Assembly: GCA_950097145.1 (NCBI GenBank) | Contig: CATNCF010000006.1 | Location: 1 to 64,000, forward strand | Source: an uncultured Lachnospiraceae bacterium | Lineage (GTDB): Bacteria; Bacillota; Clostridia; Lachnospirales; Lachnospiraceae | Direction: 5' to 3' | Length of the DNA: 64,000 nt | Part shown: positions 1 through 64,000 of the stretch, one piece after another | Layout of the letters: every line of letters begins with the position of its first letter | Position numbering within the stretch: position 1 is the stretch's first letter | Made by a program: the position numbers and the translations under genes | Notes under the pieces: generated by a model | What the model saw: the letters and a program-made list of their open reading frames with translations, nothing else | Told to the model about the DNA's origin: nothing | Databases searched by the model: none

Positions 1-1
1 T

Positions 2-169
2 ATCACTTTCAGCCAATCTATGAGGATTATTATAGACGCACTTATAGAATCTGTTATGGAATACTTCCATATCACTGAGCAGCAGCTGGAAGAATTTACG
101 TCCGGCTTTGTTCAAAGACTGCCAAAGTACATGCAAAAAGCATTGGAGAGAGGTTCCATAGCTGCCTGA
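2..169 (+). CDS. C-terminal fragment of a hypothetical protein (cut by window edge)
   Basis: An open frame enters from the left edge and stops with TGA at 167-169, giving about 55 residues. The visible part is mostly helical with alternating charged and hydrophobic residues and contains LIESVMEYFHITEQQLEEF. I do not recognise the family. The start lies outside the window, so this is a partial gene. Confidence 0.5.
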   Translation: MTFSQSMRIIIDALIESVMEYFHITEQQLEEFTSGFVQRLPKYMQKALERGSIAA

Positions 170-273
170 TTACTATTTTGTGAGTTAAAGTATTGATTTT
201 TCAAAGTGCAAATCCCATTTTTAATGTGGGAAGTTTGAGTTTCTTATTTATTTTCCACCTTCAGGAAGAAATG

Positions 274-768
274 TTATTCCTTTATATGCTCCCTCATAAT
301 ATCAAAAAGCCCCTCGCTTATCCTCACGTTGGTTTCTTTCAATTTCTCAATGCACTCCTCAATATCCCCAGCAGTAAGCATTCCCTCATCAAAGGATTTC
401 AGCAACAGACCAATCGTTCCCGTAATCGGCAGCCCCATCTTCTTTGCCACACTCCTGCCCTTATGTTCATCCATAACCAGCAAATCTGCTTTCCTGCTAT
501 TCGCCAAAACAATTGCTTCACTTTCCCCAGCATCCAGACCGGACACTTCCTGCAGAATCGTCACAGCTACCTTATTGTCAACCTCTTCTACTTCCAGAAA
601 ATCACTGTACATTACCTGAGAAGCCTCTGCTGCAAACTTTTCATTACCTGTCAATTCCATATATACAGCATTAGGAATAAGCACCTTCCCATATAAGTGC
701 TTCAGAATATCCAAATGCCCCATCTTCATCAAGGTAATAATCGGTGTGGTATCCGATACAATCAACAT
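274..768 (-). CDS. PIN-domain (DUF3368-type) toxin of a toxin-antitoxin pair
   Basis: 164-residue protein of the PIN-like DUF3368 family, predicted to act as a metal-dependent ribonuclease toxin. The N-terminus VSDTTPIITL carries the first conserved Asp. LDAGESEAIVLA and LLVMDEHKGR supply the later acidic positions expected of the fold. The gene overlaps the end of the upstream UPF0175 gene by 7 bp, the usual arrangement of this pair, so the two are probably translated together. Length is typical of the family and no disruption is seen. Toxicity and target are inferred from family and context only. Confidence 0.82.
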   Translation of the reverse strand: MLIVSDTTPIITLMKMGHLDILKHLYGKVLIPNAVYMELTGNEKFAAEASQVMYSDFLEVEEVDNKVAVTILQEVSGLDAGESEAIVLANSRKADLLVMDEHKGRSVAKKMGLPITGTIGLLLKSFDEGMLTAGDIEECIEKLKETNVRISEGLFDIMREHIKE

Positions 769-1046
769 ACTGCCACACTTCCAACTTTATTAAGAGTTGC
801 CAAATCCTCTGCAAGTTCTTCTTCTGTCATATCAAAATATGCAATCCCTAGTGAACCATATAATTCAATCAGCTCCATTTTGGGTATGCCAAGCATTTCT
901 GCTGCCTTTCCATGCGATATGGTGTCATTTTTTATATATGGATATAACAACATGGCATTTCTAATCAAAACCGCACTGTCCCCCTCCACATTTGCATACG
1001 GTACGACCGCTTCCGGAACATTAATTTCTATCTGTTTCATTGTCAT
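762..1046 (-). CDS. UPF0175-family antitoxin
   Basis: About 94 residues with a UPF0175 pattern: a short N-terminal strand (KQIEINVPEAV), then helices including a helix-turn-helix-like stretch around ISHGKAAEMLGIPKMELIELYGSLG, and an acidic C-terminal part (FDMTEEELAEDLATL). UPF0175 proteins commonly accompany DUF3368/PIN toxins, and this gene overlaps such a gene directly. Several ATGs cluster at the start. An AAGGAG at 1056-1061 abuts the first (1055) and is best spaced for the ATG at 1046, so 1046 was chosen. It probably neutralises the toxin and autoregulates the pair. Confidence 0.78.
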   Translation of the reverse strand: MTMKQIEINVPEAVVPYANVEGDSAVLIRNAMLLYPYIKNDTISHGKAAEMLGIPKMELIELYGSLGIAYFDMTEEELAEDLATLNKVGSVAVC

Positions 1047-1075
1047 AATCATCATCTCCTTAACAAAATAATATA

Positions 1076-1536
1076 TTACAAATTAAATCTCATAGGCACA
1101 TATAGCGTCTGATATTCTTCAAACCCCAATTTCTTATATAATGAATATCCTTTCTCTGTTGCATTCAATTCAATAAAATCCAAGCTCATCTTTTTTGAGA
1201 ATAAAAAAACTTCCTGCATTAGTCGAGTGGCTATTCCTTGATGCCTGTATCCTTCAAGTGTATAGACACTCAACACATTTCCAACCTTTCCATTTATAAA
1301 ATGGGGATTCGATGGTTTTTCAATAATAAGCAGCAAGGCTGTAGCGACCATGACTCCCTCATCTTTTGCGACAAAAGCAAATATGTTCCTGTCTAAATGC
1401 CGTTCAAAATACAGGGGAATTTTCTCTTTCATAGAAACTTCATCTTCTATTCTGCCCCCATATCCGCCTTGATATATTCAAGGCGCATTTCCGTTAATGT
1501 ATCTATGTCTGCCTTGTCAGCCCTTATATATTCCAC
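1076..1536 (-). pseudogene. GNAT-family N-acetyltransferase, frameshifted
   Basis: The intact-looking downstream part (1076-1432, 118 residues) has the acetyl-CoA binding region of a GNAT fold (VLSVYTLEGYRHQGIATRLM) and the C-terminal YSLYKKLGFEE. The missing N-terminus is present just upstream in another frame: from a GTG at 1534-1536 behind AAAGAGG it reads MEYIRADKADIDTLTEMR and ends at a TAG after DMGAE. The continuation IEDEVSMKEKIP lies in the next frame, so a one-base shift near 1445-1450 joins the two. This is a broken gene or a sequencing error. Substrate unknown. Confidence 0.75.
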
Positions 1537-1708
1537 CAAAATAATCAACCTCTTTCAACTCCGTATAAAACACATTTCTGTAACAAGAAAAAATCACTTT
1601 GATTCCCCATGCATCCAGCATCTTTTATTGAAAAAATCGAATATCTTTCTTATTACTATGATATCTTTGTTTCTTCTGTTTTGCAAGATTTTTTACCTGT
1701 TTGATTGG

Positions 1709-2346
1709 TCATTCGTTTCCATATCCATCCAGATATTCCTGTAATAAATCCACAAATTTTCCAATATAGATGCCATCCACAAAAGAATGGTGTGCCTGAA
1801 CAGACACAGGCATTACAATCCGTCCAACTTTCCCATAGTATTTTCCTCAATCAAATAAAGGAGTCGCATTATCCTCTTGTCCAGAATTGGTATTTGATAT
1901 GTGCGTATAAGCAACCCAAGGCATCGGAGAACACTGAAATACATCATTTCCCAACGGACCGGTAAAATATTCTTTCTGTTCCTGTGCAATTCTTGCCGCC
2001 AGCTCCAAATATTCTTCCAGCGTTTCCAGCATGGGAACATTGATTACATTAAACAATTCCGTTTCTTTATTCAGATAAGTAAAGGCTGTGTCAATTTTGT
2101 CAACAACACAACCGTCCCATTTAAAAAACGATACCGGAATGCATCTATGTTATTGGCACATCTGCATACAGCATAGACACAAGCAATCGTAAAAGAATAC
2201 CCCTGTTTCTTAATTCTTTTCAGGAATAAATAATATTCGTTTCAAAGGTTATGCAAAATGCAGGTTCCACACTGTTTCTGAAAATCATACAGTGCATTGC
2301 CCTTTCCCATGTTTTTTTCGTCTACTATCTTATACTGATTTGCCAT
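1709..2346 (-). pseudogene. Degenerate chloramphenicol acetyltransferase-like gene
   Basis: Type A CAT homology runs through several frames. From ATG 2346 (behind AGGGGG) the start reads MANQYKIVDEKNMGKGNALYDF. A middle part carries FNVINVPMLETLEEYLELAARIA and the conserved PWVAYTHIS. The end shows VQAHHSFVDGIYIGKFVDLL, which contains the HHxxxDG active-site motif, and stops at 1709. A TGA interrupts the frame near 2267 and at least two frame changes are needed to join the parts. The active-site His is still readable, but no single frame spans the gene, so it cannot make a full enzyme. It lies next to a frameshifted GNAT gene. Confidence 0.78.
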
Positions 2347-2452
2347 GTAATATTCCCCCTAATCCAAACCAACATCTAATTTTAAAATTTGAAACAACTA
2401 AATTTCATTTCATTTTTTATTCTATTAGCATTTAATCAGAGCAGGCATATAG

Positions 2453-2722
2453 TCTAAAATAGCAGGAGAAAAATTTTTCCCTGAAGTCTCAGAGGAAATC
2501 CGAGAACTGACAGATGGGCAAAAAGGCAGATATGAAGATTTTTACACTTTGCTGTTAAGTATGTATTGCTTTGAATTTCACAACCATTGCACCTATTTTG
2601 TACTGAGAGATAAAGACCATCTTATTGGGGGCCGAAACAGTGAAGGAGCATGTTATCAATCAAAGCAGCAGTTAATTCTAACAAAAACTGCCGCTTTGAT
2701 TTGCAACAAACAAGAAATTTAA
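2453..2722 (+). other. Open frame without a start codon, possible gene remnant
   Basis: Within the 378-bp stretch between the CAT remnant and the MerR gene, a frame stays open for 89 codons but has no ATG, GTG or TTG with a ribosome site near its beginning. It reads as plausible protein (EVSEEIRELTDGQKGRYEDF and later YFVLRDKDHLIGG) and ends in TAA at 2720. It could be the 3' end of a deleted gene. I do not recognise a family. The bases from 2347 to 2452 show nothing else. Confidence 0.25.
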
Positions 2723-2724
2723 GT

Positions 2725-3084
2725 TTAAGTGTTGTTTATAGATTCCTTGTAATATTCAATTTTGTTATCCAAATTTTGCAGGTATTCATTCCGCTTTAGC
2801 TGCTGCTCCAAAACATAGCCTCGGTGTATTTGTAGCATTTCAAGCCGTTCGGGTATCGTTTGCCTGCCTAAATAGTGTAATTCAGAATAATGCTGTATAT
2901 CTTTCAGCAACATGCCGGTTTCTTTTAATCGCCGGATAAATTTTATCCATTCCACATCACTTTCCGAATATATACGCCTGCGATTATTATCACGTTCCAC
3001 TATCAAAAGTTTCTTTTTTTCATAATACCGTAAAGTGCTTTCGGGCAGATTTGTTTTTTTAGACATTTCTCCTATTGTCATCAT
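2725..3084 (-). CDS. MerR-family transcriptional regulator
   Basis: About 120 residues. The N-terminal winged helix-turn-helix is clear: MTIGEMSKKTNLPESTLRYY, then a wing with RDNNRRRIYSESDVEWI. The second half (residues 75-118) is a coiled-coil dimerisation helix. There are no Cys clusters, so a metal sensor is unlikely. It resembles small MerR proteins that control oxidoreductase genes. The frame is open further upstream to 3261, but the domain begins at the ATG pair 3084/3081 and GGTGGGG precedes it. A perfect 7-4-7 palindrome lies about 25 bp upstream. Confidence 0.85.
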   Translation of the reverse strand: MMTIGEMSKKTNLPESTLRYYEKKKLLIVERDNNRRRIYSESDVEWIKFIRRLKETGMLLKDIQHYSELHYLGRQTIPERLEMLQIHRGYVLEQQLKRNEYLQNLDNKIEYYKESINNT

Positions 3085-3101
3085 GCCCCACCAAAAAGTT
3101 C

Positions 3102-3129
3102 TTGACTTAAACCATAGTTTAAGTATTAT
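3102..3129 (+). promoter_or_regulatory. Divergent promoter with MerR-type palindromic operator
   Basis: TTGACT (3102-3107) and TATTAT (3124-3129) are separated by 16 bp. The spacer is almost filled by the perfect inverted repeat CTTAAAC-cata-GTTTAAG (3106-3123). Placing the palindrome between -35 and -10 is how MerR-family regulators work. The orientation is rightward, away from the merR gene, into a short remnant frame. Confidence 0.55.
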
Positions 3130-3162
3130 GCTTAAAACATAATAGTTTTTAAATGGCATACA

Positions 3163-3294
3163 ATGGATTCCTTGGCTGGAAAGGGAGAATATTTTTTTGG
3201 ATTCTTTTACAAAGAAAATCCAAAGAATCCTCTGGTAAAAAAGTTTGTATCTCTGGCACACAGACTGAAAATCAGGGATAGAATTTCAAAATAA
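3163..3294 (+). pseudogene. Short remnant frame downstream of the MerR-type promoter
   Basis: A 43-codon frame starts at ATG 3163 (MDSLAGKGEYFFGFFYKENP) and ends at TAA 3294, overlapping the convergent histidine kinase gene by 23 bp. The frame stays open back to 3136 without a better start. It looks like the C-terminal end of a larger protein, with a basic tail (KKFVSLAHRLKIRDRISK). It sits where the target gene of the MerR regulator would be expected. Family not identified; a remnant of an oxidoreductase is only a guess. Confidence 0.3.
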
Positions 3295-4285
3295 ACCGAG
3301 CGCCGCCTTTTGGGCGGTTTTCGGCTTTCAGCGTGCCGTTCTGGCGGGTGAGAATCATTCTGGCAAGGGCAAGCCCGATGCCTACACTTTGTTCCGAAGC
3401 ATTTTTTCCTTTATAAAACCGTTCAAAGAGGTGAGGGAGATCTTCCGAAGCAAATCCAGGTCCGTTGTCTTCAATAATAATTTCTGAATAAATTGCGTTT
3501 TGGGAATAAGAAACTTGGATCTGCCCTCCGGCGGGAGTATGTTCCATACAATTTTTTAAAATATTGAGAACTGCTTCTGTAGTCCATGCATAATCGCCCC
3601 AAAATTGCGGCGGCGCAGGGTTTTCACCATTGTCTGTAATCCTCAGGGTCTGTCCCCGGAGTTCCATAGGAATTAGAAGGGGTTCCGAAGCGTTTTTGAT
3701 TAAATCAGGAATGGAAACTGGGTCATGCTTGAAAGGTACGGTTCCGGCGTCCATTTTGGATATTTTCAGCAGGGCTTCTACCAGCCAGTCGATACGGGAG
3801 AGAAGCTGGGTTAGTTCCTGAATGAGCTGCAGCCTGCGGGGGGCTGGAAGTTCCTGTTCCCTCAAAAGGGAGAGAATTAGATTGGAAGCAGTCAGCGGGG
3901 AACGGATCTGGTGAGAAATGTCCGCCATGGAATCTGCCAGCAGCTTTTTCTCATTGGCCAGGGCGGCAGCCTGTTCCCTTAAGCGCAGAGTCATTTTGGA
4001 TAACTCGCTTTCCAGAATAGACAGTTCCCCCTCTCTGTATTTTTCAAACTGTATAGGGGTATTGTTGTGAAGCATACTGTCTAGTTCCATACTTAACTGT
4101 TTTAGTTTCCGGTAACGAAGCCCTGTAAAGAAATAATGGGCCGCAATAAATAAAAGAGAGAAGAGCAGCAGAATCTGCCCGGTATGGGCGTCATGGGAAA
4201 AACCAAAGCTTACGGCCAGTGCCGCTAAAGTCAGATGGCAGAGCAGGCTTTTCTGTAGTTCAGGATTACGCAGTGTTTTTATCAT
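3272..4285 (-). CDS. Membrane sensor histidine kinase of a two-component system
   Basis: 337 residues. Two hydrophobic segments (about 13-30 and 38-56) are separated by only a few residues, so there is almost no extracellular sensor loop, as in intramembrane-sensing kinases. A dimerisation helix with the phospho-acceptor His follows (ADISHQIRSPLTASN, about residue 125), then the ATPase domain with N box (NILKNCMEHT), G1 (IEDNGPGF) and G2 (VGIGLALARMI). The gene lies 2 bp after its response regulator. Short-loop kinases often sense cell-envelope antibiotics through an ABC transporter, but none is next to it here, so the signal is unknown. Confidence 0.88.
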   Translation of the reverse strand: MIKTLRNPELQKSLLCHLTLAALAVSFGFSHDAHTGQILLLFSLLFIAAHYFFTGLRYRKLKQLSMELDSMLHNNTPIQFEKYREGELSILESELSKMTLRLREQAAALANEKKLLADSMADISHQIRSPLTASNLILSLLREQELPAPRRLQLIQELTQLLSRIDWLVEALLKISKMDAGTVPFKHDPVSIPDLIKNASEPLLIPMELRGQTLRITDNGENPAPPQFWGDYAWTTEAVLNILKNCMEHTPAGGQIQVSYSQNAIYSEIIIEDNGPGFASEDLPHLFERFYKGKNASEQSVGIGLALARMILTRQNGTLKAENRPKGGARFILKFYP

Positions 4286-4287
4286 AT

Positions 4288-4965
4288 TTAATCTCCCATC
4301 TTATATCCAAGCCCCCGGACTGTTTTAATTAACAAAGGATTCTGAGGGTCTTGTTCAATTTTTTCCCGCAGGCGTTTGATGTATACGGTCAGGGTGTTGT
4401 CGTTGACAAATTCTCCTGCAATGTCCCAGAGAGCCTCTAAAAGCTGGGATCGGGACAGTATGATTCCCTGATTGTTGAGAAAATATAACAAAAGCCGGTA
4501 TTCCAGGGCTGACAGAACAATTTCCTGTCCATCTTTTTTTACCGTGCCCCGCACAATGTCGGCGCTGATATTTCTGCATTCCAGCGTGGTATTTGATTTG
4601 CCGTACCGGCGCAGAATATTATGGATGCGTGAGACAAGCTCCCGGGGACGGAAGGGTTTGGAAACATAATCGTCGGCTCCAAGATCCAGCCCGGTCACTA
4701 CGCTGTATTCATCACCCGATGCAGTGAGAAAAATGACAGGAAGATCCGTGGAGGATTTTGCCGCGCGGCAGACTGCAAACCCGTTGCCGTCTGCAAGGGA
4801 AACGTCCAGAAGAATCAGGTCGAATTCTGCGGCAGATTCTTCTATCATCTCCAGGGCCTTGCGCTGTCCGTCTACTGCAGTAATAGAAAAACTTTCCTTT
4901 TGTAAGAATTCTGTTAAATTAGTAACGATGCTACGATCGTCTTCTACCAGTAAAATATGTGTCAT
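4288..4965 (-). CDS. OmpR/PhoB-family response regulator
   Basis: 225 residues. The receiver domain (1-115) shows the acidic pair EDD near the start, the phosphorylated Asp in LILLDVSLADGNGF, the Thr in FLTASG and the Lys in VSKPF. The C-terminal winged helix (about 130-225) includes LSALEYRLLLYFLNNQGIILSR and ends VRGLGYKMGD. It is the first gene of a two-gene operon with the kinase. It resembles VanR/BceR-type regulators, but no resistance transporter or van gene is adjacent. Confidence 0.9.
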   Translation of the reverse strand: MTHILLVEDDRSIVTNLTEFLQKESFSITAVDGQRKALEMIEESAAEFDLILLDVSLADGNGFAVCRAAKSSTDLPVIFLTASGDEYSVVTGLDLGADDYVSKPFRPRELVSRIHNILRRYGKSNTTLECRNISADIVRGTVKKDGQEIVLSALEYRLLLYFLNNQGIILSRSQLLEALWDIAGEFVNDNTLTVYIKRLREKIEQDPQNPLLIKTVRGLGYKMGD

Positions 4966-5076
4966 TGCCTGCTCCTTTCTGCTGAACTCACCGTTTTGAT
5001 TTGACAGGGTTTATTCTAGCATTTATGCAGGAGGTTTTCAAGACGAAGCCATGGACGAAGTATCGAACGTACAAGT

Positions 5077-5106
5077 TTGCTGTTGTTAAGAAATTGGAAA
5101 TATGAT
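5077..5106 (+). promoter_or_regulatory. Probable sigma-A promoter of the ROK kinase gene
   Basis: TTGCTG (5077-5082) and TATGAT (5101-5106) are separated by 18 bp, about 105 bp upstream of the ROK kinase start. No other convincing pair was seen in the 4966-5212 gap. Confidence 0.45.
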
Positions 5107-5212
5107 ACCATCAAAGGAAAGAGGGATAAGAATTAAATGTTTGTTTTGGAATATAAGAACTTTATATGCAAAGGCAAGTTTTTAAATAAGAGTTGAAAGG
5201 GAGATTAAAACA

Positions 5213-6154
5213 ATGAAAAAATATGGATTTGGCGTAGACATTGGTGGAACGAGCTGTAAAATCGGCCTGTTTGAAACTACAGGGCGCCTCGTGGAAAAAT
5301 GGGAAATTCCCACGGATACAAGGGAGGGAGGAAAGAACATTCTTCCCAATATTGCGAAGTCCCTTCAGAATAAAATGTCAGAACGGGGAATTGCAGAGAG
5401 GGAATTGGAAGGAATCGGTGTAGGGCTTCCTGGTCCGGTGCGCATGGATGGGATTGTTCCAGTGTGTGTGAACCTGGGATGGAAAAATATGGATGTGTCG
5501 AAGGAATTAGGGTCATTGATGCATGGAATTTTGGTAGAAGCAGGGAATGACGCCAATGTGGCCGCACTGGGAGAGATGTGGCAGGGCGGCGGCAAAGGCT
5601 GTGAAAATGTGGTAATGGTAACTCTTGGGACAGGCGTAGGTGGCGGAATTATAGTGAATGGAAAGATTGTTTCTGGAAGCAATGGAGCCGGAGGGGAAAT
5701 CGGACATATGACAGTAGATTCTCAGGAAAAAGTTTTTTGTAACTGCGGGAGAAAAGGATGTCTGGAACAGTATGCTTCAGCCACTGGAATTGCAAGGCTG
5801 GCCAGAGAGCGTTTGGCCCTAGAACATGAGAAATCCCTTTTAGATCAGGCGGGGAAGGTTTCAGCAAAAACAGTTTTTGACACTTACAAAGAAGGGGACG
5901 CCGTGGCAGGTGAAATTGTAGATCAATTTGCACGGATTTTGGGAACTGCCCTGAGTAATATTGCCTGTGTGGCAGATCCAGAAGTCTTTGTCATTGGCGG
6001 AGGAGTGTCTAAAGCAGGGAAACCACTTCTGGATGCCGTGGAGAAATATTACCGCAAGGCGGCATTCTCACCCTGTGCCGATACCAGATTTACCCTGGCG
6101 GCTCTGGGAAATGACGCTGGAATGTATGGCTGTATGAAGCTGATATTGAATTGA
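5213..6154 (+). CDS. ROK-family glucokinase
   Basis: 313 residues with all ROK hallmarks. The N-terminal phosphate loop is GVDIGGTSCKIGLF. The catalytic Asp lies in VEAGNDANVAALGE. GTGVGGGII is followed by the zinc site GEIGHMTV...CNCGRKGCLEQYAS, and the adenosine motif is FVIGGGVSKAG near the C-terminus. It phosphorylates a hexose, most likely glucose, with ATP in the cytoplasm. ROK kinases also use N-acetylmannosamine or fructose, so the substrate is inferred. It starts at ATG 5213 behind GGGAGATTAAAACA. The next gene, a putP-type symporter, has its own leader. Confidence 0.87.
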   Translation: MKKYGFGVDIGGTSCKIGLFETTGRLVEKWEIPTDTREGGKNILPNIAKSLQNKMSERGIAERELEGIGVGLPGPVRMDGIVPVCVNLGWKNMDVSKELGSLMHGILVEAGNDANVAALGEMWQGGGKGCENVVMVTLGTGVGGGIIVNGKIVSGSNGAGGEIGHMTVDSQEKVFCNCGRKGCLEQYASATGIARLARERLALEHEKSLLDQAGKVSAKTVFDTYKEGDAVAGEIVDQFARILGTALSNIACVADPEVFVIGGGVSKAGKPLLDAVEKYYRKAAFSPCADTRFTLAALGNDAGMYGCMKLILN

Positions 6155-6197
6155 CACTTAACAGATGATGGCTTTTGTGGTATGATATCGAAAGACA

Positions 6198-6225
6198 CTG
6201 TGCCGTTTAAGGCAAAGCGGCACAG
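6198..6225 (+). repeat. Inverted repeat between the ROK kinase and putP genes
   Basis: CTGTGCCG (6198-6205) pairs perfectly with CGGCACAG (6218-6225) around a 12-nt loop. No T-run follows, so it is a weak terminator candidate. It could instead be an element in the putP leader. Confidence 0.35.
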
Positions 6226-6266
6226 ATTTCCATCATCATACAAGAGTTAGAAGGAGTGAATCAATT

Positions 6267-7802
6267 ATGAGTACAGCATCAATTTGCATTTTAATCACCA
6301 TAGTGATTTATCTTGCAGGAATGTTAGTGGTTGGCTTTTATTTTGCCAGGAAGAATGAGTCTACATCTGATTTTTATCTGGGCGGAAGAAAGTTAGGGCC
6401 GCTGGTAACTGCAATGAGTGCAGAAGCCTCTGACATGTCGGGCTATCTGCTGATGGGCCTGCCAGGGCTTGCCTATCTGTCTGGTGTTGCCGATGTAGGC
6501 TGGACCGTAGTGGGTCTGGCAGTTGGTACATATCTGAACTGGCTGTTTACTGCCAGGCGTCTGCGCCGTTATACCCAGATTACCAATTCTTTTACACTGC
6601 CCCAGTTTTTCTCCAATCGTTTTCATGATAAGAAAAATATTTTAACCATGATTGCAGCGCTGATTATCATTATATTTTTCATCCCATATACAGCTTCGGG
6701 ATTTGCTGCCTGTGGAAAACTGTTTTCTTCCCTGTTTGGCGTAAATTATATGGCGGCAATGATTATTTCAGCCATTGTGATTGTAGGGTATACGGCTGCG
6801 GGAGGATTTCTTGCGGCGTCCACCACGGACTTTATCCAGAGTATTATTATGACATTTGCCATACTGTTTATCCTGGTTTTTGCAACTGTTTCAGCAGGAG
6901 GCGTTAGCGCGGTAATGGATAATGCTAAGGCACTGCCGGGCTACCTGTCCTTTACAAGCACTTATGTGGAGGGAGCGGCTGCGCCTTACGGTTTCTTAAA
7001 AATAGTCTCTACCTGTGCCTGGGGGCTTGGATATTTTGGTATGCCTCATATCCTGCTTCGGTTTATGGCGATTGAAGATGAGAATAAATTAAAATTGTCC
7101 CGCCGTGTGGCTTCTGTCTGGGTTGTGATTGCCATGGCAGTTGCTGTTTTGATTGGGGTAATTGGAAATGCGCTGAGCAAGGCCGGAGTAATCACAGCTC
7201 TTTCAGGAGCGGATACAGAGACGGTAATTGTCCGTATTGCAGACTTTTTATCTAGTTATGGTGTTGTCCCAGCTCTGGTGGCAGGACTGATTCTGGCGGG
7301 AATCTTGGCAAGTACCATGTCAACAGCCGATTCCCAGCTTCTGGCAGCCTCTTCCAGTGTATCGCAGAATATTCTGCAGGAGACATTCCATATGAAGCTG
7401 TCCCAGAGAACCAGTATGCTGGCAGCACGCCTGACAGTTATTGTGATTGCAATTCTTGGGGTTGTGATAGCCAGAGATCCCAATAGTTCGGTTTTTGGTA
7501 TTGTGTCATTTGCCTGGGCAGGATTTGGCGCAAGTTTTGGACCGCTGGTAATCTGCGCGTTGTTCTGGAAACGGACCACACTGCCGGGAGCTATTGCAGG
7601 AATGATAGCAGGAGGCGTTTTCGTATTTGTGTGGAAATATCTGGCTGCGCCTCTTGGCGGTGTGTTTGCGATCTATGAGCTGCTTCCGGCATTTATTGTG
7701 GGGATTGCAGTGATTATTGTGGTTAGTTTGCTGACAAAAGCCCCGGAACAGGAGATTTTAAATGAATTTGAGGCAGCCAAGTCTTCAAGTATTATTAAAT
7801 AA
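6267..7802 (+). CDS. putP: Sodium/proline symporter (PutP type, SSS family)
   Basis: 511 residues with about 13 hydrophobic membrane segments. The SSS-family signature is present: the N-terminal FYLGGRKLGPLVTAMSAEAS with the MSGYLLMGLPG helix, and the later GILASTMSTADSQLLAASSS, which contains the Na+-site Ser/Thr residues known in PutP. It imports proline with sodium for use as carbon, nitrogen or osmoprotectant. It starts at ATG 6267 behind AGAAGGAG and stands alone, ending at a strong bidirectional terminator. No proline-degrading genes are nearby. Confidence 0.9.
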   Translation: MSTASICILITIVIYLAGMLVVGFYFARKNESTSDFYLGGRKLGPLVTAMSAEASDMSGYLLMGLPGLAYLSGVADVGWTVVGLAVGTYLNWLFTARRLRRYTQITNSFTLPQFFSNRFHDKKNILTMIAALIIIIFFIPYTASGFAACGKLFSSLFGVNYMAAMIISAIVIVGYTAAGGFLAASTTDFIQSIIMTFAILFILVFATVSAGGVSAVMDNAKALPGYLSFTSTYVEGAAAPYGFLKIVSTCAWGLGYFGMPHILLRFMAIEDENKLKLSRRVASVWVVIAMAVAVLIGVIGNALSKAGVITALSGADTETVIVRIADFLSSYGVVPALVAGLILAGILASTMSTADSQLLAASSSVSQNILQETFHMKLSQRTSMLAARLTVIVIAILGVVIARDPNSSVFGIVSFAWAGFGASFGPLVICALFWKRTTLPGAIAGMIAGGVFVFVWKYLAAPLGGVFAIYELLPAFIVGIAVIIVVSLLTKAPEQEILNEFEAAKSSSIIK

Positions 7803-7819
7803 CTTTGATCTGAAAAAAG

Positions 7820-7866
7820 CTCCCAGTGGGAAGCGGATTGATTCTGCTTCTCGCTGGGAGTTTTTG
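7820..7866. terminator. Bidirectional terminator between convergent genes
   Basis: CTCCCAGTGGGAAG pairs with CTTCTCGCTGGGAG (one mismatch and a wobble) around a 19-nt loop. TTTTT follows on the plus strand and AAAAAA precedes it, so it can end both putP and the convergent NlpC/P60 gene. Confidence 0.85.
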
Positions 7867-7885
7867 TATATAATTTATGATTCAT

Positions 7886-10333
7886 TTATGGTACAGGTCT
7901 GGCAACCATGACAATATTACCTGCGGGATAATAATAACGCAGTGGTTTTTCCAGCCGATAGCCGTCGCCGTAATACATGGAGACATGGTATATATTTTTG
8001 TATCTGCCATTTGAACGGGAGCTTCTGAAAAACAGAAGATCACCAGGACGGAGCTTGGAGGCGCTGATGCCTCGGTAGGCAATGACTTTTCCAGTCTTTT
8101 CCATATGTGCTGCCATGGAAGCAGCAGTAGGGGCCCAGGAAGGTGTGCCGCCCAAAAGGCTGGAATCCTTGCCGTATGCCCGGAATACCAGTGAACTGCA
8201 GTCATAGTAGCCTTTGCTCATTCTTCTTGCCTGGCTGTAACGAGAGCTGTACATAATTTTGTAGCCAGTTTTGCAGGCGTTTAAGGCACGCTTGGAAACA
8301 ACATTTACCTGGAATTTAAATACGTTGCCGTCCGCTGTGACAATGATGTCTGTACTTCCGCTTCTGCGTGCAGTTACCTTTCCGGATTTATCTACAGTGG
8401 CAACTGATTTCTTCTTTGAACGGTAATGGATCTGACTTTGGGCAGCCACACCGGACAATTTGATTTTGGTGGACTTTCCAGGAGCCAGAAGAGCACTGCT
8501 GGCAGTCAGGCTGGGATTGGTTACATATACAGTATGTTTCATTGATTTCCCGTCAGCATTAATGGTAACAGTGGTTTTCCCAGTTTGGGTTCCGGCAGTA
8601 ACCGTCCCGTCCTGGCCGATGGAAATAAGAGGTTTTTTCCCGAGTTTCCATGTCACTTCACTGTAAGGGGTAAGCCCAGTCAGGGCAATTTTCTGCGTAT
8701 GTCCCAGAGATACTACTGTACGGGAATATTTTGCCTTTGGATTAGAGACCCGTACATCTGTGGTATATTCCCTGGATGTCTTGTCAGAATAGCTAACTAT
8801 TGCAGTAATGGATGCTAAGCCTGTTTTTTTGCCGATAACTGTTCCATTTTTCTGATTTACATAAACCGTTTTGGGATCTGAAGAGCGCCACACGGTATTT
8901 GTAATCTTTGCATCTGTTTTATCTACGTTTTTTAACGTCAGTTTCTGTTTAGCTTTAAGCGCTACGGAAGCCTGCTGCTGAACAACTCCGGCGTTGATTA
9001 CCTCAATGGAACAGGTGCGCTCACCTGTTACCCGTTGGTTATTTTCATTTACACTGTAGCGCGCCTTAAGGGTGGTTTTTCCAGTCTTATTTGCAGTGAT
9101 TTTACAAATATTTCCTGCAACTGACAGATCTGCTACAGATGGATCAGACAGTTCAAAGGACACAGAAGCGTTTGCCGGGGGATTAGATAAATAAATCTCA
9201 GCGCTGCTTCCTTTCATTAGTGTCTGGGAGGAACGGTTCAGGTCACAATTATCTTTCAGAACAGTTACCTTACATGATTCTTTTGCACCGGGCACGGAAG
9301 CCGTGACAGTTGCAGTTCCTGTATGCAGGCCAACAATTTTTCCCTGTTTATTGACAGAAACAACTTTCTTATCTGAAGAACGATAGGAAAGATTATCCGA
9401 AGGGTGAGCGGCTGCTTTGAGGGAATAACCGCTTTCTGCAAAAATAGTAATTTCCTTTGCATTTAGATCCACGGAAGGTTTCTTTACCGTTACTTTACAT
9501 GATTTTTTCAGGCTGCCGCAGCGGGCGGTGATGGTGGCAGTCCCAGGTTTTTTGGGAGTAACCTTGCCGGAAGAGCTGACAGCGACAATCTTTTTATTGG
9601 AAGATTTCCAAGAAACCGTTCCTTTTGGCTGTACGGCAGCTTTGAGGATGACTGGATTATCTAAATATATAGTTGCCTTAGACTTTAATTTCAGCGAAGG
9701 CTTTTTTACCGTGACTTTGCAGGAGGCAGATATACCGTCGAAAGCTGCGGTGATGGTGACAGAACCAGCTTTTTTAGGTGTGATTTTTCCATCAGGGCTA
9801 ACATCTGCAATATTGGGATTGGATGAGGTCCATGTTACAGCGCCTGCCGCAGAAGACGTTAACTGCTGGACTTGTCCAAGATAGATGGTTAGATTTTCTT
9901 TATTTAAGGTAATAGTGTCTGCCACAGTGATGGTGCAGGAAGAGGAACCTGCCAGAACGCCGTTTTCTGTATAGAAGACAAGAGATGCCGTAATGACTGC
10001 AGTTCCTGATTTATGCGCTGTGACCAGTCCCTGATCCGATACGGTGGCAACGTCTTCCTGATTGGAGCTCCAGGCTGTCTGTGCAGCAGAAGAAAGATCA
10101 CTGCCGGAAGCTTCGACAGCAGAAGCAGTTAATTGTACGGTGTTTCCCTTTTTTAGCGTGTATGTACTTTGGTTTAGATTTACCTTAAGGTCCGTCTGAA
10201 CGGTTTGTTCCTGGGCCGGCTTGTCCTCAGAGAACTTGGAAGCAGACGAAAAGCTGGCTGCCTGTGGACTTATTGGATTGTCCAATAGCATTAGGCAGCT
10301 TAACAAAAGGGGAATCAGTTTTTTGCATTTCAT
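7886..10333 (-). CDS. Secreted Ig-like (Big_2) repeat protein with C-terminal NlpC/P60 peptidase
   Basis: 815 residues. A signal peptide (about 1-26, KKLIPLLLSCLMLL) is followed by roughly eight bacterial Ig-like repeats, recognisable by recurring blocks such as VTWTSSNPNIADVSPDGKIT followed by KKAGSVTITA. The C-terminal 120 residues form an NlpC/P60 domain: the catalytic Cys in YYDCSSLVFRAYG, PGDLLFF, and the His in IYHVSMYYGDG. It is predicted to be exported and to cut cell-wall peptides, with the Ig repeats as a stalk or wall-binding part. No sorting motif or membrane anchor is visible. It is transcribed divergently from nrdD. Confidence 0.87.
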   Translation of the reverse strand: MKCKKLIPLLLSCLMLLDNPISPQAASFSSASKFSEDKPAQEQTVQTDLKVNLNQSTYTLKKGNTVQLTASAVEASGSDLSSAAQTAWSSNQEDVATVSDQGLVTAHKSGTAVITASLVFYTENGVLAGSSSCTITVADTITLNKENLTIYLGQVQQLTSSAAGAVTWTSSNPNIADVSPDGKITPKKAGSVTITAAFDGISASCKVTVKKPSLKLKSKATIYLDNPVILKAAVQPKGTVSWKSSNKKIVAVSSSGKVTPKKPGTATITARCGSLKKSCKVTVKKPSVDLNAKEITIFAESGYSLKAAAHPSDNLSYRSSDKKVVSVNKQGKIVGLHTGTATVTASVPGAKESCKVTVLKDNCDLNRSSQTLMKGSSAEIYLSNPPANASVSFELSDPSVADLSVAGNICKITANKTGKTTLKARYSVNENNQRVTGERTCSIEVINAGVVQQQASVALKAKQKLTLKNVDKTDAKITNTVWRSSDPKTVYVNQKNGTVIGKKTGLASITAIVSYSDKTSREYTTDVRVSNPKAKYSRTVVSLGHTQKIALTGLTPYSEVTWKLGKKPLISIGQDGTVTAGTQTGKTTVTINADGKSMKHTVYVTNPSLTASSALLAPGKSTKIKLSGVAAQSQIHYRSKKKSVATVDKSGKVTARRSGSTDIIVTADGNVFKFQVNVVSKRALNACKTGYKIMYSSRYSQARRMSKGYYDCSSLVFRAYGKDSSLLGGTPSWAPTAASMAAHMEKTGKVIAYRGISASKLRPGDLLFFRSSRSNGRYKNIYHVSMYYGDGYRLEKPLRYYYPAGNIVMVARPVP

Positions 10334-10441
10334 TTATATATGCCTCCTGTGTAAAAAATAGATTTATACCTATAATAATCTCTTTTTGCCATAGATGCAA
10401 GAATTATATTAATTATCCGACAGAAAAATATTTTTTTCGTC

Positions 10442-10470
10442 TTGCTTTTTCCCAGGGATAATACTATAAT
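10442..10470 (+). promoter_or_regulatory. Sigma-A promoter of nrdDG
   Basis: TTGCTT (10442-10447) and a perfect TATAAT (10465-10470) are separated by exactly 17 bp. Transcription would start near 10477, inside the first NrdR-like box. Confidence 0.75.
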
Positions 10471-10473
10471 AGT

Positions 10474-10520
10474 TGGGCATATATAGTGTAAAAGCATTAA
10501 AACGCCACAATATTTAGTTA
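10474..10520 (+). promoter_or_regulatory. Pair of NrdR-box-like sites in the nrdD leader
   Basis: Two 16-bp sites resemble the NrdR consensus acaCwAtATaTwgtgt: 10474-10489 (ending CATATATAGTGT) and 10505-10520 (CCACAATATTTAGTTA). Their starts are 31 bp apart, the three-helical-turn spacing typical of NrdR box pairs. They overlap and follow the predicted transcription start, so binding would repress nrdDG. Confidence 0.65.
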
Positions 10521-10536
10521 TTTTGGAGGAGACATC

Positions 10537-12699
10537 ATGAAGATTATCAAAAGAAGCGGCAAGGAAACAGAGTTTGATAAGAGCAAAATTGTGGATGCAG
10601 TTGCGAAGGCAAATCACGAGGCGGCGGAGAATGACAGGCTGACAAAGGAGCAGATAGAGGCCATAGCGCAGCGGATTTCAGAAATCTGCGGCTCTATGGA
10701 GCGAATTTATAATGTAGAAGAGATTCAGGATCTGGTAGAAAATGAAATCATGGGTTACAAGGCCTTTGAGGTGGCAAGAAAGTATATTACTTACCGTTAT
10801 AAACGTGCGCTGGTGCGTAAATCTAATTCTACAGATCAGCAGATCTTAAGTTTGATTGAATGCAATAATGAAGAGATTAAACAGGAAAACTCCAATAAAA
10901 ATCCAATTGTAAACAGTGTACAGCGGGACTATATGGCTGGAGAAGTCAGCAAAGATATCACGAAAAGATTTTTGCTTCCGGAAAAAATTGTCCGCGCCCA
11001 TGAGGAAGGAATGATTCATTTTCATGATGCAGATTATTTTGCACAGCATATGCATAACTGCTGTCTGGTGAATTTAGAGGATATGCTTCAGAATGGGACA
11101 GTTATCAGCGAGACTATGATTGAGCGTCCAAAGAGCTTTTCCACTGCATGTAATGTGGCTACGCAGGCAATTGCACAAATTGCAAGTTCACAGTATGGCG
11201 GACAGAGCATTACCCTGTCCCATCTTGCGCCTTTTGTGGACGTGAGCCGACAGAAACTGAAAAAAGTGGTGCGCCGGGAATTTCTGGCGGCAGGAGTGCC
11301 GTTAGACGAGAAAAAGGTCAATGAGGTGGCAGAACTGCGGGTGAAGGAAGAAATCCGCCGGGGCGTTCAGATGATTCAGTATCAGGTGATTACCTTAATG
11401 ACTACCAATGGCCAGGCGCCTTTTGTAACAGTCTTTATGTATTTGAATGAAGTGGAAGAGGGACGCCTTCGGGATGATCTTGCCATGGTAATAAAGGAAA
11501 TGCTGCTGCAGAGAATGCAGGGCGTAAAGAACGAAAAAGGCGTTTATATCACGCCAGCGTTTCCAAAACTGATTTACGTGCTGGAAGAAAATAATATCCG
11601 GGAGGGAAGCCGTTATTGGGATTTGACCAGGCTTGCAGCAAAGTGTACGGCAAAGCGGATGGTTCCAGATTATATTTCTGAGAAGATTATGAAAGAAAAT
11701 AAAGAGGGAAATTGTTATCCCTGTATGGGATGCCGTTCTTTTCTGACTGTGTACCGGGATGAGCAGCAGAACCCAAAGTTCTACGGAAGGTTTAACCAGG
11801 GAGTTGTGACGCTGAATCTGGTGGATGTTGCCTGCTCGTCAGAAAAAGATATGGACAGGTTTTGGAGTATATTTGAGGAACGATTGGCATTATGTAAGGA
11901 AGCATTAATGCTGCGGCATGAACGTCTGAAAGGAACGCCGTCGGATGTTGCGCCTATTTTGTGGCAGTATGGCGCTTTGGCGCGGCTGAAAAAGGGGGAA
12001 GTGATAGACCGGCTGTTGTATCATGGATATTCTACCATTTCTCTGGGGTATGCAGGACTATGTGAATGTGTTCGGTATATGACCGGAAAATCACATACAG
12101 ATCCGTCAGCAACTCCATTTGCACTGGAAATCATGGAGTATATGAATGAGGCATGCAGGCGATGGGCAGATGAGACCGATATCGCATTCAGTCTCTATGG
12201 CACGCCGTTAGAGTCTACTACCTATAAATTTGCAAAATGTTTACAGAGACGTTTTGGGGTTATTGAGGGTGTGACTGACCGGAATTATATTACCAACAGT
12301 TACCATGTCCATGTGACAGAGGAAATTGACGCGTTCCGTAAACTGGTCTTTGAAGCTCAGTTTCAGAAATTATCTCCGGGAGGAGCGGTTAGTTATGTGG
12401 AAGTGCCCAATATGCAGAATAATATCCATGCGGTTCTTTCGGTAATACAGTATATTTATGAAAACATCATGTATGGCGAGCTGAATACCAAGAGCGATTA
12501 TTGTCAGATGTGCGGTTATGAAGGAGAAATTAAGATCGTGTCTGACCAGCATGGCAAGCTGGTATGGGAATGCCCCAACTGCCGGAACAGGGATGAAAGT
12601 AAGATGAATGTTGCACGCAGAACCTGCGGCTACATTGGAACCCAGTTTTGGAACCAGGGCCGGACCCAGGAAATTCAGGAAAGGGTGCTGCATTTATAA
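10537..12699 (+). CDS. nrdD: Anaerobic ribonucleoside-triphosphate reductase
   Basis: 720 residues. An N-terminal ATP cone (about 1-90, MKIIKRSGKETEFDKSKIVDAV) gives allosteric control. The central barrel includes IHFHDADYFAQHMHNCCLVNL. The C-terminus has four zinc-binding Cys (CQMCGYEG...CPNC) and the glycyl-radical motif RRTCGYIG followed by QGRTQEIQERVLHL. It makes deoxynucleotides without oxygen after activation by NrdG. The start at ATG 10537 has a strong TTGGAGGAG. The stop codon overlaps the nrdG start by one base, indicating coupled translation. Confidence 0.97.
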   Translation: MKIIKRSGKETEFDKSKIVDAVAKANHEAAENDRLTKEQIEAIAQRISEICGSMERIYNVEEIQDLVENEIMGYKAFEVARKYITYRYKRALVRKSNSTDQQILSLIECNNEEIKQENSNKNPIVNSVQRDYMAGEVSKDITKRFLLPEKIVRAHEEGMIHFHDADYFAQHMHNCCLVNLEDMLQNGTVISETMIERPKSFSTACNVATQAIAQIASSQYGGQSITLSHLAPFVDVSRQKLKKVVRREFLAAGVPLDEKKVNEVAELRVKEEIRRGVQMIQYQVITLMTTNGQAPFVTVFMYLNEVEEGRLRDDLAMVIKEMLLQRMQGVKNEKGVYITPAFPKLIYVLEENNIREGSRYWDLTRLAAKCTAKRMVPDYISEKIMKENKEGNCYPCMGCRSFLTVYRDEQQNPKFYGRFNQGVVTLNLVDVACSSEKDMDRFWSIFEERLALCKEALMLRHERLKGTPSDVAPILWQYGALARLKKGEVIDRLLYHGYSTISLGYAGLCECVRYMTGKSHTDPSATPFALEIMEYMNEACRRWADETDIAFSLYGTPLESTTYKFAKCLQRRFGVIEGVTDRNYITNSYHVHVTEEIDAFRKLVFEAQFQKLSPGGAVSYVEVPNMQNNIHAVLSVIQYIYENIMYGELNTKSDYCQMCGYEGEIKIVSDQHGKLVWECPNCRNRDESKMNVARRTCGYIGTQFWNQGRTQEIQERVLHL

Positions 12700-13223
12700 T
12701 GAACTATGGAGAAATAAAAAAGACAGACGTAGCCAATGGGCCAGGCGTAAGGGTTTCTTTATTTGTATCAGGATGCACTCATCATTGCAAAGGATGCTTT
12801 AATTCGGAAACCTGGGATTTTTCTTATGGTCAGGAGTTTACGGCTGATATTCAGGAGGAACTGCTTGAACTGCTGAGGCCGGAGCATATTGCGGGGCTTA
12901 CGATTTTGGGCGGAGAGCCATTTGAGCCTTCGAACCAGCGCGGCCTTTTGCCATTTCTTAGAAAAGTGAAAGAAAGATATCCGAAGAAAAGCATTTGGTG
13001 TTATACAGGGTACCTTCTGGAACGGGATTTGTGGAACGAGAGCTCTGCCAGGTGCGGGGCCACGGATGAGATGCTGTCTTTGATTGACGTGCTGGTGGAC
13101 GGAGAATTTATACAGGAACAGAAAAATATCGCCCTTAAGTTCCGGGGTTCTGAGAACCAGAGACTGATAGATGTGCCACAAAGCAGGAAACAGGAGAATG
13201 TGTGCTTTTACAAGGAGGATTGA
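12699..13223 (+). CDS. nrdG: Anaerobic ribonucleotide reductase-activating protein
   Basis: 174 residues, a radical-SAM enzyme that installs the glycyl radical on NrdD. The CxxxCxxC cluster site is SGCTHHCKGCFN near residue 26, followed by the SAM-contact motif ILGGEPFEP. The frame is open upstream inside nrdD, but homologues begin with MNYGEIKKTDVANGPG, which starts at the ATG overlapping the nrdD TAA. It forms an operon with nrdD under the NrdR-like boxes. Confidence 0.95.
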   Translation: MNYGEIKKTDVANGPGVRVSLFVSGCTHHCKGCFNSETWDFSYGQEFTADIQEELLELLRPEHIAGLTILGGEPFEPSNQRGLLPFLRKVKERYPKKSIWCYTGYLLERDLWNESSARCGATDEMLSLIDVLVDGEFIQEQKNIALKFRGSENQRLIDVPQSRKQENVCFYKED

Positions 13224-13314
13224 TAAAAAGATTAAGAAAAGAATAAGAAATAATTTGCAAAATTACAAATCTTTTGCAGACAAGAGAAGATAAAATAAAA
13301 GAGGAAAGTTGAAT

Positions 13315-13710
13315 ATGAAATTAGAGGATGACTTTTGTGGAAAAGAATACATTAAGATTACATTGGTGTGTCTTTCACCTGATAAATGCAGTATTTTAAA
13401 AGGACCGGCGGAAGAAAAAAGACTGGTTGAAATCCTGCGGGATGATTATTGCATCAGCAGATATGAGAAAATGCTTCAGCTTGTGATAAAAGAGAAAGTG
13501 GCGGAGGATTATCAGGATTTCTGTTTTCAGATGTTTTCTCTTGAGGCTTTGCAGGAGGCATTTGAGAAGGGAAAGGATAATGTAACAGGTTCTTATCTCA
13601 GAAATGTACAAGGTAAGATGCAGAAGGTGACTGCCGCAATTTATCCAAGGAAGCTGGGAAATAAGGGAAAATTGGAAGAATTTATGCTTTATGTATACAG
13701 CCAGAAGTAG
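13315..13710 (+). CDS. Hypothetical protein
   Basis: 131 residues, starting at ATG 13315 behind GAGGAAAG (an in-frame TTG six bases earlier is too close to the site). It is soluble, with no signal or membrane segment. The pattern of the second half (FSLEALQEAFEKGKDNV...GSYLRN...KMQKVTAAIYPRKLGNKGKLEEFMLYVY) is faintly like a PAS-type sensory fold, but this is only an impression. It sits between nrdG and an L,D-transpeptidase gene on the same strand. Function unknown. Confidence 0.6.
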   Translation: MKLEDDFCGKEYIKITLVCLSPDKCSILKGPAEEKRLVEILRDDYCISRYEKMLQLVIKEKVAEDYQDFCFQMFSLEALQEAFEKGKDNVTGSYLRNVQGKMQKVTAAIYPRKLGNKGKLEEFMLYVYSQK

Positions 13711-13743
13711 TTAAAAATAATAATAAAAGATTGAGGGATGAAT

Positions 13744-15231
13744 ATGCGAAGAAGAAAGCGAAGAAGAAAATTGAAAATCATCATAGGAAGTGTCAGTGGA
13801 GTAATTTTGCTGCTGGCAGCCATATACGTGGCCATGGGATTTTATTTTAGCAGCCATTTTTTCTTCCGTACCAAAATCAATGGCTGGAAGGTAGGCGGAA
13901 TGGATTTATCCGGGGCTGAGGAAAAAGTGGGAGACGGTGTGGAAGATTATCTTTTGACGGTATTCGACCGGGATGGTGAGAAGCATCATGTGTATGGGGC
14001 TGATATTGAATGCAGTTATGTTCCGGATGGATCTGTGGAACAACTGTTGAAGGAACAGGAACCGTTCCAATGGCCTGTAATGCTCTTTCACACCCGGGAG
14101 GCTGAGGTACCTATTACCATGGAATATCATGAAGAATTAATTTCCAAAGCGGTGTCTGCCTTGGACTGTTTTCGAAAGGAAAATATTACAGAGCCGGAGA
14201 GTGCACGTGTGGAACTTGGTGATGATGGCTATTACATAGAGCCGGAAGTTCCCGGAAACCATATGATTTATGAAAATGTACTTGCAAAGGTGCAGAAAGC
14301 AGTATCAGCAGGAGATACTTCTGTGGAGCTGACCGACGAGGATTATATGGAGGCTGAATACACCAGTAAGAGCAAAGAAATTACACAGTTGATGGATCAG
14401 ATTAACAGCTATGAAAATGCTGAGATTGATTACAAGATTAAAGATTATGAAGAAAAACTGGACAAGAAGCAGATTCGTGAATTTCTCCAGGTGGATGGTT
14501 TTTCCGTTTCCCTGAATGAAGAAAAGATTGAATCATATGTCCAGGCTCTTGCCAGCAAATACAATACGTATGCAGATGTGCGTTCCTTTAAAACATCTTC
14601 TGGAGATACGGTGGAGATTGGCGGCGGGGATTACGGCTGGATTGTCAATAAACCGAAAGAGGCAGAACAGATAAAAGCTGACTTGGAGGCTGGAAAACCT
14701 GTAAAGCGTGAACCTGTCTATTCCCAACGCCCCTTTGTGGAGGGCAAAGATGACATTGGAGATACATATGTGGAAATAGATTATACCAAACAGCATATGT
14801 GGTATTATGAAAATGGTAAACTGGTGGTGGAGAGCGATGTTGTAACAGGCAATATCAGCCGTAACAATGGTTCCCCGGACGGCGTGTTCAAAATTGTATA
14901 TAAGGACAGCCCGGCAGTACTCAAAGGGGAGGACTATGAGTCAGACGTTACATATTTTATGCCCTTTGCCTATAATGTGGGAATTCATGACGCTTCCTGG
15001 AGAAATGGCAAATTTGGCGGTGAGATTTATAAGACCAGCGGGTCCCATGGCTGTATCAATGCCCCTCTTGAGGTGGCGCAGAAGATATTTGAAAAAATTA
15101 AAGTTGGCACGCCGGTAATTGCTTTTTACCGGGAACCAGTGGAACTGTCGGCTGAAAACGCTAAAATTTCCAATGCATATTCTTACGTGGATCCGGAGAA
15201 GAAAGCAGAAGAGGGGAAGCCTGTAACGTAA
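13744..15231 (+). CDS. Membrane-anchored L,D-transpeptidase (YkuD) with peptidoglycan-binding domain
   Basis: About 495 residues. A very basic N-terminus and one membrane helix (about 12-35) anchor it. Residues 40-330 contain two repeats of a putative peptidoglycan-binding domain, including TKINGWKVGGMDLSG. The C-terminal YkuD domain has YVEIDYTKQHMWYYENGKL and the catalytic SGSHGCINAPLE with its Cys and upstream His. It would form 3-3 cross-links in the cell wall or attach proteins to it. ATG 13744 is properly spaced from GAGGG at 13733; ATG 13738 touches that site. Confidence 0.9.
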   Translation: MRRRKRRRKLKIIIGSVSGVILLLAAIYVAMGFYFSSHFFFRTKINGWKVGGMDLSGAEEKVGDGVEDYLLTVFDRDGEKHHVYGADIECSYVPDGSVEQLLKEQEPFQWPVMLFHTREAEVPITMEYHEELISKAVSALDCFRKENITEPESARVELGDDGYYIEPEVPGNHMIYENVLAKVQKAVSAGDTSVELTDEDYMEAEYTSKSKEITQLMDQINSYENAEIDYKIKDYEEKLDKKQIREFLQVDGFSVSLNEEKIESYVQALASKYNTYADVRSFKTSSGDTVEIGGGDYGWIVNKPKEAEQIKADLEAGKPVKREPVYSQRPFVEGKDDIGDTYVEIDYTKQHMWYYENGKLVVESDVVTGNISRNNGSPDGVFKIVYKDSPAVLKGEDYESDVTYFMPFAYNVGIHDASWRNGKFGGEIYKTSGSHGCINAPLEVAQKIFEKIKVGTPVIAFYREPVELSAENAKISNAYSYVDPEKKAEEGKPVT

Positions 15232-15253
15232 AGTACAGAAAGGAAACTAAGAA

Positions 15254-16270
15254 ATGGATATTTACGGAACCATTGGACCGGCATGTGCAGAGCTTGGAAT
15301 TTTGACAGAAATGTTTCAAATGGGAATGACAGGAATGCGGCTGAATCTCTCGCATATTGAGCTGTCAGCCTGCCGGGAATGGACGGATAAGATAAAACAA
15401 GCAGCCGAAGCTGCGGGTGTTTGCCCGCGGCTTCTTGTAGATCTGCAGGGACCGGAACTTCGAATTGGAGTTTTGAAAAAGCCTCTGGAATTACGGATAG
15501 GAACAAAAATTGTACTGACTTCTCAGTGCGTCAAAAGTTGTAAAGAAGAAAGAGCGATATCGATACCAGGAGTTTTGCTTCCGGTGATGAAGGAGGGGCA
15601 GGAAGTGCTTCTGGATGACGGCAAAATCCTTTTAAAAGTGGAAGAAGAGGGGATGGAGCAGATCTGCTGCCGGGTACAGCGGGGAGGTTTGTTAAGTTCC
15701 CGAAAAAGTATTGCGGTTCCTGGGACAGTGGCAGAACTTCCTACATTGACAGAAAGTGATCAGAAAAATATCAGAGAAGCCAAAAAGCACGGTGTTACAG
15801 GCGTCATGCTGCCGTTTGTGCGAAAACCAAGAGATCTGCAAAATTTGAAACGGGAGCTTCTGGAAGCAGAGGTACCAGAACTGGAGATATTTGCAAAAAT
15901 AGAAAACATAGATGGCGTGGGCAGTCTGAAAGCTCTTCTTCCCTATGCAGACCAGATTGTTATTGCCAGGGGAGATCTTGGAAATAGTATGCCTCTGTGG
16001 GAACTTCCAGCGGTTCAGGCGGAAATTGCATCCGTCTGCCGAAGCCAGGGAATTCCCTTTATGGTGGTGACACAGATGCTGGCGTCTATGGAGGACAGCA
16101 GTGTTCCCACCCGTGCAGAAGTATCAGACATTTTTCAGGCAGTTTCCCAGGGAGCAGCAAGCGTGATGGTTACGGGGGAGACTGCATCTGGAAAATATCC
16201 GGCAGAGGCTATGAAGTATCTCTGCCGCACTGTGGAGAGCGCCAGGAAGTATCTTAATACAAAAGTTTAA
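15254..16270 (+). CDS. Short pyruvate-kinase-like protein lacking the C-terminal domain
   Basis: 338 residues against about 470 or more for pyruvate kinase. The barrel and B domain are present: GMRLNLSH (substrate Arg), the catalytic Lys and metal Glu in IFAKIENIDG, the metal Asp in ARGDLGNSM, then VTQMLASMEDSSVPTRAEVSDI and VTGETASGKYPAEAM. The sequence ends soon after, so the regulatory C-terminal domain is absent. The N-terminus is also short (MDIYGTIGPAC). It may be an active unregulated kinase or act on another enol-phosphate substrate. Its end overlaps the convergent methyltransferase gene by 4 bp. Confidence 0.8.
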   Translation: MDIYGTIGPACAELGILTEMFQMGMTGMRLNLSHIELSACREWTDKIKQAAEAAGVCPRLLVDLQGPELRIGVLKKPLELRIGTKIVLTSQCVKSCKEERAISIPGVLLPVMKEGQEVLLDDGKILLKVEEEGMEQICCRVQRGGLLSSRKSIAVPGTVAELPTLTESDQKNIREAKKHGVTGVMLPFVRKPRDLQNLKRELLEAEVPELEIFAKIENIDGVGSLKALLPYADQIVIARGDLGNSMPLWELPAVQAEIASVCRSQGIPFMVVTQMLASMEDSSVPTRAEVSDIFQAVSQGAASVMVTGETASGKYPAEAMKYLCRTVESARKYLNTKV

Positions 16271-17130
16271 GCGTCTGCTTCCCACCTTCCGCTGGCGCCG
16301 CAGGGCAGAACCAGACCGTTGGAGGAAACAGGAAGACCGAGTTCCTGGGCATCTATGGAGCCTTGAAATTTTTGCAGTCCTGTTCCCAGCATATAAGCAA
16401 GTACTGCCGGCTGGAGCCCGGTGGTATAGGAATTGATTAGGAAAAACAATGGATGCTCCGAGAGAAGCTGGGTACATAGTGTTATCAAAGGATAAATTGC
16501 ATCTTCAATTTTCCAGATTTCGCCTTTCGGACCTCTGCCATAAGAGGGTGGATCCATGATCACTGCATCATATTTTCTGCCCCGGCGGATTTCACGTTCT
16601 ACGAATTTTACGCAGTCGTCAACAATCCAGCGTATAGGCGCGTCTTCAAGATTAGATGCAATAGCATTTTCTTTAGCCCAGGTTACCATACCTTTGGATG
16701 CGTCAACATGGGTGACGCCTGCGCCTGCTGCGGCCGCTGCAAGGGTGGCTCCTCCGGTATAGGCAAAGAGATTCAAAACTTTGACGGGACGTTTTGCCTG
16801 CCGGATCTTTGTGCTGAACCAGTCCCAGTTTGCGGCCTGTTCCGGAAATAATCCTGTATGTTTAAAACTGAAAGGCTTCAGGCGAAAAGTAAGCGATTGG
16901 TAGTGGAGTTCCCACTGCTGGGGCAGGTCGAAAAATTCCCATTCTCCGCCGCCTTTTTTACTGCGGTGGTAATGTCCATTCCTGGTTTTCCATCCTTTGT
17001 GTATCCGTTCCGTGTCCCAGATTACCTGTGGATCAGGCCTTACCAGGATATAATCTGCCCAGCGTTCCAGCTTTTCACCTTTTGAACAGTCAATGATCTC
17101 ATAGTCGTTCCATGTATCTGCAATCCACAT
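16267..17130 (-). CDS. Class I SAM-dependent RNA methyltransferase (RlmI-like)
   Basis: About 287 residues. The N-terminal third is a small domain ending in KHTGLFPEQAANWDW. The Rossmann part has the SAM loop VLNLFAYTGGATLAAAAAG, the acidic HVDASKGMVTWAKEN and the catalytic-region motif VIMDPPSYGRG. This matches RlmI/RlmK-type methyltransferases, though the PUA domain of RlmI is lacking. The frame is open to 17223, but MWIADTW at 17130 has GAAAGGAACACAG upstream and begins the conserved region. The target is probably rRNA, site unknown. Confidence 0.82.
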   Translation of the reverse strand: MWIADTWNDYEIIDCSKGEKLERWADYILVRPDPQVIWDTERIHKGWKTRNGHYHRSKKGGGEWEFFDLPQQWELHYQSLTFRLKPFSFKHTGLFPEQAANWDWFSTKIRQAKRPVKVLNLFAYTGGATLAAAAAGAGVTHVDASKGMVTWAKENAIASNLEDAPIRWIVDDCVKFVEREIRRGRKYDAVIMDPPSYGRGPKGEIWKIEDAIYPLITLCTQLLSEHPLFFLINSYTTGLQPAVLAYMLGTGLQKFQGSIDAQELGLPVSSNGLVLPCGASGRWEADA

Positions 17131-17279
17131 ATCTGTGTTCCTTTCTTGTCCATTCTTCTTGTATATTAAAAATATTATATCCCAGGAAAAAAACAGCGTC
17201 AACTCTTTGTGCAGATCTTTCAACCTGCCCCCAACGCATAATATTCCAGAATAAGACAGAAGATTACTGATGGCTTCTC

Positions 17280-17308
17280 TTGCAAAGAACGGACAAATTG
17301 CGTATAAT
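17280..17308 (+). promoter_or_regulatory. Sigma-A promoter of lgt
   Basis: TTGCAA (17280-17285), a 17-bp spacer and a perfect TATAAT (17303-17308), about 38 bp before the lgt start. Confidence 0.75.
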
Positions 17309-17346
17309 TAACCACACAACAATACAGAAGTAGAAAGGAAAAGAGC

Positions 17347-18096
17347 ATGATTAATGATATACAGATTGGACCGCTGACACTGCATGTGTATGGTATTATG
17401 GTTGCCCTTGGATTTTTAAGCGCATTGATAATCAGTGAAAGGCGTGCAAAAAAAAGAGGAATGGATACAGAGATTTTGTATGGTATTTTCTGGTGTGCGA
17501 TTTTTGGAGGGGCGGCAGGAAGCAAGCTGCTCTATTATACGGTAAGCATTCCTGATATTTTGAAAGATCCGTCTATTTTATGGAGTTTCCAGAATGGATG
17601 GGTGGTTTACGGAGGAATTCTGGGAGGTGTTTTTGCCAGTTTTCTGTACTGCAGATATAAAAAAGCAGATTTTGTCCAGTACTTGGATTTGGTGCTTCCA
17701 GAAGTGGCATTTGCACAGGGGTGCGGGCGCATCGGCTGTTTTTTTGCAGGGTGCTGTTATGGCCGGGAGACGGATTCTGTGCTCAGCATCCAGTATTGGC
17801 AGTCTGAATATGCTCCCAATGGTGTAAAACTTATTCCTACGCAGATATATTCCAGCATTGGTGATTTTGCGCTGGCGTTTCTGTTGATGGCGTATGCAAA
17901 GAGGGAGCCCAAAAAGGGAAAAATAGCTGCAGGTTATTGTGTTTTGTATAGTATCGGACGTTTCATTATTGAAATGATGCGCAACGACTATCGGGGAGCG
18001 TGGGGATTTTTGTCAACTTCCCAGATTATTTCCATAGTTATCCTGGTACTTGGCATTGCAATTTTTGTGATAGCAGGCAGACAGTCAGAGAATTAA
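17347..18096 (+). CDS. lgt: Prolipoprotein diacylglyceryl transferase
   Basis: 249 residues with seven membrane segments. It transfers a diacylglycerol unit from phosphatidylglycerol to the lipobox Cys of prolipoproteins. The Lgt signature is visible in AFAQGCGRIGCFFAGCCYG, with the essential Arg and Asn-equivalent region, and in LHVYGIMVALGFLSA, which carries the His-containing helix. It ends in GRFIIEMMRNDYRG. It starts at ATG 17347 behind GAAAGGAAAAGAGC and has its own promoter. Confidence 0.95.
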   Translation: MINDIQIGPLTLHVYGIMVALGFLSALIISERRAKKRGMDTEILYGIFWCAIFGGAAGSKLLYYTVSIPDILKDPSILWSFQNGWVVYGGILGGVFASFLYCRYKKADFVQYLDLVLPEVAFAQGCGRIGCFFAGCCYGRETDSVLSIQYWQSEYAPNGVKLIPTQIYSSIGDFALAFLLMAYAKREPKKGKIAAGYCVLYSIGRFIIEMMRNDYRGAWGFLSTSQIISIVILVLGIAIFVIAGRQSEN

Positions 18097-18163
18097 CAAA
18101 TGCTTTTTTCTTGCCGATATAAGAGTTAGAATTGATAACGGCGGAAAGAGGAGGTTGTGGATT

Positions 18164-18805
18164 ATGAATATTATGCTGCACAATAATACAGAAAGAACAA
18201 AAGCGTATGCCGAAGGGAAATCCATAGATATTTCCCAGGTGATCCGTAATGTAACCGGTATAGAACGAGACAGGGAGAAACAATCAGTTCTTCAGCAGCT
18301 TTTGGAGCCGAAGGAAGTGGATGAGGGACAAAATGATGCGAAGAAGGCGGTGGAAATTGCACGCAGAATTGCCAGGGGAGCCCATGTGTCACCAGAGGAA
18401 AAGCGGTTTCTGATGAAAGTAGATCCCAGACTTGCTCAGATGGCAGAGCTTGCCAGGAAAGAAGGAGAACGGATCAAACACGCGTTGAGCCAGGCTTCCA
18501 ATAAGGAAGAACAGCAGACGATTGTGCAGCAGGCGTACCAGATGGTACAGCAGGTAAGCAAGAACAATGAACAGTTTGGAATGCTGCTGGGAGAGGCAGT
18601 AAAAGCGGCGGTGCAGGAAAGTCAGAAAAAAAGACATCTGAAGGAAGAATATTTGGAAAAGGAAGGCTCTTTTATGGAAAAGAGTCCATTTCAAGATACA
18701 ATATCTGCTGAGAAAAATGACACAATCCAAAAAGATGGACAGGAACTGTTGATGGAGCAGTTTTTTCCGGAGGAATGGATGTCTGTACTGGACTGCAAAG
18801 GGTGA
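18164..18805 (+). CDS. Hypothetical helical protein
   Basis: 213 residues, starting at ATG 18164 with GAAAGAGGAGGT upstream. It is almost entirely helical and charged, with coiled-coil-like stretches in the middle (EGERIKHALSQASNKEEQQT, then VQQAYQMVQQVSKNNEQF) and no signal or membrane segment. RGAHVSPEEKRFLMKVDPRLAQMAE is its most conserved-looking block. Similar proteins of unknown role are common in Lachnospiraceae. No operon partner is clear. Confidence 0.7.
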   Translation: MNIMLHNNTERTKAYAEGKSIDISQVIRNVTGIERDREKQSVLQQLLEPKEVDEGQNDAKKAVEIARRIARGAHVSPEEKRFLMKVDPRLAQMAELARKEGERIKHALSQASNKEEQQTIVQQAYQMVQQVSKNNEQFGMLLGEAVKAAVQESQKKRHLKEEYLEKEGSFMEKSPFQDTISAEKNDTIQKDGQELLMEQFFPEEWMSVLDCKG

Positions 18806-18818
18806 AAGGAGCAGTTTT

Positions 18819-19802
18819 TTGAATCATATCATATGTGGGAGTTTAGAAACATTAAATACTCTTCAATTATCCAAGAATTTGGAAGGAATGGACACAGTAA
18901 GTAAAGATATTTAAAAAAATAAAGAAGTTCTTGCGGTGATTTTAAAGGGAGTGGTAAGGGAATATAAGGAATTTACAACTCAGGAAATTATGGAGTTTAT
19001 AGAGTCGGATACGATTACATCAGAGGATGAAGTGACTACAGGGAGAACGAATACACGGATTCATGGAGACAATAATGAATTTGTGCAGCTCAATGAGAAA
19101 ACTTCTAATTTTGATATTAGATTTCGGTCTAAAAATCCAATGTTATCAGGGAAAGTTCAGGTGAATCTGCACATAGATGTGGAACCTCAGAGGAATTATA
19201 AACCGGGATATCCCATAGAAAAACGGGGGATGTATTATCTCTCTCGCAGCCTTTCCTCACAGTTGTCATTGATTACAGAACATACAGATTATAACTCACT
19301 TGAGAAATGCTATAGTATTTGGATTTGCAGAGATAATGTTCCGCCTGAAGAAAGATATAGCATTTCCTATTATCAGATAGAGAACAGCGGAAATTATGGA
19401 ACGTGTCATCCTCAAAGGGAAAATTATGATTTGCTGAGTCTTATTATTATTCGGCTTGGGAAAGCGCAATGTCCTTTGGAAGAGGGGGTATTAGAATTTT
19501 TGAGTGCAATTTTTTATCCTCATAAAAAAGATTTTTTAGATACTGTACAAAAATATATTGACTTTTCTCAGAACAAAGAACTGATGGAGGAGGTGTCACA
19601 TATGAGTGGCCTGGGAGCGAGCATTCTCGAAGAAGGATTGGAACAAGGAATAGAACAAGGGAGAGCAAATCAGCTGGTAAGCAGTGTTGAAAATCTGGTG
19701 AAATCTTTAAATCTGTCTGTGGCGGATGTCTGTAAAGCTTTAAATGTAGAATTATGTGAATATGAGAACGCAAAAGAACTTATAGAAAAGTTGGTGCATT
19801 AA
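18819..19802 (+). pseudogene. Rpn-like PD-(D/E)XK nuclease-family protein with early in-frame stop
   Basis: The frame begins at a TTG (18819) behind AAAGGAGCAG, or ATG 18888, and reads ...GMDTVSKDI, then TAA at 18912-18914, then KNKEVLAVILKGVVREYKEF onward to 19802. The family normally continues through this point, so a single nonsense change breaks it. The rest is intact: NEKTSNFDIRFRSKNP, the nuclease-core segment VNLHIDVEPQRNYKPGYPIE, CYSIWICRDNVP, and the C-terminal GLGASILEEGLEQGIEQGR. Restart at GTG 18936 might yield a protein lacking 39 residues. Such proteins are related to recombination-promoting nucleases. Confidence 0.75.
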
Positions 19803-19906
19803 TCTATGCCAATAGTTCTGCTGTCAACTAATGGGCAAAGTTAGATACGCAGCGTCTGGAAAATGCTGCGGACTTTGCAGATGGCACAGGAGGAACTGCT
19901 GCAATG

Positions 19907-19924
19907 TTTGTGAAATTTCACAAA
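19907..19924. repeat. Perfect 18-bp palindrome upstream of the ribosomal promoter
   Basis: TTTGTGAAATTTCACAAA is perfectly self-complementary and ends 8 bp before the -35 box of the S10 operon promoter. The size and position suit a regulator-binding site. The 19803-19906 stretch holds nothing recognisable. Confidence 0.5.
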
Positions 19925-19932
19925 AAAAGTAC

Positions 19933-19961
19933 TTGCATTTTATGCAATTATGCTTTATACT
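19933..19961 (+). promoter_or_regulatory. Sigma-A promoter of the S10-spc ribosomal operon
   Basis: TTGCAT (19933-19938), a 17-bp spacer and TATACT (19956-19961). It is the only strong promoter before rpsJ and implies a transcript leader of about 225 nt. Confidence 0.75.
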
Positions 19962-19967
19962 AATCTA

Positions 19968-20193
19968 TGCTGTGGCATGATAGCGACGAAGCGTGAGGTT
20001 GCTGCTTAGAAGATGGCAGGTTTTCCGTGGAGCGAATGTCAAGTTAGGAAACTGGCGACAAGTCACTGTATCACAATAAGAGATCTGCAAAAGAGCAGAA
20101 ACAGCGTGTGTAAAATATATGACACACACGGAGAAGTGTACAGTCACCGCTTGTCGTACTGAAGTAAAGTGCGAAAAGGAGGCGGCTTTTTTT
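19968..20193 (+). promoter_or_regulatory. Structured 5' leader of the S10 operon
   Basis: Inverted repeats suggest a branched fold. GCGACAAG (20055-20062) pairs with CTTGTCG (20150-20156), and ACTGTA (20065-20070) pairs with TACAGT (20139-20144). Inside lie the hairpins TCTGC...GCAGA (around 20084-20099) and GTGTGT...ACACAC (around 20105-20127). It ends at AAAAGGAGGCGG before rpsJ. In several bacteria a ribosomal protein binds the S10 leader to repress the operon; whether this one does is inferred. Confidence 0.5.
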
Positions 20194-20511
20194 ATGGCAA
20201 GTCAAGTAATGAGAATCACACTGAAGGCATATGACCATCAGTTAGTGGATGCATCTGCTAAGAAAATTATCGAAACTGTAAAGAAAAATGGATCACAGGT
20301 GAGCGGACCAGTTCCTCTTCCTACCAAAAAAGAAGTGGTTACTATTTTGAGAGCTGTTCATAAATATAAAGATTCCAGAGAACAGTTTGAGCAGAGGACT
20401 CATAAGAGACTGATTGATATCATCACACCTACCCAGAAGACGGTAGATGCATTATCCAGATTGGAAATGCCTGCGGGAGTATATATTGATATCAAAATGA
20501 AAAATAAGTAG
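20194..20511 (+). CDS. rpsJ: 30S ribosomal protein S10
   Basis: 105 residues, full length. [37 protein letters not shown] and RTHKRLIDI are diagnostic. S10 is a head protein of the small subunit and also a partner of NusB in antitermination. The frame is open further upstream, but MASQVMRI begins 8 bp after AAAAGGAGGCGG. It is the first gene of the S10-spc operon. Confidence 0.98.
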
Positions 20512-20648
20512 TGATAGTAAGAATCCTGAAGGGTAATAGATAGATGCAACATAAGAAGTTTCATCATTTTACTGTTCTAGGATGAACGGTTCCTCTGCCC
20601 CAGGGCAGGTAAGAAGCGTTCCGCTGTAGAGAAACAGGAGGTAAAGAA

Positions 20649-21332
20649 ATGAAGAAAGCGATCTTAGCTACAAAAGTCGGAATGACTCAAATCTTCAATA
20701 CAGACGGCGTTTTGGTACCAGTTACTGTATTACAGGCTGGTCCATGTGTAGTAACTCAAATTAAAACTGTAGAAAATGACGGATACAGCGCGGTTCAGGT
20801 TGGTTTTGTTGACAAGAAAGATAAGATTGTGAACAAAGACGCCAACGGGAAAAAGGAAATCAGATACAGACATGGTGTTACAAAGGCAGAAAAGGGACAT
20901 TTTGAGAAAGCCGGCGTATCCAGCAAGAGATTTGTCAGAGAGTTTAAGCTTGAAAATGCTGCTGATTACAAATTGGCAGACGAGATTAAAGCTGACATTT
21001 TTGCGGAGGGCGATAAGATTGATGCCACTGCAATTTCCAAAGGTAAAGGATTCCAGGGTGCTATTAAGAGATATGGACAGCACAGAGGACCTATGGCTCA
21101 CGGTTCTAAATTCCATCGCCACCAGGGTTCCAATGGCGCATGTTCCAGCCCCAGCAAGGTGTTCAAAGGGAAAGGAATGCCGGGTCACATGGGTGCTGTG
21201 AAGGTGACGGTCCAGAATCTTGAAGTTGTCAGAGTAGACGCTGAGAACAATCTGCTTTTAGTAAAGGGTGCGGTTCCGGGACCTAAGAAATCTTTAGTAA
21301 CAATTAAAGAGACTGTAAAAGCAGCGAAATAG
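20649..21332 (+). CDS. rplC: 50S ribosomal protein L3
   Basis: 227 residues. [16 protein letters not shown] at the start and the internal loop [21 protein letters not shown] reaching the peptidyl-transferase centre identify L3. The 137-bp gap after rpsJ is unusually long for this operon and contains a small hairpin (CTGCC/GGCAG near 20597-20609). A strong ACAGGAGGTAAAG precedes the ATG. Confidence 0.98.
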
Positions 21333-21358
21333 TACTAAGTGAAAGGAGGAACTTAACG

Positions 21359-21979
21359 ATGGCTAATGTAGCTATTTATAATATGGAAGGCAGCGAAGTA
21401 GGCAGCCTTGAGCTGAATGATGCAGTGTTCGGTGTAGAAGTCAATGAACACCTGGTACACATGGCAGTCGTACAGCAGCTCGCAAATAACCGTCAGGGGA
21501 CACAGAAAGCAAAGACGCGTTCTGAAGTCCGCGGCGGCGGAAGAAAACCGTGGAGACAAAAAGGGACTGGTCATGCAAGACAGGGTTCTATCCGGGCTCC
21601 ACAGTGGACAGGCGGCGGAGTGGTATTTGCTCCCGTGCCAAGAGACTATTCGTTCAAGTTAAATAAAAAAGAAAAGAGAGCAGCTCTCAAATCTGTGCTG
21701 ACTTCTAAAGTAAATGACAGCAAGTTCATTGTTCTTGATGAGCTGAAATTGGGTGAAATTAAGACTAAGAAATTTCAGGATGTACTAAATAATCTGAAAG
21801 TGAAAAAGGCACTTGTAATCATTAATGAGAATGACAAGAATGTGGTAATGTCAGCCAGAAATATTCCGGCAGTGAAAATGGCTCTGACGAATACCATAAA
21901 TGTTTATGATATTATGAAATACGACACCATTGTAGCCACCAAGGATGCCGTAGCAACGATCGAGGAGGTGTATGCATAA
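21359..21979 (+). CDS. rplD: 50S ribosomal protein L4
   Basis: 206 residues. The L4 extended-loop signature [21 protein letters not shown] (residues about 55-75) lines the exit tunnel. L4 is an autoregulator of the S10 operon in E. coli. The start is at ATG 21359 behind AAAGGAGGAAC. The TAA overlaps the rplW ATG by one base. Confidence 0.98.
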
Positions 21980-22278
21980 TGGCAAACGTACAATATTATG
22001 ACGTAATCCTCAAACCGGTTATCACAGAGAAAAGTATGAACGCAATGAGCGAGAAAAAGTATACTTTCCTGGTTCATCCGGAAGCGAACAAGACGATGAT
22101 TAAAGAAGCTGTTGAGAAAATGTTTGAAGGAACCAAGGTGAAAAAAGTAAATACCTTGAATATCGGCGGCAAAAAGAAAAGAAGAGGCATGGTGGTGGGA
22201 AAAACTGCCAAGACTAAGAAAGCAATCGTTCAGTTGACAGAAGACAGCAAGGATATTGAAATTTTTGCTGGCTTATAG
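21979..22278 (+). CDS. rplW: 50S ribosomal protein L23
   Basis: 99 residues. [15 protein letters not shown] at the start and [17 protein letters not shown] mark L23, which sits at the tunnel exit and docks trigger factor and SRP. Translation is coupled to rplD through a one-base overlap. Confidence 0.97.
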
Positions 22279-22292
22279 AAAGGAGAAGAACC

Positions 22293-23138
22293 ATGGGAAT
22301 CAAGACATATAACCCATATACACCTTCCAGAAGAAATATGACTGGTTCTGATTTCTCTGAGATTACCAAGACAACTCCGGAAAAATCACTGTTAATTTCC
22401 TTACAGAAGCAGTCGGGGCGTAACAATCAGGGTAAAATTACAGTGAGACACCGCGGAGGCGGTTCCAGAAGAAAATATAGAATTATTGACTTTAAAAGAA
22501 ATAAAAAGGATGGTATTCCGGCTACGGTAATAGGTATCGAATACGATCCTAACAGAACAGCAAATATTGCTTTGATCTGCTATGCAGACGGCGAAAAGAC
22601 TTATATCATTGCGCCGGAAGGATTGAAAGACGGTATGAAAGTTATGAACGGGCCGGAAGCTGAGGTAAGAATTGGAAATTGTCTGCCTCTTGAGAATATT
22701 CCAGTGGGTACTCAGGTGCACAACATTGAGCTGTACCCTGGCAAAGGAGGCCAGCTTGTCCGTTCTGCTGGAAACAGTGCACAGCTTATGGCTAAGGAAG
22801 GCAAGTATGCAACCCTTCGTCTTCCCTCTGGTGAGATGAGAATGGTTCCAATTATCTGCCGCGCAACTATTGGCGTAGTTGGAAATACAGATCACAACCT
22901 GGTTAAGATTGGTAAAGCAGGACGGAAGCGCCATATGGGTATTCGCCCAACAGTCCGCGGTTCTGTTATGAATCCCAATGACCATCCACATGGTGGTGGA
23001 GAAGGTAAGACCGGAATCGGCCGCCCGGGTCCATGTACACCTTGGGGCAAACCTGCGCTTGGCCTTAAGACCAGAAAGAAGAATAAAGCATCTAACAAGC
23101 TTATCGTAAGAAGAAGAGACGGTAGAGCAATCAAATAA
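22293..23138 (+). CDS. rplB: 50S ribosomal protein L2
   Basis: 281 residues. [40 protein letters not shown] and the C-terminal [20 protein letters not shown] are diagnostic; the His in the last motif is needed for peptidyl transfer. It starts 14 bp after rplW behind AAAGGAGAAG. Confidence 0.98.
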
Positions 23139-23201
23139 TATGTGGTACCCGCGGGCAAGGTTTCTGCCCGGTATACGGGGCCGGATCAAGGAGGTTAAAT
23201 A

Positions 23202-23483
23202 ATGGCTCGTTCATTGAAAAAAGGACCATTTGCTGATGCAAGTTTATTGAAAAAAGTAGACGCTATGAACGCTGCAGGCGAAAAGAGTGTGATTAAAACA
23301 TGGTCTCGCCGTTCTACGATTTTCCCACAGTTCGTAGGTCATACATTTGCTGTACACGACGGCAGGAAACATGTGCCAGTCTATGTGACAGAAGATATGG
23401 TTGGACATAAATTAGGAGAGTTCGTGGCTACAAGAACTTACCGCGGACATGGAAAAGACGAAAAGAAATCAAAAGTTCGTTAA
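23202..23483 (+). CDS. rpsS: 30S ribosomal protein S19
   Basis: 93 residues. [19 protein letters not shown] and [22 protein letters not shown] are diagnostic. It lies in the head of the small subunit with S13. The 63-bp gap after rplB contains a GCGGGCAaggtttcTGCCCG hairpin. Confidence 0.98.
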
Positions 23484-23512
23484 TTATAAGAATCTGAAAG
23501 GAGGTTTCATCC

Positions 23513-23899
23513 ATGGCTAAAGGACATAGAAGTCAAATAAAGAGAGAGAGAAATGCGCAGAAAGACACCAGACCTTCCGCAAAGTTATCTTATGCCAGAG
23601 TGTCTGTTCAGAAAGCTTGCTTCGTACTGGATGCGATTCGTGGAAAAGATGTGCAGACTGCACTTGCGATCCTGGCTTATAATCCCAGATATGCATCAAG
23701 CTTGATAGAAAAATTACTGAAATCTGCTGTTGCCAACGCAGAGAACAACAATGGATTGGATGCACAGAACCTTTATATTGCAGAGTGTTACGCAAATAAA
23801 GGACCAACAATGAAGAGAATTAGGCCAAGAGCACAGGGAAGGGCTTACAGAATTGAAAAGAGAATGAGCCACATTACAATTGTGCTTGATGAAAGATAG
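23513..23899 (+). CDS. rplV: 50S ribosomal protein L22
   Basis: 128 residues. The tunnel loop region [21 protein letters not shown] and [11 protein letters not shown]-like end ([11 protein letters not shown]) identify L22. Starts at ATG 23513 behind AAAGGAGGTTTC. Confidence 0.98.
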
Positions 23900-23909
23900 G
23901 AGGGCAGTC

Positions 23910-24566
23910 ATGGGACAGAAGGTTAATCCTCATGGTTTAAGAGTCGGCATTATCAAAGATTGGGACTCTAAATGGTACGCAGAATCAGATTTTGCAGACT
24001 TTTTAGTAGAAGACTACAACATCAGAACATTTCTGAAGAAGAAATTATACGCATCAGGCGTTTCTAAAATTGAAATTGAAAGAGCTTCTGACCGCGTAAA
24101 GGTAATTCTTTATACAGCAAAGCCAGGTGTGGTAATTGGTAAAGGCGGAGCTGAAATTGAGAAAGTAAAAGCAGAGCTTCAGAAATATACAGACAAGAAA
24201 TTAGTCGTAGACATCAAAGAAGTAAAAAGACCAGACAAAGATGCACAGCTTGTTGCTGAAAATATCGCTTTGCAGTTAGAAAACCGTGTTTCTTTCCGCC
24301 GTGCTATGAAATCCTGCATGGGCAGAAGCATGAAAGCAGGAGCACTGGGAATTAAGAGTTCCGTTTCTGGACGTCTGGGCGGCGCTGATATGGCACGTAC
24401 CGAGTTCTATAGTGAAGGAACGATTCCACTTCAGACATTAAGAGCAGATATCGATTATGGATTCGCCGAGGCAGATACCACTTACGGAAAAGTAGGCGTA
24501 AAAGTATGGATCTACAAAGGCGAGATACTTCCAACAAAAGAAACAAAGGAAGGGAGCGATAAATAA
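23910..24566 (+). CDS. rpsC: 30S ribosomal protein S3
   Basis: 218 residues. [20 protein letters not shown] starts the protein. The KH domain has [17 protein letters not shown]3 lines the mRNA entry and has helicase activity. The frame is open upstream inside rplV, but MGQKVNPHG at 23910 behind GATAGGAGGGCAG is the true start. Confidence 0.98.
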
Positions 24567-25003
24567 TGTTAATGCCAAAAAGAGTAAAACGTCGTAAGCA
24601 GTTCCGTGGTTCCATGGCAGGTAAGGCGTTAAGAGGTAATAAAATTACAAATGGTGAATACGGTATTATAGCTTTAGAACCTTGCTGGATCAAATCAAAC
24701 CAGATTGAAGCAGCCCGTATTGCAATGACACGTTATATCAAGCGTGGTGGTAAAGTTTGGATTAAAATTTTCCCTGACAAACCAGTAACAGCAAAACCAG
24801 CAGAAACACGTATGGGTTCCGGAAAAGGAACATTGGAATACTGGGTGGCTGTAGTAAAACCAGGACGCGTGATGTTCGAGATCTCCGGTGTGTCGGAAGA
24901 AACAGCTCGTGAGGCATTACGTCTTGCTACACACAAATTACCTTGTAAATGTAAAGTGGTTTCGCGTGCAGACTTAGAAGGCGGTGAATCAAATGAAAAC
25001 TAG
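24566..25003 (+). CDS. rplP: 50S ribosomal protein L16
   Basis: 145 residues. [20 protein letters not shown] and [20 protein letters not shown] are diagnostic. L16 shapes the A-site tRNA pocket. The ATG overlaps the rpsC TAA by one base. Confidence 0.98.
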
Positions 25004-25199
25004 TAATTATGTAAAAGATTTAAGAGAAGAATCCGTAGCAGCATTACAGGATCAGTTAGTAGCTGCTAAGAAGGAACTGTTTAATTTAAGATTCCAGAAT
25101 GCAACCAATCAGTTGGATAATACCGGAAGAATCAAAGAGGTTCGCAAGAATATCGCTAGAATTCAGACGATTATTACTGAAAAGGCAAAACAGGCTTAA
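24993..25199 (+). CDS. rpmC: 50S ribosomal protein L29
   Basis: 68 residues of helical hairpin. [20 protein letters not shown] and [11 protein letters not shown] are typical of L29. It overlaps rplP by 11 bp. An in-frame GTG at 24984 exists, but ATG 24993 (MKTSNYV) fits homologues and the GGCGGTG spacing. Confidence 0.96.
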
Positions 25200-25225
25200 G
25201 CATCCTAGAAAGGAGATTCTATATC

Positions 25226-25483
25226 GTGGAAGAAAGAAATCTTAGAAAAACACGTACTGGTGTTGTTGTAAGCGATAAGATGAATAAGACCATTGTAGTT
25301 GCGGTGAGAGACAATGTAAGACATCCTCTGTACAACAAGATCGTTAAGAAAACTTATAAATTAAAAGCTCATGACGAAAACAACGACTGCAGGATTGGAG
25401 ATACCGTCAGAGTAATGGAAACAAGACCTTTATCCAAGGATAAGAGATGGAGACTTGTAGAAATCATTGAGAGAGCGAAGTAA
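25226..25483 (+). CDS. rpsQ: 30S ribosomal protein S17 (GTG start)
   Basis: 85 residues. [20 protein letters not shown], and the OB-fold end [16 protein letters not shown], identify S17, an early 16S rRNA binder. It starts at GTG 25226 behind AAAGGAGATTC. Confidence 0.97.
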
Positions 25484-25500
25484 AGGAGGAGGCTACCAGC

Positions 25501-25869
25501 ATGATTCAACAGGAAAGCAGACTGAAAGTAGCTGATAATACAGGAGCAAAAGAATTACTGTGTATCCGTGTTATGGGCGGTTCTACCAGAAGATATGCAA
25601 ATATCGGAGACATCATTACTGCTACGGTTAAAGATGCAACACCAGGCGGCGTTGTAAAAAAAGGCGATGTGGTAAAAGCTGTAGTAGTTCGTACCAAGAA
25701 AGGCGCTCGCCGAAAGGACGGTTCTTATATCAAATTTGATGAAAATGCGGCTGTTATCATTAAAGATGATAAAACTCCGAGAGGAACCCGTATCTTTGGG
25801 CCGGTTGCAAGAGAGCTTCGTGAGAAACAGTTTATGAAGATTGTTTCCCTGGCTCCGGAAGTATTATAG
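25501..25869 (+). CDS. rplN: 50S ribosomal protein L14
   Basis: 122 residues. [20 protein letters not shown] and [21 protein letters not shown] are diagnostic. L14 lies at the subunit interface. Starts at ATG 25501 behind AAAGGAGGAGGC. Confidence 0.98.
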
Positions 25870-25880
25870 GAGGTACAAAG

Positions 25881-26192
25881 ATGGCAACAATGAAGATTAA
25901 AAAGGGCGATACTGTAAAGGTAATCGCTGGAAAAGATAAAGACAAAGAGGGCAAGGTAATTGCTGTTAATAAGAAAAAAAATACCGTAGTGGTAGAGGGT
26001 ATCAACATGGTTACCAAGCATACAAAACCCAGCATGGCTAATCAGCAGGGTGGTATCGTTCATCAGGAAGGGCCCATCCATATTTCTAATGTGATGTATG
26101 TTCACAAAGGAAAGGCTACCAGAGTAGGATTCAAAATGGACGGAGACAAAAAAGTACGTTTTGCCAAATCCACTGGCGATGTCATTGATTAA
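25881..26192 (+). CDS. rplX: 50S ribosomal protein L24
   Basis: 103 residues. The KOW motif [20 protein letters not shown] is near the start, followed by [17 protein letters not shown]24 initiates 50S assembly. Starts 11 bp after rplN behind ATAGGAGGTAC. Confidence 0.98.
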
Positions 26193-26215
26193 TTCAGGAG
26201 AGGAGGTCCATTCAG

Positions 26216-26761
26216 TTGAGTAGTAGATTAAAAGAAATTTATCAGAACGAAATGGTTGACGCTCTGATGAAAAAATTCGGATATAAAAACGTGATGCAGG
26301 TGCCGAAGCTTGAAAAAGTGGTTGTCAACATGGGTGTTGGCGAAGCCAAAGAAAATGCAAAGCTTTTAGATGCGGCTGTCAGCGATATGGAAACCATTAC
26401 CGGACAGAAAGCGATTGTAACAAGAGCAAAGCATTCTGTGGCAAACTTTAAGATCAGAGAAGGAATGCCTATTGGCTGTAAAGTTACCTTAAGAGGCGAT
26501 AAGATGTATGAATTTGTTGACCGCCTGATCAATCTTGCGCTGCCCCGTGTACGTGACTTCCGGGGAGTAAATCCTAACGCATTTGACGGAAGAGGAAACT
26601 ATGCACTTGGTATTAAGGAACAGTTAATTTTCCCGGAAATTGAATACGATAAAGTTGATAAGGTTCGTGGTATGGATGTTATTTTTGTTACCACAGCCAA
26701 GACAGATGAAGAAGCACGTGAGTTATTGACATTGTTCAATATGCCATTTGCAAAACAATAA
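26216..26761 (+). CDS. rplE: 50S ribosomal protein L5 (TTG start)
   Basis: 181 residues. [20 protein letters not shown], the 5S rRNA-contact segment [20 protein letters not shown] and [16 protein letters not shown] are diagnostic. The only start in the right place is TTG 26216, six bases after GGAGAGGAGGTCC. Confidence 0.98.
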
Positions 26762-26774
26762 GGAGGGAATTTCA

Positions 26775-26960
26775 ATGGCAAAAACATCTATGAAAGTAAA
26801 ACAGCAGCGTAAACAGAAATTCTCTACCAGAGAATACAGCCGCTGCAGAATCTGCGGGCGTCCACATGCATATTTAAGAAAATACGGAATTTGCAGAATC
26901 TGTTTCCGTGAGCTGGCATATAAAGGACAGATTCCAGGCGTTAAAAAGGCAAGTTGGTAA
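26775..26960 (+). CDS. rpsN: 30S ribosomal protein S14, zinc-ribbon type
   Basis: 61 residues. Two CxxC pairs (CRICGRP and CRICF) form a zinc ribbon, so this is the short zinc-binding form rather than the long zinc-free one. Starts at ATG 26775 behind AAGGAGGGAATTTC; the upstream open frame lies inside rplE. Confidence 0.98.
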
Positions 26961-26975
26961 GGAGGAAAATACATC

Positions 26976-27377
26976 ATGACAATGAGTGATCCAATCGCAG
27001 ATATGCTTACAAGAATCCGTAATGCAAATACTGCCAAACATGATACTGTAGATGTTCCAGCTTCCAAGATGAAAGTTGCAATTGCCGACATTCTTGTAAA
27101 TGAAGGATACATTGTAAAATATGACATCGTGGAGGATGGCAGTTTCAATACAATTCGCATTACTTTAAAATATGGTAAAGACAAAAATGAGAAAATCATT
27201 ACAGGTCTAAAAAGAATTTCCAAGCCAGGGCTTCGCGTATATGCTGGCAAAAATGAAATCCCGAAAGTTCTGGGTGGACTGGGAATTGCAATTCTTTCCA
27301 CAAACCAGGGCGTTGTAACTGATAAAGAAGCAAGAAAATTAGCAGTAGGCGGAGAAGTTCTCGCCTATGTATGGTAG
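26976..27377 (+). CDS. rpsH: 30S ribosomal protein S8
   Basis: 133 residues. [40 protein letters not shown] and [13 protein letters not shown] are diagnostic. S8 binds 16S rRNA and in E. coli represses the spc operon. The next gene starts 11 bp downstream. Confidence 0.98.
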
Positions 27378-27388
27378 GAGGTACGGGC

Positions 27389-27928
27389 ATGTCACGAATC
27401 GGAAGAATGCCAATCGCGGTACCAGCAGGCGTTACTGTTGATATTGCAGAAAATAATCATGTGACTGTAAAAGGTCCGAAGGGTACTCTGGAGAGGACTC
27501 TTCCATCAGAAATGGAAATCAAGTTAGAAGGTTCTGAGATAACTGTAACAAGACCAAACGATTTAAAGAGAATGAAATCCCTGCATGGTCTTACCAGAAC
27601 ACTAATTAACAACATGGTGGTCGGTGTGACAAACGGTTATACCAAGGAACTGGAAGTGAACGGTGTTGGTTACAGAGCTTCCAAATCAGGAAAAGAACTG
27701 ACACTGAACTTGGGATATTCCCATCCGGTTGTTATGACCGATCCGGAAGGGCTTGAGTCCAAGGTTGACGGAAATAAAATCACTATTTCCGGTATAGATA
27801 AAGAGAAAGTTGGCCAATACGCAGCAGAAATCAGAGATAAGAGAAGACCTGAACCTTACAAAGGAAAGGGTATCAAATATGCTGATGAAGTTATTAGACG
27901 TAAAGTTGGTAAGACTGGTAAAAAATAA
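27389..27928 (+). CDS. rplF: 50S ribosomal protein L6
   Basis: 179 residues. [15 protein letters not shown] opens the protein. [20 protein letters not shown] and [20 protein letters not shown] close the two repeats of the L6 fold. Start at ATG 27389 behind GTAGGAGGTACGGGC. Confidence 0.98.
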
Positions 27929-27945
27929 AATAGGAGGAACAAAAA

Positions 27946-28314
27946 ATGGTTAATAAAAAATCAAGATCAGAAGTTCGTATGAAAAAACACAGAAGAATGC
28001 GTAATCGTTTCTCCGGTACAGCAGAAAGACCACGTTTGGCTGTGTTTAGAAGCAATAATCACATGTATGCACAGATTATTGACGATACAGTTGGAAATAC
28101 ACTTGTTTCCGCGTCTACACTTCAGAAGGATGTTAAGGCAGAGCTGGAAAAAACCAATAACGTGGACGCAGCAGCACATTTAGGAACTGTGATTGCAAAA
28201 AAAGCGTTAGAGAAAGGTATTACCACTGTTGTCTTCGACAGAGGCGGTTTTATCTATCAGGGAAAGATTAAAGCTTTAGCTGATGCAGCCAGAGAAGCTG
28301 GATTAGACTTTTAA
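27946..28314 (+). CDS. rplR: 50S ribosomal protein L18
   Basis: 122 residues. [20 protein letters not shown] and the C-terminal [20 protein letters not shown] are diagnostic. L18 binds 5S rRNA with L5. Starts behind ATAGGAGGAAC. Confidence 0.98.
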
Positions 28315-28331
28315 TAGGAGGAGACAAATAC

Positions 28332-28841
28332 ATGAAACGTACAATCATTGATGCTAGTCAATTGGAATTAACAGAGAAAGTGGTATCAATTAAACGTGTA
28401 ACAAAAGTTGTTAAGGGCGGACGTAATATGCGTTTTACAGCTTTGGTTGTTGTCGGCGACGGCAATGGTCATGTAGGTGCAGGTTTAGGTAAAGCGACTG
28501 AAATTCCTGAGGCAATCCGCAAAGGAAAAGAAGACGCAATGAAAAAGCTGATTTCTGTGAAATTAGATGATAATAACAGTATTACGCATGATATTACCGG
28601 AAAGCATACCGGCGCATCCGTTTTACTGAAGAGAGCTCCCGAAGGTACTGGTGTAATTGCCGGCGGTCCCGCGCGTAATGTGTGCGAGCTTGCAGGCATT
28701 AAAAACATCCGTACAAAATCTTTAGGTTCCAACAATAAGCAGAATGTAGTTCTGGCTACCATTGATGCTTTAAGTCAGTTGAAATCTCCGGAAGAGGTGG
28801 CAAAACTCCGCGGAAAATCTGTGGAAGAGATACTCGGTTAA
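28332..28841 (+). CDS. rpsE: 30S ribosomal protein S5
   Basis: 169 residues. The double-stranded RNA-binding part has [20 protein letters not shown] and [40 protein letters not shown] follows. S5 affects decoding accuracy. Start behind ATAGGAGGAGAC. Confidence 0.98.
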
Positions 28842-28855
28842 GGAGGACATGAAAG

Positions 28856-29038
28856 ATGGCAGAAAAATTAAAAATTACACTTGTGAAATCTACAATCGGC
28901 GCTGTTCCCAAGAACCGTAAGACAGTAGAAGCATTGGGGTTAAGAAAATTAAACCATAGTGTGGAAATGCCAGATAACGCAGCAGTCAGAGGTATGATTC
29001 AGAAGGTGAGACATTTAGTGAAAGTAGAAGAAATTTAA
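28856..29038 (+). CDS. rpmD: 50S ribosomal protein L30
   Basis: 60 residues. [20 protein letters not shown] and [20 protein letters not shown] are diagnostic of bacterial L30. Fifteen bp after rpsE. Confidence 0.97.
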
Positions 29039-29060
29039 CAGGAAGTAAGGAGGTGTTAGA

Positions 29061-29501
29061 ATGGACTTATCAAATTTAAAACCGGCAAAAGGTTCTAAAC
29101 ACAGCAATAATTTTAGAAGAGGACGCGGGCACGGTTCAGGAAATGGTAAGACTGCTGGTAAGGGACATAAGGGTCAGAAAGCTCGTTCCGGAGCTCCAAG
29201 ACCTGGTTTCGAAGGTGGTCAGATGCCATTATACAGAAGAATACCAAAGCGCGGATTTACCAACCGGAATACGAAAGAGATCGTTGGTATTAATTTAGAC
29301 AGGCTGGAAGTATTTGAAAATGACGCTGTAGTTACAGTGGAAGCTTTAATGGAAAAGGGAATTGTTAAGAATCCACGGGACGGCGTAAAGATTCTTGGAA
29401 ATGGTGAGCTGACCAAAAAGCTTACCGTACAGGTAAATGCCTTCAGCGCTGGTGCAAAGGAAAAGATTGAAGCCCTTGGCGGAAAAGCAGAGGTGATCTA
29501 A
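29061..29501 (+). CDS. rplO: 50S ribosomal protein L15
   Basis: 146 residues. The Gly/Arg-rich extension [20 protein letters not shown] and [18 protein letters not shown] are diagnostic. The stop overlaps the secY ATG by one base. Confidence 0.98.
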
Positions 29502-30820
29502 TGCTGGAGACACTTCGGAAAGCATTTAAAATAGAAGATATCAGAAAACGTATATTTTATACATTTTTAATGTTGATCGTCATCAGGATTGGTTCTCAAT
29601 TGCCTCTTCCTGGTGTCAATGGGGAAGTGATTTCAAACTGGTTTGCAAGTCAGGGGGCTGACGGACTCAATTTCTTTAATGCTATTACAGGCGGTTCCTT
29701 TGAGCAGATGTCAGTCTTTGCTTTAAACATCACGCCTTATATTACGTCTTCCATTATTATGCAGCTTCTTACCATTGCAATTCCAAAGCTGGAAGAAATG
29801 CAGAAAGACGGAGAAGATGGACGTAAGAAAATTGCAGAAATCACACGTTATGTAACAGTGGTTCTTGCTTTGATTCAGGCTACCGCGATGGCAATTGGAT
29901 TTGGGCGCAGCGGTTATCTTGATAAGTTTGATGCTATGCATGTTATCATGATGGTTACTAGTTTGACCGCAGGTTCTGCAGTTCTGATGTGGATTGGCGA
30001 GCGTATTACGGAGAAGGGTGTTGGAAACGGTATTTCCATCGTTTTGACTATCAATATTATCTCCAGAATTCCAGAAGATTTAATGACTCTTTATAATCAG
30101 TTTATCAAGAATGCGCCAAATGTTGGAAATGCAATTATTGCGGCTCTTGTAATTCTTGCAGTTATTTTAGTGACGGTAGTATTTGTCATTATTCTTCAAG
30201 ATGGACAGCGCAAAATTCCGGTACAGTACAGTAAGAAAATTCAGGGGAGAAAGCAGGTGGGTGGCCAGTCCAGCCATATTCCGCTGAAAGTAAATACTGC
30301 AGGCGTAATTCCGATTATCTTTGCACAGTCCATTATGCAGTTCCCAGTGGTAATTGCAACCATTTTAGGGAAAGGAAATGGAAACGGTATTGGAAGCAAG
30401 ATTCTTCACGGTTTGTCCCAGTCTTATTGGTGCGACCCGGAACAGCCTGTTTACAGTATCGGTTTGCTGGTATATATTATTTTAGTAGTAGCATTTGCAT
30501 ACTTCTATACTTCAATTACCTTTAATCCGCTGGAAATTGCTAATAATATGAAACGCCAGGGTGGTTTTATTCCAGGAATCCGGCCTGGAAAGCCGACCAG
30601 TGATTATCTGACAAAGATTTTAAATTATATTGTGTTTATTGGAGCTGTTGGCTTAACGATTGTAGCAGTTATTCCAATTTTCTTTAATGGAATATTTAAT
30701 GCAAACGTGTCCTTCGGCGGAACATCTATCATTATTATTGTAGGTGTTATTATTGAAACCTTAAAGCAGATCGAATCTCAGATGCTGGTACGCTATTATA
30801 AAGGATTCTTAAATGACTAG
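29501..30820 (+). CDS. secY: Protein translocase subunit SecY
   Basis: 439 residues with ten membrane segments forming the Sec channel. [13 protein letters not shown], the plug-side region [20 protein letters not shown], and the ribosome-contact loop [20 protein letters not shown] identify SecY. Coupled to rplO by a one-base overlap. Confidence 0.98.
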
Positions 30821-30939
30821 TTAAATTATGTGTACCTGAGAGTTGCCAAAAGGCATCTCTTATGGTGCACTATAGTCATTTTTGCGAGCATAAAAATTGT
30901 CTCAATTATATAGGGACGTCAAGAATGGAGGAAAAGCTT

Positions 30940-31584
30940 ATGAAAATTATTATGTTAGGTGCGCCTGGAGCAGGAAAAGGAACACAGGCGAAGCAGATTG
31001 CGGATAAGTATTCTATCCCGCACATTTCCACCGGGGATATTTTCCGTGCAAATCTCAAAGCTGGAACGGATCTGGGCAAGAAAGCAAAAGAGTATATGGA
31101 TCAGGGACTTTTAGTACCAGATGAACTGACTTGCGATCTGGTTATGGATCGTATCAGCCAGGATGACTGCAGGAATGGATTTGTTCTGGACGGATTCCCA
31201 AGAACCATTCCTCAGGCAGAGGCATTGGATGCCGCTCTTTCCAAGATTGGACAGAAGATGGATTATGCGGTTGACGTAGATGTTCCAGACGAAAACATTA
31301 TCAACAGAATGTCAGGAAGACGTGCCTGCCTGAACTGCGGTGCAACTTACCATATTGTATCCATTCCCACAAAGGTGGAAGGCGTATGTGACCGCTGCGG
31401 CAGTCCGGTTGTACTGAGAGATGATGATCAGCCAGAAACTGTTAAGAAGCGTCTGGAAGTTTATCATGCCCAGACTCAGCCACTGATTGATTATTATAAA
31501 AAGCAGAATATTTTAAAGAGTGTAGATGGAACACAGCCAATGGAAAAGGTATTTGATGCCATTGTGGAAATTTTAGGAGCGTAA
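30940..31584 (+). CDS. adk: Adenylate kinase
   Basis: 214 residues, catalysing ATP + AMP to 2 ADP. The P-loop is [11 protein letters not shown] and AMP-binding residues lie in [11 protein letters not shown] and [12 protein letters not shown]. The LID has four zinc-type Cys (CLNCGATYH and CDRCGSPV), typical of Gram-positive enzymes. Start at ATG 30940 behind ATGGAGGAAAAGCTT; the frame is open upstream to 30862. The 119-bp gap after secY contains an imperfect hairpin. Confidence 0.97.
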
Positions 31585-31587
31585 AAT

Positions 31588-32337
31588 ATGTCAGTATCAA
31601 TTAAATCTGCCAGAGAGATTGAGTTAATGAGGGCAGCAGGAAAAATCCTGGCAAAGGTTCATGAAAATCTGGGAAAGGAGCTGAAAGAGGGAATGTCCAC
31701 ATTGGAAATAGATCGTCTGGGTGACGAAATTATCCGAAGCTATGGATGTATTCCTTCCTTTAAGAATTACAATGGATATCCAGCGTCGGTATGTGTGTCG
31801 GTGAATGACGAAGTAGTTCATGGTATTCCCTCAAAAAAGCGTCTGATTAAAGAAGGCGACATTGTAAGCCTTGATATGGGTGTGATTTATAAGGGTTACC
31901 ATTCCGACGCGGCACGTACCCATGGAATCGGTGAAATTTCCCAGGAGGCTGCATTATTAATAGAAAGAACCCGGCAGTGTTTTTTTGAAGGCATAAAATA
32001 TGCGAAAGAAGGACATCATCTGCATGAAATTTCTAATGCAATCAGTGCATATGCGGAGGGATTCGGCTATGGAGTGGTGCGTGACCTGGTGGGTCATGGC
32101 ATAGGGACTCATCTGCATGAAGATCCCCAGATTCCCAACTTTGCCCAGAAGAGCAGGGGAGTGCGTCTGAAAGCAGGTATGACATTGGCGATTGAACCCA
32201 TGATCAATGCAGGGCGTTTTGATGTGGAATGGCAGAATGACGACTGGACGGTAGTAACCCAGGATCATTCCTTATCTGCTCATTACGAAAATACAGTTTT
32301 AGTTACATCCGGAGAGCCTGAGATATTGAGTATTTAG
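31588..32337 (+). CDS. map: Methionine aminopeptidase, type I
   Basis: 249 residues. The five metal ligands are visible: Asp in SLDMGVIYKG, Asp in HSDAARTHG, His in VGHGIGTHLHEDP, Glu in AIEPMI and Glu in YENTVLV. It removes initiator Met from new proteins. Starts 3 bp after adk. Confidence 0.97.
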   Translation: MSVSIKSAREIELMRAAGKILAKVHENLGKELKEGMSTLEIDRLGDEIIRSYGCIPSFKNYNGYPASVCVSVNDEVVHGIPSKKRLIKEGDIVSLDMGVIYKGYHSDAARTHGIGEISQEAALLIERTRQCFFEGIKYAKEGHHLHEISNAISAYAEGFGYGVVRDLVGHGIGTHLHEDPQIPNFAQKSRGVRLKAGMTLAIEPMINAGRFDVEWQNDDWTVVTQDHSLSAHYENTVLVTSGEPEILSI

Positions 32338-32350
32338 GGAGGTAGTACGG

Positions 32351-32608
32351 ATGGACATTAAATTAGCGATTTCCAGGTCAGGGCATGACAAAGACAGCGT
32401 TTATGTAATTATAAAAGAAGAAGCCAATCTGGTTTATCTGGCAGACGGCAAATTAAAGCCTGTGGAAAAGCCGAAAAGAAAAAACAAGAAACATATTCAA
32501 ATAATTAAAAAGCTTCCGAAAGAGATTACAGAAGTCTTTACGCAGGAGAATTTTCGGAATGAAGAAGTAAAAAGAGCCATAAAGCTTTATCAAATGCATA
32601 CCTTGTGA
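32351..32608 (+). CDS. KOW-domain RNA-binding protein (L14e-like)
   Basis: 85 residues. In many Clostridia a small KOW protein resembling eukaryotic/archaeal L14e lies between map and infA, as here. The N-terminal 35 residues ([20 protein letters not shown]) match that KOW fold; the rest is basic ([15 protein letters not shown]) and suited to rRNA. Role unproven, probably ribosome-associated. Confidence 0.75.
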
Positions 32609-32667
32609 AATGGCCGAATAGTCATTATGGGCTGCCCCTAGGGTATGGAATATCAGGAGGAAACAGA

Positions 32668-32886
32668 ATGTCAAAAGCAGATGTAATTGAAGTAGAAGGA
32701 ACTGTAGTGGAGAAATTACCAAATGCCATGTTTCAGGTAGAACTTGAGAACGGGCATCAGATTCTGGCACATATCAGCGGGAAACTGAGAATGAATTTTA
32801 TCCGTATACTGCCAGGAGATAAAGTGACTATTGAGATGTCTCCATATGATCTGACAAAAGGAAGGATTATCTGGAGAGACAAGTAA
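32668..32886 (+). CDS. infA: Translation initiation factor IF-1
   Basis: 72 residues. [20 protein letters not shown] and [20 protein letters not shown] are the IF-1 OB-fold signature. It occupies the A site during initiation. ATG 32668 follows AGGAGGAAACAG. It is the last gene before a terminator; rpmJ, its usual next neighbour, is 5.2 kb away. Confidence 0.97.
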
Positions 32887-32930
32887 ATAATATTCAGACA
32901 TAAGATACTATTTTACGAAAGATAAGTAAA

Positions 32931-32981
32931 GGGTATAAAAGATTCGGAGGCTTGCTTGAATTTTTTATACCCTGTTTTTTT
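32931..32981 (+). terminator. Terminator after infA
   Basis: GGGTATAAAA pairs with TTTTATACCC around a 21-nt loop, followed by TGTTTTTTT. It closes the S10-spc transcript 45 bp after infA. Confidence 0.8.
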
Positions 32982-32995
32982 GGAGGGCTTAAAAA

Positions 32996-33556
32996 GTGTA
33001 TCAATATCTGCTATTGCTGGATACCGAACAGGAACGGAAATTCTTTAAAGAGCTGTACAGAGAGCATAAGAATGAAATGTATTATATAGCTTTAAAGATA
33101 CTGAATAATGAATCCGATGCGGAAGATATGGTGCATGAGACATTTTTAACATTAACAGAGAATTTGCCAAAAATGATGGATAACCCGCCCCAGAAGAACT
33201 GGAATTACATACTCACGATTCTCAAACACAAATGCTACAATCTTTACAAAAAGAAGAAGTGGGAAATTGATGATGAGACAGAATTGGAGAATATGAAAGA
33301 CGTATTCAGTGAAAAGCTGGATGACCGGATGGAGAGACTGGAAAAGAAGGAACTAATACTGAAAGTGATAAAAGGGATGAAATAGTCTTATCAGGAAGTA
33401 TTGCTTTTACAGTATTACCACGAAATGGATATTGAAGAAATTGCGAAAGTGTTGGGAGAGACGCAGGATAATATCCGGCACATTTCTATGAGGGCAAAAA
33501 GGAAGATGCAGAAAATATTAGAAAAATATGGGGTTGTGGATTCGCATGGGATTTAA
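32996..33556 (+). pseudogene. ECF-like sigma factor interrupted by an in-frame TAG
   Basis: From GTG 32996 (behind TGGAGGGCTT) the frame gives a region-2 domain (FFKELYREHKNEMYYIALKI, SDAEDMVHETFLTL). It runs to KVIKGMK, where TAG occurs at 33383-33385. The same frame then continues with region 4: SYQEVLLLQYYHEMDIEEIA and VLGETQDNIRHISMRAKRKM, ending at 33556. One nonsense codon between the domains is the only defect. It lies in the insertion between infA and rpmJ and follows directly on the operon terminator. Confidence 0.8.
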
Positions 33557-33597
33557 AATAATATAGCGTTCCGGCATGAGATGCCGGGAACTGAAAG

Positions 33598-33633
33598 GTC
33601 AGCCGGTTTTATGTATTCCGGCTGGCTTTTATT
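33598..33633. terminator. Terminator after the sigma pseudogene
   Basis: GTCAGCCGG pairs with CCGGCTGGC around an 11-nt loop, followed by TTTTATTTT. It overlaps the 3' end of the convergent XRE gene. Confidence 0.75.
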
Positions 33634-33968
33634 TTCATAAAAGTTATAATATCCTCCTGATCCTGGGGGGAGAGCCTGCGGAAAGATATTAATAGCTGCA
33701 ATTCTTCTGCACTGATATCACAGCAGGCCTTGGCAGCATCCTCTGGTGTGATAGCGGGGTTTAACTGCAGCTTTAAAAAAGCGTTTAATGGGACATGATA
33801 TAAATTTGCTAATTTTTATAGCGTTTCTATACTGGGGGACGTCCGTCCGGTTTCATAGTGAGAATAAGACTGACGAATGATGTCTAAGTAGGATGCAACG
33901 TATTCCTGCGTGTAATTTTGTTCTTTTCTAAGGGTTTTTAAGTAAGAGCCTAACGGATTCTTTGACAT
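33609..33968 (-). pseudogene. XRE-family transcriptional regulator with an in-frame TAA
   Basis: Too fragmented to show as a long frame, but the minus strand from ATG 33968 reads MSKNPLGSYLKTLRKEQNYT, QEYVASYLDIIRQSYSHYET and GRTSPSIETL, then TAA (codon 51, 33816-33818), then KLANLYHVPLNAFLKL and a helical tail to 33609. The first part is a complete Cro/CI helix-turn-helix up to its last helix, where homologues have a Lys or Gln. A single nonsense change therefore breaks a 119-codon gene. It diverges from the flagellin fragment. Confidence 0.75.
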
Positions 33969-34044
33969 GAATTCACCGCCTTAAAACTAAAAATTTGCAT
34001 TCATATACTTAGTATAACCAGATTAATTTTAAAAAAGGCTAAAT

Positions 34045-34076
34045 ATAATAGCATATTGTGACAATAAAGCTATTAT
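34045..34076. repeat. Inverted repeat between the divergent XRE gene and the flagellin fragment
   Basis: ATAATAGC (34045-34052) and GCTATTAT (34069-34076) are perfect 8-bp arms 16 bp apart. The location between divergent genes suggests an operator for the XRE regulator, whose gene is now broken. Confidence 0.4.
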
Positions 34077-34123
34077 AAATAGTGTTCTGTGATTAATGGA
34101 AGGATATGATAGGAGTTTATAAA

Positions 34124-34429
34124 ATGGTGATACAGCACAATATGCTTGCAATGGACGGTGGCAGGCAATTAGGAATTACAAAGAAAGATAAACAGAGAAG
34201 CATGGAAAAACTGTCTTCTGGTTTTCGTATTAATCGTACGAGTTTTAATAAGGAGATTTATCCATTACTAGGAAACAAGATTGCGGCAAAAGCAGATTCA
34301 AATAAAACCATTACATATGACCCTGCGGATTTGATTCCCGGAATAGAATCTGTTATGACTGGGACAGTACCTGCGTCACAATTAACAGCGAAAGATATGG
34401 GTTACATTATGTTAGCTGTAAATTACTAG
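34124..34429 (+). CDS. Chimeric small protein with a flagellin-like N-terminus
   Basis: 101 residues from ATG 34124 behind GATAGGAG. Residues 1-38 (VIQHNMLAMDGGRQLGITKK, MEKLSSGFRINR) match the D0 start of flagellins. After that the flagellin sequence (usually RAADDAAGLSIS) is replaced by an unrelated stretch ending TITYDPADLIPGIESVMTGT...AKDMGYIMLAVNY, which I do not recognise. It looks like a deletion or fusion remnant of a flagellin gene, though the frame is clean. It lies 52 bp before a full flagellin start. Confidence 0.55.
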   Translation: MVIQHNMLAMDGGRQLGITKKDKQRSMEKLSSGFRINRTSFNKEIYPLLGNKIAAKADSNKTITYDPADLIPGIESVMTGTVPASQLTAKDMGYIMLAVNY

Positions 34430-34481
34430 AAACAAATCATAGGATAAGGGATTATCTTATAAAGTCAAGGAGAACTGCAAT

Positions 34482-37400
34482 ATGCAAGTAATCGCACACA
34501 ATATGTTAGCACAGTTTACCAATAGGCAGTTGAATATTACAAGCAGCGGAAAGTCAAAATCCACCGAAAAGCTTTCATCTGGATACCGCATAAACCGGGC
34601 AGCGGATGATGCGGCGGGGCTTTCCATATCAGAGAAAATGCGATGGCAGATCCGCGGTTTAAACCGCGGAAGGGATAATACGCAGGATGGTATTTCCTGG
34701 CTGCAGGTAGCAGACGGAAGCATGGAAGAGATTGGGAAAATGATCCATAGAATACGGGAACTTTCTGTCCAGGCTTCTAATGATACTAACACGGTTTCAG
34801 ACAGGGCGGCTATTGACAATGAAGTCTCACAGCTAAAACATGAAATCAATGAAATTTGCCGGAATGCAGAATTTAATACACAGGATATCTTTGATAATAT
34901 TACTCCGGCGGTTAAATATCGACGTTTTTACTTGCTTAAATTTCCATCTGCCGTGTTGTCATCAATCGTTGTAACACTCGCTACAACTCATTCTTCCGCC
35001 TTGCAGATGAAAATTTATTCTTCGTAAAATTCGTCGACATTTAACCGCCGGAGTAATAGCTATGTTTCCATGGATATTTTCGGAATGCCTGATGATCTGC
35101 AGATTTTTGACGCTTCCTATAACAGCAGGACTGGGGAGGTAACTTATGGCGGTTTTGTCTTCCATGGTGAACGGTATACCTGGGATACGGTGGCTCCTGG
35201 GATGGTAAGCATTGACGCCAGTACAGGAAAACAGGTTTTCGCAGGCGGAGATTATAGTTATAAGGATGCAAATGGGAATTATTTTAACATTTCCTGTAAG
35301 ACCGGGGACGAAGTGCCAACCATTTCCAGAACCATAGAGTTTTCTGCTTCTTCTGGGGGAATTGTCATTGACGGGGAAACTGTGGACTGGAGTCATGTGA
35401 TTGATGAGGACGGCAATGCTTTTTCTGCTTCCAACGTCCATGGAGACGCCTGGTCTTTAAACTATCACGGCGCAACCATCGGTTTTTTTGTGGGGGAAGT
35501 ACGAAACCAGGACGATATGATAGACAGCATAAATTCCTGTAATAATGGAAAAGTATCGTATACCTGGAAAACAGAATTTAAAGGAACAGAAGAAGAGAAG
35601 GCAGTTGACGCCCAGGTAATGAAAGATCTTCAGATATCCAACTTCTTTGCCGCTAATCTAACATCCGGCCAGGATGTTTCTTATACGGTCCGGGCAGGAA
35701 ATAACGGCGGGCAGCATGGCGTATGGCTGGAAAACAACAATGGGCAGACGGTGAACGGTTCTTTTAAATCCTGGGCGGATCTGGGCATCACTTCCTGGGA
35801 TTCTGGAAGCAGTATTTCATCCCAGGCCACCTATACTTATGCCGACGACGAAGGTGTAAATGACACTTATATTTCTTTTGATTTTAATCTTTCAGACGTT
35901 ACAAGTGAAGATTCTGTCATTGACGGCCTGGATGGGATGGTCATCAGTGGGCAGAATATCCGCACCAATTATTCTACTGATATTAATGCAGAGTTAAGTG
36001 GAAATATTCAAAAAGTTACTTCGACAGCTAAAAATCCCATTTACTTTGCAGAGGAACAGGCTCTGGGCAGGGATTTTGACCAGCAGACGATTGATGCGTT
36101 CAAAAACGAAAATATTGCATATGATGAAACTTCCCATACTGCTTCTCTGGAATATAAAGATGCCGCAAACAACACGGTTCTTTCCTATACCGCTGGAACT
36201 GCGGGGAATGAAAACCGGATGGACAGGGATTTGAAAACCTATGCCAATTATGTATTACAGGAAAAGCAGAAGATCGCGCTGTCCGGCAAAGATCCTCAGG
36301 ATCCAGATATCAAATTGGGTTCCGGGAGCCTTACGGATTTGGTGGGAACTGGAAATATTACTACCAGCGGCTACTTTGATGGGACAGTAACTATCGCCCT
36401 GGGTATGGAGTTATCAGACGGGAGCGGCTACTATCATCCAGGAGATCTGGGAAAAACATACCCGGCGGCATTTATTGATTTTTCTGGCCTGGGTTCTGCA
36501 TACAATTTAGACTCCCTGCTTGGATTAGGTTTTAATTCCACATGTAAAACTTGTGACAATCATTATAGTGTACTTTTTACAAACGGTTCTGCCGATTCAG
36601 TCAGCGGCGGCGGATATCAGTACAGCTTCCAGAAACAGGGAAGCAGAGATTATCTTCTGCAGATTGATATTAATTCTCTCAAGGCAAACGGTGTATCTAC
36701 GGGATCTGATCTGACAAAGGCATTCGTGGATATTGCAAAGGACTGTTTTGATTTCCATTATACCCAGTATGCCCCTGACGGCAATAAGTTATGGGTTTAT
36801 GACGACCGTGAGCAAAATTCCGAAGCAAGAAGCACTACTTTTGACACGGTGCCTTTCTACGCGATTGATACGGACGTGTTTGATTTCTCCTTAAAATCAC
36901 AAGATGGGAAGCGTTCCATTGATGTAAGTTATACCTATAATTATGGAAGCATTGCAGACAGCATTGTTGTGGAAATGCAGCAGTCTGCCCAGGGAAATTA
37001 TGTAAAAGACGGCAATGGCTCTTTTGTATTATATGATAATGCAAATCCAGCGCATATTGGAGCCGATCGGTATGAAATGAATGTATCTTACAAGAATGCC
37101 GATCAGAGCCAAAATGTTAATAATATAGATGAAACGATAGCTTCATATAAGCAGTTTGCCATGGAGGATATGTTGGAGAAAACCTCAGTTCAATTAAATG
37201 CGGATGATTATACTTATATGGATATGGCCGGGAATGAAAATCAGAATGCTGCAATCAAAGCAGTTTTTGATTCCAAGCTGGAAGAGACGCCTATTGAAAA
37301 CGGCCTGAATATACAAAACAGCAGTCTGTCCCATGACAGTACCACAATACCGAGGTTTCCTATGAATACGGTAGTGCTGAGGCTTTACCGGGCAGGTACA

Positions 37401-37694
37401 AAAACATATGAGCAGGCACAGTCTTCTATCAGTTACTGTGACTATGCATTAGACACGCTCCTGGAAAAAAGAAGCTTATATGGGGCATACAAGAACCGTC
37501 TGGAGCATACGAACAGCGTGAAAGCAATTGAGGAAGAAAATGCGCAGGCGGCAGAATCCCGTATACGTGATACAGATATGGCGGCGGAACTGTTAAATCA
37601 GTCCAAGTATAATATCCTGCAGCAGTCCGGGCAGTCAGTGCTTGCCCAGGCAAATCAGGCGTATGATAATATATTGTCGCTGCTGCCGCAATAA
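34482..37694 (+). pseudogene. Giant flagellin gene split by an inserted hairpin element
   Basis: Part 1 (34482-34898) encodes a normal flagellin N-terminus: VIAHNMLAQFTNRQLNITSS, RINRAADDAAGLSISEKMRW, and ELSVQASNDTNT up to NTQDIFDN. A 159-bp inverted-repeat element then adds 42 foreign codons and a TAA (35025-35027). Part 2 resumes in the same frame at 35058 with SYVSMDIFGMPDDLQ. It runs through about 770 residues of variable domain to a flagellin C-terminus: ESRIRDTDMAAELLNQSKYN and QSGQSVLAQANQAYDNILSL. Removing the element exactly restores one frame of about 1017 residues, against 270-500 for common flagellins. No other flagellar gene is in the window. Confidence 0.85.
34899..35057. mobile_element. 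MITE-like 159-bp inverted-repeat element
   Basis: The ends are near-perfect inverted repeats: 26 bp starting ATTACTCCGGCGGTTAAAT match the reverse complement of the right end with one mismatch. The similarity continues inward to AAATTTCCATCTGC / GCAGATGAAAATTT, so the whole element can fold into one long hairpin. It has no coding capacity. It interrupts a flagellin gene whose frame is restored by its exact removal. The flanks are AAT on the left and AAT-AGC on the right, so a 3-bp target duplication (AAT) is possible. Confidence 0.8.
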
Positions 37695-37845
37695 ATAAAA
37701 ATTGTAAAAGGGGGTAAAGGTATCAGCACAATATGGTGACAATAACTTATAGTAGTGTGCAATAAGAGGATATTACTGCTAGGGAATTAATACCGCAGAA
37801 AATCCCAAGCTTATTGCCGAATAAATTCTATCTTTTTATGTGGAA

Positions 37846-37873
37846 ATAAGCCGCCGATTTTTCGGCGGCTTAT
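37846..37873. terminator. Strong hairpin downstream of the flagellin gene
   Basis: ATAAGCCGCCGA and TCGGCGGCTTAT are perfect 12-bp arms around TTTT. The flanking T-run is poor (AAATTT follows), so termination efficiency is uncertain. It lies in the 365-bp gap between flagellin and rpmJ, between the flagellin stop and the alpha-operon promoter. Confidence 0.55.
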
Positions 37874-37928
37874 AAATTTAGTGTTAAGATTTCTGTCACA
37901 GAATTCTTTGGAATTAAGCGAAAATCCC

Positions 37929-37957
37929 TTGATTTTTCTGGGTTTGGGTGTTATAAT
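37929..37957 (+). promoter_or_regulatory. Sigma-A promoter of the rpmJ-rpsM-rpsK-rpsD-rpoA-rplQ operon
   Basis: TTGATT (37929-37934), a 17-bp spacer and a perfect TATAAT (37952-37957), about 100 bp before rpmJ. It gives the alpha operon independent expression downstream of the flagellin insertion. Confidence 0.78.
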
Positions 37958-38059
37958 ACTAGCTGAACGCTTTTGGAGCATAGCTTTTTTGCGCAGAAAA
38001 ATGTGTAAAATCAAGCTTAGAATTGCCCGCCAGGGCAGAGGTAGAAAGGAGGAAACGCT

Positions 38060-38173
38060 GTGAAGGTAAGATCATCCGTAAAACCTATTTGCGAAAAGTG
38101 CAAGATTATTAAGAGAAAAGGAAGCATCAGAGTGATCTGTGAAAATCCAAAGCATAAGCAGAGACAGGGCTGA
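38060..38173 (+). CDS. rpmJ: 50S ribosomal protein L36 (GTG start)
   Basis: 37 residues, starting at GTG 38060 behind AAAGGAGGAAACGC and ending at TGA 38171-38173. [20 protein letters not shown] and [14 protein letters not shown] carry the zinc ligands (three Cys and one His) of the L36 ribbon. It normally follows infA; here it heads a separate transcript. Confidence 0.97.
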
Positions 38174-38548
38174 TTAAAACTGCTTAACGAACGTGAGCGA
38201 TTGTGCAAAGGGTTCGTTTTGCGTAGAATTGTTCAGCAGTGTATTGTTTAGCAAATTATTTATGTGCGGCTGTAGTAAGGCTGCGTCAGCAGTTCTTACT
38301 ATTCATAATAACCAGTGTGTACGGCTGGGCGCCTGTTTTTTGATACCGAGGAAACAGGCATAAGACAGTGCAGATAGATGAGGATGACAGTATGCACACA
38401 TTTCAGGACGAGCAACCGTAGCTGTATATGGTCGTCTCTTGTCTGCAGAATCCGTTGCATATTCTGCGAAAAGATTGGTGATTTAATCTATCATGGAGTG
38501 AAATGGAATTTCACTTAACAAAAAAATTTATGGAGGTGTACGACACAC
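38174..38548 (+). promoter_or_regulatory. Structured intergenic leader before rpsM
   Basis: 375 bp without a gene, very long for a ribosomal operon interior. Several perfect hairpins are visible: ACGAAC/GTTCGT near 38188-38219, nested inside ACTGCT/AGCAGT; GCCTGTTT/AAACAGGC near 38331-38355; and GTGAAAT-gga-ATTTCAC at 38498-38514. No T-runs follow, so they are not simple terminators. In E. coli, S4 represses translation from a structured site just before rpsM; a similar role here is inference. Confidence 0.5.
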
Positions 38549-38917
38549 ATGGCTCGTATCGCAGGTGTAGATTTACCAAGAGAAAAACGTGTTGAAATAG
38601 GATTGACTTATATTTACGGTATTGGCAGAGTAAGCTCAAACCGTATTCTTGCGGAAGCAAAAGTAAATCCCGATACTCGTGTAAGAGATTTGACTGATGA
38701 AGAAGTAAAGAGAATTAGTGAAGTAATTGACAGAACACAGACAGTAGAAGGTGATCTCAGAAGAGAAATTGCTCTGAATATCAAGAGACTGCAGGAGATC
38801 GGATGTTATCGTGGAATCCGTCATAGAAAAGGACTTCCTGTCCGCGGTCAGAAGACAAAGACCAATGCAAGAACTAGAAAAGGTCCCAAGAGAACTGTTG
38901 CAAATAAGAAAAAATAA
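38549..38917 (+). CDS. rpsM: 30S ribosomal protein S13
   Basis: 122 residues. [34 protein letters not shown] and the C-terminal [20 protein letters not shown] are diagnostic. S13 contacts P-site tRNA and 50S. Start behind ATGGAGGTGTAC. Confidence 0.98.
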
Positions 38918-39027
38918 GCGTTGAGCATTGAACGAAAGCACATCGCAGATATGGCGTTGTTTATGCAAATATCTTGTGAAGAACGTATCAGAATAATTAA
39001 ATAAGAAGAAAGTAGGTTAGTTTAGAA

Positions 39028-39423
39028 ATGGCGAAAAACACTGCAAAAAAAGTGACAAAAAAGCGCGTAAAGAAAAACGTTGAACGGGGACAGGCGCACA
39101 TTCAGTCATCTTTTAACAATACAATCGTAACTATTACAGATACTGAAGGAAATGCTTTATCTTGGGCAAGTGCAGGCGGTCTTGGATTTAGAGGTTCAAG
39201 GAAATCTACTCCTTATGCAGCCCAGATGGCAGCAGAAACTGCTACAAAAGCAGCTCTTATTCATGGATTAAAAACAGTAGACGTAATGGTAAAAGGACCT
39301 GGTTCAGGGCGTGAGGCAGCAATTCGTGCTCTTCAGGCATGCGGGCTTGAAGTGACCAGTATTAAAGACGTTACTCCGGTACCTCACAACGGATGCCGCC
39401 CACCAAAACGCAGAAGAGTCTAA
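39028..39423 (+). CDS. rpsK: 30S ribosomal protein S11
   Basis: 131 residues. [38 protein letters not shown] and [13 protein letters not shown] are diagnostic. The 110-bp gap after rpsM holds no gene. Confidence 0.98.
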
Positions 39424-39442
39424 TTAGGAGGTATAGGTTAAG

Positions 39443-40036
39443 ATGGCAGTAAATAGAGTTCCAGTTCTTAAGAGATGCAGATCTCTTGGTTTAGATCCCA
39501 TTTATCTGGGAATAGATAAAAAATCCAACAGACAATTGAAAAGAGCCAACAGAAAGGTTTCTGAATATGGCCTTCAATTGAGAGAGAAACAAAAAGCAAA
39601 ATTTATTTATGGGGTATTGGAAAAGCCATTCCATAATTATTATCTGAAAGCAGACAGGATGAAGGGCATGACAGGTGAAAATCTGATGATCATTCTGGAA
39701 AGCAGACTGGATAACGTGGTATTTCGTTTAGGACTGGCAAGAACCAGAAAAGAAGCAAGACAGATTGTCGATCACAAACATGTGATGGTGAATGGCAGGC
39801 AGGTGAATATTCCGTCTTATCTGGTGAAAGCAGGAGATACAATCGAAATCAAAGAAAAATGCAAAGGTTCTCAGAGATATAAGGATATCCTTGAAGTTAC
39901 TGGTGGAAGGTTAGTACCAGAATGGCTGGATGCTGATCAGGAAAACCTGAAGGGTATGGTAAAGGAATTGCCGAACAGAGAAGCTATTGACGTTCCTGTT
40001 GATGAAATGCTTATCGTCGAGTTATATTCTAAATAA
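39443..40036 (+). CDS. rpsD: 30S ribosomal protein S4
   Basis: 197 residues. The S4 RNA-binding domain has [41 protein letters not shown]4 starts 30S assembly and is a translational repressor in many bacteria. Start behind TTAGGAGGTATAG. The N-terminal zinc Cys of some S4 proteins are absent. Confidence 0.98.
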
Positions 40037-40077
40037 TAAGTAACAAGCAACGATACCCGAAAAGGAGGGACTTTGTA

Positions 40078-41037
40078 GTGTTCGATTTTGAAAAACCGAA
40101 AATTGAAATTGCACAAATTTCAGAAGACAAAAAGTACGGCCGATTTGTCGTAGAACCACTTGAAAGAGGCTATGGTACTACACTTGGTAATTCTTTGAGA
40201 AGAATCATGCTTTCTTCTTTGCCAGGCGCAGCAGTCAGCCAGGTAAAAATCGAAGGTGTTTTGCATGAGTTCAGTTCCATTCCAGGCGTCAAAGAAGATG
40301 TAACTGAAATTATTATGAACATCAAGAATCTGGCATTAAAAAACACCAGCCCAACAAACGAGTCTAAAGTTGCTTACATTGAATTTGAAGGCGAAGGCGT
40401 AGTTACAGCAGCAGATATCCAGGTAGATCCGGATATTCAGGTGCTGAACCCTGATTTGGTAATTGCCCATCTGAACGGTGGAGCAGATTCCAGATTGTAT
40501 ATGGAACTGACTATTACCAAGGGCAGAGGTTATGTCAGTGCTGACAAGAACAAGAGTGAAGATGTGCCCATTGGTGTGATTGCGGTTGATTCTATTTACA
40601 CACCTATTGAGCGTGTAAATTTAACAATTGAGAATACCCGCGTGGGACAGATTACAGACTATGATAAACTTACTCTGGATGTATTTACCAACGGTACTTT
40701 GGAGCCTGACGAGGCAGTGAGTCTGGCAGCGAAGGTTCTGAGTGAGCATTTAAATCTGTTCATTGATTTGTCTGAGAATGCGAGAACGGCAGAAGTCATG
40801 ATAGAAAAAGAAGATAATGCCAAAGAAAAGGTTCTTGAGATGAATATTGATGAACTGGAATTGTCCGTCCGTTCTTATAACTGCCTGAAACGTGCGGGTA
40901 TCAATACTGTTGAAGAACTAACAAACAGAACGCCAGAAGATATGATGAAAGTTAGAAATCTTGGACGCAAGTCTCTGGAAGAAGTTCTGGCAAAATTAAA
41001 AGAACTAGGATTACAATTAAACCCAGGCGAAGAATGA
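40078..41037 (+). CDS. rpoA: DNA-directed RNA polymerase subunit alpha (GTG start)
   Basis: 319 residues. The N-terminal dimerisation domain contains [20 protein letters not shown]. The C-terminal DNA-binding domain contains [20 protein letters not shown] and [20 protein letters not shown]. Starts at GTG 40078 behind AAAGGAGGGAC. Its last codons form the beginning of a tandem repeat that continues downstream. Confidence 0.98.
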
Positions 41038-41170
41038 AATTCTTCGACTGGGTGCTGCCAAACGAACTGCTAGGGTTCGTTTGGATTCCACTTGAATAGC
41101 GAAGAATGAAACTCTTTGATTGGGTGAAAAACGAACAACGAAGCTTTATCTGGATTCCACCCAAAATAGG
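41027..41170 (+). repeat. Two diverged 72-bp tandem repeats between rpoA and rplQ
   Basis: Unit 1 (41027-41098) and unit 2 (41099-41170) both begin GCGAAGAATGAAA and share ...GGGTG, AACGAAC and CTGGATTCCAC or TTGGATTCCAC blocks. Unit 1 includes the last rpoA codons, so unit 2 carries a copy of the rpoA end. Unit 1 forms two perfect hairpins, CGAAGAAT-gaa-ATTCTTCG and CCAAACGAAC-7-GTTCGTTTGG. The first is largely kept in unit 2. The rest of the 308-bp gap (41171-41345) holds two AGACCAAAAGGC copies and no gene. Confidence 0.65.
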
Positions 41171-41345
41171 CGAGGGGGTAATCCTATGGAAACTCATAGA
41201 TGGCAGGGTTTGTAAGACCAAAAGGCGAAGCCCTGTATATCCTTAAGGGATATGGCCTCAATGAGTGGCATGAAACAAGAAACTGTATTTGTTGAATAAG
41301 ACCAAAAGGCATTGGCAGATATACCACAAATGGAGGATTATTAAA

Positions 41346-41882
41346 ATGGCAAAGTATAGAAAGTTAGGCAGAACCTCTGATCAGAGAAAAGCTTTAATCA
41401 GAAATCAGGTAACTGCACTGTTGTATAATGGCAAGATCGTTACCACAGAAGCAAAAGCAAAAGAGATCCGCAAGGTAGCAGAGGGATTGATTGCTATGGC
41501 AGTAAAAGAGAGAGATAATTTTGAAGAAGTAACTGTAACTGCTAAAGTACCCCGCAAGGATCAGAATGGCAAGAGAGTGAAAGAAGTGGTAGACGGTAAG
41601 AAACGTACCGTATATGACGAAGTAGAAAAGAAGATCAAAAAAGACCTTCCTTCCCGTTTGCATGCAAGACGTCAGATGAACAAAGTATTATACTCAGTAA
41701 CATCGGTTCCGGCTGAAAACGCAGGAAAGAAGAAGAACACCAAGAAGATTGACGTTGCAGCCAAAGTATTTGACGAAATTGCTCCAAAATATGCAGATCG
41801 CAATGGTGGTTACACCAGGATTGTTAAAATTGGCCAGCGTAAGGGTGACGGTGCTTTAGAGGTTCTTCTTGAATTAGTATAA
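41346..41882 (+). CDS. rplQ: 50S ribosomal protein L17, extended form
   Basis: 178 residues against about 115-130 in most bacteria. MAKYRKLGRTSDQRKALIRN and NGKIVTTEAKAKEIRKVAEG are the L17 start; GGYTRIVKIGQRKGDGALEV is its end. The extra about 50 residues (EVTVTAKVPRKDQNGKRVKE to KKNTKKIDVAA) form a charged insertion also known from Lachnospiraceae. ATG 41346 is behind ATGGAGGATT. Confidence 0.96.
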   Translation: MAKYRKLGRTSDQRKALIRNQVTALLYNGKIVTTEAKAKEIRKVAEGLIAMAVKERDNFEEVTVTAKVPRKDQNGKRVKEVVDGKKRTVYDEVEKKIKKDLPSRLHARRQMNKVLYSVTSVPAENAGKKKNTKKIDVAAKVFDEIAPKYADRNGGYTRIVKIGQRKGDGALEVLLELV

Positions 41883-41918
41883 GATTCGGAAATGCAGTTC
41901 TGCTGTGGCTAGACGTTG

Positions 41919-41967
41919 AACCATCGGAGAGAGTATTTGAAATGTATTCTTTCCGGTGGTTATTTTT
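41919..41967 (+). terminator. Terminator of the alpha operon
   Basis: AACCATCGGAGAGAGTAT pairs imperfectly with ATGTATTCTTTCCGGTGGTT around a short loop, followed by ATTTTTTA, 37 bp after rplQ. Confidence 0.75.
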
Positions 41968-42070
41968 TAGGTTTTGTGTTAGTATTCCGTTCAGTTATCT
42001 GCATCTTTCATTTTGCGCGAATAAAGTTTTGGAGATAATAAGGAAATGGAATAAAGGCAAGATATTTGAA

Positions 42071-42107
42071 AAGCAAAAAAGACGGCTAACAACCGTCTTT
42101 TTTGCTT
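42071..42107. terminator. Bidirectional terminator before the convergent coiled-coil gene
   Basis: AAGCAAAAAAGACGG and CCGTCTTTTTTGCTT are perfect 15-bp arms around CTAACAA. The T- and A-runs allow termination in both directions. It touches the stop codon of the minus-strand gene. Confidence 0.85.
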
Positions 42108-42948
42108 ACTGTCTGACATCCATTTGGATTGATTGGAAATAATTCTGGAACATCGTTCCATTATTGTTATACAAACCATTTTCTTTGGAATTGACTGAAA
42201 ACTGGCTTCCTGCTCCGACAGCGGGCAGTGTCGCTCTGTTATTACTATTTCCAAATATAAACTTTTGTACGGTGTCCATGCGCTGAGTTTCTTTGTGGAC
42301 AGATTCCTGCTGCTCTTTTCTAAGGCTGTTTACATCTGCACCTCTAAGGGCGTCCTGGTTTAGTTCTGCCTCCTGCACTCTGGCAGCGCTGTCATTCTGG
42401 GCAATGGTATTTCTAACAATATGGAATTGCCTCATGGCTGAACCAGTAGAAATAATTTTGTGCATACCACCTGGCAGAATTTGTCTGACTTCTCCATCTG
42501 TTACTGATACATCAGTCTGTTCCCTGCCGTTAGATTCTACAGTACTTTCCTGTGGCTGCCCATTCCTTGTATCCTGTGTGGATTCTGTGTTTTCCGGTCC
42601 TCGGATAACTTCTTGGGCGGCCTGTTCCTGCCGTTCTTCTTTTTGTTCCACTGCCCGTTCCGCTTCTTGCTGTTTTTTCTTTTCTTCAGCCTCGCGCTGC
42701 CGCAGTTCCCGTTTTAAATCGCTGATTTCCTGTTGGATTTTCTGCCTTATATTTTCTTTTTCTGCTGCAGTCATTTCCATATTAAAAGAAAGCCCCTGCC
42801 GTTTTTTCAGGGCATTCATAATCTGGCTCTGAATTTCCTTGCTGACAGAATCTGTCGCAGTGTTTGTCTGTGCTGGTGCCGCAGATGCCTGTGCTTTAGC
42901 GGGCTGCACAGAATTTCCTGTTGAATTTACATGTTCGACCTGCATCAT
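42106..42948 (-). CDS. Hypothetical coiled-coil protein
   Basis: 280 residues. The N-terminal 45 are low-complexity (Ala, Gln, Thr). Residues about 60-115 form a highly charged helix (KENIRQKIQQEISDLKRELR then EEKKKQQEAERAVEQKEERQ). The rest is polar and Gln/Asn-rich. No signal peptide, membrane segment or known domain is seen, and only one ATG pair lies behind AGGAGG at the start (42948). It stands alone between two terminators or promoters. Function unknown. Confidence 0.7.
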   Translation of the reverse strand: MMQVEHVNSTGNSVQPAKAQASAAPAQTNTATDSVSKEIQSQIMNALKKRQGLSFNMEMTAAEKENIRQKIQQEISDLKRELRQREAEEKKKQQEAERAVEQKEERQEQAAQEVIRGPENTESTQDTRNGQPQESTVESNGREQTDVSVTDGEVRQILPGGMHKIISTGSAMRQFHIVRNTIAQNDSAARVQEAELNQDALRGADVNSLRKEQQESVHKETQRMDTVQKFIFGNSNNRATLPAVGAGSQFSVNSKENGLYNNNGTMFQNYFQSIQMDVRQ

Positions 42949-43100
42949 ATTTTACCTCCTTTCGTCTGTAGGATGTGGGAAGAAATTTTCAAATCTTTAT
43001 AAAGTATGCACGATTAATATAAGAAAATTACTTAATAATAGTATATGAAATTAGAAAAAACTTGTCAAGTAAAGACCAAAACTTGCAGGAAAATTCTATT

Positions 43101-44519
43101 CTAAAGAGGATTTTCTTCTTTTGTCATTGGCAGGGTAAAGATAAATTCTGTTCCTACGCCCTCCGTGCTGATAACATTGATGTTTTCATTGTGGGCAGAA
43201 ATAATTTCTTTTACGATGGCCAGTCCCAGGCCAGTCCCTCGTTTGTCCTTTCCGCGGGAGAGATCCGTCTTGTAAAAGCGTTCCCAGATTTTTTTTATAC
43301 TGTCTTTGGGAATTCCGATGCCGGTATCCTTTACAGATATAAAAACTTTATCGTTTTTTTCTGTTGTCTCAATGGTGATCGAAGAATCCATGTTGCTGAA
43401 TTTAATGGCGTTATCAATCAGATTATAAAGTACCTGCTGGATTTTGCTCATATCTGCTGAGACAAAGGACGTCTGCCCTGTAAGTATCAGTTCAAAGGAA
43501 ATTCGTTTCTTTTTGCATGTGCCTTCAAAGGATTGTATTACCATTTTAATCGTGTGATTAATGTCAAAGCTGTTGACGTCCAGCATGGAGCCTTTGGAAC
43601 CATATTTGTTTAATTCCAGCATTCCCTGGGTCAGCTTATTGAGGCGTTCTGTTTCAAATAAAATGATATTTAAATATTTATCCTGCATTTCATGTGGAAT
43701 GGTGCCGTCCATGATTGCCTCAATATAACCTTTGATGGAGGTCAGGGGAGAACGGAAATCGTGTGAGACATTCGCAATAAATTTTCGCTGGTCTTCTTCC
43801 AAAGTGGATAATTCTGCTGCCATATAGTTGATAGAGCCGGCCAGATACCCCATTTCATCGTTGGAGTGAATATTGATTTTGGTTTCAAAATTCCCTTCTG
43901 AGTATTCTCTTGCGGCCTGGGTGATTTTGCGGATAGGCAGATAAACGGTAAAGGTAAACAATCCCAGCATTACAAATGCACAGAGAAAAATGATAGCAAG
44001 TGTCAGATAGGAAATATTCAGGAAAGCATCCTTAAATCCCACAAGGTCAGACACTGGTTTATGTATCAGAAGATACCCCCGAACCTTATAATTAATGGTA
44101 ACAGGGGAGAAAACAGATATCGTTTTCTCAGAAAAAGTATGAAAGAAATCACCTTTTTGATAGTAATTAGAGCCAAAAGCAGAGATATCAAAATCTTTTA
44201 TGAGTCTCGATGAAACAGAGTCACTGTCTGTATTAATTAAGATATTACCTTTGCTGCCAATCAGCCAGATATCAGCATCCAGATAGGTGGCGACTGACTG
44301 GAGCTGTGAAGTGATATCCGCTAACGTCATAGAGCCATTGTAATAATTGGAGGCATAACTTGCAGACAGCAGGTTGGATTCCCGGTACATGCTGGAAATA
44401 GTGTCTTCTTCTATGTAGTTTAAGGTCAGACGGGAGGTAAATGTGGCAATAGTTACAAAAGCTAAAATTCCAAATATCACATATCCCAGCAGTAGTTTTA
44501 AATACAGTGTCCGTTTCAC
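43101..44519 (-). CDS. Sensor histidine kinase with HAMP domain (GTG start)
   Basis: 472 residues. Two membrane helices (about 8-30 and 170-192) flank an extracellular sensor of about 140 residues. HAMP follows (YLPIRKITQAAREYSEGNFE), then the His box IANVSHDFRSPLTSIKGYIE and the ATPase motifs NLIDNAIKFS, VKDTGIGIP and GTGLGLAIVKEI. It resembles PhoR/ResE/WalK-type kinases. The start is a GTG that shares one base with the TAG of the upstream regulator gene, so the two are translationally coupled. Signal unknown. Confidence 0.9.
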   Translation of the reverse strand: MKRTLYLKLLLGYVIFGILAFVTIATFTSRLTLNYIEEDTISSMYRESNLLSASYASNYYNGSMTLADITSQLQSVATYLDADIWLIGSKGNILINTDSDSVSSRLIKDFDISAFGSNYYQKGDFFHTFSEKTISVFSPVTINYKVRGYLLIHKPVSDLVGFKDAFLNISYLTLAIIFLCAFVMLGLFTFTVYLPIRKITQAAREYSEGNFETKINIHSNDEMGYLAGSINYMAAELSTLEEDQRKFIANVSHDFRSPLTSIKGYIEAIMDGTIPHEMQDKYLNIILFETERLNKLTQGMLELNKYGSKGSMLDVNSFDINHTIKMVIQSFEGTCKKKRISFELILTGQTSFVSADMSKIQQVLYNLIDNAIKFSNMDSSITIETTEKNDKVFISVKDTGIGIPKDSIKKIWERFYKTDLSRGKDKRGTGLGLAIVKEIISAHNENINVISTEGVGTEFIFTLPMTKEENPL

Positions 44520-45217
44520 TATTTCACCTCAAATTTGTAACCGATGCCCCAGACGGTGGCAAGGCTCCAGGCCGAGTGGTCTTTGATTTTTTCCCTCAGA
44601 CGTTTTACATGGACATCGACAGTTCTGGTGTCTCCGATATATTCATATCCCCAGATATGATCCAAAAGCTGTTCTCTGGTAAATACCTGATTGGGAGAGG
44701 AAGCAAGGAAATATAATAATTCCAGTTCCTTGGGAGGCATGTCGATGGGTTTTCCATAGTAGAGTACAGAATAATTACTCTGATTAATGGTTAGATCTGG
44801 ATATTCCACACATTTAATTGAGGAAGAGACAGTTTCCTGTTTGGCAGGCTGATACCGCCGCAGCACAGCCTTTACCCGGGCTACCAGTTCCTTAGAATCG
44901 AAGGGTTTCATAATATAATCGTCTGCCCCAAGTTCCAACCCAAGAACTTTGTCGAAAATTTCACCTTTTGCGGAAAGCATAATAATAGGAAGGTTGGATT
45001 TTGTCCGTATTTCCCGGCAGACCTGATAGCCATCAATGCCAGGAAGCATGAGATCCAGTAAAATCAGGTTAGGTCCGTATTGTTCATATACCTGAAGGGC
45101 TTCCTCCCCATCGTGAACCATACGCGTGTCGTAACATTCCTTTGTAAGGTACAAAGAGATTAGTTCTGCAATATTTACATCATCATCTACAATAAGAATT
45201 TTCTGCTTTGCGGCCAT
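44519..45217 (-). CDS. OmpR/PhoB-family response regulator
   Basis: 232 residues. The receiver has VDDDVNI, the phosphorylated Asp in LILLDLMLPGIDGYQ, IMLSAKG and MKPFDSKELV. The winged-helix domain ends in RTVDVHVKRLREKIKDHSAW and GIGYKFEVK. Closest in style to ResD/WalR regulators. It is followed directly by its kinase and preceded within 13 bp by mutS2, so the three may be one transcript. Confidence 0.92.
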   Translation of the reverse strand: MAAKQKILIVDDDVNIAELISLYLTKECYDTRMVHDGEEALQVYEQYGPNLILLDLMLPGIDGYQVCREIRTKSNLPIIMLSAKGEIFDKVLGLELGADDYIMKPFDSKELVARVKAVLRRYQPAKQETVSSSIKCVEYPDLTINQSNYSVLYYGKPIDMPPKELELLYFLASSPNQVFTREQLLDHIWGYEYIGDTRTVDVHVKRLREKIKDHSAWSLATVWGIGYKFEVK

Positions 45218-45229
45218 GGTGTTCCTCCT

Positions 45230-47608
45230 TTACTTAAATTCCGCTATGGTGACACCGGAATCGCCCTCTCCAAATTCACCCAGGCGGAAGGATTTGATAT
45301 AGCTGAGGCGTTTCAAATGGTTTTGTACGGCTTTGCGCAGAGCGCCGGTTCCCTTGCCGTGGACAATCCGCACAGAAGGCATATGGGCAAGATAGGCATC
45401 ATCCAGATATTTATCTAAAAGTGAAATAGCTTCATCAGTGGTTTTGCCAATTAAGTTAATTTCCGTTGAAATGGAGGCGGATTTTGTCATTTTCAATTTT
45501 CCCGCGGCAGTGCTTTTTTTCTTAGTTCCCAGAGTTGGCGTGTCTTCAAGCAGTATTAAGTCCCGGATATTTACCTGAGAACGAAGGATTCCCATCTGAA
45601 CATATAAGTCCCCTTTGGCATTGGGGAGTGTATGGACGGTCCCTTTCAGATTCATGCTTAAAACTTTTACAGAATCGCCAATTCTCAGATTTTTGGGAAT
45701 TTTATGTTCTGAAGCCTGTTCTTTTTGCTTTAAAGAAATGTTCTTTTCCAGAACATTCATTTTTTCCCGGAGCCTGCTGCGTTCCTGCTCCATCTCCCGG
45801 GCGTTGGCATTTGTCTGGCCAAATTTATTGAAATTTTTAATGGTCTGGTCAGCAGTTTCTTTTGCGTTCCGCAAAATCGCGTGAGCTTCTTCGTTAGCCT
45901 GGCGGATAATTTTGTCCCTCTGGCTTTCTAGCCGTTCCTGTTTTTCTTGAAGTTTCCGCTTTAAATTCTCTGTTTCCTGGCGGTATTGTTCTGCTTCTAA
46001 CCGTTCTTTTTCTATGGTGGTCCGGCTTGCTTCCAGATCAGAAAGTAAATCTTCAAAGTTCTCGTCCTGTTCAGACATCCGGCTTCTTGCATCTTCTATA
46101 ATGTTGTTTGGAAGGCCCAGTTTGCCAGAAATGGCAAAAGCATTGCTTTTGCCTGGAATACCGATCAGGAGCCGGTAAGTTGGACTTAAGGTTTCCACGG
46201 AAAATTCACAGCAGGCATTTTCTACGCCTGGTGTGGATAAGGCAAATACCTTTAATTCACTGTAATGGGTAGTTGCCATGGTGCGGATGCCATAATTGTG
46301 CAGCTTTGACAAAATAGAGATGGCAAGGGCGGCGCCTTCTGTGGGATCGGTTCCTGCACATAATTCATCAAATAAAACCAGTGAATCTTCGTTTGCGTTA
46401 TTTAAAATAGTAATAATATTTTTCATGTGAGAAGAAAAAGTACTGAGGCTCTGCTCAATACTCTGCTCGTCACCAATGTCTGCAAATACTTCTCGAAATA
46501 CCGAAAGTTCTGAGCGGTCATTTGCAGGAATATGCAGTCCGGCCTGCCCCATGAGGGTAAACAGTCCTACCGTTTTCAGGGAGACTGTTTTTCCGCCGGT
46601 GTTAGGGCCGGTGATGATCAAAAGGTCGAAGTCATTTCCAAGATGAACGTCAATGGGAACAACTTTGCGTCTGTCCAATAAGGGATGGCGTCCCTTACGG
46701 ATATGGATGCGGTGTTCTGTATTAAAAACAGGCGCGGTTCCGTTATAACTTTTTGCCAAGGAAGCTTTTGCAAAGATAAAGTCAAGTTTTGTCAGGACCT
46801 CATAGTTATCCTTGAGACATGGGATATTTTCCCCAGTGAGGCTGCTTAAGCCGGCAAGTATGATTTCTATTTCTTCCTGTTCTTTTAGGAAAAGTTCCTT
46901 TAAATCATTATTTAATTTCACAACGGCCATGGGTTCCACAAACAAAGTGGAACCTGTGGAGGACTGGTCGTGGATCATGCCGGGAACCTGGCTTTTTGCC
47001 TCTGCTTTGACTGGAAGGCAGTAGCGCCCGTTCCGCATGGTAATTACATTGTCCTGCAGATGGGTCCGGGTATCAGAGCTGTTGAGCATGGCATTCATCT
47101 GACTGCGGATTTTATCGTTGGTATTTTTGATGGAACGCCGGATATTCTTCAAATTTGGGGAGGCGTCGTCTGCAATCTCATCTTCAGAAAGGATGCATCT
47201 TCGGATTTCCTCTAAAAGCGGAGTCAGTGGTTCGATACGGCCAAAGAGTTCATCCAGGGAATCGGCGTTCTTCTCTTCCCTGTCACTGCGGGAATATGTT
47301 TTTGCCCGTTTTGCTGCTTCTAACAGGGAGGCAGTCTTAAGAAGCTCTTCGATGCTCAGAACTCCGCCAATTTCCAGGCGTTTTATGGAAGCGCCGATGT
47401 CATGAGTGCCGGAAAAAGAGAGAGAGCCTCTTTGGTAGATTCTTGTCAGTGCATCAGCTGTCTGCTGTTGGGTCATTCTGATTTCATCAGGGTCAATGGA
47501 AGGTTTTAAATTTTGGCAGAGCTCTCTGCCAGACTGACAGGTGGCATGTTCACACAGCAGGCTGATAATTTTATTATATTCTAAGGTATGAAATACTTTT
47601 TCGTTCAT
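45230..47608 (-). CDS. mutS2: Endonuclease MutS2
   Basis: 792 residues. The MutS-type ATPase has Walker A TGPNTGGKTVSLKTVGL, Walker B SLVLFDELCAGTDPTEGAAL and ATTHYSELK. A long coiled coil (about 515-630) follows. The C-terminal Smr nuclease domain has IDLIGKT-like INLIGKTTDEA, VRIVHGKGTGALRKAV and GEGDSGVTIAEFK. It lacks the mismatch-recognition domain of MutS. MutS2 limits homologous recombination and in Bacillus splits collided ribosomes. Start at 47608; the ATG follows an AAGGAT rather than a strong ribosome site. Confidence 0.95.
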   Translation of the reverse strand: MNEKVFHTLEYNKIISLLCEHATCQSGRELCQNLKPSIDPDEIRMTQQQTADALTRIYQRGSLSFSGTHDIGASIKRLEIGGVLSIEELLKTASLLEAAKRAKTYSRSDREEKNADSLDELFGRIEPLTPLLEEIRRCILSEDEIADDASPNLKNIRRSIKNTNDKIRSQMNAMLNSSDTRTHLQDNVITMRNGRYCLPVKAEAKSQVPGMIHDQSSTGSTLFVEPMAVVKLNNDLKELFLKEQEEIEIILAGLSSLTGENIPCLKDNYEVLTKLDFIFAKASLAKSYNGTAPVFNTEHRIHIRKGRHPLLDRRKVVPIDVHLGNDFDLLIITGPNTGGKTVSLKTVGLFTLMGQAGLHIPANDRSELSVFREVFADIGDEQSIEQSLSTFSSHMKNIITILNNANEDSLVLFDELCAGTDPTEGAALAISILSKLHNYGIRTMATTHYSELKVFALSTPGVENACCEFSVETLSPTYRLLIGIPGKSNAFAISGKLGLPNNIIEDARSRMSEQDENFEDLLSDLEASRTTIEKERLEAEQYRQETENLKRKLQEKQERLESQRDKIIRQANEEAHAILRNAKETADQTIKNFNKFGQTNANAREMEQERSRLREKMNVLEKNISLKQKEQASEHKIPKNLRIGDSVKVLSMNLKGTVHTLPNAKGDLYVQMGILRSQVNIRDLILLEDTPTLGTKKKSTAAGKLKMTKSASISTEINLIGKTTDEAISLLDKYLDDAYLAHMPSVRIVHGKGTGALRKAVQNHLKRLSYIKSFRLGEFGEGDSGVTIAEFK

Positions 47609-47781
47609 GTGTTCTATCCTTATTTATTTGCTAAAATGATTTTTGTGCCTTCATTATATCGTATAAATAAAAATCTTGCAACAACAGCAGGAAAAACGTA
47701 TAATAGAGAATGAGAGCGTATTATTTTAGGGAGTGGAAGAGAACTTGTCCATTTTGTTATAGTGTATACAGGAGGGCGGTT

Positions 47782-49137
47782 ATGAAGCGGCAGGAACAGG
47801 AGGAGCAGGAATTTGCTTTTATCAAGGAAAAAATAAAGGACAAACCAATTAATAAACGGCGTCTGATTCTGCGGGCTGGTTATAATTTATTGTGCGCAGT
47901 GGTATTTGGGGCTGCAGCCTGTTTTGTCTTTGTTTGGCTGAAGCCTTATATGGAGGAATGGCTCTATCCGGAACGAGGTTCTACGATCAGTATTCCCAAA
48001 GACGATATTCCCCAGGAAGGAGAGCCTGAAAAAAAGGACGATAATAAGAAAAATGGAGAGGAGGAGCCAGGGGTAGAGGAAAAGCCAACGGACGTGGTTC
48101 AGGGAGAACCAGAAACAAAACCAGAGGAACCGGAGCCTCCTCCCGTTGTAGTTCAGGAAGAATTGGAACTTGAGGATTACCAGGCGCTGCAGAATAAACT
48201 GTATGCCATTGGAAAGCAGGCAAATAAATCTGTAGTAACTGTTACAGGGGTAACCAGCGGTAAGGATTGGTTTGATACACCTTATGACAACGAGAATAGA
48301 TCGGCAGGAATTATCATAGGGAAGAATGAACAGGAGCTTTTCATTCTTACAGAGAAAAAGATTATTGCGGATGCCCGGGAGATTAATATTACGTTTATTG
48401 ATGAGACGGAAGTTTCAGCTTCCTTAAAAAAGTATGACGGCAATACAGGAATCGCTGTGATTGCAGTGCCATTATCAGAAGTTCCAGAGAAAACTATGGA
48501 AAAGATTGAGGTGGCGGTATTAGGAAATTCTTATATGATTGCACAGGGAACTTCCGTGATTGCCATTGGAAGTCCTTTGGGAACGAATTATTCTATTTTA
48601 TGCGGAACCATAACGTCTTCTCAGAATAAGGTTTCTACGATAGACACAAATTATACAGTTTTTACTACGGACATTTTAGGAAGTGCAAGCGGAAGCGGTG
48701 TATTGATTAATCTAAAGGGAGAAATTGTGGGGCTGGTTCTGCAGGACTTTAGCAACCAAACGGACCGCAATACAATTACAGCGCTGTCTATTTCTGAGCT
48801 GAAACAGATTATTGAGGATTTGCTAAATAACAAGAATGTGCCATATGTTGGGCTGCGGATTAGTACGGTGACGGATCAGATTGCACAGGAATACGGGATA
48901 CCCAAAGGGGTATATATCAAGTCGGTGGAGCTGGATTCCCCCGCTATGGCGGCAGGTCTGCAGGAAGCGGATGTAATTACTGCCATTAATGGAGAAGAAG
49001 TTGTTACGGTGGAACAGTATTTTCAAAAGGTATATGAAAAGGAGCCGGAAGATGCGGTTACCATTACCATAAAGCGGCAAAATGGTGAGGGTTATGTGGA
49101 TATGCAGTGTGGAGTGACGGTTGGAATTTTAAAGTAA
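47782..49137 (+). CDS. Membrane-anchored HtrA-like protein with degenerate catalytic triad
   Basis: 451 residues from ATG 47782 behind CAGGAGGGCGG (frame open to 47710). A cytoplasmic basic start, one membrane helix (35-53), an acidic Pro/Glu linker (70-130), a trypsin-like domain (about 140-325) and a PDZ domain (about 345-440, GVYIKSVELDSPAMAAGLQE) follow the HtrA/DegP plan. Active HtrA has LTNNHVV, a DLAV-type Asp and GNSGGPL. Here the matching segments are LTEKKII (His to Lys, about 193), TGIAVIAV (Asp to Gly, about 223) and ASGSGVL (Ser to Gly, about 304). It is probably a non-proteolytic scaffold or sensor. Confidence 0.85.
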   Translation: MKRQEQEEQEFAFIKEKIKDKPINKRRLILRAGYNLLCAVVFGAAACFVFVWLKPYMEEWLYPERGSTISIPKDDIPQEGEPEKKDDNKKNGEEEPGVEEKPTDVVQGEPETKPEEPEPPPVVVQEELELEDYQALQNKLYAIGKQANKSVVTVTGVTSGKDWFDTPYDNENRSAGIIIGKNEQELFILTEKKIIADAREINITFIDETEVSASLKKYDGNTGIAVIAVPLSEVPEKTMEKIEVAVLGNSYMIAQGTSVIAIGSPLGTNYSILCGTITSSQNKVSTIDTNYTVFTTDILGSASGSGVLINLKGEIVGLVLQDFSNQTDRNTITALSISELKQIIEDLLNNKNVPYVGLRISTVTDQIAQEYGIPKGVYIKSVELDSPAMAAGLQEADVITAINGEEVVTVEQYFQKVYEKEPEDAVTITIKRQNGEGYVDMQCGVTVGILK

Positions 49138-49167
49138 CAGTAAACAGGAATGAAAAGGAGTAAAAGG

Positions 49168-50115
49168 ATGAAATATATTGAAACACTGCGGGAAGGGGAA
49201 CGTGTTGGAGAAATTTACCTGTGCAAAAGCAGGCAGACTGCGCTTACGAAGGCGGGAAAGCCTTATGAAACTTTGATTCTTCAGGATAAGACAGGCATGC
49301 TGGACGCGAAAGTCTGGGATCCAAATTCACAGGGGATTGATGAATTTGAGGCGCTGGATTATATTGATGTGGTCGGGGATGTGACAAGTTTTCAGGGCGT
49401 ATTGCAGCTAAATGTTAAGCGCATCCGCAAAGTGAGGGAAGGCGAGTATGATCCCAAGGATTATCTTCCAGTCAGTGAGAGAGATATTGACCAGATGTAT
49501 TTGGAACTTACTGGTTTTATCCAGGAAATGAAAAATCCTTATCTGAAAAAGCTTTGTTCTGGATTTTTCCTGGAGGATCCTGAATTTGAGCGGCGTTTTA
49601 AATTTCACAGTGCGGCAAAAAGCGTCCACCATGGTTTTGTGGGGGGGCTGCTGGAGCACACCTTAAGTGTCACAAAACTGTGCGAATATTATACCAGCCT
49701 GTATCCTTTGCTTCAAAGGGATTTGCTGTTGTCAGCAGCTATGTTCCATGATATTGGAAAACTGGAAGAGCTGTCGGTGTTTCCGGAGAATGATTATACG
49801 GATGCAGGACAGCTTTTGGGACATATTATGATTGGAGCGGAACTCATCGGGGCGCGTATTCGCACCATACCAGGTTTTCCGGTGAAACTGGCAAATGAAT
49901 TAAAACATTGTATTTTGTCACATCATGGTGAGCTTGAGTATGGATCGCCAAAGAAACCGGCTCTTGCAGAAGCAGTTGCACTGAGTTTTGCAGATAATAC
50001 AGACGCAAAGATGCAGACAATGAAGGAAGCTTTGGCAGCAGGCAATGGGAATGCTGGCTGGCTGGGTTATAACCGGTTATTTGAATCAAATATCCGAAAG
50101 ACGAGTGAGGAATAA
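49168..50115 (+). CDS. 3'-5' exoribonuclease YhaM-family protein
   Basis: 315 residues. An N-terminal OB-fold nucleic-acid domain (about 5-95, GEIYLCKSRQTALTKAGKPY) is followed by an HD phosphohydrolase domain with VHHGFVGGLLEHTLSVTKLC and the metal pair in FHDIGKLEEL. Later GHIMIGAELI and LSHHGELEYGSPKKP supply further His. This is the plan of YhaM, a Mn2+-dependent 3'-5' exonuclease. ATG 49168 has AAAAGGAGTAAAAGG; the earlier ATG 49150 has no good site. It is followed one base later by rlmD. Confidence 0.88.
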   Translation: MKYIETLREGERVGEIYLCKSRQTALTKAGKPYETLILQDKTGMLDAKVWDPNSQGIDEFEALDYIDVVGDVTSFQGVLQLNVKRIRKVREGEYDPKDYLPVSERDIDQMYLELTGFIQEMKNPYLKKLCSGFFLEDPEFERRFKFHSAAKSVHHGFVGGLLEHTLSVTKLCEYYTSLYPLLQRDLLLSAAMFHDIGKLEELSVFPENDYTDAGQLLGHIMIGAELIGARIRTIPGFPVKLANELKHCILSHHGELEYGSPKKPALAEAVALSFADNTDAKMQTMKEALAAGNGNAGWLGYNRLFESNIRKTSEE

Positions 50116-50116
50116 T

Positions 50117-51508
50117 ATGTTTCAGAAAAATATGGAACTTGAACTTCTTATTGAAGATATAGGTATAGACGGCGAAGGTATTGGAAGGGTGGAGGGAGCG
50201 GCATTTTTTGTGAAGGATGCTGTCATTGGAGATTATGTACGAGTGAAAATAATGAAAATGAAAAAGCGGTATGGATATGCCAGATTACTTAAAGTGATCT
50301 CTCCTTCTCCCAGCCGTGTAGAGCCTCCCTGTAATTACTACCGCCAGTGTGGAGGATGTCAGCTTCAGGCGTTGGATTACGCGGAGCAGCTTCATTTTAA
50401 GGAACGGAAGGTACGGAACAATCTGGAGCGGATTGGCGGATTTCATATAGAAGAAACTGAAAATGGAAAACAGAGGATTCTCTTTCATCCGATTATCGGT
50501 ATGGAAGAGCCTTTTTTCTATCGGAATAAAGCTCAGTTTCCTGTGGGGACAGACAAAGAAGGAAAAATTGTAACGGGATTTTATGCAGCAAGAAGCCATA
50601 ATATTATTTCCAATAGAAAATGCTGTCTGGGCGTGAAAATAAATGAGAAGATTCTGGATATTGTGATTTCTTTTATGGAACGATATGAGATTTCGGCTTA
50701 TGATGAGAAATCAGGTACAGGGCTGGTGCGCCATGTTCTGATCCGCTATGGTTTTACTACAAAAGAAATTATGGTCTGTTTGGTGTTAAACGGCAGCAGG
50801 CTTCCTCAGTCGGATAGTCTGGTACAGGAACTTAAGAAACTTCCAGGGATGACCAGTATAATGCTGAATGTAAATGTTCGGAAAACAAATGTGATTCTGG
50901 GTGAGCAGGTGCTCCGTCTCTGGGGGAAGGAGTATATAACGGACTATATTGGAGAGGTAAAGTACCAGATTTCGCCTCTGTCTTTTTACCAGGTAAATCC
51001 GGTCCAGACGAAAAAGTTATATGAGACTGTATTGGATTACGCTGATTTGACCGGAAGGGAAATTGTGTGTGATCTCTATTGCGGAATAGGGACAATCTCT
51101 TTGTTTTTGGCGCAGAAGGCGGAACGCGTCTATGGAATAGAAGTTGTGGAGCCTGCAATTGAAGATGCCAGAAATAATGCAAAAATAAACGGAATTAATA
51201 ATGCAGAATTTTTGGCTGGAAAAGCGGAGGAGGTACTTCCAAAGCTATATGAGCAGACAGGGCTTTGTGCGGATGTCATTGTGGTAGATCCGCCACGGAA
51301 GGGCTGTGATGAGATATGTCTTGAGACAATTTTGAAAATGCAGCCAGAGCGAGTGGTCTATGTGAGTTGTGACTCAGCGACACTGGCGCGGGATTTGAAA
51401 TATTTGTGTGACAGAGGGTATGAGCTCAGGGAGGTGCAGGCAGTGGATATGTTTTCGCAGACGACACATGTGGAGAGCATATGTCTACTACATCGGAAGG
51501 ATTCGTGA
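50117..51508 (+). CDS. rlmD: 23S rRNA (uracil-C5)-methyltransferase, RlmD/RumA family
   Basis: 463 residues. An N-terminal TRAM domain precedes a [4Fe-4S] Cys cluster (PPCNYYRQCGGCQLQ). The methyltransferase part has VCDLYCGIGTISLFLAQKAE, the nucleophile region VVDPPRKGCD and YVSCDSATLARDLKYL. It methylates a uridine of 23S rRNA at C5. It is intact to TGA 51508 (DMFSQTTHVESICLLHRKDS). Conjugative-element genes begin just after its 3' end, a site used by ICEs in streptococci. Confidence 0.93.
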   Translation: MFQKNMELELLIEDIGIDGEGIGRVEGAAFFVKDAVIGDYVRVKIMKMKKRYGYARLLKVISPSPSRVEPPCNYYRQCGGCQLQALDYAEQLHFKERKVRNNLERIGGFHIEETENGKQRILFHPIIGMEEPFFYRNKAQFPVGTDKEGKIVTGFYAARSHNIISNRKCCLGVKINEKILDIVISFMERYEISAYDEKSGTGLVRHVLIRYGFTTKEIMVCLVLNGSRLPQSDSLVQELKKLPGMTSIMLNVNVRKTNVILGEQVLRLWGKEYITDYIGEVKYQISPLSFYQVNPVQTKKLYETVLDYADLTGREIVCDLYCGIGTISLFLAQKAERVYGIEVVEPAIEDARNNAKINGINNAEFLAGKAEEVLPKLYEQTGLCADVIVVDPPRKGCDEICLETILKMQPERVVYVSCDSATLARDLKYLCDRGYELREVQAVDMFSQTTHVESICLLHRKDS

Positions 51509-51696
51509 AAATCCTTGATTTTAGGCACTTTGAGAGGTTTTTCAGCTTTTCAAAAAGTGACCGCAAGACGTATAAAAAAGCGATTTCCGATGGTGTAAAT
51601 GTCTCCGTGGTTCTTGATATGGTATCACGGAACACATCAAAGTAGGGTTCATAATTCATCAAAAACTGTATTATTCAAATAGAGAAAAAGTATGGG

Positions 51697-51739
51697 AGAC
51701 CGTTCATTTTCAAGGCTTTGAGGATGGGCGGTCTTTTTT
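51697..51739 (+). terminator. Terminator upstream of the ParB-like gene
   Basis: AGACCG (51697-51702) pairs with CGGTCT (51729-51734), followed by TTTTTT. The loop is long (26 nt) with extra partial pairing. It separates chromosomal transcription from the element. Confidence 0.65.
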
Positions 51740-51776
51740 AGTTTCTATATTAGTTTATTGGAAATGAGAGGTGGTG

Positions 51777-52793
51777 ATGGATATGGCAGGGAAAAAGCAG
51801 GATAATTCTTCAATCGTTCAAGACGAGGGTGTTGGAAGTAAGAAGAACACTTTTGAGGGAAAAATCCAATATTTGTCCTTAAATCAGTTGGCAGACTTCA
51901 AAAATCATCCGTTTAAGGTGGAAATGAATACGGAATTATTTGAACTGATGCAGAGTATTGAAAAAGAGGGTGTTCTGGTGCCGCTGCTTGCAAGACCGAA
52001 TCCGGCAGGGCAGGGATATGAGCTGATAGCGGGACACCGAAGAAAGGCAGCCAGTAAATGGGCAGGTGTGGATAAAGTTCCTGTTATGGTTGTGGAATTG
52101 GATGATAACCAGGCGGTAATCGCAATGGTTGACAGCAACCTGCAGAGGGAGCATATCAAGCCCAGTGAAAAGGCGTTTGCCTACCGGATGAAATTAGAGG
52201 CAATGAAACAGCAGGGGAAAAGGACGGATTTAACTTTGTCCCAAGTTGGGACAAAGTTGCTGGATAATCCAACTTTATCGGTTGCAAAAGTTGTAGCTGA
52301 TTATGATGAATCAGGGGAATGGAAGTTGCAGAATGAACCTGTGAAAATGCGTGCAGATGAAATGCTTGCACGGCAGGTGGGAGAGAGCAGGAACCAGATT
52401 GCACGGTACATTCGTCTGACATACCTCATTCCTAAGATATTAGACTGGGTTGACGAGGGTAAGATAGCATTCACTGTTGCAGTGGAATTATCCTATCTGA
52501 ATGAGGAGCAGCAGTATGAGCTCCATGCCGTGATGGATATAGAACAGTGTACGCCATCCCTGTCACAGGCAAACCGGCTGAAACGCATGAGCCAGTCAGG
52601 GAAGTTGGACATGGATGCAATTTATCTGGTGCTGGAAGAAGAAAAACCAAACCAGAGGGAACAGATAAGGATTCGCTCTGACAGATTGAATCCATATTTC
52701 CCAAAGGATTATACGGTCAGGCAGAAGATTGAACTGATAGAAACACTTGTTAAGGAATGGCATCGGGAACAGATGCAGGTAAAAAGCAGATAA
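51777..52793 (+). CDS. ParB/RepB/Spo0J-family partition protein
   Basis: 338 residues. The ParB N-terminal nuclease-like domain has LVPLLARPNP, YELIAGHRRKAAS (box II, with the arginine patch) and DNQAVIAMVDSNLQREHIKP (box I). A helix-turn-helix follows (MLARQVGESRNQIARYIRLT). It would bind parS-like sites and CTP. No ParA ATPase is adjacent; its neighbours are an actin-like ATPase and a small ribbon-helix-helix-type protein. Starts considered: GTG 51771, ATG 51777 and ATG 51783; GAGAGGTGG suits 51777. Confidence 0.87.
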   Translation: MDMAGKKQDNSSIVQDEGVGSKKNTFEGKIQYLSLNQLADFKNHPFKVEMNTELFELMQSIEKEGVLVPLLARPNPAGQGYELIAGHRRKAASKWAGVDKVPVMVVELDDNQAVIAMVDSNLQREHIKPSEKAFAYRMKLEAMKQQGKRTDLTLSQVGTKLLDNPTLSVAKVVADYDESGEWKLQNEPVKMRADEMLARQVGESRNQIARYIRLTYLIPKILDWVDEGKIAFTVAVELSYLNEEQQYELHAVMDIEQCTPSLSQANRLKRMSQSGKLDMDAIYLVLEEEKPNQREQIRIRSDRLNPYFPKDYTVRQKIELIETLVKEWHREQMQVKSR

Positions 52794-52826
52794 GGAGCTG
52801 GTTACATGAAAAGGAGGACATTCAAA

Positions 52827-53753
52827 ATGGATAACAAAATAGAAGTGATTGGGATAGACCACGGCTGGTCCGGGATGAAAACGGTACATGAGGTATTTAC
52901 ATCAGGCTGTAAGGAAATCAGCACGGAGCCGGCATTTGCAGAGAACGTTTTGGAGTTTGCCGGGAAGTATTACAAGATTGGCAGCAGGCGTCTTGAGGTA
53001 AAGGACACAAAGGTAACGGATGAAAATTACTATATGCTGACATTGGCAGCGGTGGCAAAGGAATTAAAAATCAGGGGCAGAAAGACAGCCCATGTGCTGC
53101 TGGCGGTTGGGCTGCCGCTGACAAGGTTTGGGGACGAGAAAAAAGATTTCGTTTCTTACCTGTTGAAGAAAAAGGAAGTCTCGTTTGCCTTTGAGAAAGA
53201 GAGGTACCATATTTCCATTGACAATATCTGCGTTTACCCGCAATGCTATGCGGCAGTGGTTGACCGTATTGACAGATTCCCGGAGAAACAGCTTGCAGTG
53301 GATATTGGTTCCTGGACAGTAGACATTATGCCAATTGTCAACGGCCTGCCGGATGAATCGGCATGTGTGACCCAGCCGCATGGGATTATCACCTGCATCC
53401 AGCAGATTAACAAGGAGTGTGTGAGGCAGCTGAACGCAGAAGTGGACGAGTATGACATTCAGAAAGTCATGGTAAGTGGCGGGGGAGACCTGCCGGAGAA
53501 GTACCGGAAGATTATCATCAAGGAAATCCGTGGCTACTGCCGGCAGATTTATCACAGCCTCCGGGAGCTTGGCTATAACATGGACCTCACGCAGATAATT
53601 TTTGTGGGCGGTGGCGCCGGGGTGATGAAACGTTTTGGCGGCCTGGAGCAGAAGAACATCCAGTATATTGAGGATGTGAAAGCAAACGCAAGGGGCTATG
53701 AGCTGCTTGGGAACACATATCTGGCACAGTTGCAGAAACGCAGGTTTGGATAG
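52827..53753 (+). CDS. ParM/StbA-family actin-like ATPase
   Basis: 308 residues. The actin-fold nucleotide motifs are present: phosphate 1 GIDHGWSGMKT, phosphate 2 LAVDIGSWTVDIM and the adenosine motif IFVGGGAGVMKRFG. ParM-type proteins polymerise with ATP or GTP and push plasmid copies apart. The start is placed at ATG 52827 because AAAAGGAGG lies 8 bp before it, whereas ATG 52806 would overlap that site. It is followed 11 bp later by a small ParR-like gene, the usual parMR order. Confidence 0.85.
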   Translation: MDNKIEVIGIDHGWSGMKTVHEVFTSGCKEISTEPAFAENVLEFAGKYYKIGSRRLEVKDTKVTDENYYMLTLAAVAKELKIRGRKTAHVLLAVGLPLTRFGDEKKDFVSYLLKKKEVSFAFEKERYHISIDNICVYPQCYAAVVDRIDRFPEKQLAVDIGSWTVDIMPIVNGLPDESACVTQPHGIITCIQQINKECVRQLNAEVDEYDIQKVMVSGGGDLPEKYRKIIIKEIRGYCRQIYHSLRELGYNMDLTQIIFVGGGAGVMKRFGGLEQKNIQYIEDVKANARGYELLGNTYLAQLQKRRFG

Positions 53754-53764
53754 GGGGGATTGCA

Positions 53765-54202
53765 ATGGCTTATGGGGACCTGTTCCGCAATTTCACGATA
53801 CGTTTTTCCATGACAAAAAGAGAGCATGTCCGGCTGCTGGAAAAGTTTGAGGATGATAAACTGAATGGCGGGAGGGCAAAGAACCAGGTGGTCATGGACG
53901 CGCTGAAAATGTATTATGACGCACAGGAGGCAGGGAATGGGAATGGGCTGCCGGAAGAAATGACGCCTGCCTATTTTGAAAAGAGGCTGTCCGAGGTGAA
54001 AGAGGAGATAAAGACAGAAGTAATCCATGAGGTTGTCCGCATCGTTTTAGGGAATGCAGTGGCAGGGCAGCCGGTTATGGCGCATCTTCCCGACGGGGAG
54101 CCGGAGGCAGAAGATACAGAAGATATGGAAGAAGATGGGGCTGCAGGCATTAGCGGGATGCCGGACGTCATGGATAAGATAATGGCATGGAGTGAGGAGT
54201 AG
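53765..54202 (+). CDS. Putative ParR-like centromere-binding adaptor
   Basis: 145 residues. The N-terminal about 50 (TIRFSMTKREHVRLLEKFED, then GGRAKNQVVMDALKMYYDAQ) fit a ribbon-helix-helix DNA-binding unit. The C-terminal part is acidic and disordered-looking (EAEDTEDMEEDGAAG) and ends in a short helix, like the ParM-binding tail of ParR. Gene order and spacing after the ParM-like gene support the role. Similarity is by pattern, not clear identity. Confidence 0.65.
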   Translation: MAYGDLFRNFTIRFSMTKREHVRLLEKFEDDKLNGGRAKNQVVMDALKMYYDAQEAGNGNGLPEEMTPAYFEKRLSEVKEEIKTEVIHEVVRIVLGNAVAGQPVMAHLPDGEPEAEDTEDMEEDGAAGISGMPDVMDKIMAWSEE

Positions 54203-54211
54203 GAGGGATTT

Positions 54212-54265
54212 ATGGAAAGAAATAATAATTCTGCCTTTATCCGTGGCAGGATGGCAATGGAATAA
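54212..54265 (+). CDS. Possible 17-codon leader peptide
   Basis: ATG 54212 behind GAGGAGTAGGAGGG encodes MERNNNSAFIRGRMAME and stops at TAA, 41 bp before a strong terminator. The excellent ribosome site and position before an attenuator-like hairpin suggest a real short peptide, perhaps a remnant. Confidence 0.35.
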   Translation: MERNNNSAFIRGRMAME

Positions 54266-54306
54266 GGGAAAGCCCGGTATGCGGACCGGCTTTATGGGTT
54301 GAAAAG

Positions 54307-54333
54307 GCACGCTGAAATATGCGTGCTTTTTTT
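54307..54333 (+). terminator. Terminator between the partition genes and the adhesin gene
   Basis: GCACGC pairs with GCGTGC around TGAAATAT, followed by seven T residues. Confidence 0.8.
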
Positions 54334-54422
54334 CTGCACAAATGCCGGGGATATGCCCGGCGTCTGTGCCGGCAGGGAATATCCGCAGGGAACAGAATAC
54401 CGGATATGAATGGAGGACGTAT

Positions 54423-57400
54423 ATGACAAAAAAGAGATGGAAAAGGGTTATGGCTCTTATAATGGCTCTTGTCCTGACAGTGGGAGCCGCCATCCCCACT
54501 GCCGTTTATGCCAATGCAGACGGAGCGGATGCAGACGCGGCAGCGGACAGTGACAGTTTGGCAGACGTGGAGCCGGAACCTGTACTTTATGACAAAACAG
54601 TGGGGACAGACGTGGAGCCTGCAAAGATTGTGGAGCCTGCAGAGATTGTGGAGCCGTCTGAGGAAGAAAGCAGGGAATCCGGCGGCAGGCAGCAGGAAAA
54701 AGAAGACGGAGACAGCGGGGAGGAGGAGCCTGCCCCCAATGAGGAGGAAACTGCCCCAACAGAGGATGGGAAAGTGGTTCCACTGTCAGATGGGGAACCG
54801 GAAATGTTTAGCGCGGGGGACACAATGACAATCCAGACGGCCTCTGCCCCGGTGCTGATGGCAGCAGGCGCCCCGGACAGCATGGCGGTGTCATGCAGCG
54901 GTTACGCAAAATACTGCGGACACAGCATGGGAATTAAGTATATTTCAGAACCCGGGGCTTACAACAGCCATCTGGTTTACTGTCTGGAGCTGAGCAAGAA
55001 TACCACGGATGGGGCTGTGGGCGCCTCCGGTGCGGGCAGCAGCATCAAGCCGGAAATCACGTTCTGCATGGTAAACGGCGCCAGGATGCTGAATGGGCTC
55101 TGTTACAACAGCAGGTATTCCGAGGGTTCTGCCCCGGCTGATTATTTCATTACCGGTGCGGCAATCCATGTGCTGAATGGGGAAGTAAAGCTGGGCTATT
55201 ACAACGATGGCAGCGGCGTCTATAATAAAATAGCAGCCCTTGTGTCGGATGCGGAAAATTATAACCGGGACGAGTATGACGAGGCAACCGGGACTACAAA
55301 GTCCATCGCTTATGCGATTTCCCCAAAGAAAACGGAGTGGCAGGACATGGGTGACGGCTTGTACAGGTCAAAGGAGAAGTTTGTCCGCACCAAAACGGGG
55401 AGCATTACCAATGTTTCCTATAAAATCATGGGGCAGCCGGACGGCCTGACCGTAGGCGAGCTGAAAACAGACGCCAGTGAGATTGAGGACGATTCTGATT
55501 TGAAGAAGTATGACATCTGTGTGGCACAGACGGATGCGAGCCAGCCATCTTCCAACTTTTACCTGTACTGCAATGAGGAGGCGATGGAAAAGATTGTCAT
55601 GGCAGACAGCACCATCAAGCTGACGGCGACCGCAAAGTCAAAGGAGCATGGTGGGAGGAAATGGACGCCGACGGTGGTGTCGCAGCAGAAGATTACCTTT
55701 CTGGAGGAGTTTGAGCCGGGGACCGTGACTGCAAGCGTGAAAGTGACTTCCAAATTTAAGGAGGGAAGTTTTGAACTTCATAAGACAAACGTGTATACCG
55801 GCAGGCCGGTGCCGGGGGCAGCTTATTACCTCTATGAGGATGCGGAATGTACGGATCTGCTGTGCAAACTTGGAAGGACAAATACAAAGGGGCAGGCGTT
55901 GTCCGGGAAGGAGATGCTGACACAGGGCACCTATTACCTGAAGGAAGTCAGGGCGGCTCCGGGATATTTGAAAGATGAAACGGTCTACCCGGTGGGGCTG
56001 GAGTATTTTACCCTTTATGACAGCGACGGGAAAGTAACCCAGAAAGGGAAGACCATGCCGGTTGTGGAATACCCTGACACGGTGGGCGTCATGGTAAAAA
56101 AGACGGATTCGGAATCGAAAAATGTTGTGAAAGGAGCCGGGTTTGCCGTGTTCACCGATGCCGGATGCACGAAACGTGTTTCCGTGGGCGGGGACGGCAA
56201 GGCGGAGGTGCCGGTGTTCTATTATGATGAGGACTTAGGCATGGCTGCCTCCCAAAAGTTTGTGAAAAAGCAGGACAAATATTATGTGAAAGAGATTGTC
56301 ATCCCGGATGGGTACCGGGATGACGGAAAGGTGTGGGAAGTGAGGCCGGACTATGGGGAGATTTCTGATTTCCGTGCGGAAAACACGCCAATCCGATGTG
56401 ACGTGTCAGCAAAAAAGGAGGACAGGGAGACCGGGGAGGAACCCCAGGGGGATGCAGAACTGTCAGGGGCAACCTATGGGTTGTATGCGGCGGAGACCAT
56501 CACTTACCCGGACGGCAGGGGGACTGTAACCTATGCGGGGGATGACGACATTACCAGCACACAGGGGGCGGATTTTGCGTCAACAGGCATCCCGGCGGAG
56601 AAAGGCGCGCTGCTTGCAACGGTAAAGACAGGGGAGCAGGCGGAATTTAACTTCGGCAACCTGTACTTCGGCAGCTATTATATCCGCGAGATAGAGCCGA
56701 GCGAGGGGTACCTGCTTGACGGGACCATTTACCCGGTCAATTTCCGCGGGGCGCAGGAAATCCATCAGGATATTTCCCTCAATACAGCCGTAATTGAAAC
56801 GGCAAAGAAACAGGCATTTGAAATTATCAAGGTGTCCACTGATGGCGCAAGCACGGAGACGGATTATGTAAAAGGCGCAGAATTTACCGTAAAACTGCAG
56901 TCGGATATTGACAAGAACGGGTGGGACAATGCAAAAACCCATGACGTGCTTGTGACGGACGAAAAGGGATGCGCGCTTTCCAAAGAGCTGCCTTATGGGA
57001 CGTATCTGGTAAAAGAAACAAAGACGCCGGGGGATTTATATAAAACAAAGGATTTCACTGTGACGGTTACGGAGGATTCCAGGGAGCCGCAGCATTGGAG
57101 GGTGTTCAATGACGCGCCTTTCAAAGCCTATATCCGCATTGTGAAAAAGGATGCGGAAAATGGGAACACGGTGCTGATTCCCGGCGTGACCTTTAAGATT
57201 AAAAATATGGATACCGGGGAGTATGTGGAGCAGAAATTGGGGGATAAGAAAATCAGTGAGTTTGCCACGGATGAGACGGGAACCGTAACCACGCCTCTGC
57301 AGCTGGGCTATGGGAATTATGTGGTGGAAGAAATTACGGCACCGGAGGGATATGTCATTGCAGATGAGGGTTTCCCTCTGGAAGTCACTACGGATGGGGC

Positions 57401-58961
57401 ATTGAAAGTCGTGGAGGATATGGACGGCGATCCGGTCATTGAGGTAGTTATTGAAAACCAGCCCGTCAAGGGCAGCATTTCCATTGAAAAGTCAGGGGAA
57501 GTGCCGGTCTCCGTGGCATACGATACCATTATTGACCGTATCCTCAGTGCAGTTACAGGCAAAAACAGGAGCGTGGATTTCAATTACGAGGAACAGCCGC
57601 TTGCCGGCGCAGTATTTCATGTTATTGCAGCGGAGGATATTTATACCCCGGACCGCCAGACGGATGAAGATGGGAAACGCATATTGGAAATGGTAAACGG
57701 CATTCCGGCAGGCAAGGGGGCAGTTGTAGCGACGCTTACCACGGATGAAAAGGGGGAGGCTTTCCTTGACAGCCTTCCGCTTGGGAAATATCAGGTGGCA
57801 GAGGTACAGCCGCCGTCAGGGTTTGCCATCTGTGGGGAGCCAAAGGAGGTTTCACTTTCCTATGCAGACGAGCATACGGAAGTAGTTTTCGGGGAGGCAG
57901 GGTTTGTCAATGCGAGGGTAAGGCCAGAGCTGTCGCTGATGAAAACGGACGGCGTAACCGCCTGCCCGGTAGCCGGCGCTGTTTATGGCATTTATGCGAA
58001 AGAGGAGATTGTGAGCGTATCCGGGGAAGTGCTTGTAAAAGCGGATGATTTGGTGGATACGGCTGTGACGGATGAAAATGGGAAGGCAGAATTTGAGGCT
58101 GACCTGCCGCTGGGGCTGTACTATGTGAAAGAAGTGGAATCCCCGGCGGGGTATCTGCTGGATGAAACGGCATATGACGTGGATTTTTCCTACACACAGG
58201 AGATGGCTGCCACACCGGCCGTGGCAAAACAGTTGGAAGTGAAAGACACGCCGATAATTGTGGAGGTGTCCAAAACGGACATTACGACAGGGAAAGAGCT
58301 TCCGGGGGCAACGCTGGAGGTCATTGATTCCAATGGGGATGTGTACGCCTCATGGAAAACGGATAGAAAGCCGTACCGTTTAGAGGCAATCCCGGCGGGA
58401 AGGTATACCCTGCGTGAGACAGCGGCGCCGTACGGCTATCTGATTGCCAATGAAGTAGATTTTACTGTGGGGGAGACAGGGAAGATTCAGAAAGTCTTCA
58501 TGTCCGATGAAAGGGTAAAGGGAAAAATCATTGTCTGCAAAACCTGTAGCCAGTCGGGAAAGCCGTTGGAGGGCGTCATGTTTGAGCTCCGCAGCAAGGA
58601 GGGGAGGAAACTGGACACGCTGGTGACGGACAAGACAGGCTGTGCAGAGACGGGGCTTTTGGACATCTGCACCTATCATAAGGATGGCAGCTTTGGTGAG
58701 GACATTCCGTATTATATCGTGGAGACAAAGGCTGCGGAGGGGTATGTCCTTGACAGTACCCCGCATGAGGTGCGGCTGCAGTATGACGACAGTGTGACGG
58801 AGACAGTGGTTTATATGCTGAAATTGAAGAATAAGCCGGACAGGCCGGGGCTGCCGCAGACAGGCGGGAACTACCATCCGTGGATGTTTGCCGCATTGGG
58901 CGGCATGTGCATTGCCGGCGGCGTGCTGTATGAAAGGAAACACAGGAAGAAAAGAAGATAG
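54423..58961 (+). CDS. LPXTG-anchored CnaB-repeat surface protein
   Basis: 1512 residues. The signal peptide (1-31) is followed by an acidic Pro/Glu-rich linker (35-130). A domain resembling a thioester domain spans about 150-340, with Cys187 in LVYCLELS. At least seven CnaB/SpaA-like repeats follow, each with a Lys near the start (FEIIKVST, AYIRIVKKDAE, ISIEKSGE, LSLMKTDG) and YxVKEV/ETxAPxGY ends, typical of isopeptide-stabilised stalks. The C-terminus has the sortase motif LPQTG (1477-1481), a hydrophobic span and KHRKKRR. ATG 54423 follows TGGAGGACG. It probably mediates attachment to host or partner cells. Confidence 0.88.
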   Translation: MTKKRWKRVMALIMALVLTVGAAIPTAVYANADGADADAAADSDSLADVEPEPVLYDKTVGTDVEPAKIVEPAEIVEPSEEESRESGGRQQEKEDGDSGEEEPAPNEEETAPTEDGKVVPLSDGEPEMFSAGDTMTIQTASAPVLMAAGAPDSMAVSCSGYAKYCGHSMGIKYISEPGAYNSHLVYCLELSKNTTDGAVGASGAGSSIKPEITFCMVNGARMLNGLCYNSRYSEGSAPADYFITGAAIHVLNGEVKLGYYNDGSGVYNKIAALVSDAENYNRDEYDEATGTTKSIAYAISPKKTEWQDMGDGLYRSKEKFVRTKTGSITNVSYKIMGQPDGLTVGELKTDASEIEDDSDLKKYDICVAQTDASQPSSNFYLYCNEEAMEKIVMADSTIKLTATAKSKEHGGRKWTPTVVSQQKITFLEEFEPGTVTASVKVTSKFKEGSFELHKTNVYTGRPVPGAAYYLYEDAECTDLLCKLGRTNTKGQALSGKEMLTQGTYYLKEVRAAPGYLKDETVYPVGLEYFTLYDSDGKVTQKGKTMPVVEYPDTVGVMVKKTDSESKNVVKGAGFAVFTDAGCTKRVSVGGDGKAEVPVFYYDEDLGMAASQKFVKKQDKYYVKEIVIPDGYRDDGKVWEVRPDYGEISDFRAENTPIRCDVSAKKEDRETGEEPQGDAELSGATYGLYAAETITYPDGRGTVTYAGDDDITSTQGADFASTGIPAEKGALLATVKTGEQAEFNFGNLYFGSYYIREIEPSEGYLLDGTIYPVNFRGAQEIHQDISLNTAVIETAKKQAFEIIKVSTDGASTETDYVKGAEFTVKLQSDIDKNGWDNAKTHDVLVTDEKGCALSKELPYGTYLVKETKTPGDLYKTKDFTVTVTEDSREPQHWRVFNDAPFKAYIRIVKKDAENGNTVLIPGVTFKIKNMDTGEYVEQKLGDKKISEFATDETGTVTTPLQLGYGNYVVEEITAPEGYVIADEGFPLEVTTDGALKVVEDMDGDPVIEVVIENQPVKGSISIEKSGEVPVSVAYDTIIDRILSAVTGKNRSVDFNYEEQPLAGAVFHVIAAEDIYTPDRQTDEDGKRILEMVNGIPAGKGAVVATLTTDEKGEAFLDSLPLGKYQVAEVQPPSGFAICGEPKEVSLSYADEHTEVVFGEAGFVNARVRPELSLMKTDGVTACPVAGAVYGIYAKEEIVSVSGEVLVKADDLVDTAVTDENGKAEFEADLPLGLYYVKEVESPAGYLLDETAYDVDFSYTQEMAATPAVAKQLEVKDTPIIVEVSKTDITTGKELPGATLEVIDSNGDVYASWKTDRKPYRLEAIPAGRYTLRETAAPYGYLIANEVDFTVGETGKIQKVFMSDERVKGKIIVCKTCSQSGKPLEGVMFELRSKEGRKLDTLVTDKTGCAETGLLDICTYHKDGSFGEDIPYYIVETKAAEGYVLDSTPHEVRLQYDDSVTETVVYMLKLKNKPDRPGLPQTGGNYHPWMFAALGGMCIAGGVLYERKHRKKRR

Positions 58962-59035
58962 CAGACTATCAGTATGATTTTGGGAGAGGGGCCGATCCGG
59001 TTTCTCTCCTTTTTTAAGCAAGGAGAATGATTGTT

Positions 59036-60022
59036 ATGATGGATTATGAAGTATTCAAAAGCATTGTAAAAGGGAAGTTTTTAAGTTATATGCCGCCCGA
59101 ATATAGGGATGCGGCTGTAGATATAAGGCCGGTACAGAAAGTGAACCAGACACGAGATGCCCTGACGGTGTATAAGGGGAAAGGCACGGTGATGGCTCCA
59201 ACCATTTATATTGATGACATATATGGGCATTACCGGGAATGTGGCAGTCTGGAGGCTGCACTCAGGGATTCGGCAGAAAGATATGCTGTGGAATTGGAAA
59301 ATGCAAAAAACTGCGTACCCAATATTGACATTAGGCATTTGAAAGAGAATGTCGTCATGTGCCTTGTGAATACAGAGCAGAACAGAGGGCTGCTGGCAGG
59401 GGTTCCGAGCCGGGAATTCCATGATTTGTCGGTTATCTACCGTTGGGATGTTGAGGTCATGCCTGGCGTGTCAGGCAGCATAACCGTTACAAATGTAGTT
59501 GCGGAAATGGCTGGCATGACGGAGGAAGAACTGTTCCGGCATGCCTCTGAAAATACCAGGAGAATCAGCCCGGTCAGTATTATGCCCATGCGGGAGCTTA
59601 TGCTTGAACTGCTGCCTGATGAAATGAAAAGCATGTTCATGCAGGAAAGCAGCCACGCAGAGGGCAGATGGGTTATCACTAATGAAAGCAGAATCAATGG
59701 GGCTGTATCCATGCTGTTTGAGGAGAACCTGCACCAGCTGGCTGAACAGATAGGCGATAATCTTCTGCTCCTGCCATCGTCTGTCCATGAGGTGATTGCT
59801 GTTCCTGCAGGAATGGCGGAGGGAGACCCGTCTGAACTTGCGGAACTGGTGCATGGCATAAACATGGATATGGTGGAACTGGAGGAGCGTTTATCAAACA
59901 GTGTCTACTGTTATGACAAAGATGCAAGGACTATCGTGCTGGCTGTGGAATCACCGGAAAAAAGGCTGGATGGGAAAGGGGCGGAGCAACCGCTGATTCA
60001 GGAAGACAGAGGGCAGAGATAG
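59036..60022 (+). CDS. DUF5688-family protein
   Basis: 328 residues. It matches the style of DUF5688 proteins found on Lachnospiraceae conjugative elements: MDYEVFKSIVKGKFLSYMPP at the start, VVMCLVNTEQNRGLLAGVPS, and the middle DLSVIYRWDV. It has no signal, membrane segment or known catalytic motif. ATG 59036 is best spaced from AAGGAG; ATG 59027 is too close. It lies 7 bp before the Toprim gene. Function unknown. Confidence 0.7.
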   Translation: MMDYEVFKSIVKGKFLSYMPPEYRDAAVDIRPVQKVNQTRDALTVYKGKGTVMAPTIYIDDIYGHYRECGSLEAALRDSAERYAVELENAKNCVPNIDIRHLKENVVMCLVNTEQNRGLLAGVPSREFHDLSVIYRWDVEVMPGVSGSITVTNVVAEMAGMTEEELFRHASENTRRISPVSIMPMRELMLELLPDEMKSMFMQESSHAEGRWVITNESRINGAVSMLFEENLHQLAEQIGDNLLLLPSSVHEVIAVPAGMAEGDPSELAELVHGINMDMVELEERLSNSVYCYDKDARTIVLAVESPEKRLDGKGAEQPLIQEDRGQR

Positions 60023-60029
60023 GTGCAGT

Positions 60030-61004
60030 ATGAGGATGTTGAGGTTTACAGAGGAAGAGCTGGCGCTTGCAAAACAGGTTGACTTATGCAGGGTGGCAGA
60101 ACGATTAGGATATACCGTAAAAAGGATTGGCCAGTACCATACGCTGAAAGAGATGGATTCCATCCGCATTTATCACAGGAGCCACTGGTGCAGGTTTTCA
60201 AGGCGGTATGACAAGGGGGAGAACGGCGGCAGCCAGATTGATTTCCTGCGGGTGTTTGCAGGCATGGATGTGAAAGAGGCGGTGTTCTGGCTGCTGGATT
60301 TTGCGGGATACCGGAGGGAGGAAAGCGAGAGGGGCATTCGGAACATTGCCCCGGATAGAGGGAAAGAGGAACGCCCAAAGCCTTTCATATTGCCGGAGCC
60401 TGCGGGCAGCAACGCTTATCTGTACCGTTATCTGGAGCATGAACGCGGGATTGCACGGCCGGTCATTGACTTTTTTGTGAGGAAAGGGATTCTGTATGAG
60501 GCGAAGAATTACCACAACATTGTCTTTGTAGGAACAGATGGGAAAGGTGTGCCAAAGTTTGCTAGTATGCGGGGCGTCTTTGACAGGGATGGGAAAGGAT
60601 TTAAGTGTGACGTGGCGGGAAACGACAAACGGTACGGTTTCCATTTCCATTGCCAGGGCAGCAGGGAAGTCATTGTGTTTGAGGCAGCAATCGACCTGAT
60701 GAGCCATATCACGATGTTCCCGGCGTACAGGGCAAGCATGGTGGCGCTTGGGATGCTGGCGGATGCCCCGCTGGAAACATTCCTTGCACAGCACCCGGAG
60801 GTAGAAAAAATTAAATTATGCCTGGACAATGATGGACCGGGCAGGAAAGCGGCGGAAACACTGCGGCAGAAGTACAGGGAAAAGGGTTATGCGGCTGAGA
60901 TTTTTCTGCCTCCAGAACCGTACAAGGACTTTAACCAGTGGAATGTGGGACTGAAAAAATCAGAGGAACAGGAAGAAATCCGGGAAACGGAAAAAGTGAT
61001 GTAG
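60030..61004 (+). CDS. Toprim/DUF3991 primase-like protein
   Basis: 324 residues. The N-terminal DUF3991-type part includes WCRFSRRYDKGENGGSQIDF, resembling a degenerate primase zinc-binding domain. The C-terminal Toprim fold has VIVFEAAIDLMSHITM (metal Glu) and IKLCLDNDGPGRKAAETLRQ (DxD). Proteins of this kind serve replication or lagging-strand priming of mobile elements. The stop codon TAG (61002-61004) lies inside the first copy of the repeat array downstream. Confidence 0.8.
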   Translation: MRMLRFTEEELALAKQVDLCRVAERLGYTVKRIGQYHTLKEMDSIRIYHRSHWCRFSRRYDKGENGGSQIDFLRVFAGMDVKEAVFWLLDFAGYRREESERGIRNIAPDRGKEERPKPFILPEPAGSNAYLYRYLEHERGIARPVIDFFVRKGILYEAKNYHNIVFVGTDGKGVPKFASMRGVFDRDGKGFKCDVAGNDKRYGFHFHCQGSREVIVFEAAIDLMSHITMFPAYRASMVALGMLADAPLETFLAQHPEVEKIKLCLDNDGPGRKAAETLRQKYREKGYAAEIFLPPEPYKDFNQWNVGLKKSEEQEEIRETEKVM

Positions 61005-61186
61005 GAATGGTGTAGTTTTGCAGATTTTTGGTGTAGGAATGGTGTAGAAAATGAAGAAAATGGTGTAGGAATGGTGTAGGCTTTTCGGACAGCCTTTTTT
61101 TGATGGTGTAGGAATGGTGTAGTTTTGCAGATTTTTGGTGTAGGAATGGTGTAGAAAATGAAGAAAATGGTGTAGGAATGGTGTAG
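60997..61186 (+). repeat. Iteron-like array: six 19-bp direct repeats in two blocks
   Basis: TGGTGTAGGAATGGTGTAG occurs at about 60997 (one base changed), 61029, 61061, 61104, 61136 and 61168. Each copy is itself two TGGTGTAG units 11 bp apart. Within a block the copies lie 32 bp apart. The second block repeats the first at a distance of 107 bp with identical spacers. A small terminator lies between the blocks. Such arrays are typical of replication origins or of ParR-type centromeres. Confidence 0.85.
61078..61101 (+). terminator. Small terminator between the repeat blocks
   Basis: AGGCT pairs with AGCCT around TTTCGGAC, followed by seven T residues. It would end the transcript of the Toprim gene. 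Confidence 0.65.
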
Positions 61187-61388
61187 ATTTTCTGTTTATC
61201 CGTATATTATCAGGGTTTTAGGGAGACGTGTCCCTAACCAGAAAGCCGAACCTCCGGGCGGCTTGCATTTTGTGACACAAAATGCGTATCTGGCGAAAAC
61301 TTTGGGAGTGAAAGCGGGCCAAAGTTTTCAGGGCAGGAGTGGACCGGCAGCGGGTAAAAACAGACAGGTAAGGAAATGAAAACAGGAG
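61187..61388 (+). other. Palindrome-rich region, oriT candidate
   Basis: No gene lies between the array and the next start. Three inverted repeats follow one another: TAGGGA/TCCCTA (near 61219-61237); GCATTTTGTG-a-CACAAAATGC (near 61264-61284), which is perfect; and GAAAACTTTGG/CCAAAGTTTTC (near 61295-61330), which is perfect. This density, directly upstream of mobC and the relaxase gene, is typical of a transfer origin. The nick site cannot be named. Confidence 0.55.
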
Positions 61389-61400
61389 GTGCAAGGGAGC

Positions 61401-61961
61401 ATGGGAATGGAAGTGCTGGAAGTAAACACGCCCGGTGAGCTGGTGATGTGGCTTTATCTGGCGGAATCAGAGGTCAGCATGCAACAGGGTGAGGCAGAAA
61501 TTATTCTGGACTATCTGAAAGAGCATAACATGGCGCTGGCTGTATGCAGCCAGGAACTGATGGTAAAAGATATGGGAGAGGAATCCCCGGAATATCAGCC
61601 TTATTCCATAGATGATGCCATCCACGATGTCTGTGAGTGGAATCTGGAGCTGATAGACGAGATGGAGGAGGGTATGAAAAACCCAGACAGCCGGGAGGAT
61701 TATGACCGGTTCAGCGACGCACTTGATGTCCTGAAACAGCAGGAAGAAGTGCTGGACGGCCTGTACAGCCAGACGAAATATGAGCAGATTGCAGTGGAAT
61801 GTGCATTGCAGGCGATTATTGCCGCACTTGGAAGTGTGCCGGAGGGAGTACAGGAAAAACTGGATGCATACAGACAGCGCAGCCCGGGGCAGACAGAAAA
61901 AACAGCAGGGATGGAAGAAGGAAACAGGCAGGAAACAGGGCAGCAGGAAAGGATAAGGTAG
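61401..61961 (+). CDS. Hypothetical ICE protein
   Basis: 186 residues from ATG 61401 behind GGAGGTGCAAGGGAG. It is acidic and helical (SEVSMQQGEAEIILDYLKEH, then DDAIHDVCEWNLELIDEMEE), with a Gln/Glu-rich tail. No known domain recognised. It is directly followed by mobC without a gap, so it may help the relaxosome or control transfer. Confidence 0.65.
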   Translation: MGMEVLEVNTPGELVMWLYLAESEVSMQQGEAEIILDYLKEHNMALAVCSQELMVKDMGEESPEYQPYSIDDAIHDVCEWNLELIDEMEEGMKNPDSREDYDRFSDALDVLKQQEEVLDGLYSQTKYEQIAVECALQAIIAALGSVPEGVQEKLDAYRQRSPGQTEKTAGMEEGNRQETGQQERIR

Positions 61962-62285
61962 ATGGCAAAGGAAGTTGTAAAGCATTTCCGCCTGACTGCC
62001 CATGATGCGGGGATTTTTGCGGATAAGGCGAAAGATGCGGGGATGAAGGAATCTGAGTATTTCCGCCTGCTGATAACGCAGGAGCCAAACGACTATCCAG
62101 AAGTGAGGCAGGGGCTGAAAGCCCTTATTAATGAAGTGAACCGGATTGGCGTCAACATCAATGAGATTGTCCACAACAATAATTCAGGGTTGTACCGGGA
62201 GTCAGATAAAATCCGTCTGGTTGCCTATATGCGGAAACTGAATGAGGGGATGGAAAGCGTGGTGGCGGCTCTTGGCTATCACTAA
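61962..62285 (+). CDS. mobC: MobC-family relaxosome accessory protein
   Basis: 107 residues. The N-terminus KHFRLTAHDAGIFADKAKDA followed by GMKESEYFRLLI is a ribbon-helix-helix. The C-terminal half has the MobC pattern ALINEVNRIGVNINEIVHNN and YMRKLNEGMESVV. It binds oriT and helps the relaxase reach the nick site. It starts right at the end of the preceding gene and overlaps the relaxase start. Confidence 0.9.
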   Translation: MAKEVVKHFRLTAHDAGIFADKAKDAGMKESEYFRLLITQEPNDYPEVRQGLKALINEVNRIGVNINEIVHNNNSGLYRESDKIRLVAYMRKLNEGMESVVAALGYH

Positions 62286-63720
62286 GATTTTAACCATCAA
62301 TGACAGCGGCGTGAAGTTTGCGGGGAAACATCTGGAGCAGGCGGTTTCCTACATCCTTGACAGGGGGAAAACGCAGGGCGGCAGGCTGGTGACGGGAGTC
62401 AACTGCCTGCCAGGGAAAGCCTATGAGCAGATGGCGGAGACAAAACAGAAGTATGGGAAGACGGGCAAGAGGCAGGGCTACCACCTCATCATTTCCTTTG
62501 AGGCGGGTGAGGTCAGTCCGGACACTGCTTTTGAGATTATCCGGCGATTTGTGGAGGAATATCTGGGGCAGGAGTACGAGGCGGTTCTCGCCGTCCATGA
62601 CAATACCGCCCATGTCCACGGGCATATCATATTCAACAGCGTGAATTACCTGGACGGCAGGAAATACCGCTATGAAAAAGGAGACTGGGCAAAAAAGATA
62701 CAGCCCATCACAAACCGGCTTTGTGAGGAATATGGGCTTTCGACCATAGAGATAGAGGAATATGGCAGGAAACGCAATCAGAGGTATAAGGACTGGAATG
62801 AGTTCCGGGATGGAAAATTCATCTGGCGGGAAATGATACGGAGGGATGTGGATGCCTGCGTCATGCAGGCGGAATCCTTTGAGGAGTTTCTTGGCTTTAT
62901 GGCGGAAAAGGGCTATGACGTCAGGCAGAATAAATATCTGGCGGTCCGGCCTAAGGGGATGCAGCGGTTCTGCCGGTGCAAATCTATGGGAGAAAATTAT
63001 ACGGAGGACAGGATATGGGAGAGAATCCGGCAGGAAAGCTTTGAGACCTATGCAAAAAGGGGGTGTGGGGAAGAATCCCATGCCATAGCCCCCCCGGAGG
63101 ATGAATTTTTGCGCAGGACAAAACTGACAGGCATACAGAAAACCTATTATGCAAGGGTATGCCGCCTGCGCCATCTGGAACGGCTGCCTTACAGCAAGGC
63201 ATGGGAATACCGGGAGGAAATCCGTAAAATGCAGGAAGTCCATGAGAAATACCTGTTCCTTGTAAAGAATGGAATCCATTCCCTTGCGGAGTTAATTGCA
63301 GCCAGAGAGAACCTTGAGGAAAAAGCGGCAGAGTGCAAAAAAGAGAGGCGCAGGCTGTACAGGGAGAAAAAGCAGATGGAGCCGTTGTTTTCTGTAGCAG
63401 ATAAGATGGCGGAATTAGCCCCGGCGGAAGAAAGCTATCAGGCAGGGGATGATTTTTTTGCAAAGGAGCACCTGCGGTATCAGGCATTGGAGGGACAGCT
63501 GCAGAGCCAGGGATATTCACTGGAAGAAACAGAAATCCTCCGCAATAGATATAAGGACAGGGGCAGCGGCATTTACCAGAGGCAGAGGGAAATCAGCCGG
63601 AGGTTAAAAATGTCAGGGGAAATGATAGAGGAATTTACCGACAGTCTGGAATGGGCAAGGGACAGGCAGACGGTAAAAACAAAACAGGATTTAAGCGGGG
63701 ACAGCCGGAGCAGGGAATGA
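62272..63720 (+). CDS. MOBP-type relaxase (TTG start)
   Basis: About 482 residues. Homologues begin MAITKI, matching LAITKILTI here, so TTG 62272 is preferred over ATG 62242, which lies inside mobC. A Tyr in QAVSYILD near residue 27 is the probable nicking residue. YHLIISFEAGE and the histidine triad VHDNTAHVHGHIIFNSVN (about 109-118) form the metal site. The C-terminal half is a basic coiled coil. It cuts oriT, stays bound to the 5' end and leads the strand into the recipient. Confidence 0.9.
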   Translation: MAITKILTINDSGVKFAGKHLEQAVSYILDRGKTQGGRLVTGVNCLPGKAYEQMAETKQKYGKTGKRQGYHLIISFEAGEVSPDTAFEIIRRFVEEYLGQEYEAVLAVHDNTAHVHGHIIFNSVNYLDGRKYRYEKGDWAKKIQPITNRLCEEYGLSTIEIEEYGRKRNQRYKDWNEFRDGKFIWREMIRRDVDACVMQAESFEEFLGFMAEKGYDVRQNKYLAVRPKGMQRFCRCKSMGENYTEDRIWERIRQESFETYAKRGCGEESHAIAPPEDEFLRRTKLTGIQKTYYARVCRLRHLERLPYSKAWEYREEIRKMQEVHEKYLFLVKNGIHSLAELIAARENLEEKAAECKKERRRLYREKKQMEPLFSVADKMAELAPAEESYQAGDDFFAKEHLRYQALEGQLQSQGYSLEETEILRNRYKDRGSGIYQRQREISRRLKMSGEMIEEFTDSLEWARDRQTVKTKQDLSGDSRSRE

Positions 63721-63762
63721 CTTACTGCAGGCTGTTATTTTTATGTAAAAGTAAAGCCGGGT

Positions 63763-63802
63763 GTATGGGAAAACCCATGCTTGCATGGTGGTTTTCCCAT
63801 AC
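63763..63802. repeat. Long hairpin downstream of the relaxase gene
   Basis: GTATGGGAAAACC and GGTTTTCCCATAC are perfect 13-bp arms, extended by CATG/CATG around CTTG. A second inverted repeat, GCGATTGC/GCAATCG, spans 63863-63895. Together they fill the 280 bp after the relaxase. Confidence 0.6.
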
Positions 63803-63900
63803 ATTTGGCGCACCACCAAAATGAGCAAGTAGGGCGACAGCCCGGATTGCGAATGTAGGTGGCGATTGCAAGAGTGCGGAGCACGGAGCAATCGACTTTT

Positions 63901-63996
63901 ATGTATGGAGAAATGGGATTAGAAAATATATGTATGGAGGCAATGGCGATGGCAGAAATCAGAAAACTTATCCATGCGGCAGGGAAGATTCCATAG
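63901..63996 (+). other. Short open frame at the window edge
   Basis: A 31-codon frame from ATG 63901 contains EAMAMAEIRKLIHAAGKIP and ends in TAG at 63994-63996, four bases before the edge. It reads like the start of a larger protein cut by a stop (IP-stop-K), but the continuation is not visible. An alternative ATG at 63931 in another frame stays open to the edge. Confidence 0.3.
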
Positions 63997-64000
63997 AAGA

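Follow-up and report, generated by a model that had tools for sequence, protein, structure and literature searches.

In the type II (ParMRC) partition systems of R1, pB171, pSK41 and the C. perfringens pCW3 family, as described in PMC9426499, the parC repeats are 10-20 bp long, vary in sequence and spacing between families and are usually located upstream of parM, and ParR specificity in C. perfringens plasmids is tied to incompatibility. ICEs of the SXT/R391 family carry a working ParMRC-like system, srpMRC, whose SrpR binds repeats, and their srpM-mobI intergenic region is reported to contain both srpC and oriT (PMC4489591). As these two sites occupy one intergenic region, a centromere near oriT has precedent, and the SXT/R391 example shows that partition can matter for ICEs in the excised state. 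For R388, PMC3098194 describes an operon beside oriT with the stbDRs, two sets of five 9-bp repeats 2 bp apart, at which StbA binding affects both stability and transfer, and for R1 both ParM and ParR are reported to bind TraI and stimulate transfer (PMC4949242). The mobilizable element SGI1 carries the centromere sites of its IncC helper and, according to PMC10954446, is stabilised by the helper's partition proteins.

The window, the whole 64,000-nucleotide stretch analysed here, comes from an uncultured Lachnospiraceae bacterium and contains a repeat array. On one side of the array is a DUF3991/toprim gene and on the other an oriT-like region, beyond which lie mobC and a relaxase gene. A parB gene, a parM gene and a gene for a 145-aa protein, referred to below as ParR or ParR-like, are located ~7 kb upstream of the array (6.8 kb from parR to the array). 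The features are as follows.

51771..52793, + strand: ParB-like protein, 340 aa (family match).
52806..53753, + strand: ParM/actin-like protein, 315 aa (Pfam ALP_N, PHROG, PDB ALP12).
53765..54202, + strand: ParR-like protein, 145 aa, the proposed array reader (position after parM; separates array types).
60030..61004, + strand: DUF3991/Toprim_2 primase-like protein, 324 aa (domain match).
60997..61079, + strand: array block 1, three TGRTGTAG-GAA-TGGTGTAG doublets at 32-bp steps (repeat count, spacing).
61078..61102, + strand: hairpin (61078-61095) plus T-run tail between the blocks, terminator-like (hairpin scan).
61104..61186, + strand: array block 2, three doublets with the layout of block 1 and 1 mismatch over 83 bp (repeat count, block comparison).
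61213..61330, + strand: oriT-like region, GGGTTTTAGGGA..TCCCTAACCAGA, with inverted repeats at 61265-61285 and 61295-61329 and a conserved core GCGTATCTGGC (inverted repeats, conservation).
61389..61961, + strand: p190, a fast-evolving 190-aa protein with no family match (ORF, family search).
61962..62285, + strand: MobC/NikA-like relaxosome protein, 107 aa (family match).
62242..63720, + strand: MobA/VirD2-type relaxase, 492 aa (family match).

Because the region 61213..61330 precedes mobC and the relaxase gene, we infer that it is the oriT. The array itself is probably the cis site of the element's own ParM-ParR pair, a parC-like centromere beside oriT and about 7 kb from parR. Like the type II parC sites of R1, pB171, pSK41 and the pCW3 family, it would combine a repeat array with a small protein of the parM operon as its proposed reader; unlike them, arrays of this layout lie beside oriT on an ICE, at 2.4-16.8 kb from parR across elements, and they keep their 32-bp steps, frequently as 3+3 doublets, across widely differing sequences. 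With srpMRC the locus shares a ParMRC-like partition system on an ICE and a putative centromere near oriT, yet srpC lies directly upstream of srpM and consists of four 13-bp repeats, and the srpMRC locus is strictly conserved in the SXT/R391 family whereas the arrays described here split into many types. The R388 stbDRs are likewise repeats near oriT, but the StbA system has no actin-like motor, uses a different DNA-binding protein and lacks the 32-bp doublet layout. Three traits of type II ParMRC systems are present, namely an actin-like ParM, a small gene directly downstream and a cis repeat array that co-varies, as a correlation, with the adaptor, whereas a parC next to parM is absent; because the literature calls the place upstream of parM the usual one, we treat this trait as typical rather than defining. 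A literature search by title and beginning of abstract, covering few subscription papers, returned no description of such an array or of ParMR specificity groups in Lachnospiraceae ICEs.

The array is built from a 19-bp doublet, TGGTGTAGGAATGGTGTAG, with six + strand copies starting at 60997, 61029, 61061, 61104, 61136 and 61168, while 100 dinucleotide shuffles give a mean of 0.02 copies and a maximum of 1. Successive boxes are spaced by 11,21,11,21,11,32,11,21,11,21,11 bp, which places the doublets at steps of 32, 32, 43, 32 and 32 bp; the block period is 107 bp, and the first 83 bp of blocks 1 and 2 differ at 1 position. The original prediction of a six-copy doublet array with 11-bp and 32-bp periods and two blocks 107 bp apart is hence borne out, with the correction that five of the six copies are exact and the first carries one mismatch (TGATGTAG). 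In the rest of the window genome (82.8% complete), the doublet pattern occurs once more, at contig C60:9888, where three TGGTGTAG boxes 11 and 8 bp apart (G000:C60:9888-9914, L006) stand in a different setting.

A terminator had also been predicted between the blocks. Its hairpin and T-run are indeed present, but as our scan finds 1 such site against 0.5 expected by chance, a terminator function is plausible at most. Block 1 starts at the toprim stop codon, with the first box overlapping the TAG at 61002-61004, and is followed by this hairpin, an arrangement that would suit an array acting as an RNA or as a terminator or regulatory leader downstream of toprim. We regard such a role as extremely improbable, since the hairpin is not distinguishable from chance, block 2 is located past it, no Rfam family matches at gathering thresholds, and direct- and inverted-repeat arrays are unlikely to have one fold in common.

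Further along the same contig are genes for a coupling protein, a TraG P-loop ATPase that we read as VirB4-like, an NlpC/P60 protein and a sortase; together with the mobility genes, these indicate that the window element is very probably an ICE, adjoining rlmD (rumA). Another genome of the genus, G012, has an element, 99.6-99.9% identical over the stretch available, that adjoins a 75% identical rlmD, with homology starting between 51184 and 51270. Near-identity with G012 begins within rlmD (window 51184-51508), and the element itself may contribute the end of this gene. In G012 the array is a single block (L176 1469-1551), one 107-bp unit being absent, which may reflect assembly collapse in a draft genome. 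No integrase was recognised by eye among the ORF starts of the window element.

The ParM-like protein foreseen on the element is well supported, with matches to Pfam ALP_N (E=2.3e-10), a PHROG partition protein (1.8e-33) and PDB 4apw (ALP12; E=2.5e-6). In relatives, the DNA examined includes parM at 33 of 42 loci, and at every one of these 33 an ORF of at least 90 aa directly follows it. Neither family libraries nor solved structures gave a convincing match to the 145-aa ParR-like protein; a ribbon-helix-helix pattern is visible by eye only, and the protein's single-sequence AlphaFold2 model has low confidence (mean pLDDT 46.5). All 13 aligned ParR-like proteins conserve a tryptophan close to the C-terminus, which may mark a ParM-binding tail. 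At the nine loci with arrays other than type A (see below) where BLAST aligned it, identity to the window protein is 21-29%, and across such non-A loci ParM shows 46-64%, toprim 49-64% and p190 24-37%. p190 evolves nearly as fast as ParR, and its length varies widely across relatives. Searches found no ParM relatives in viral contigs and no plasmids with a relative of one ICE ParR (L230).

Loci with toprim relatives were drawn from 299 family genomes, 392 order genomes and 29 genus genomes, plus one plasmid, and our claim about geometry covers those with toprim identity of about 49% or more. In these relatives, an array of other repeats is located between toprim and an oriT-like motif (GGGTTTTAGGG..CCCTAAC..GCGTATCTGGC and variants), which adjoins the array wherever it was found. 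The repeat types, about 20 when counted by eye, include GTGGGGGCAGAAAGCGCCCCC, GGTAG..CTACC, AAGTAGGAAACCTACTT and GTGAGTGATAAAAGGTCACTC; some look direct, others, in many relatives, inverted, and many have a central AAAAAG in common, again as judged by eye. Copies of a 20-bp unit outnumber those in any of 20 shuffles in 36 of 39 loci (exceptions L241, L244 and L248), and a 31-33-bp step is likewise present in 36 of 39 (exceptions L228, L244 and L245); because many of the 39 loci are related, the independent evidence amounts to roughly 20 repeat types. Doublets in a 3 + 3 arrangement are frequent. In 17 hand-read loci, the inter-block gaps of 43, 54, 55, 64, 65 and 84 bp correspond to 4.0, 5.1, 5.2, 6.0, 6.1 and 7.9 turns of 10.67 bp, values near integers (p=0.0028, a rough value from a test on distinct values in which some loci belong to one clade). 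The period of 10.67 was picked after the 32-bp step had been seen, and 10.5 and 11.0 give similar results; L244-L246, L251, L253, L255, L264 and duplicates were left out of the test, and among them L253/L255 (49, 47 bp) and L251 (78 bp) have gaps off whole turns.

Absence of the array from close relatives had been named as an observation that would speak against the original prediction. Instead, G012, G019, G025 and G321 keep the repeat, and distant relatives keep the geometry with other sequences. At lower toprim identity, no array was seen by eye in L217, L219 and L220 (39-44%), and L260-L262 (43-45%; outside the 39 loci) have parM and a following gene with no array at the toprim-oriT place; by-eye reading covered 22 of the 30 family-genome loci, with L218 and L221-L227 outside it. 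Across 19 elements scanned, every site outside the array scores below the weakest site within it, and the top outside score (L235) comes from the edge of L235's own array; the centromere-like site thus appears to be detached from parMR. Two plasmids offer side views. A segment of the E. faecalis plasmid pW208 (L268 15088-15309) has toprim, a 3+3 array at 32-bp steps, an oriT-like motif, mobC and relaxase, with resistance genes nearby; no parM was found, and the pW208 type of box occurs in 0 of the 299 genomes. The Ruminococcus plasmid pRUMAL02, which has a related parM, carries an 11-bp repeat pair, TTGTCAGGTT, just upstream of parM (L270 5866-5887), the usual place of parC; downstream of this parM are a small gene, mobC and relaxase.

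Which gene changes with the array was examined in two sets of elements. In set 1, four elements have A arrays (GGTGTAG) and a fifth has a B array (GATATAG), which is interrupted by about 3.5 kb of other sequence that looks like an insertion; set 2 compares one C1 element (G021) with four C2 elements. ParR identity is 70.3% within and 52.1% between A and B arrays, with a single element as the B group, and 89.2% within C2 and 63.4% between C2 and C1, the C1 ParR also coming from a single element. Of the 10 genes compared, ParR is the sole one that separates the array types in both contrasts, whereas MobC, toprim, relaxase, p190 and DUF5688, also considered as readers, separate them in neither. 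The pair G019 (A) and G023 (B) is the closest of set 1 at toprim (90%), relaxase (95%) and p190 (84%), yet its ParR proteins are 49% identical, against 63-77% in every A-A pair; all four A-type ParR proteins contain FTIRFS, and the B-type protein has FLLRFS. In set 2, ParR identity is 60-65% between C1 and C2 and 83-98% within C2, while the ranges of MobC, p190, relaxase, toprim and ParM overlap. Thus, among closely related elements, a change of array goes along with a change in a gene located 7-11 kb from it.

When one C1 element was compared gene by gene with two C2 elements over about 46 kb, the ParR drop (92.5 vs 64.2%) was the largest among the non-overlapping + strand genes common to all three. 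Other genes also drop between C2 and C1, including a 366-aa gene (87 -> 75%) and a 112-aa ORF that overlaps another gene (86 -> 58%), and o64053 and o65173, downstream of the relaxase gene, separate C1 from C2 as well, on one within-C2 pair. Two ORFs of C2, of 85 and 172 aa, lack a full match in C1. The 172-aa ORF, located beside parR, was set aside as a general reader, having a full-length match in 3 of 42 loci (L241, L254 and L256) and partial ones in L252, L258 and L240; so was the 85-aa transfer-region ORF, which was found in the two C2 elements but in none of C1, the window and G023. An all-pairs Mantel test, with near-identical elements removed (30 -> 23), ranks the ParR N-terminus as the best predictor under one array-similarity measure, whereas under another toprim, ParM and p190 perform as well as or better than ParR. 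As its ranking depends on how array similarity is scored, we do not take it as decisive, and because it agrees in one version and not in another, the case rests on the two contrasts. Taken together, these comparisons indicate that ParR is likely the reader of the array.

The same contrasts bear on two other readers. Since the array adjoins the oriT and the genes of both MobC and p190, and p190 is fast evolving and ranks with the top predictors under one of the all-pairs scorings, the array could be an accessory part of oriT read by MobC or p190, and a MobC-binding part of oriT was among the original suggestions. This now seems highly improbable, as neither protein separates the array types: MobC is 95% identical between G019 and G023 and 99% between G021 and G319 despite their different arrays, and its identity does not fall across types (94.4% within and 94.9% between for A/B; 85.8% and 91.4% for C2/C1). 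Moreover, p190 is 80% identical between G021 (C1) and G319 (C2), and both it and MobC are more alike in this pair than between G319 and G024 with their common array (72% for p190, 98% for MobC). A replication origin had been proposed too, in which the array would be a set of iterons read by a Rep-like protein or by the neighbouring toprim protein; direct repeats of iteron-like size beside a primase-like gene fit this idea. However, toprim does not separate the array types, keeping 89-91% (C1/C2) and 80-90% (A/B) identity while the array changes, the arrays of many relatives look inverted rather than direct by eye, and no Rep family was found among the element proteins scanned (a subset of the genes). 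We give an origin role very little credence. In contrast, the suggestion of a centromere or ParR site gains support from the actin-like ParM, the 145-aa gene directly after parM and the co-change of this gene with the array.

Some smaller mobile elements also appear to carry copies of the array sites. Nine IME-like loci, organized as integrase, repressor and xis followed by the array, carry A boxes, and three of them also carry B boxes: the A + B clusters of L092 (4643-5038; relaxase of the MobA/MobL family), L126 (772-1290) and L175 (1424-1851) lie downstream of xis and upstream of the relaxase gene, and the A-box cluster of L194 (10340-10456) lies downstream of xis. Because the A box was the search bait, the A boxes of the A/B IMEs are not independent evidence; the B boxes were not bait, and they number 8, 11 and 10 against simulated maxima of 2-3. 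The window ParM, ParR and toprim queries gave no match in the IME-like loci (3-20 kb stretches), where a diverged ParR alone could be missed. A less biased check with the GGGGGC-type box found 28 sites in 7 of 299 genomes, 25 in ICE arrays and 3 elsewhere. One of the latter, in G228 (L321 1500-1810), has nine box centres in a 3x3 layout with 32-bp steps, upstream of NikA/MobC-like and relaxase genes on an 8.3-kb contig with an integrase and no match to the ParM and ParR queries. At the other two, G099:C3 (L323 1501-1810) and G294 (L320 1501-1640), the boxes are followed by ICE oriT-like sequence, with 76-83 of 102-104 aligned positions identical (74-80%). The gaps are 44 and 45 bp in L321 and 106 bp in L323. 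G099:C3 may be a decayed element, as it contains pieces of an integrase and of a relaxase-like protein (75 aa) and is located about 2.5 kb away from a gene resembling rlmD, and at the G294 locus no query matched in 20 kb.

Approaching from the IME relaxase gave 46 matches in 34 of 299 genomes, and the 30 loci inspected had no A/B cluster within 1.5 kb upstream. A scan for ICE-type words in 27 of these 30 loci returned L292 (11 vs a shuffle maximum of 10) and L311 (15 vs 9), the other 25 staying within their own shuffle maxima; the array of L292 is mixed, with a period of 32 bp and a gap of 35 bp that does not amount to whole turns. We tentatively suggest, as a possibility that we do not yet favour, that array and oriT form a portable cis cassette copied by hitchhikers from ICEs, and that elements lacking parM and parR, with arrays of a single or multiple ICE specificities that are sometimes linked to an ICE-like oriT, use the ParR, and perhaps the ParM, of a resident ICE to segregate, move or signal. 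In that case, incompatibility between sister ICEs and the hitchhikers would both exert pressure on the repeat types, and such pressure would explain a constant geometry with a fast-changing sequence. Unlike the parS sites of SGI1, which belong to a type I ParABS system, the putative sites on these Lachnospiraceae elements resemble the boxes of actin-type ParMR arrays.

The pairing of boxes with oriT-like sequence at two non-ICE loci, together with the array adjoining the oriT-like motif in the relatives where the motif was found, raises the alternative that the array serves conjugative transfer and not segregation, with ParR beside oriT aiding or restraining the relaxosome and docking DNA at the pore, for which R1 ParM/ParR and R388 StbA offer precedents of effects on transfer. 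We consider this unlikely, because the helical phasing and the full parM-parR pair fit a segregation scaffold, though a transfer role and a centromere role are compatible and need not exclude each other.

If the array is a parC-like centromere, its layout suggests how it might work. Each ~20-bp doublet would provide two half-sites one helical turn apart, and with doublets every three turns and blocks close to whole turns apart, ParR molecules bound along the array would all sit on the same side of the helix. If the site works like those of R1, pSK41 and C. perfringens, the protein would cover the phased half-sites and show its ParM-binding tails on that side, and the scaffold so formed could serve as a platform for the push of ParM filaments when the ICE is excised and circular. 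The half-site sequence would set which ParR reads the array, as in plasmid incompatibility groups. As the array lies 7 kb from parR and beside oriT, ParR bound there may also act on transfer, and a double role in partition and transfer, modelled on the known plasmid systems, fits this position.

The natural swaps of specificity among these elements are a ready set for studying how ParR reads DNA, and, with a centromere-like site that adjoins oriT but is remote from parMR, a connection between partition and conjugation becomes open to experiment. If mobilizable elements truly carry such sites, the hijacking of parS known from SGI1 would extend to actin-type systems. Collectively, our findings suggest that a large family of ICEs in gut bacteria falls into many ParR/array specificity groups, which may represent incompatibility types readable from sequence.
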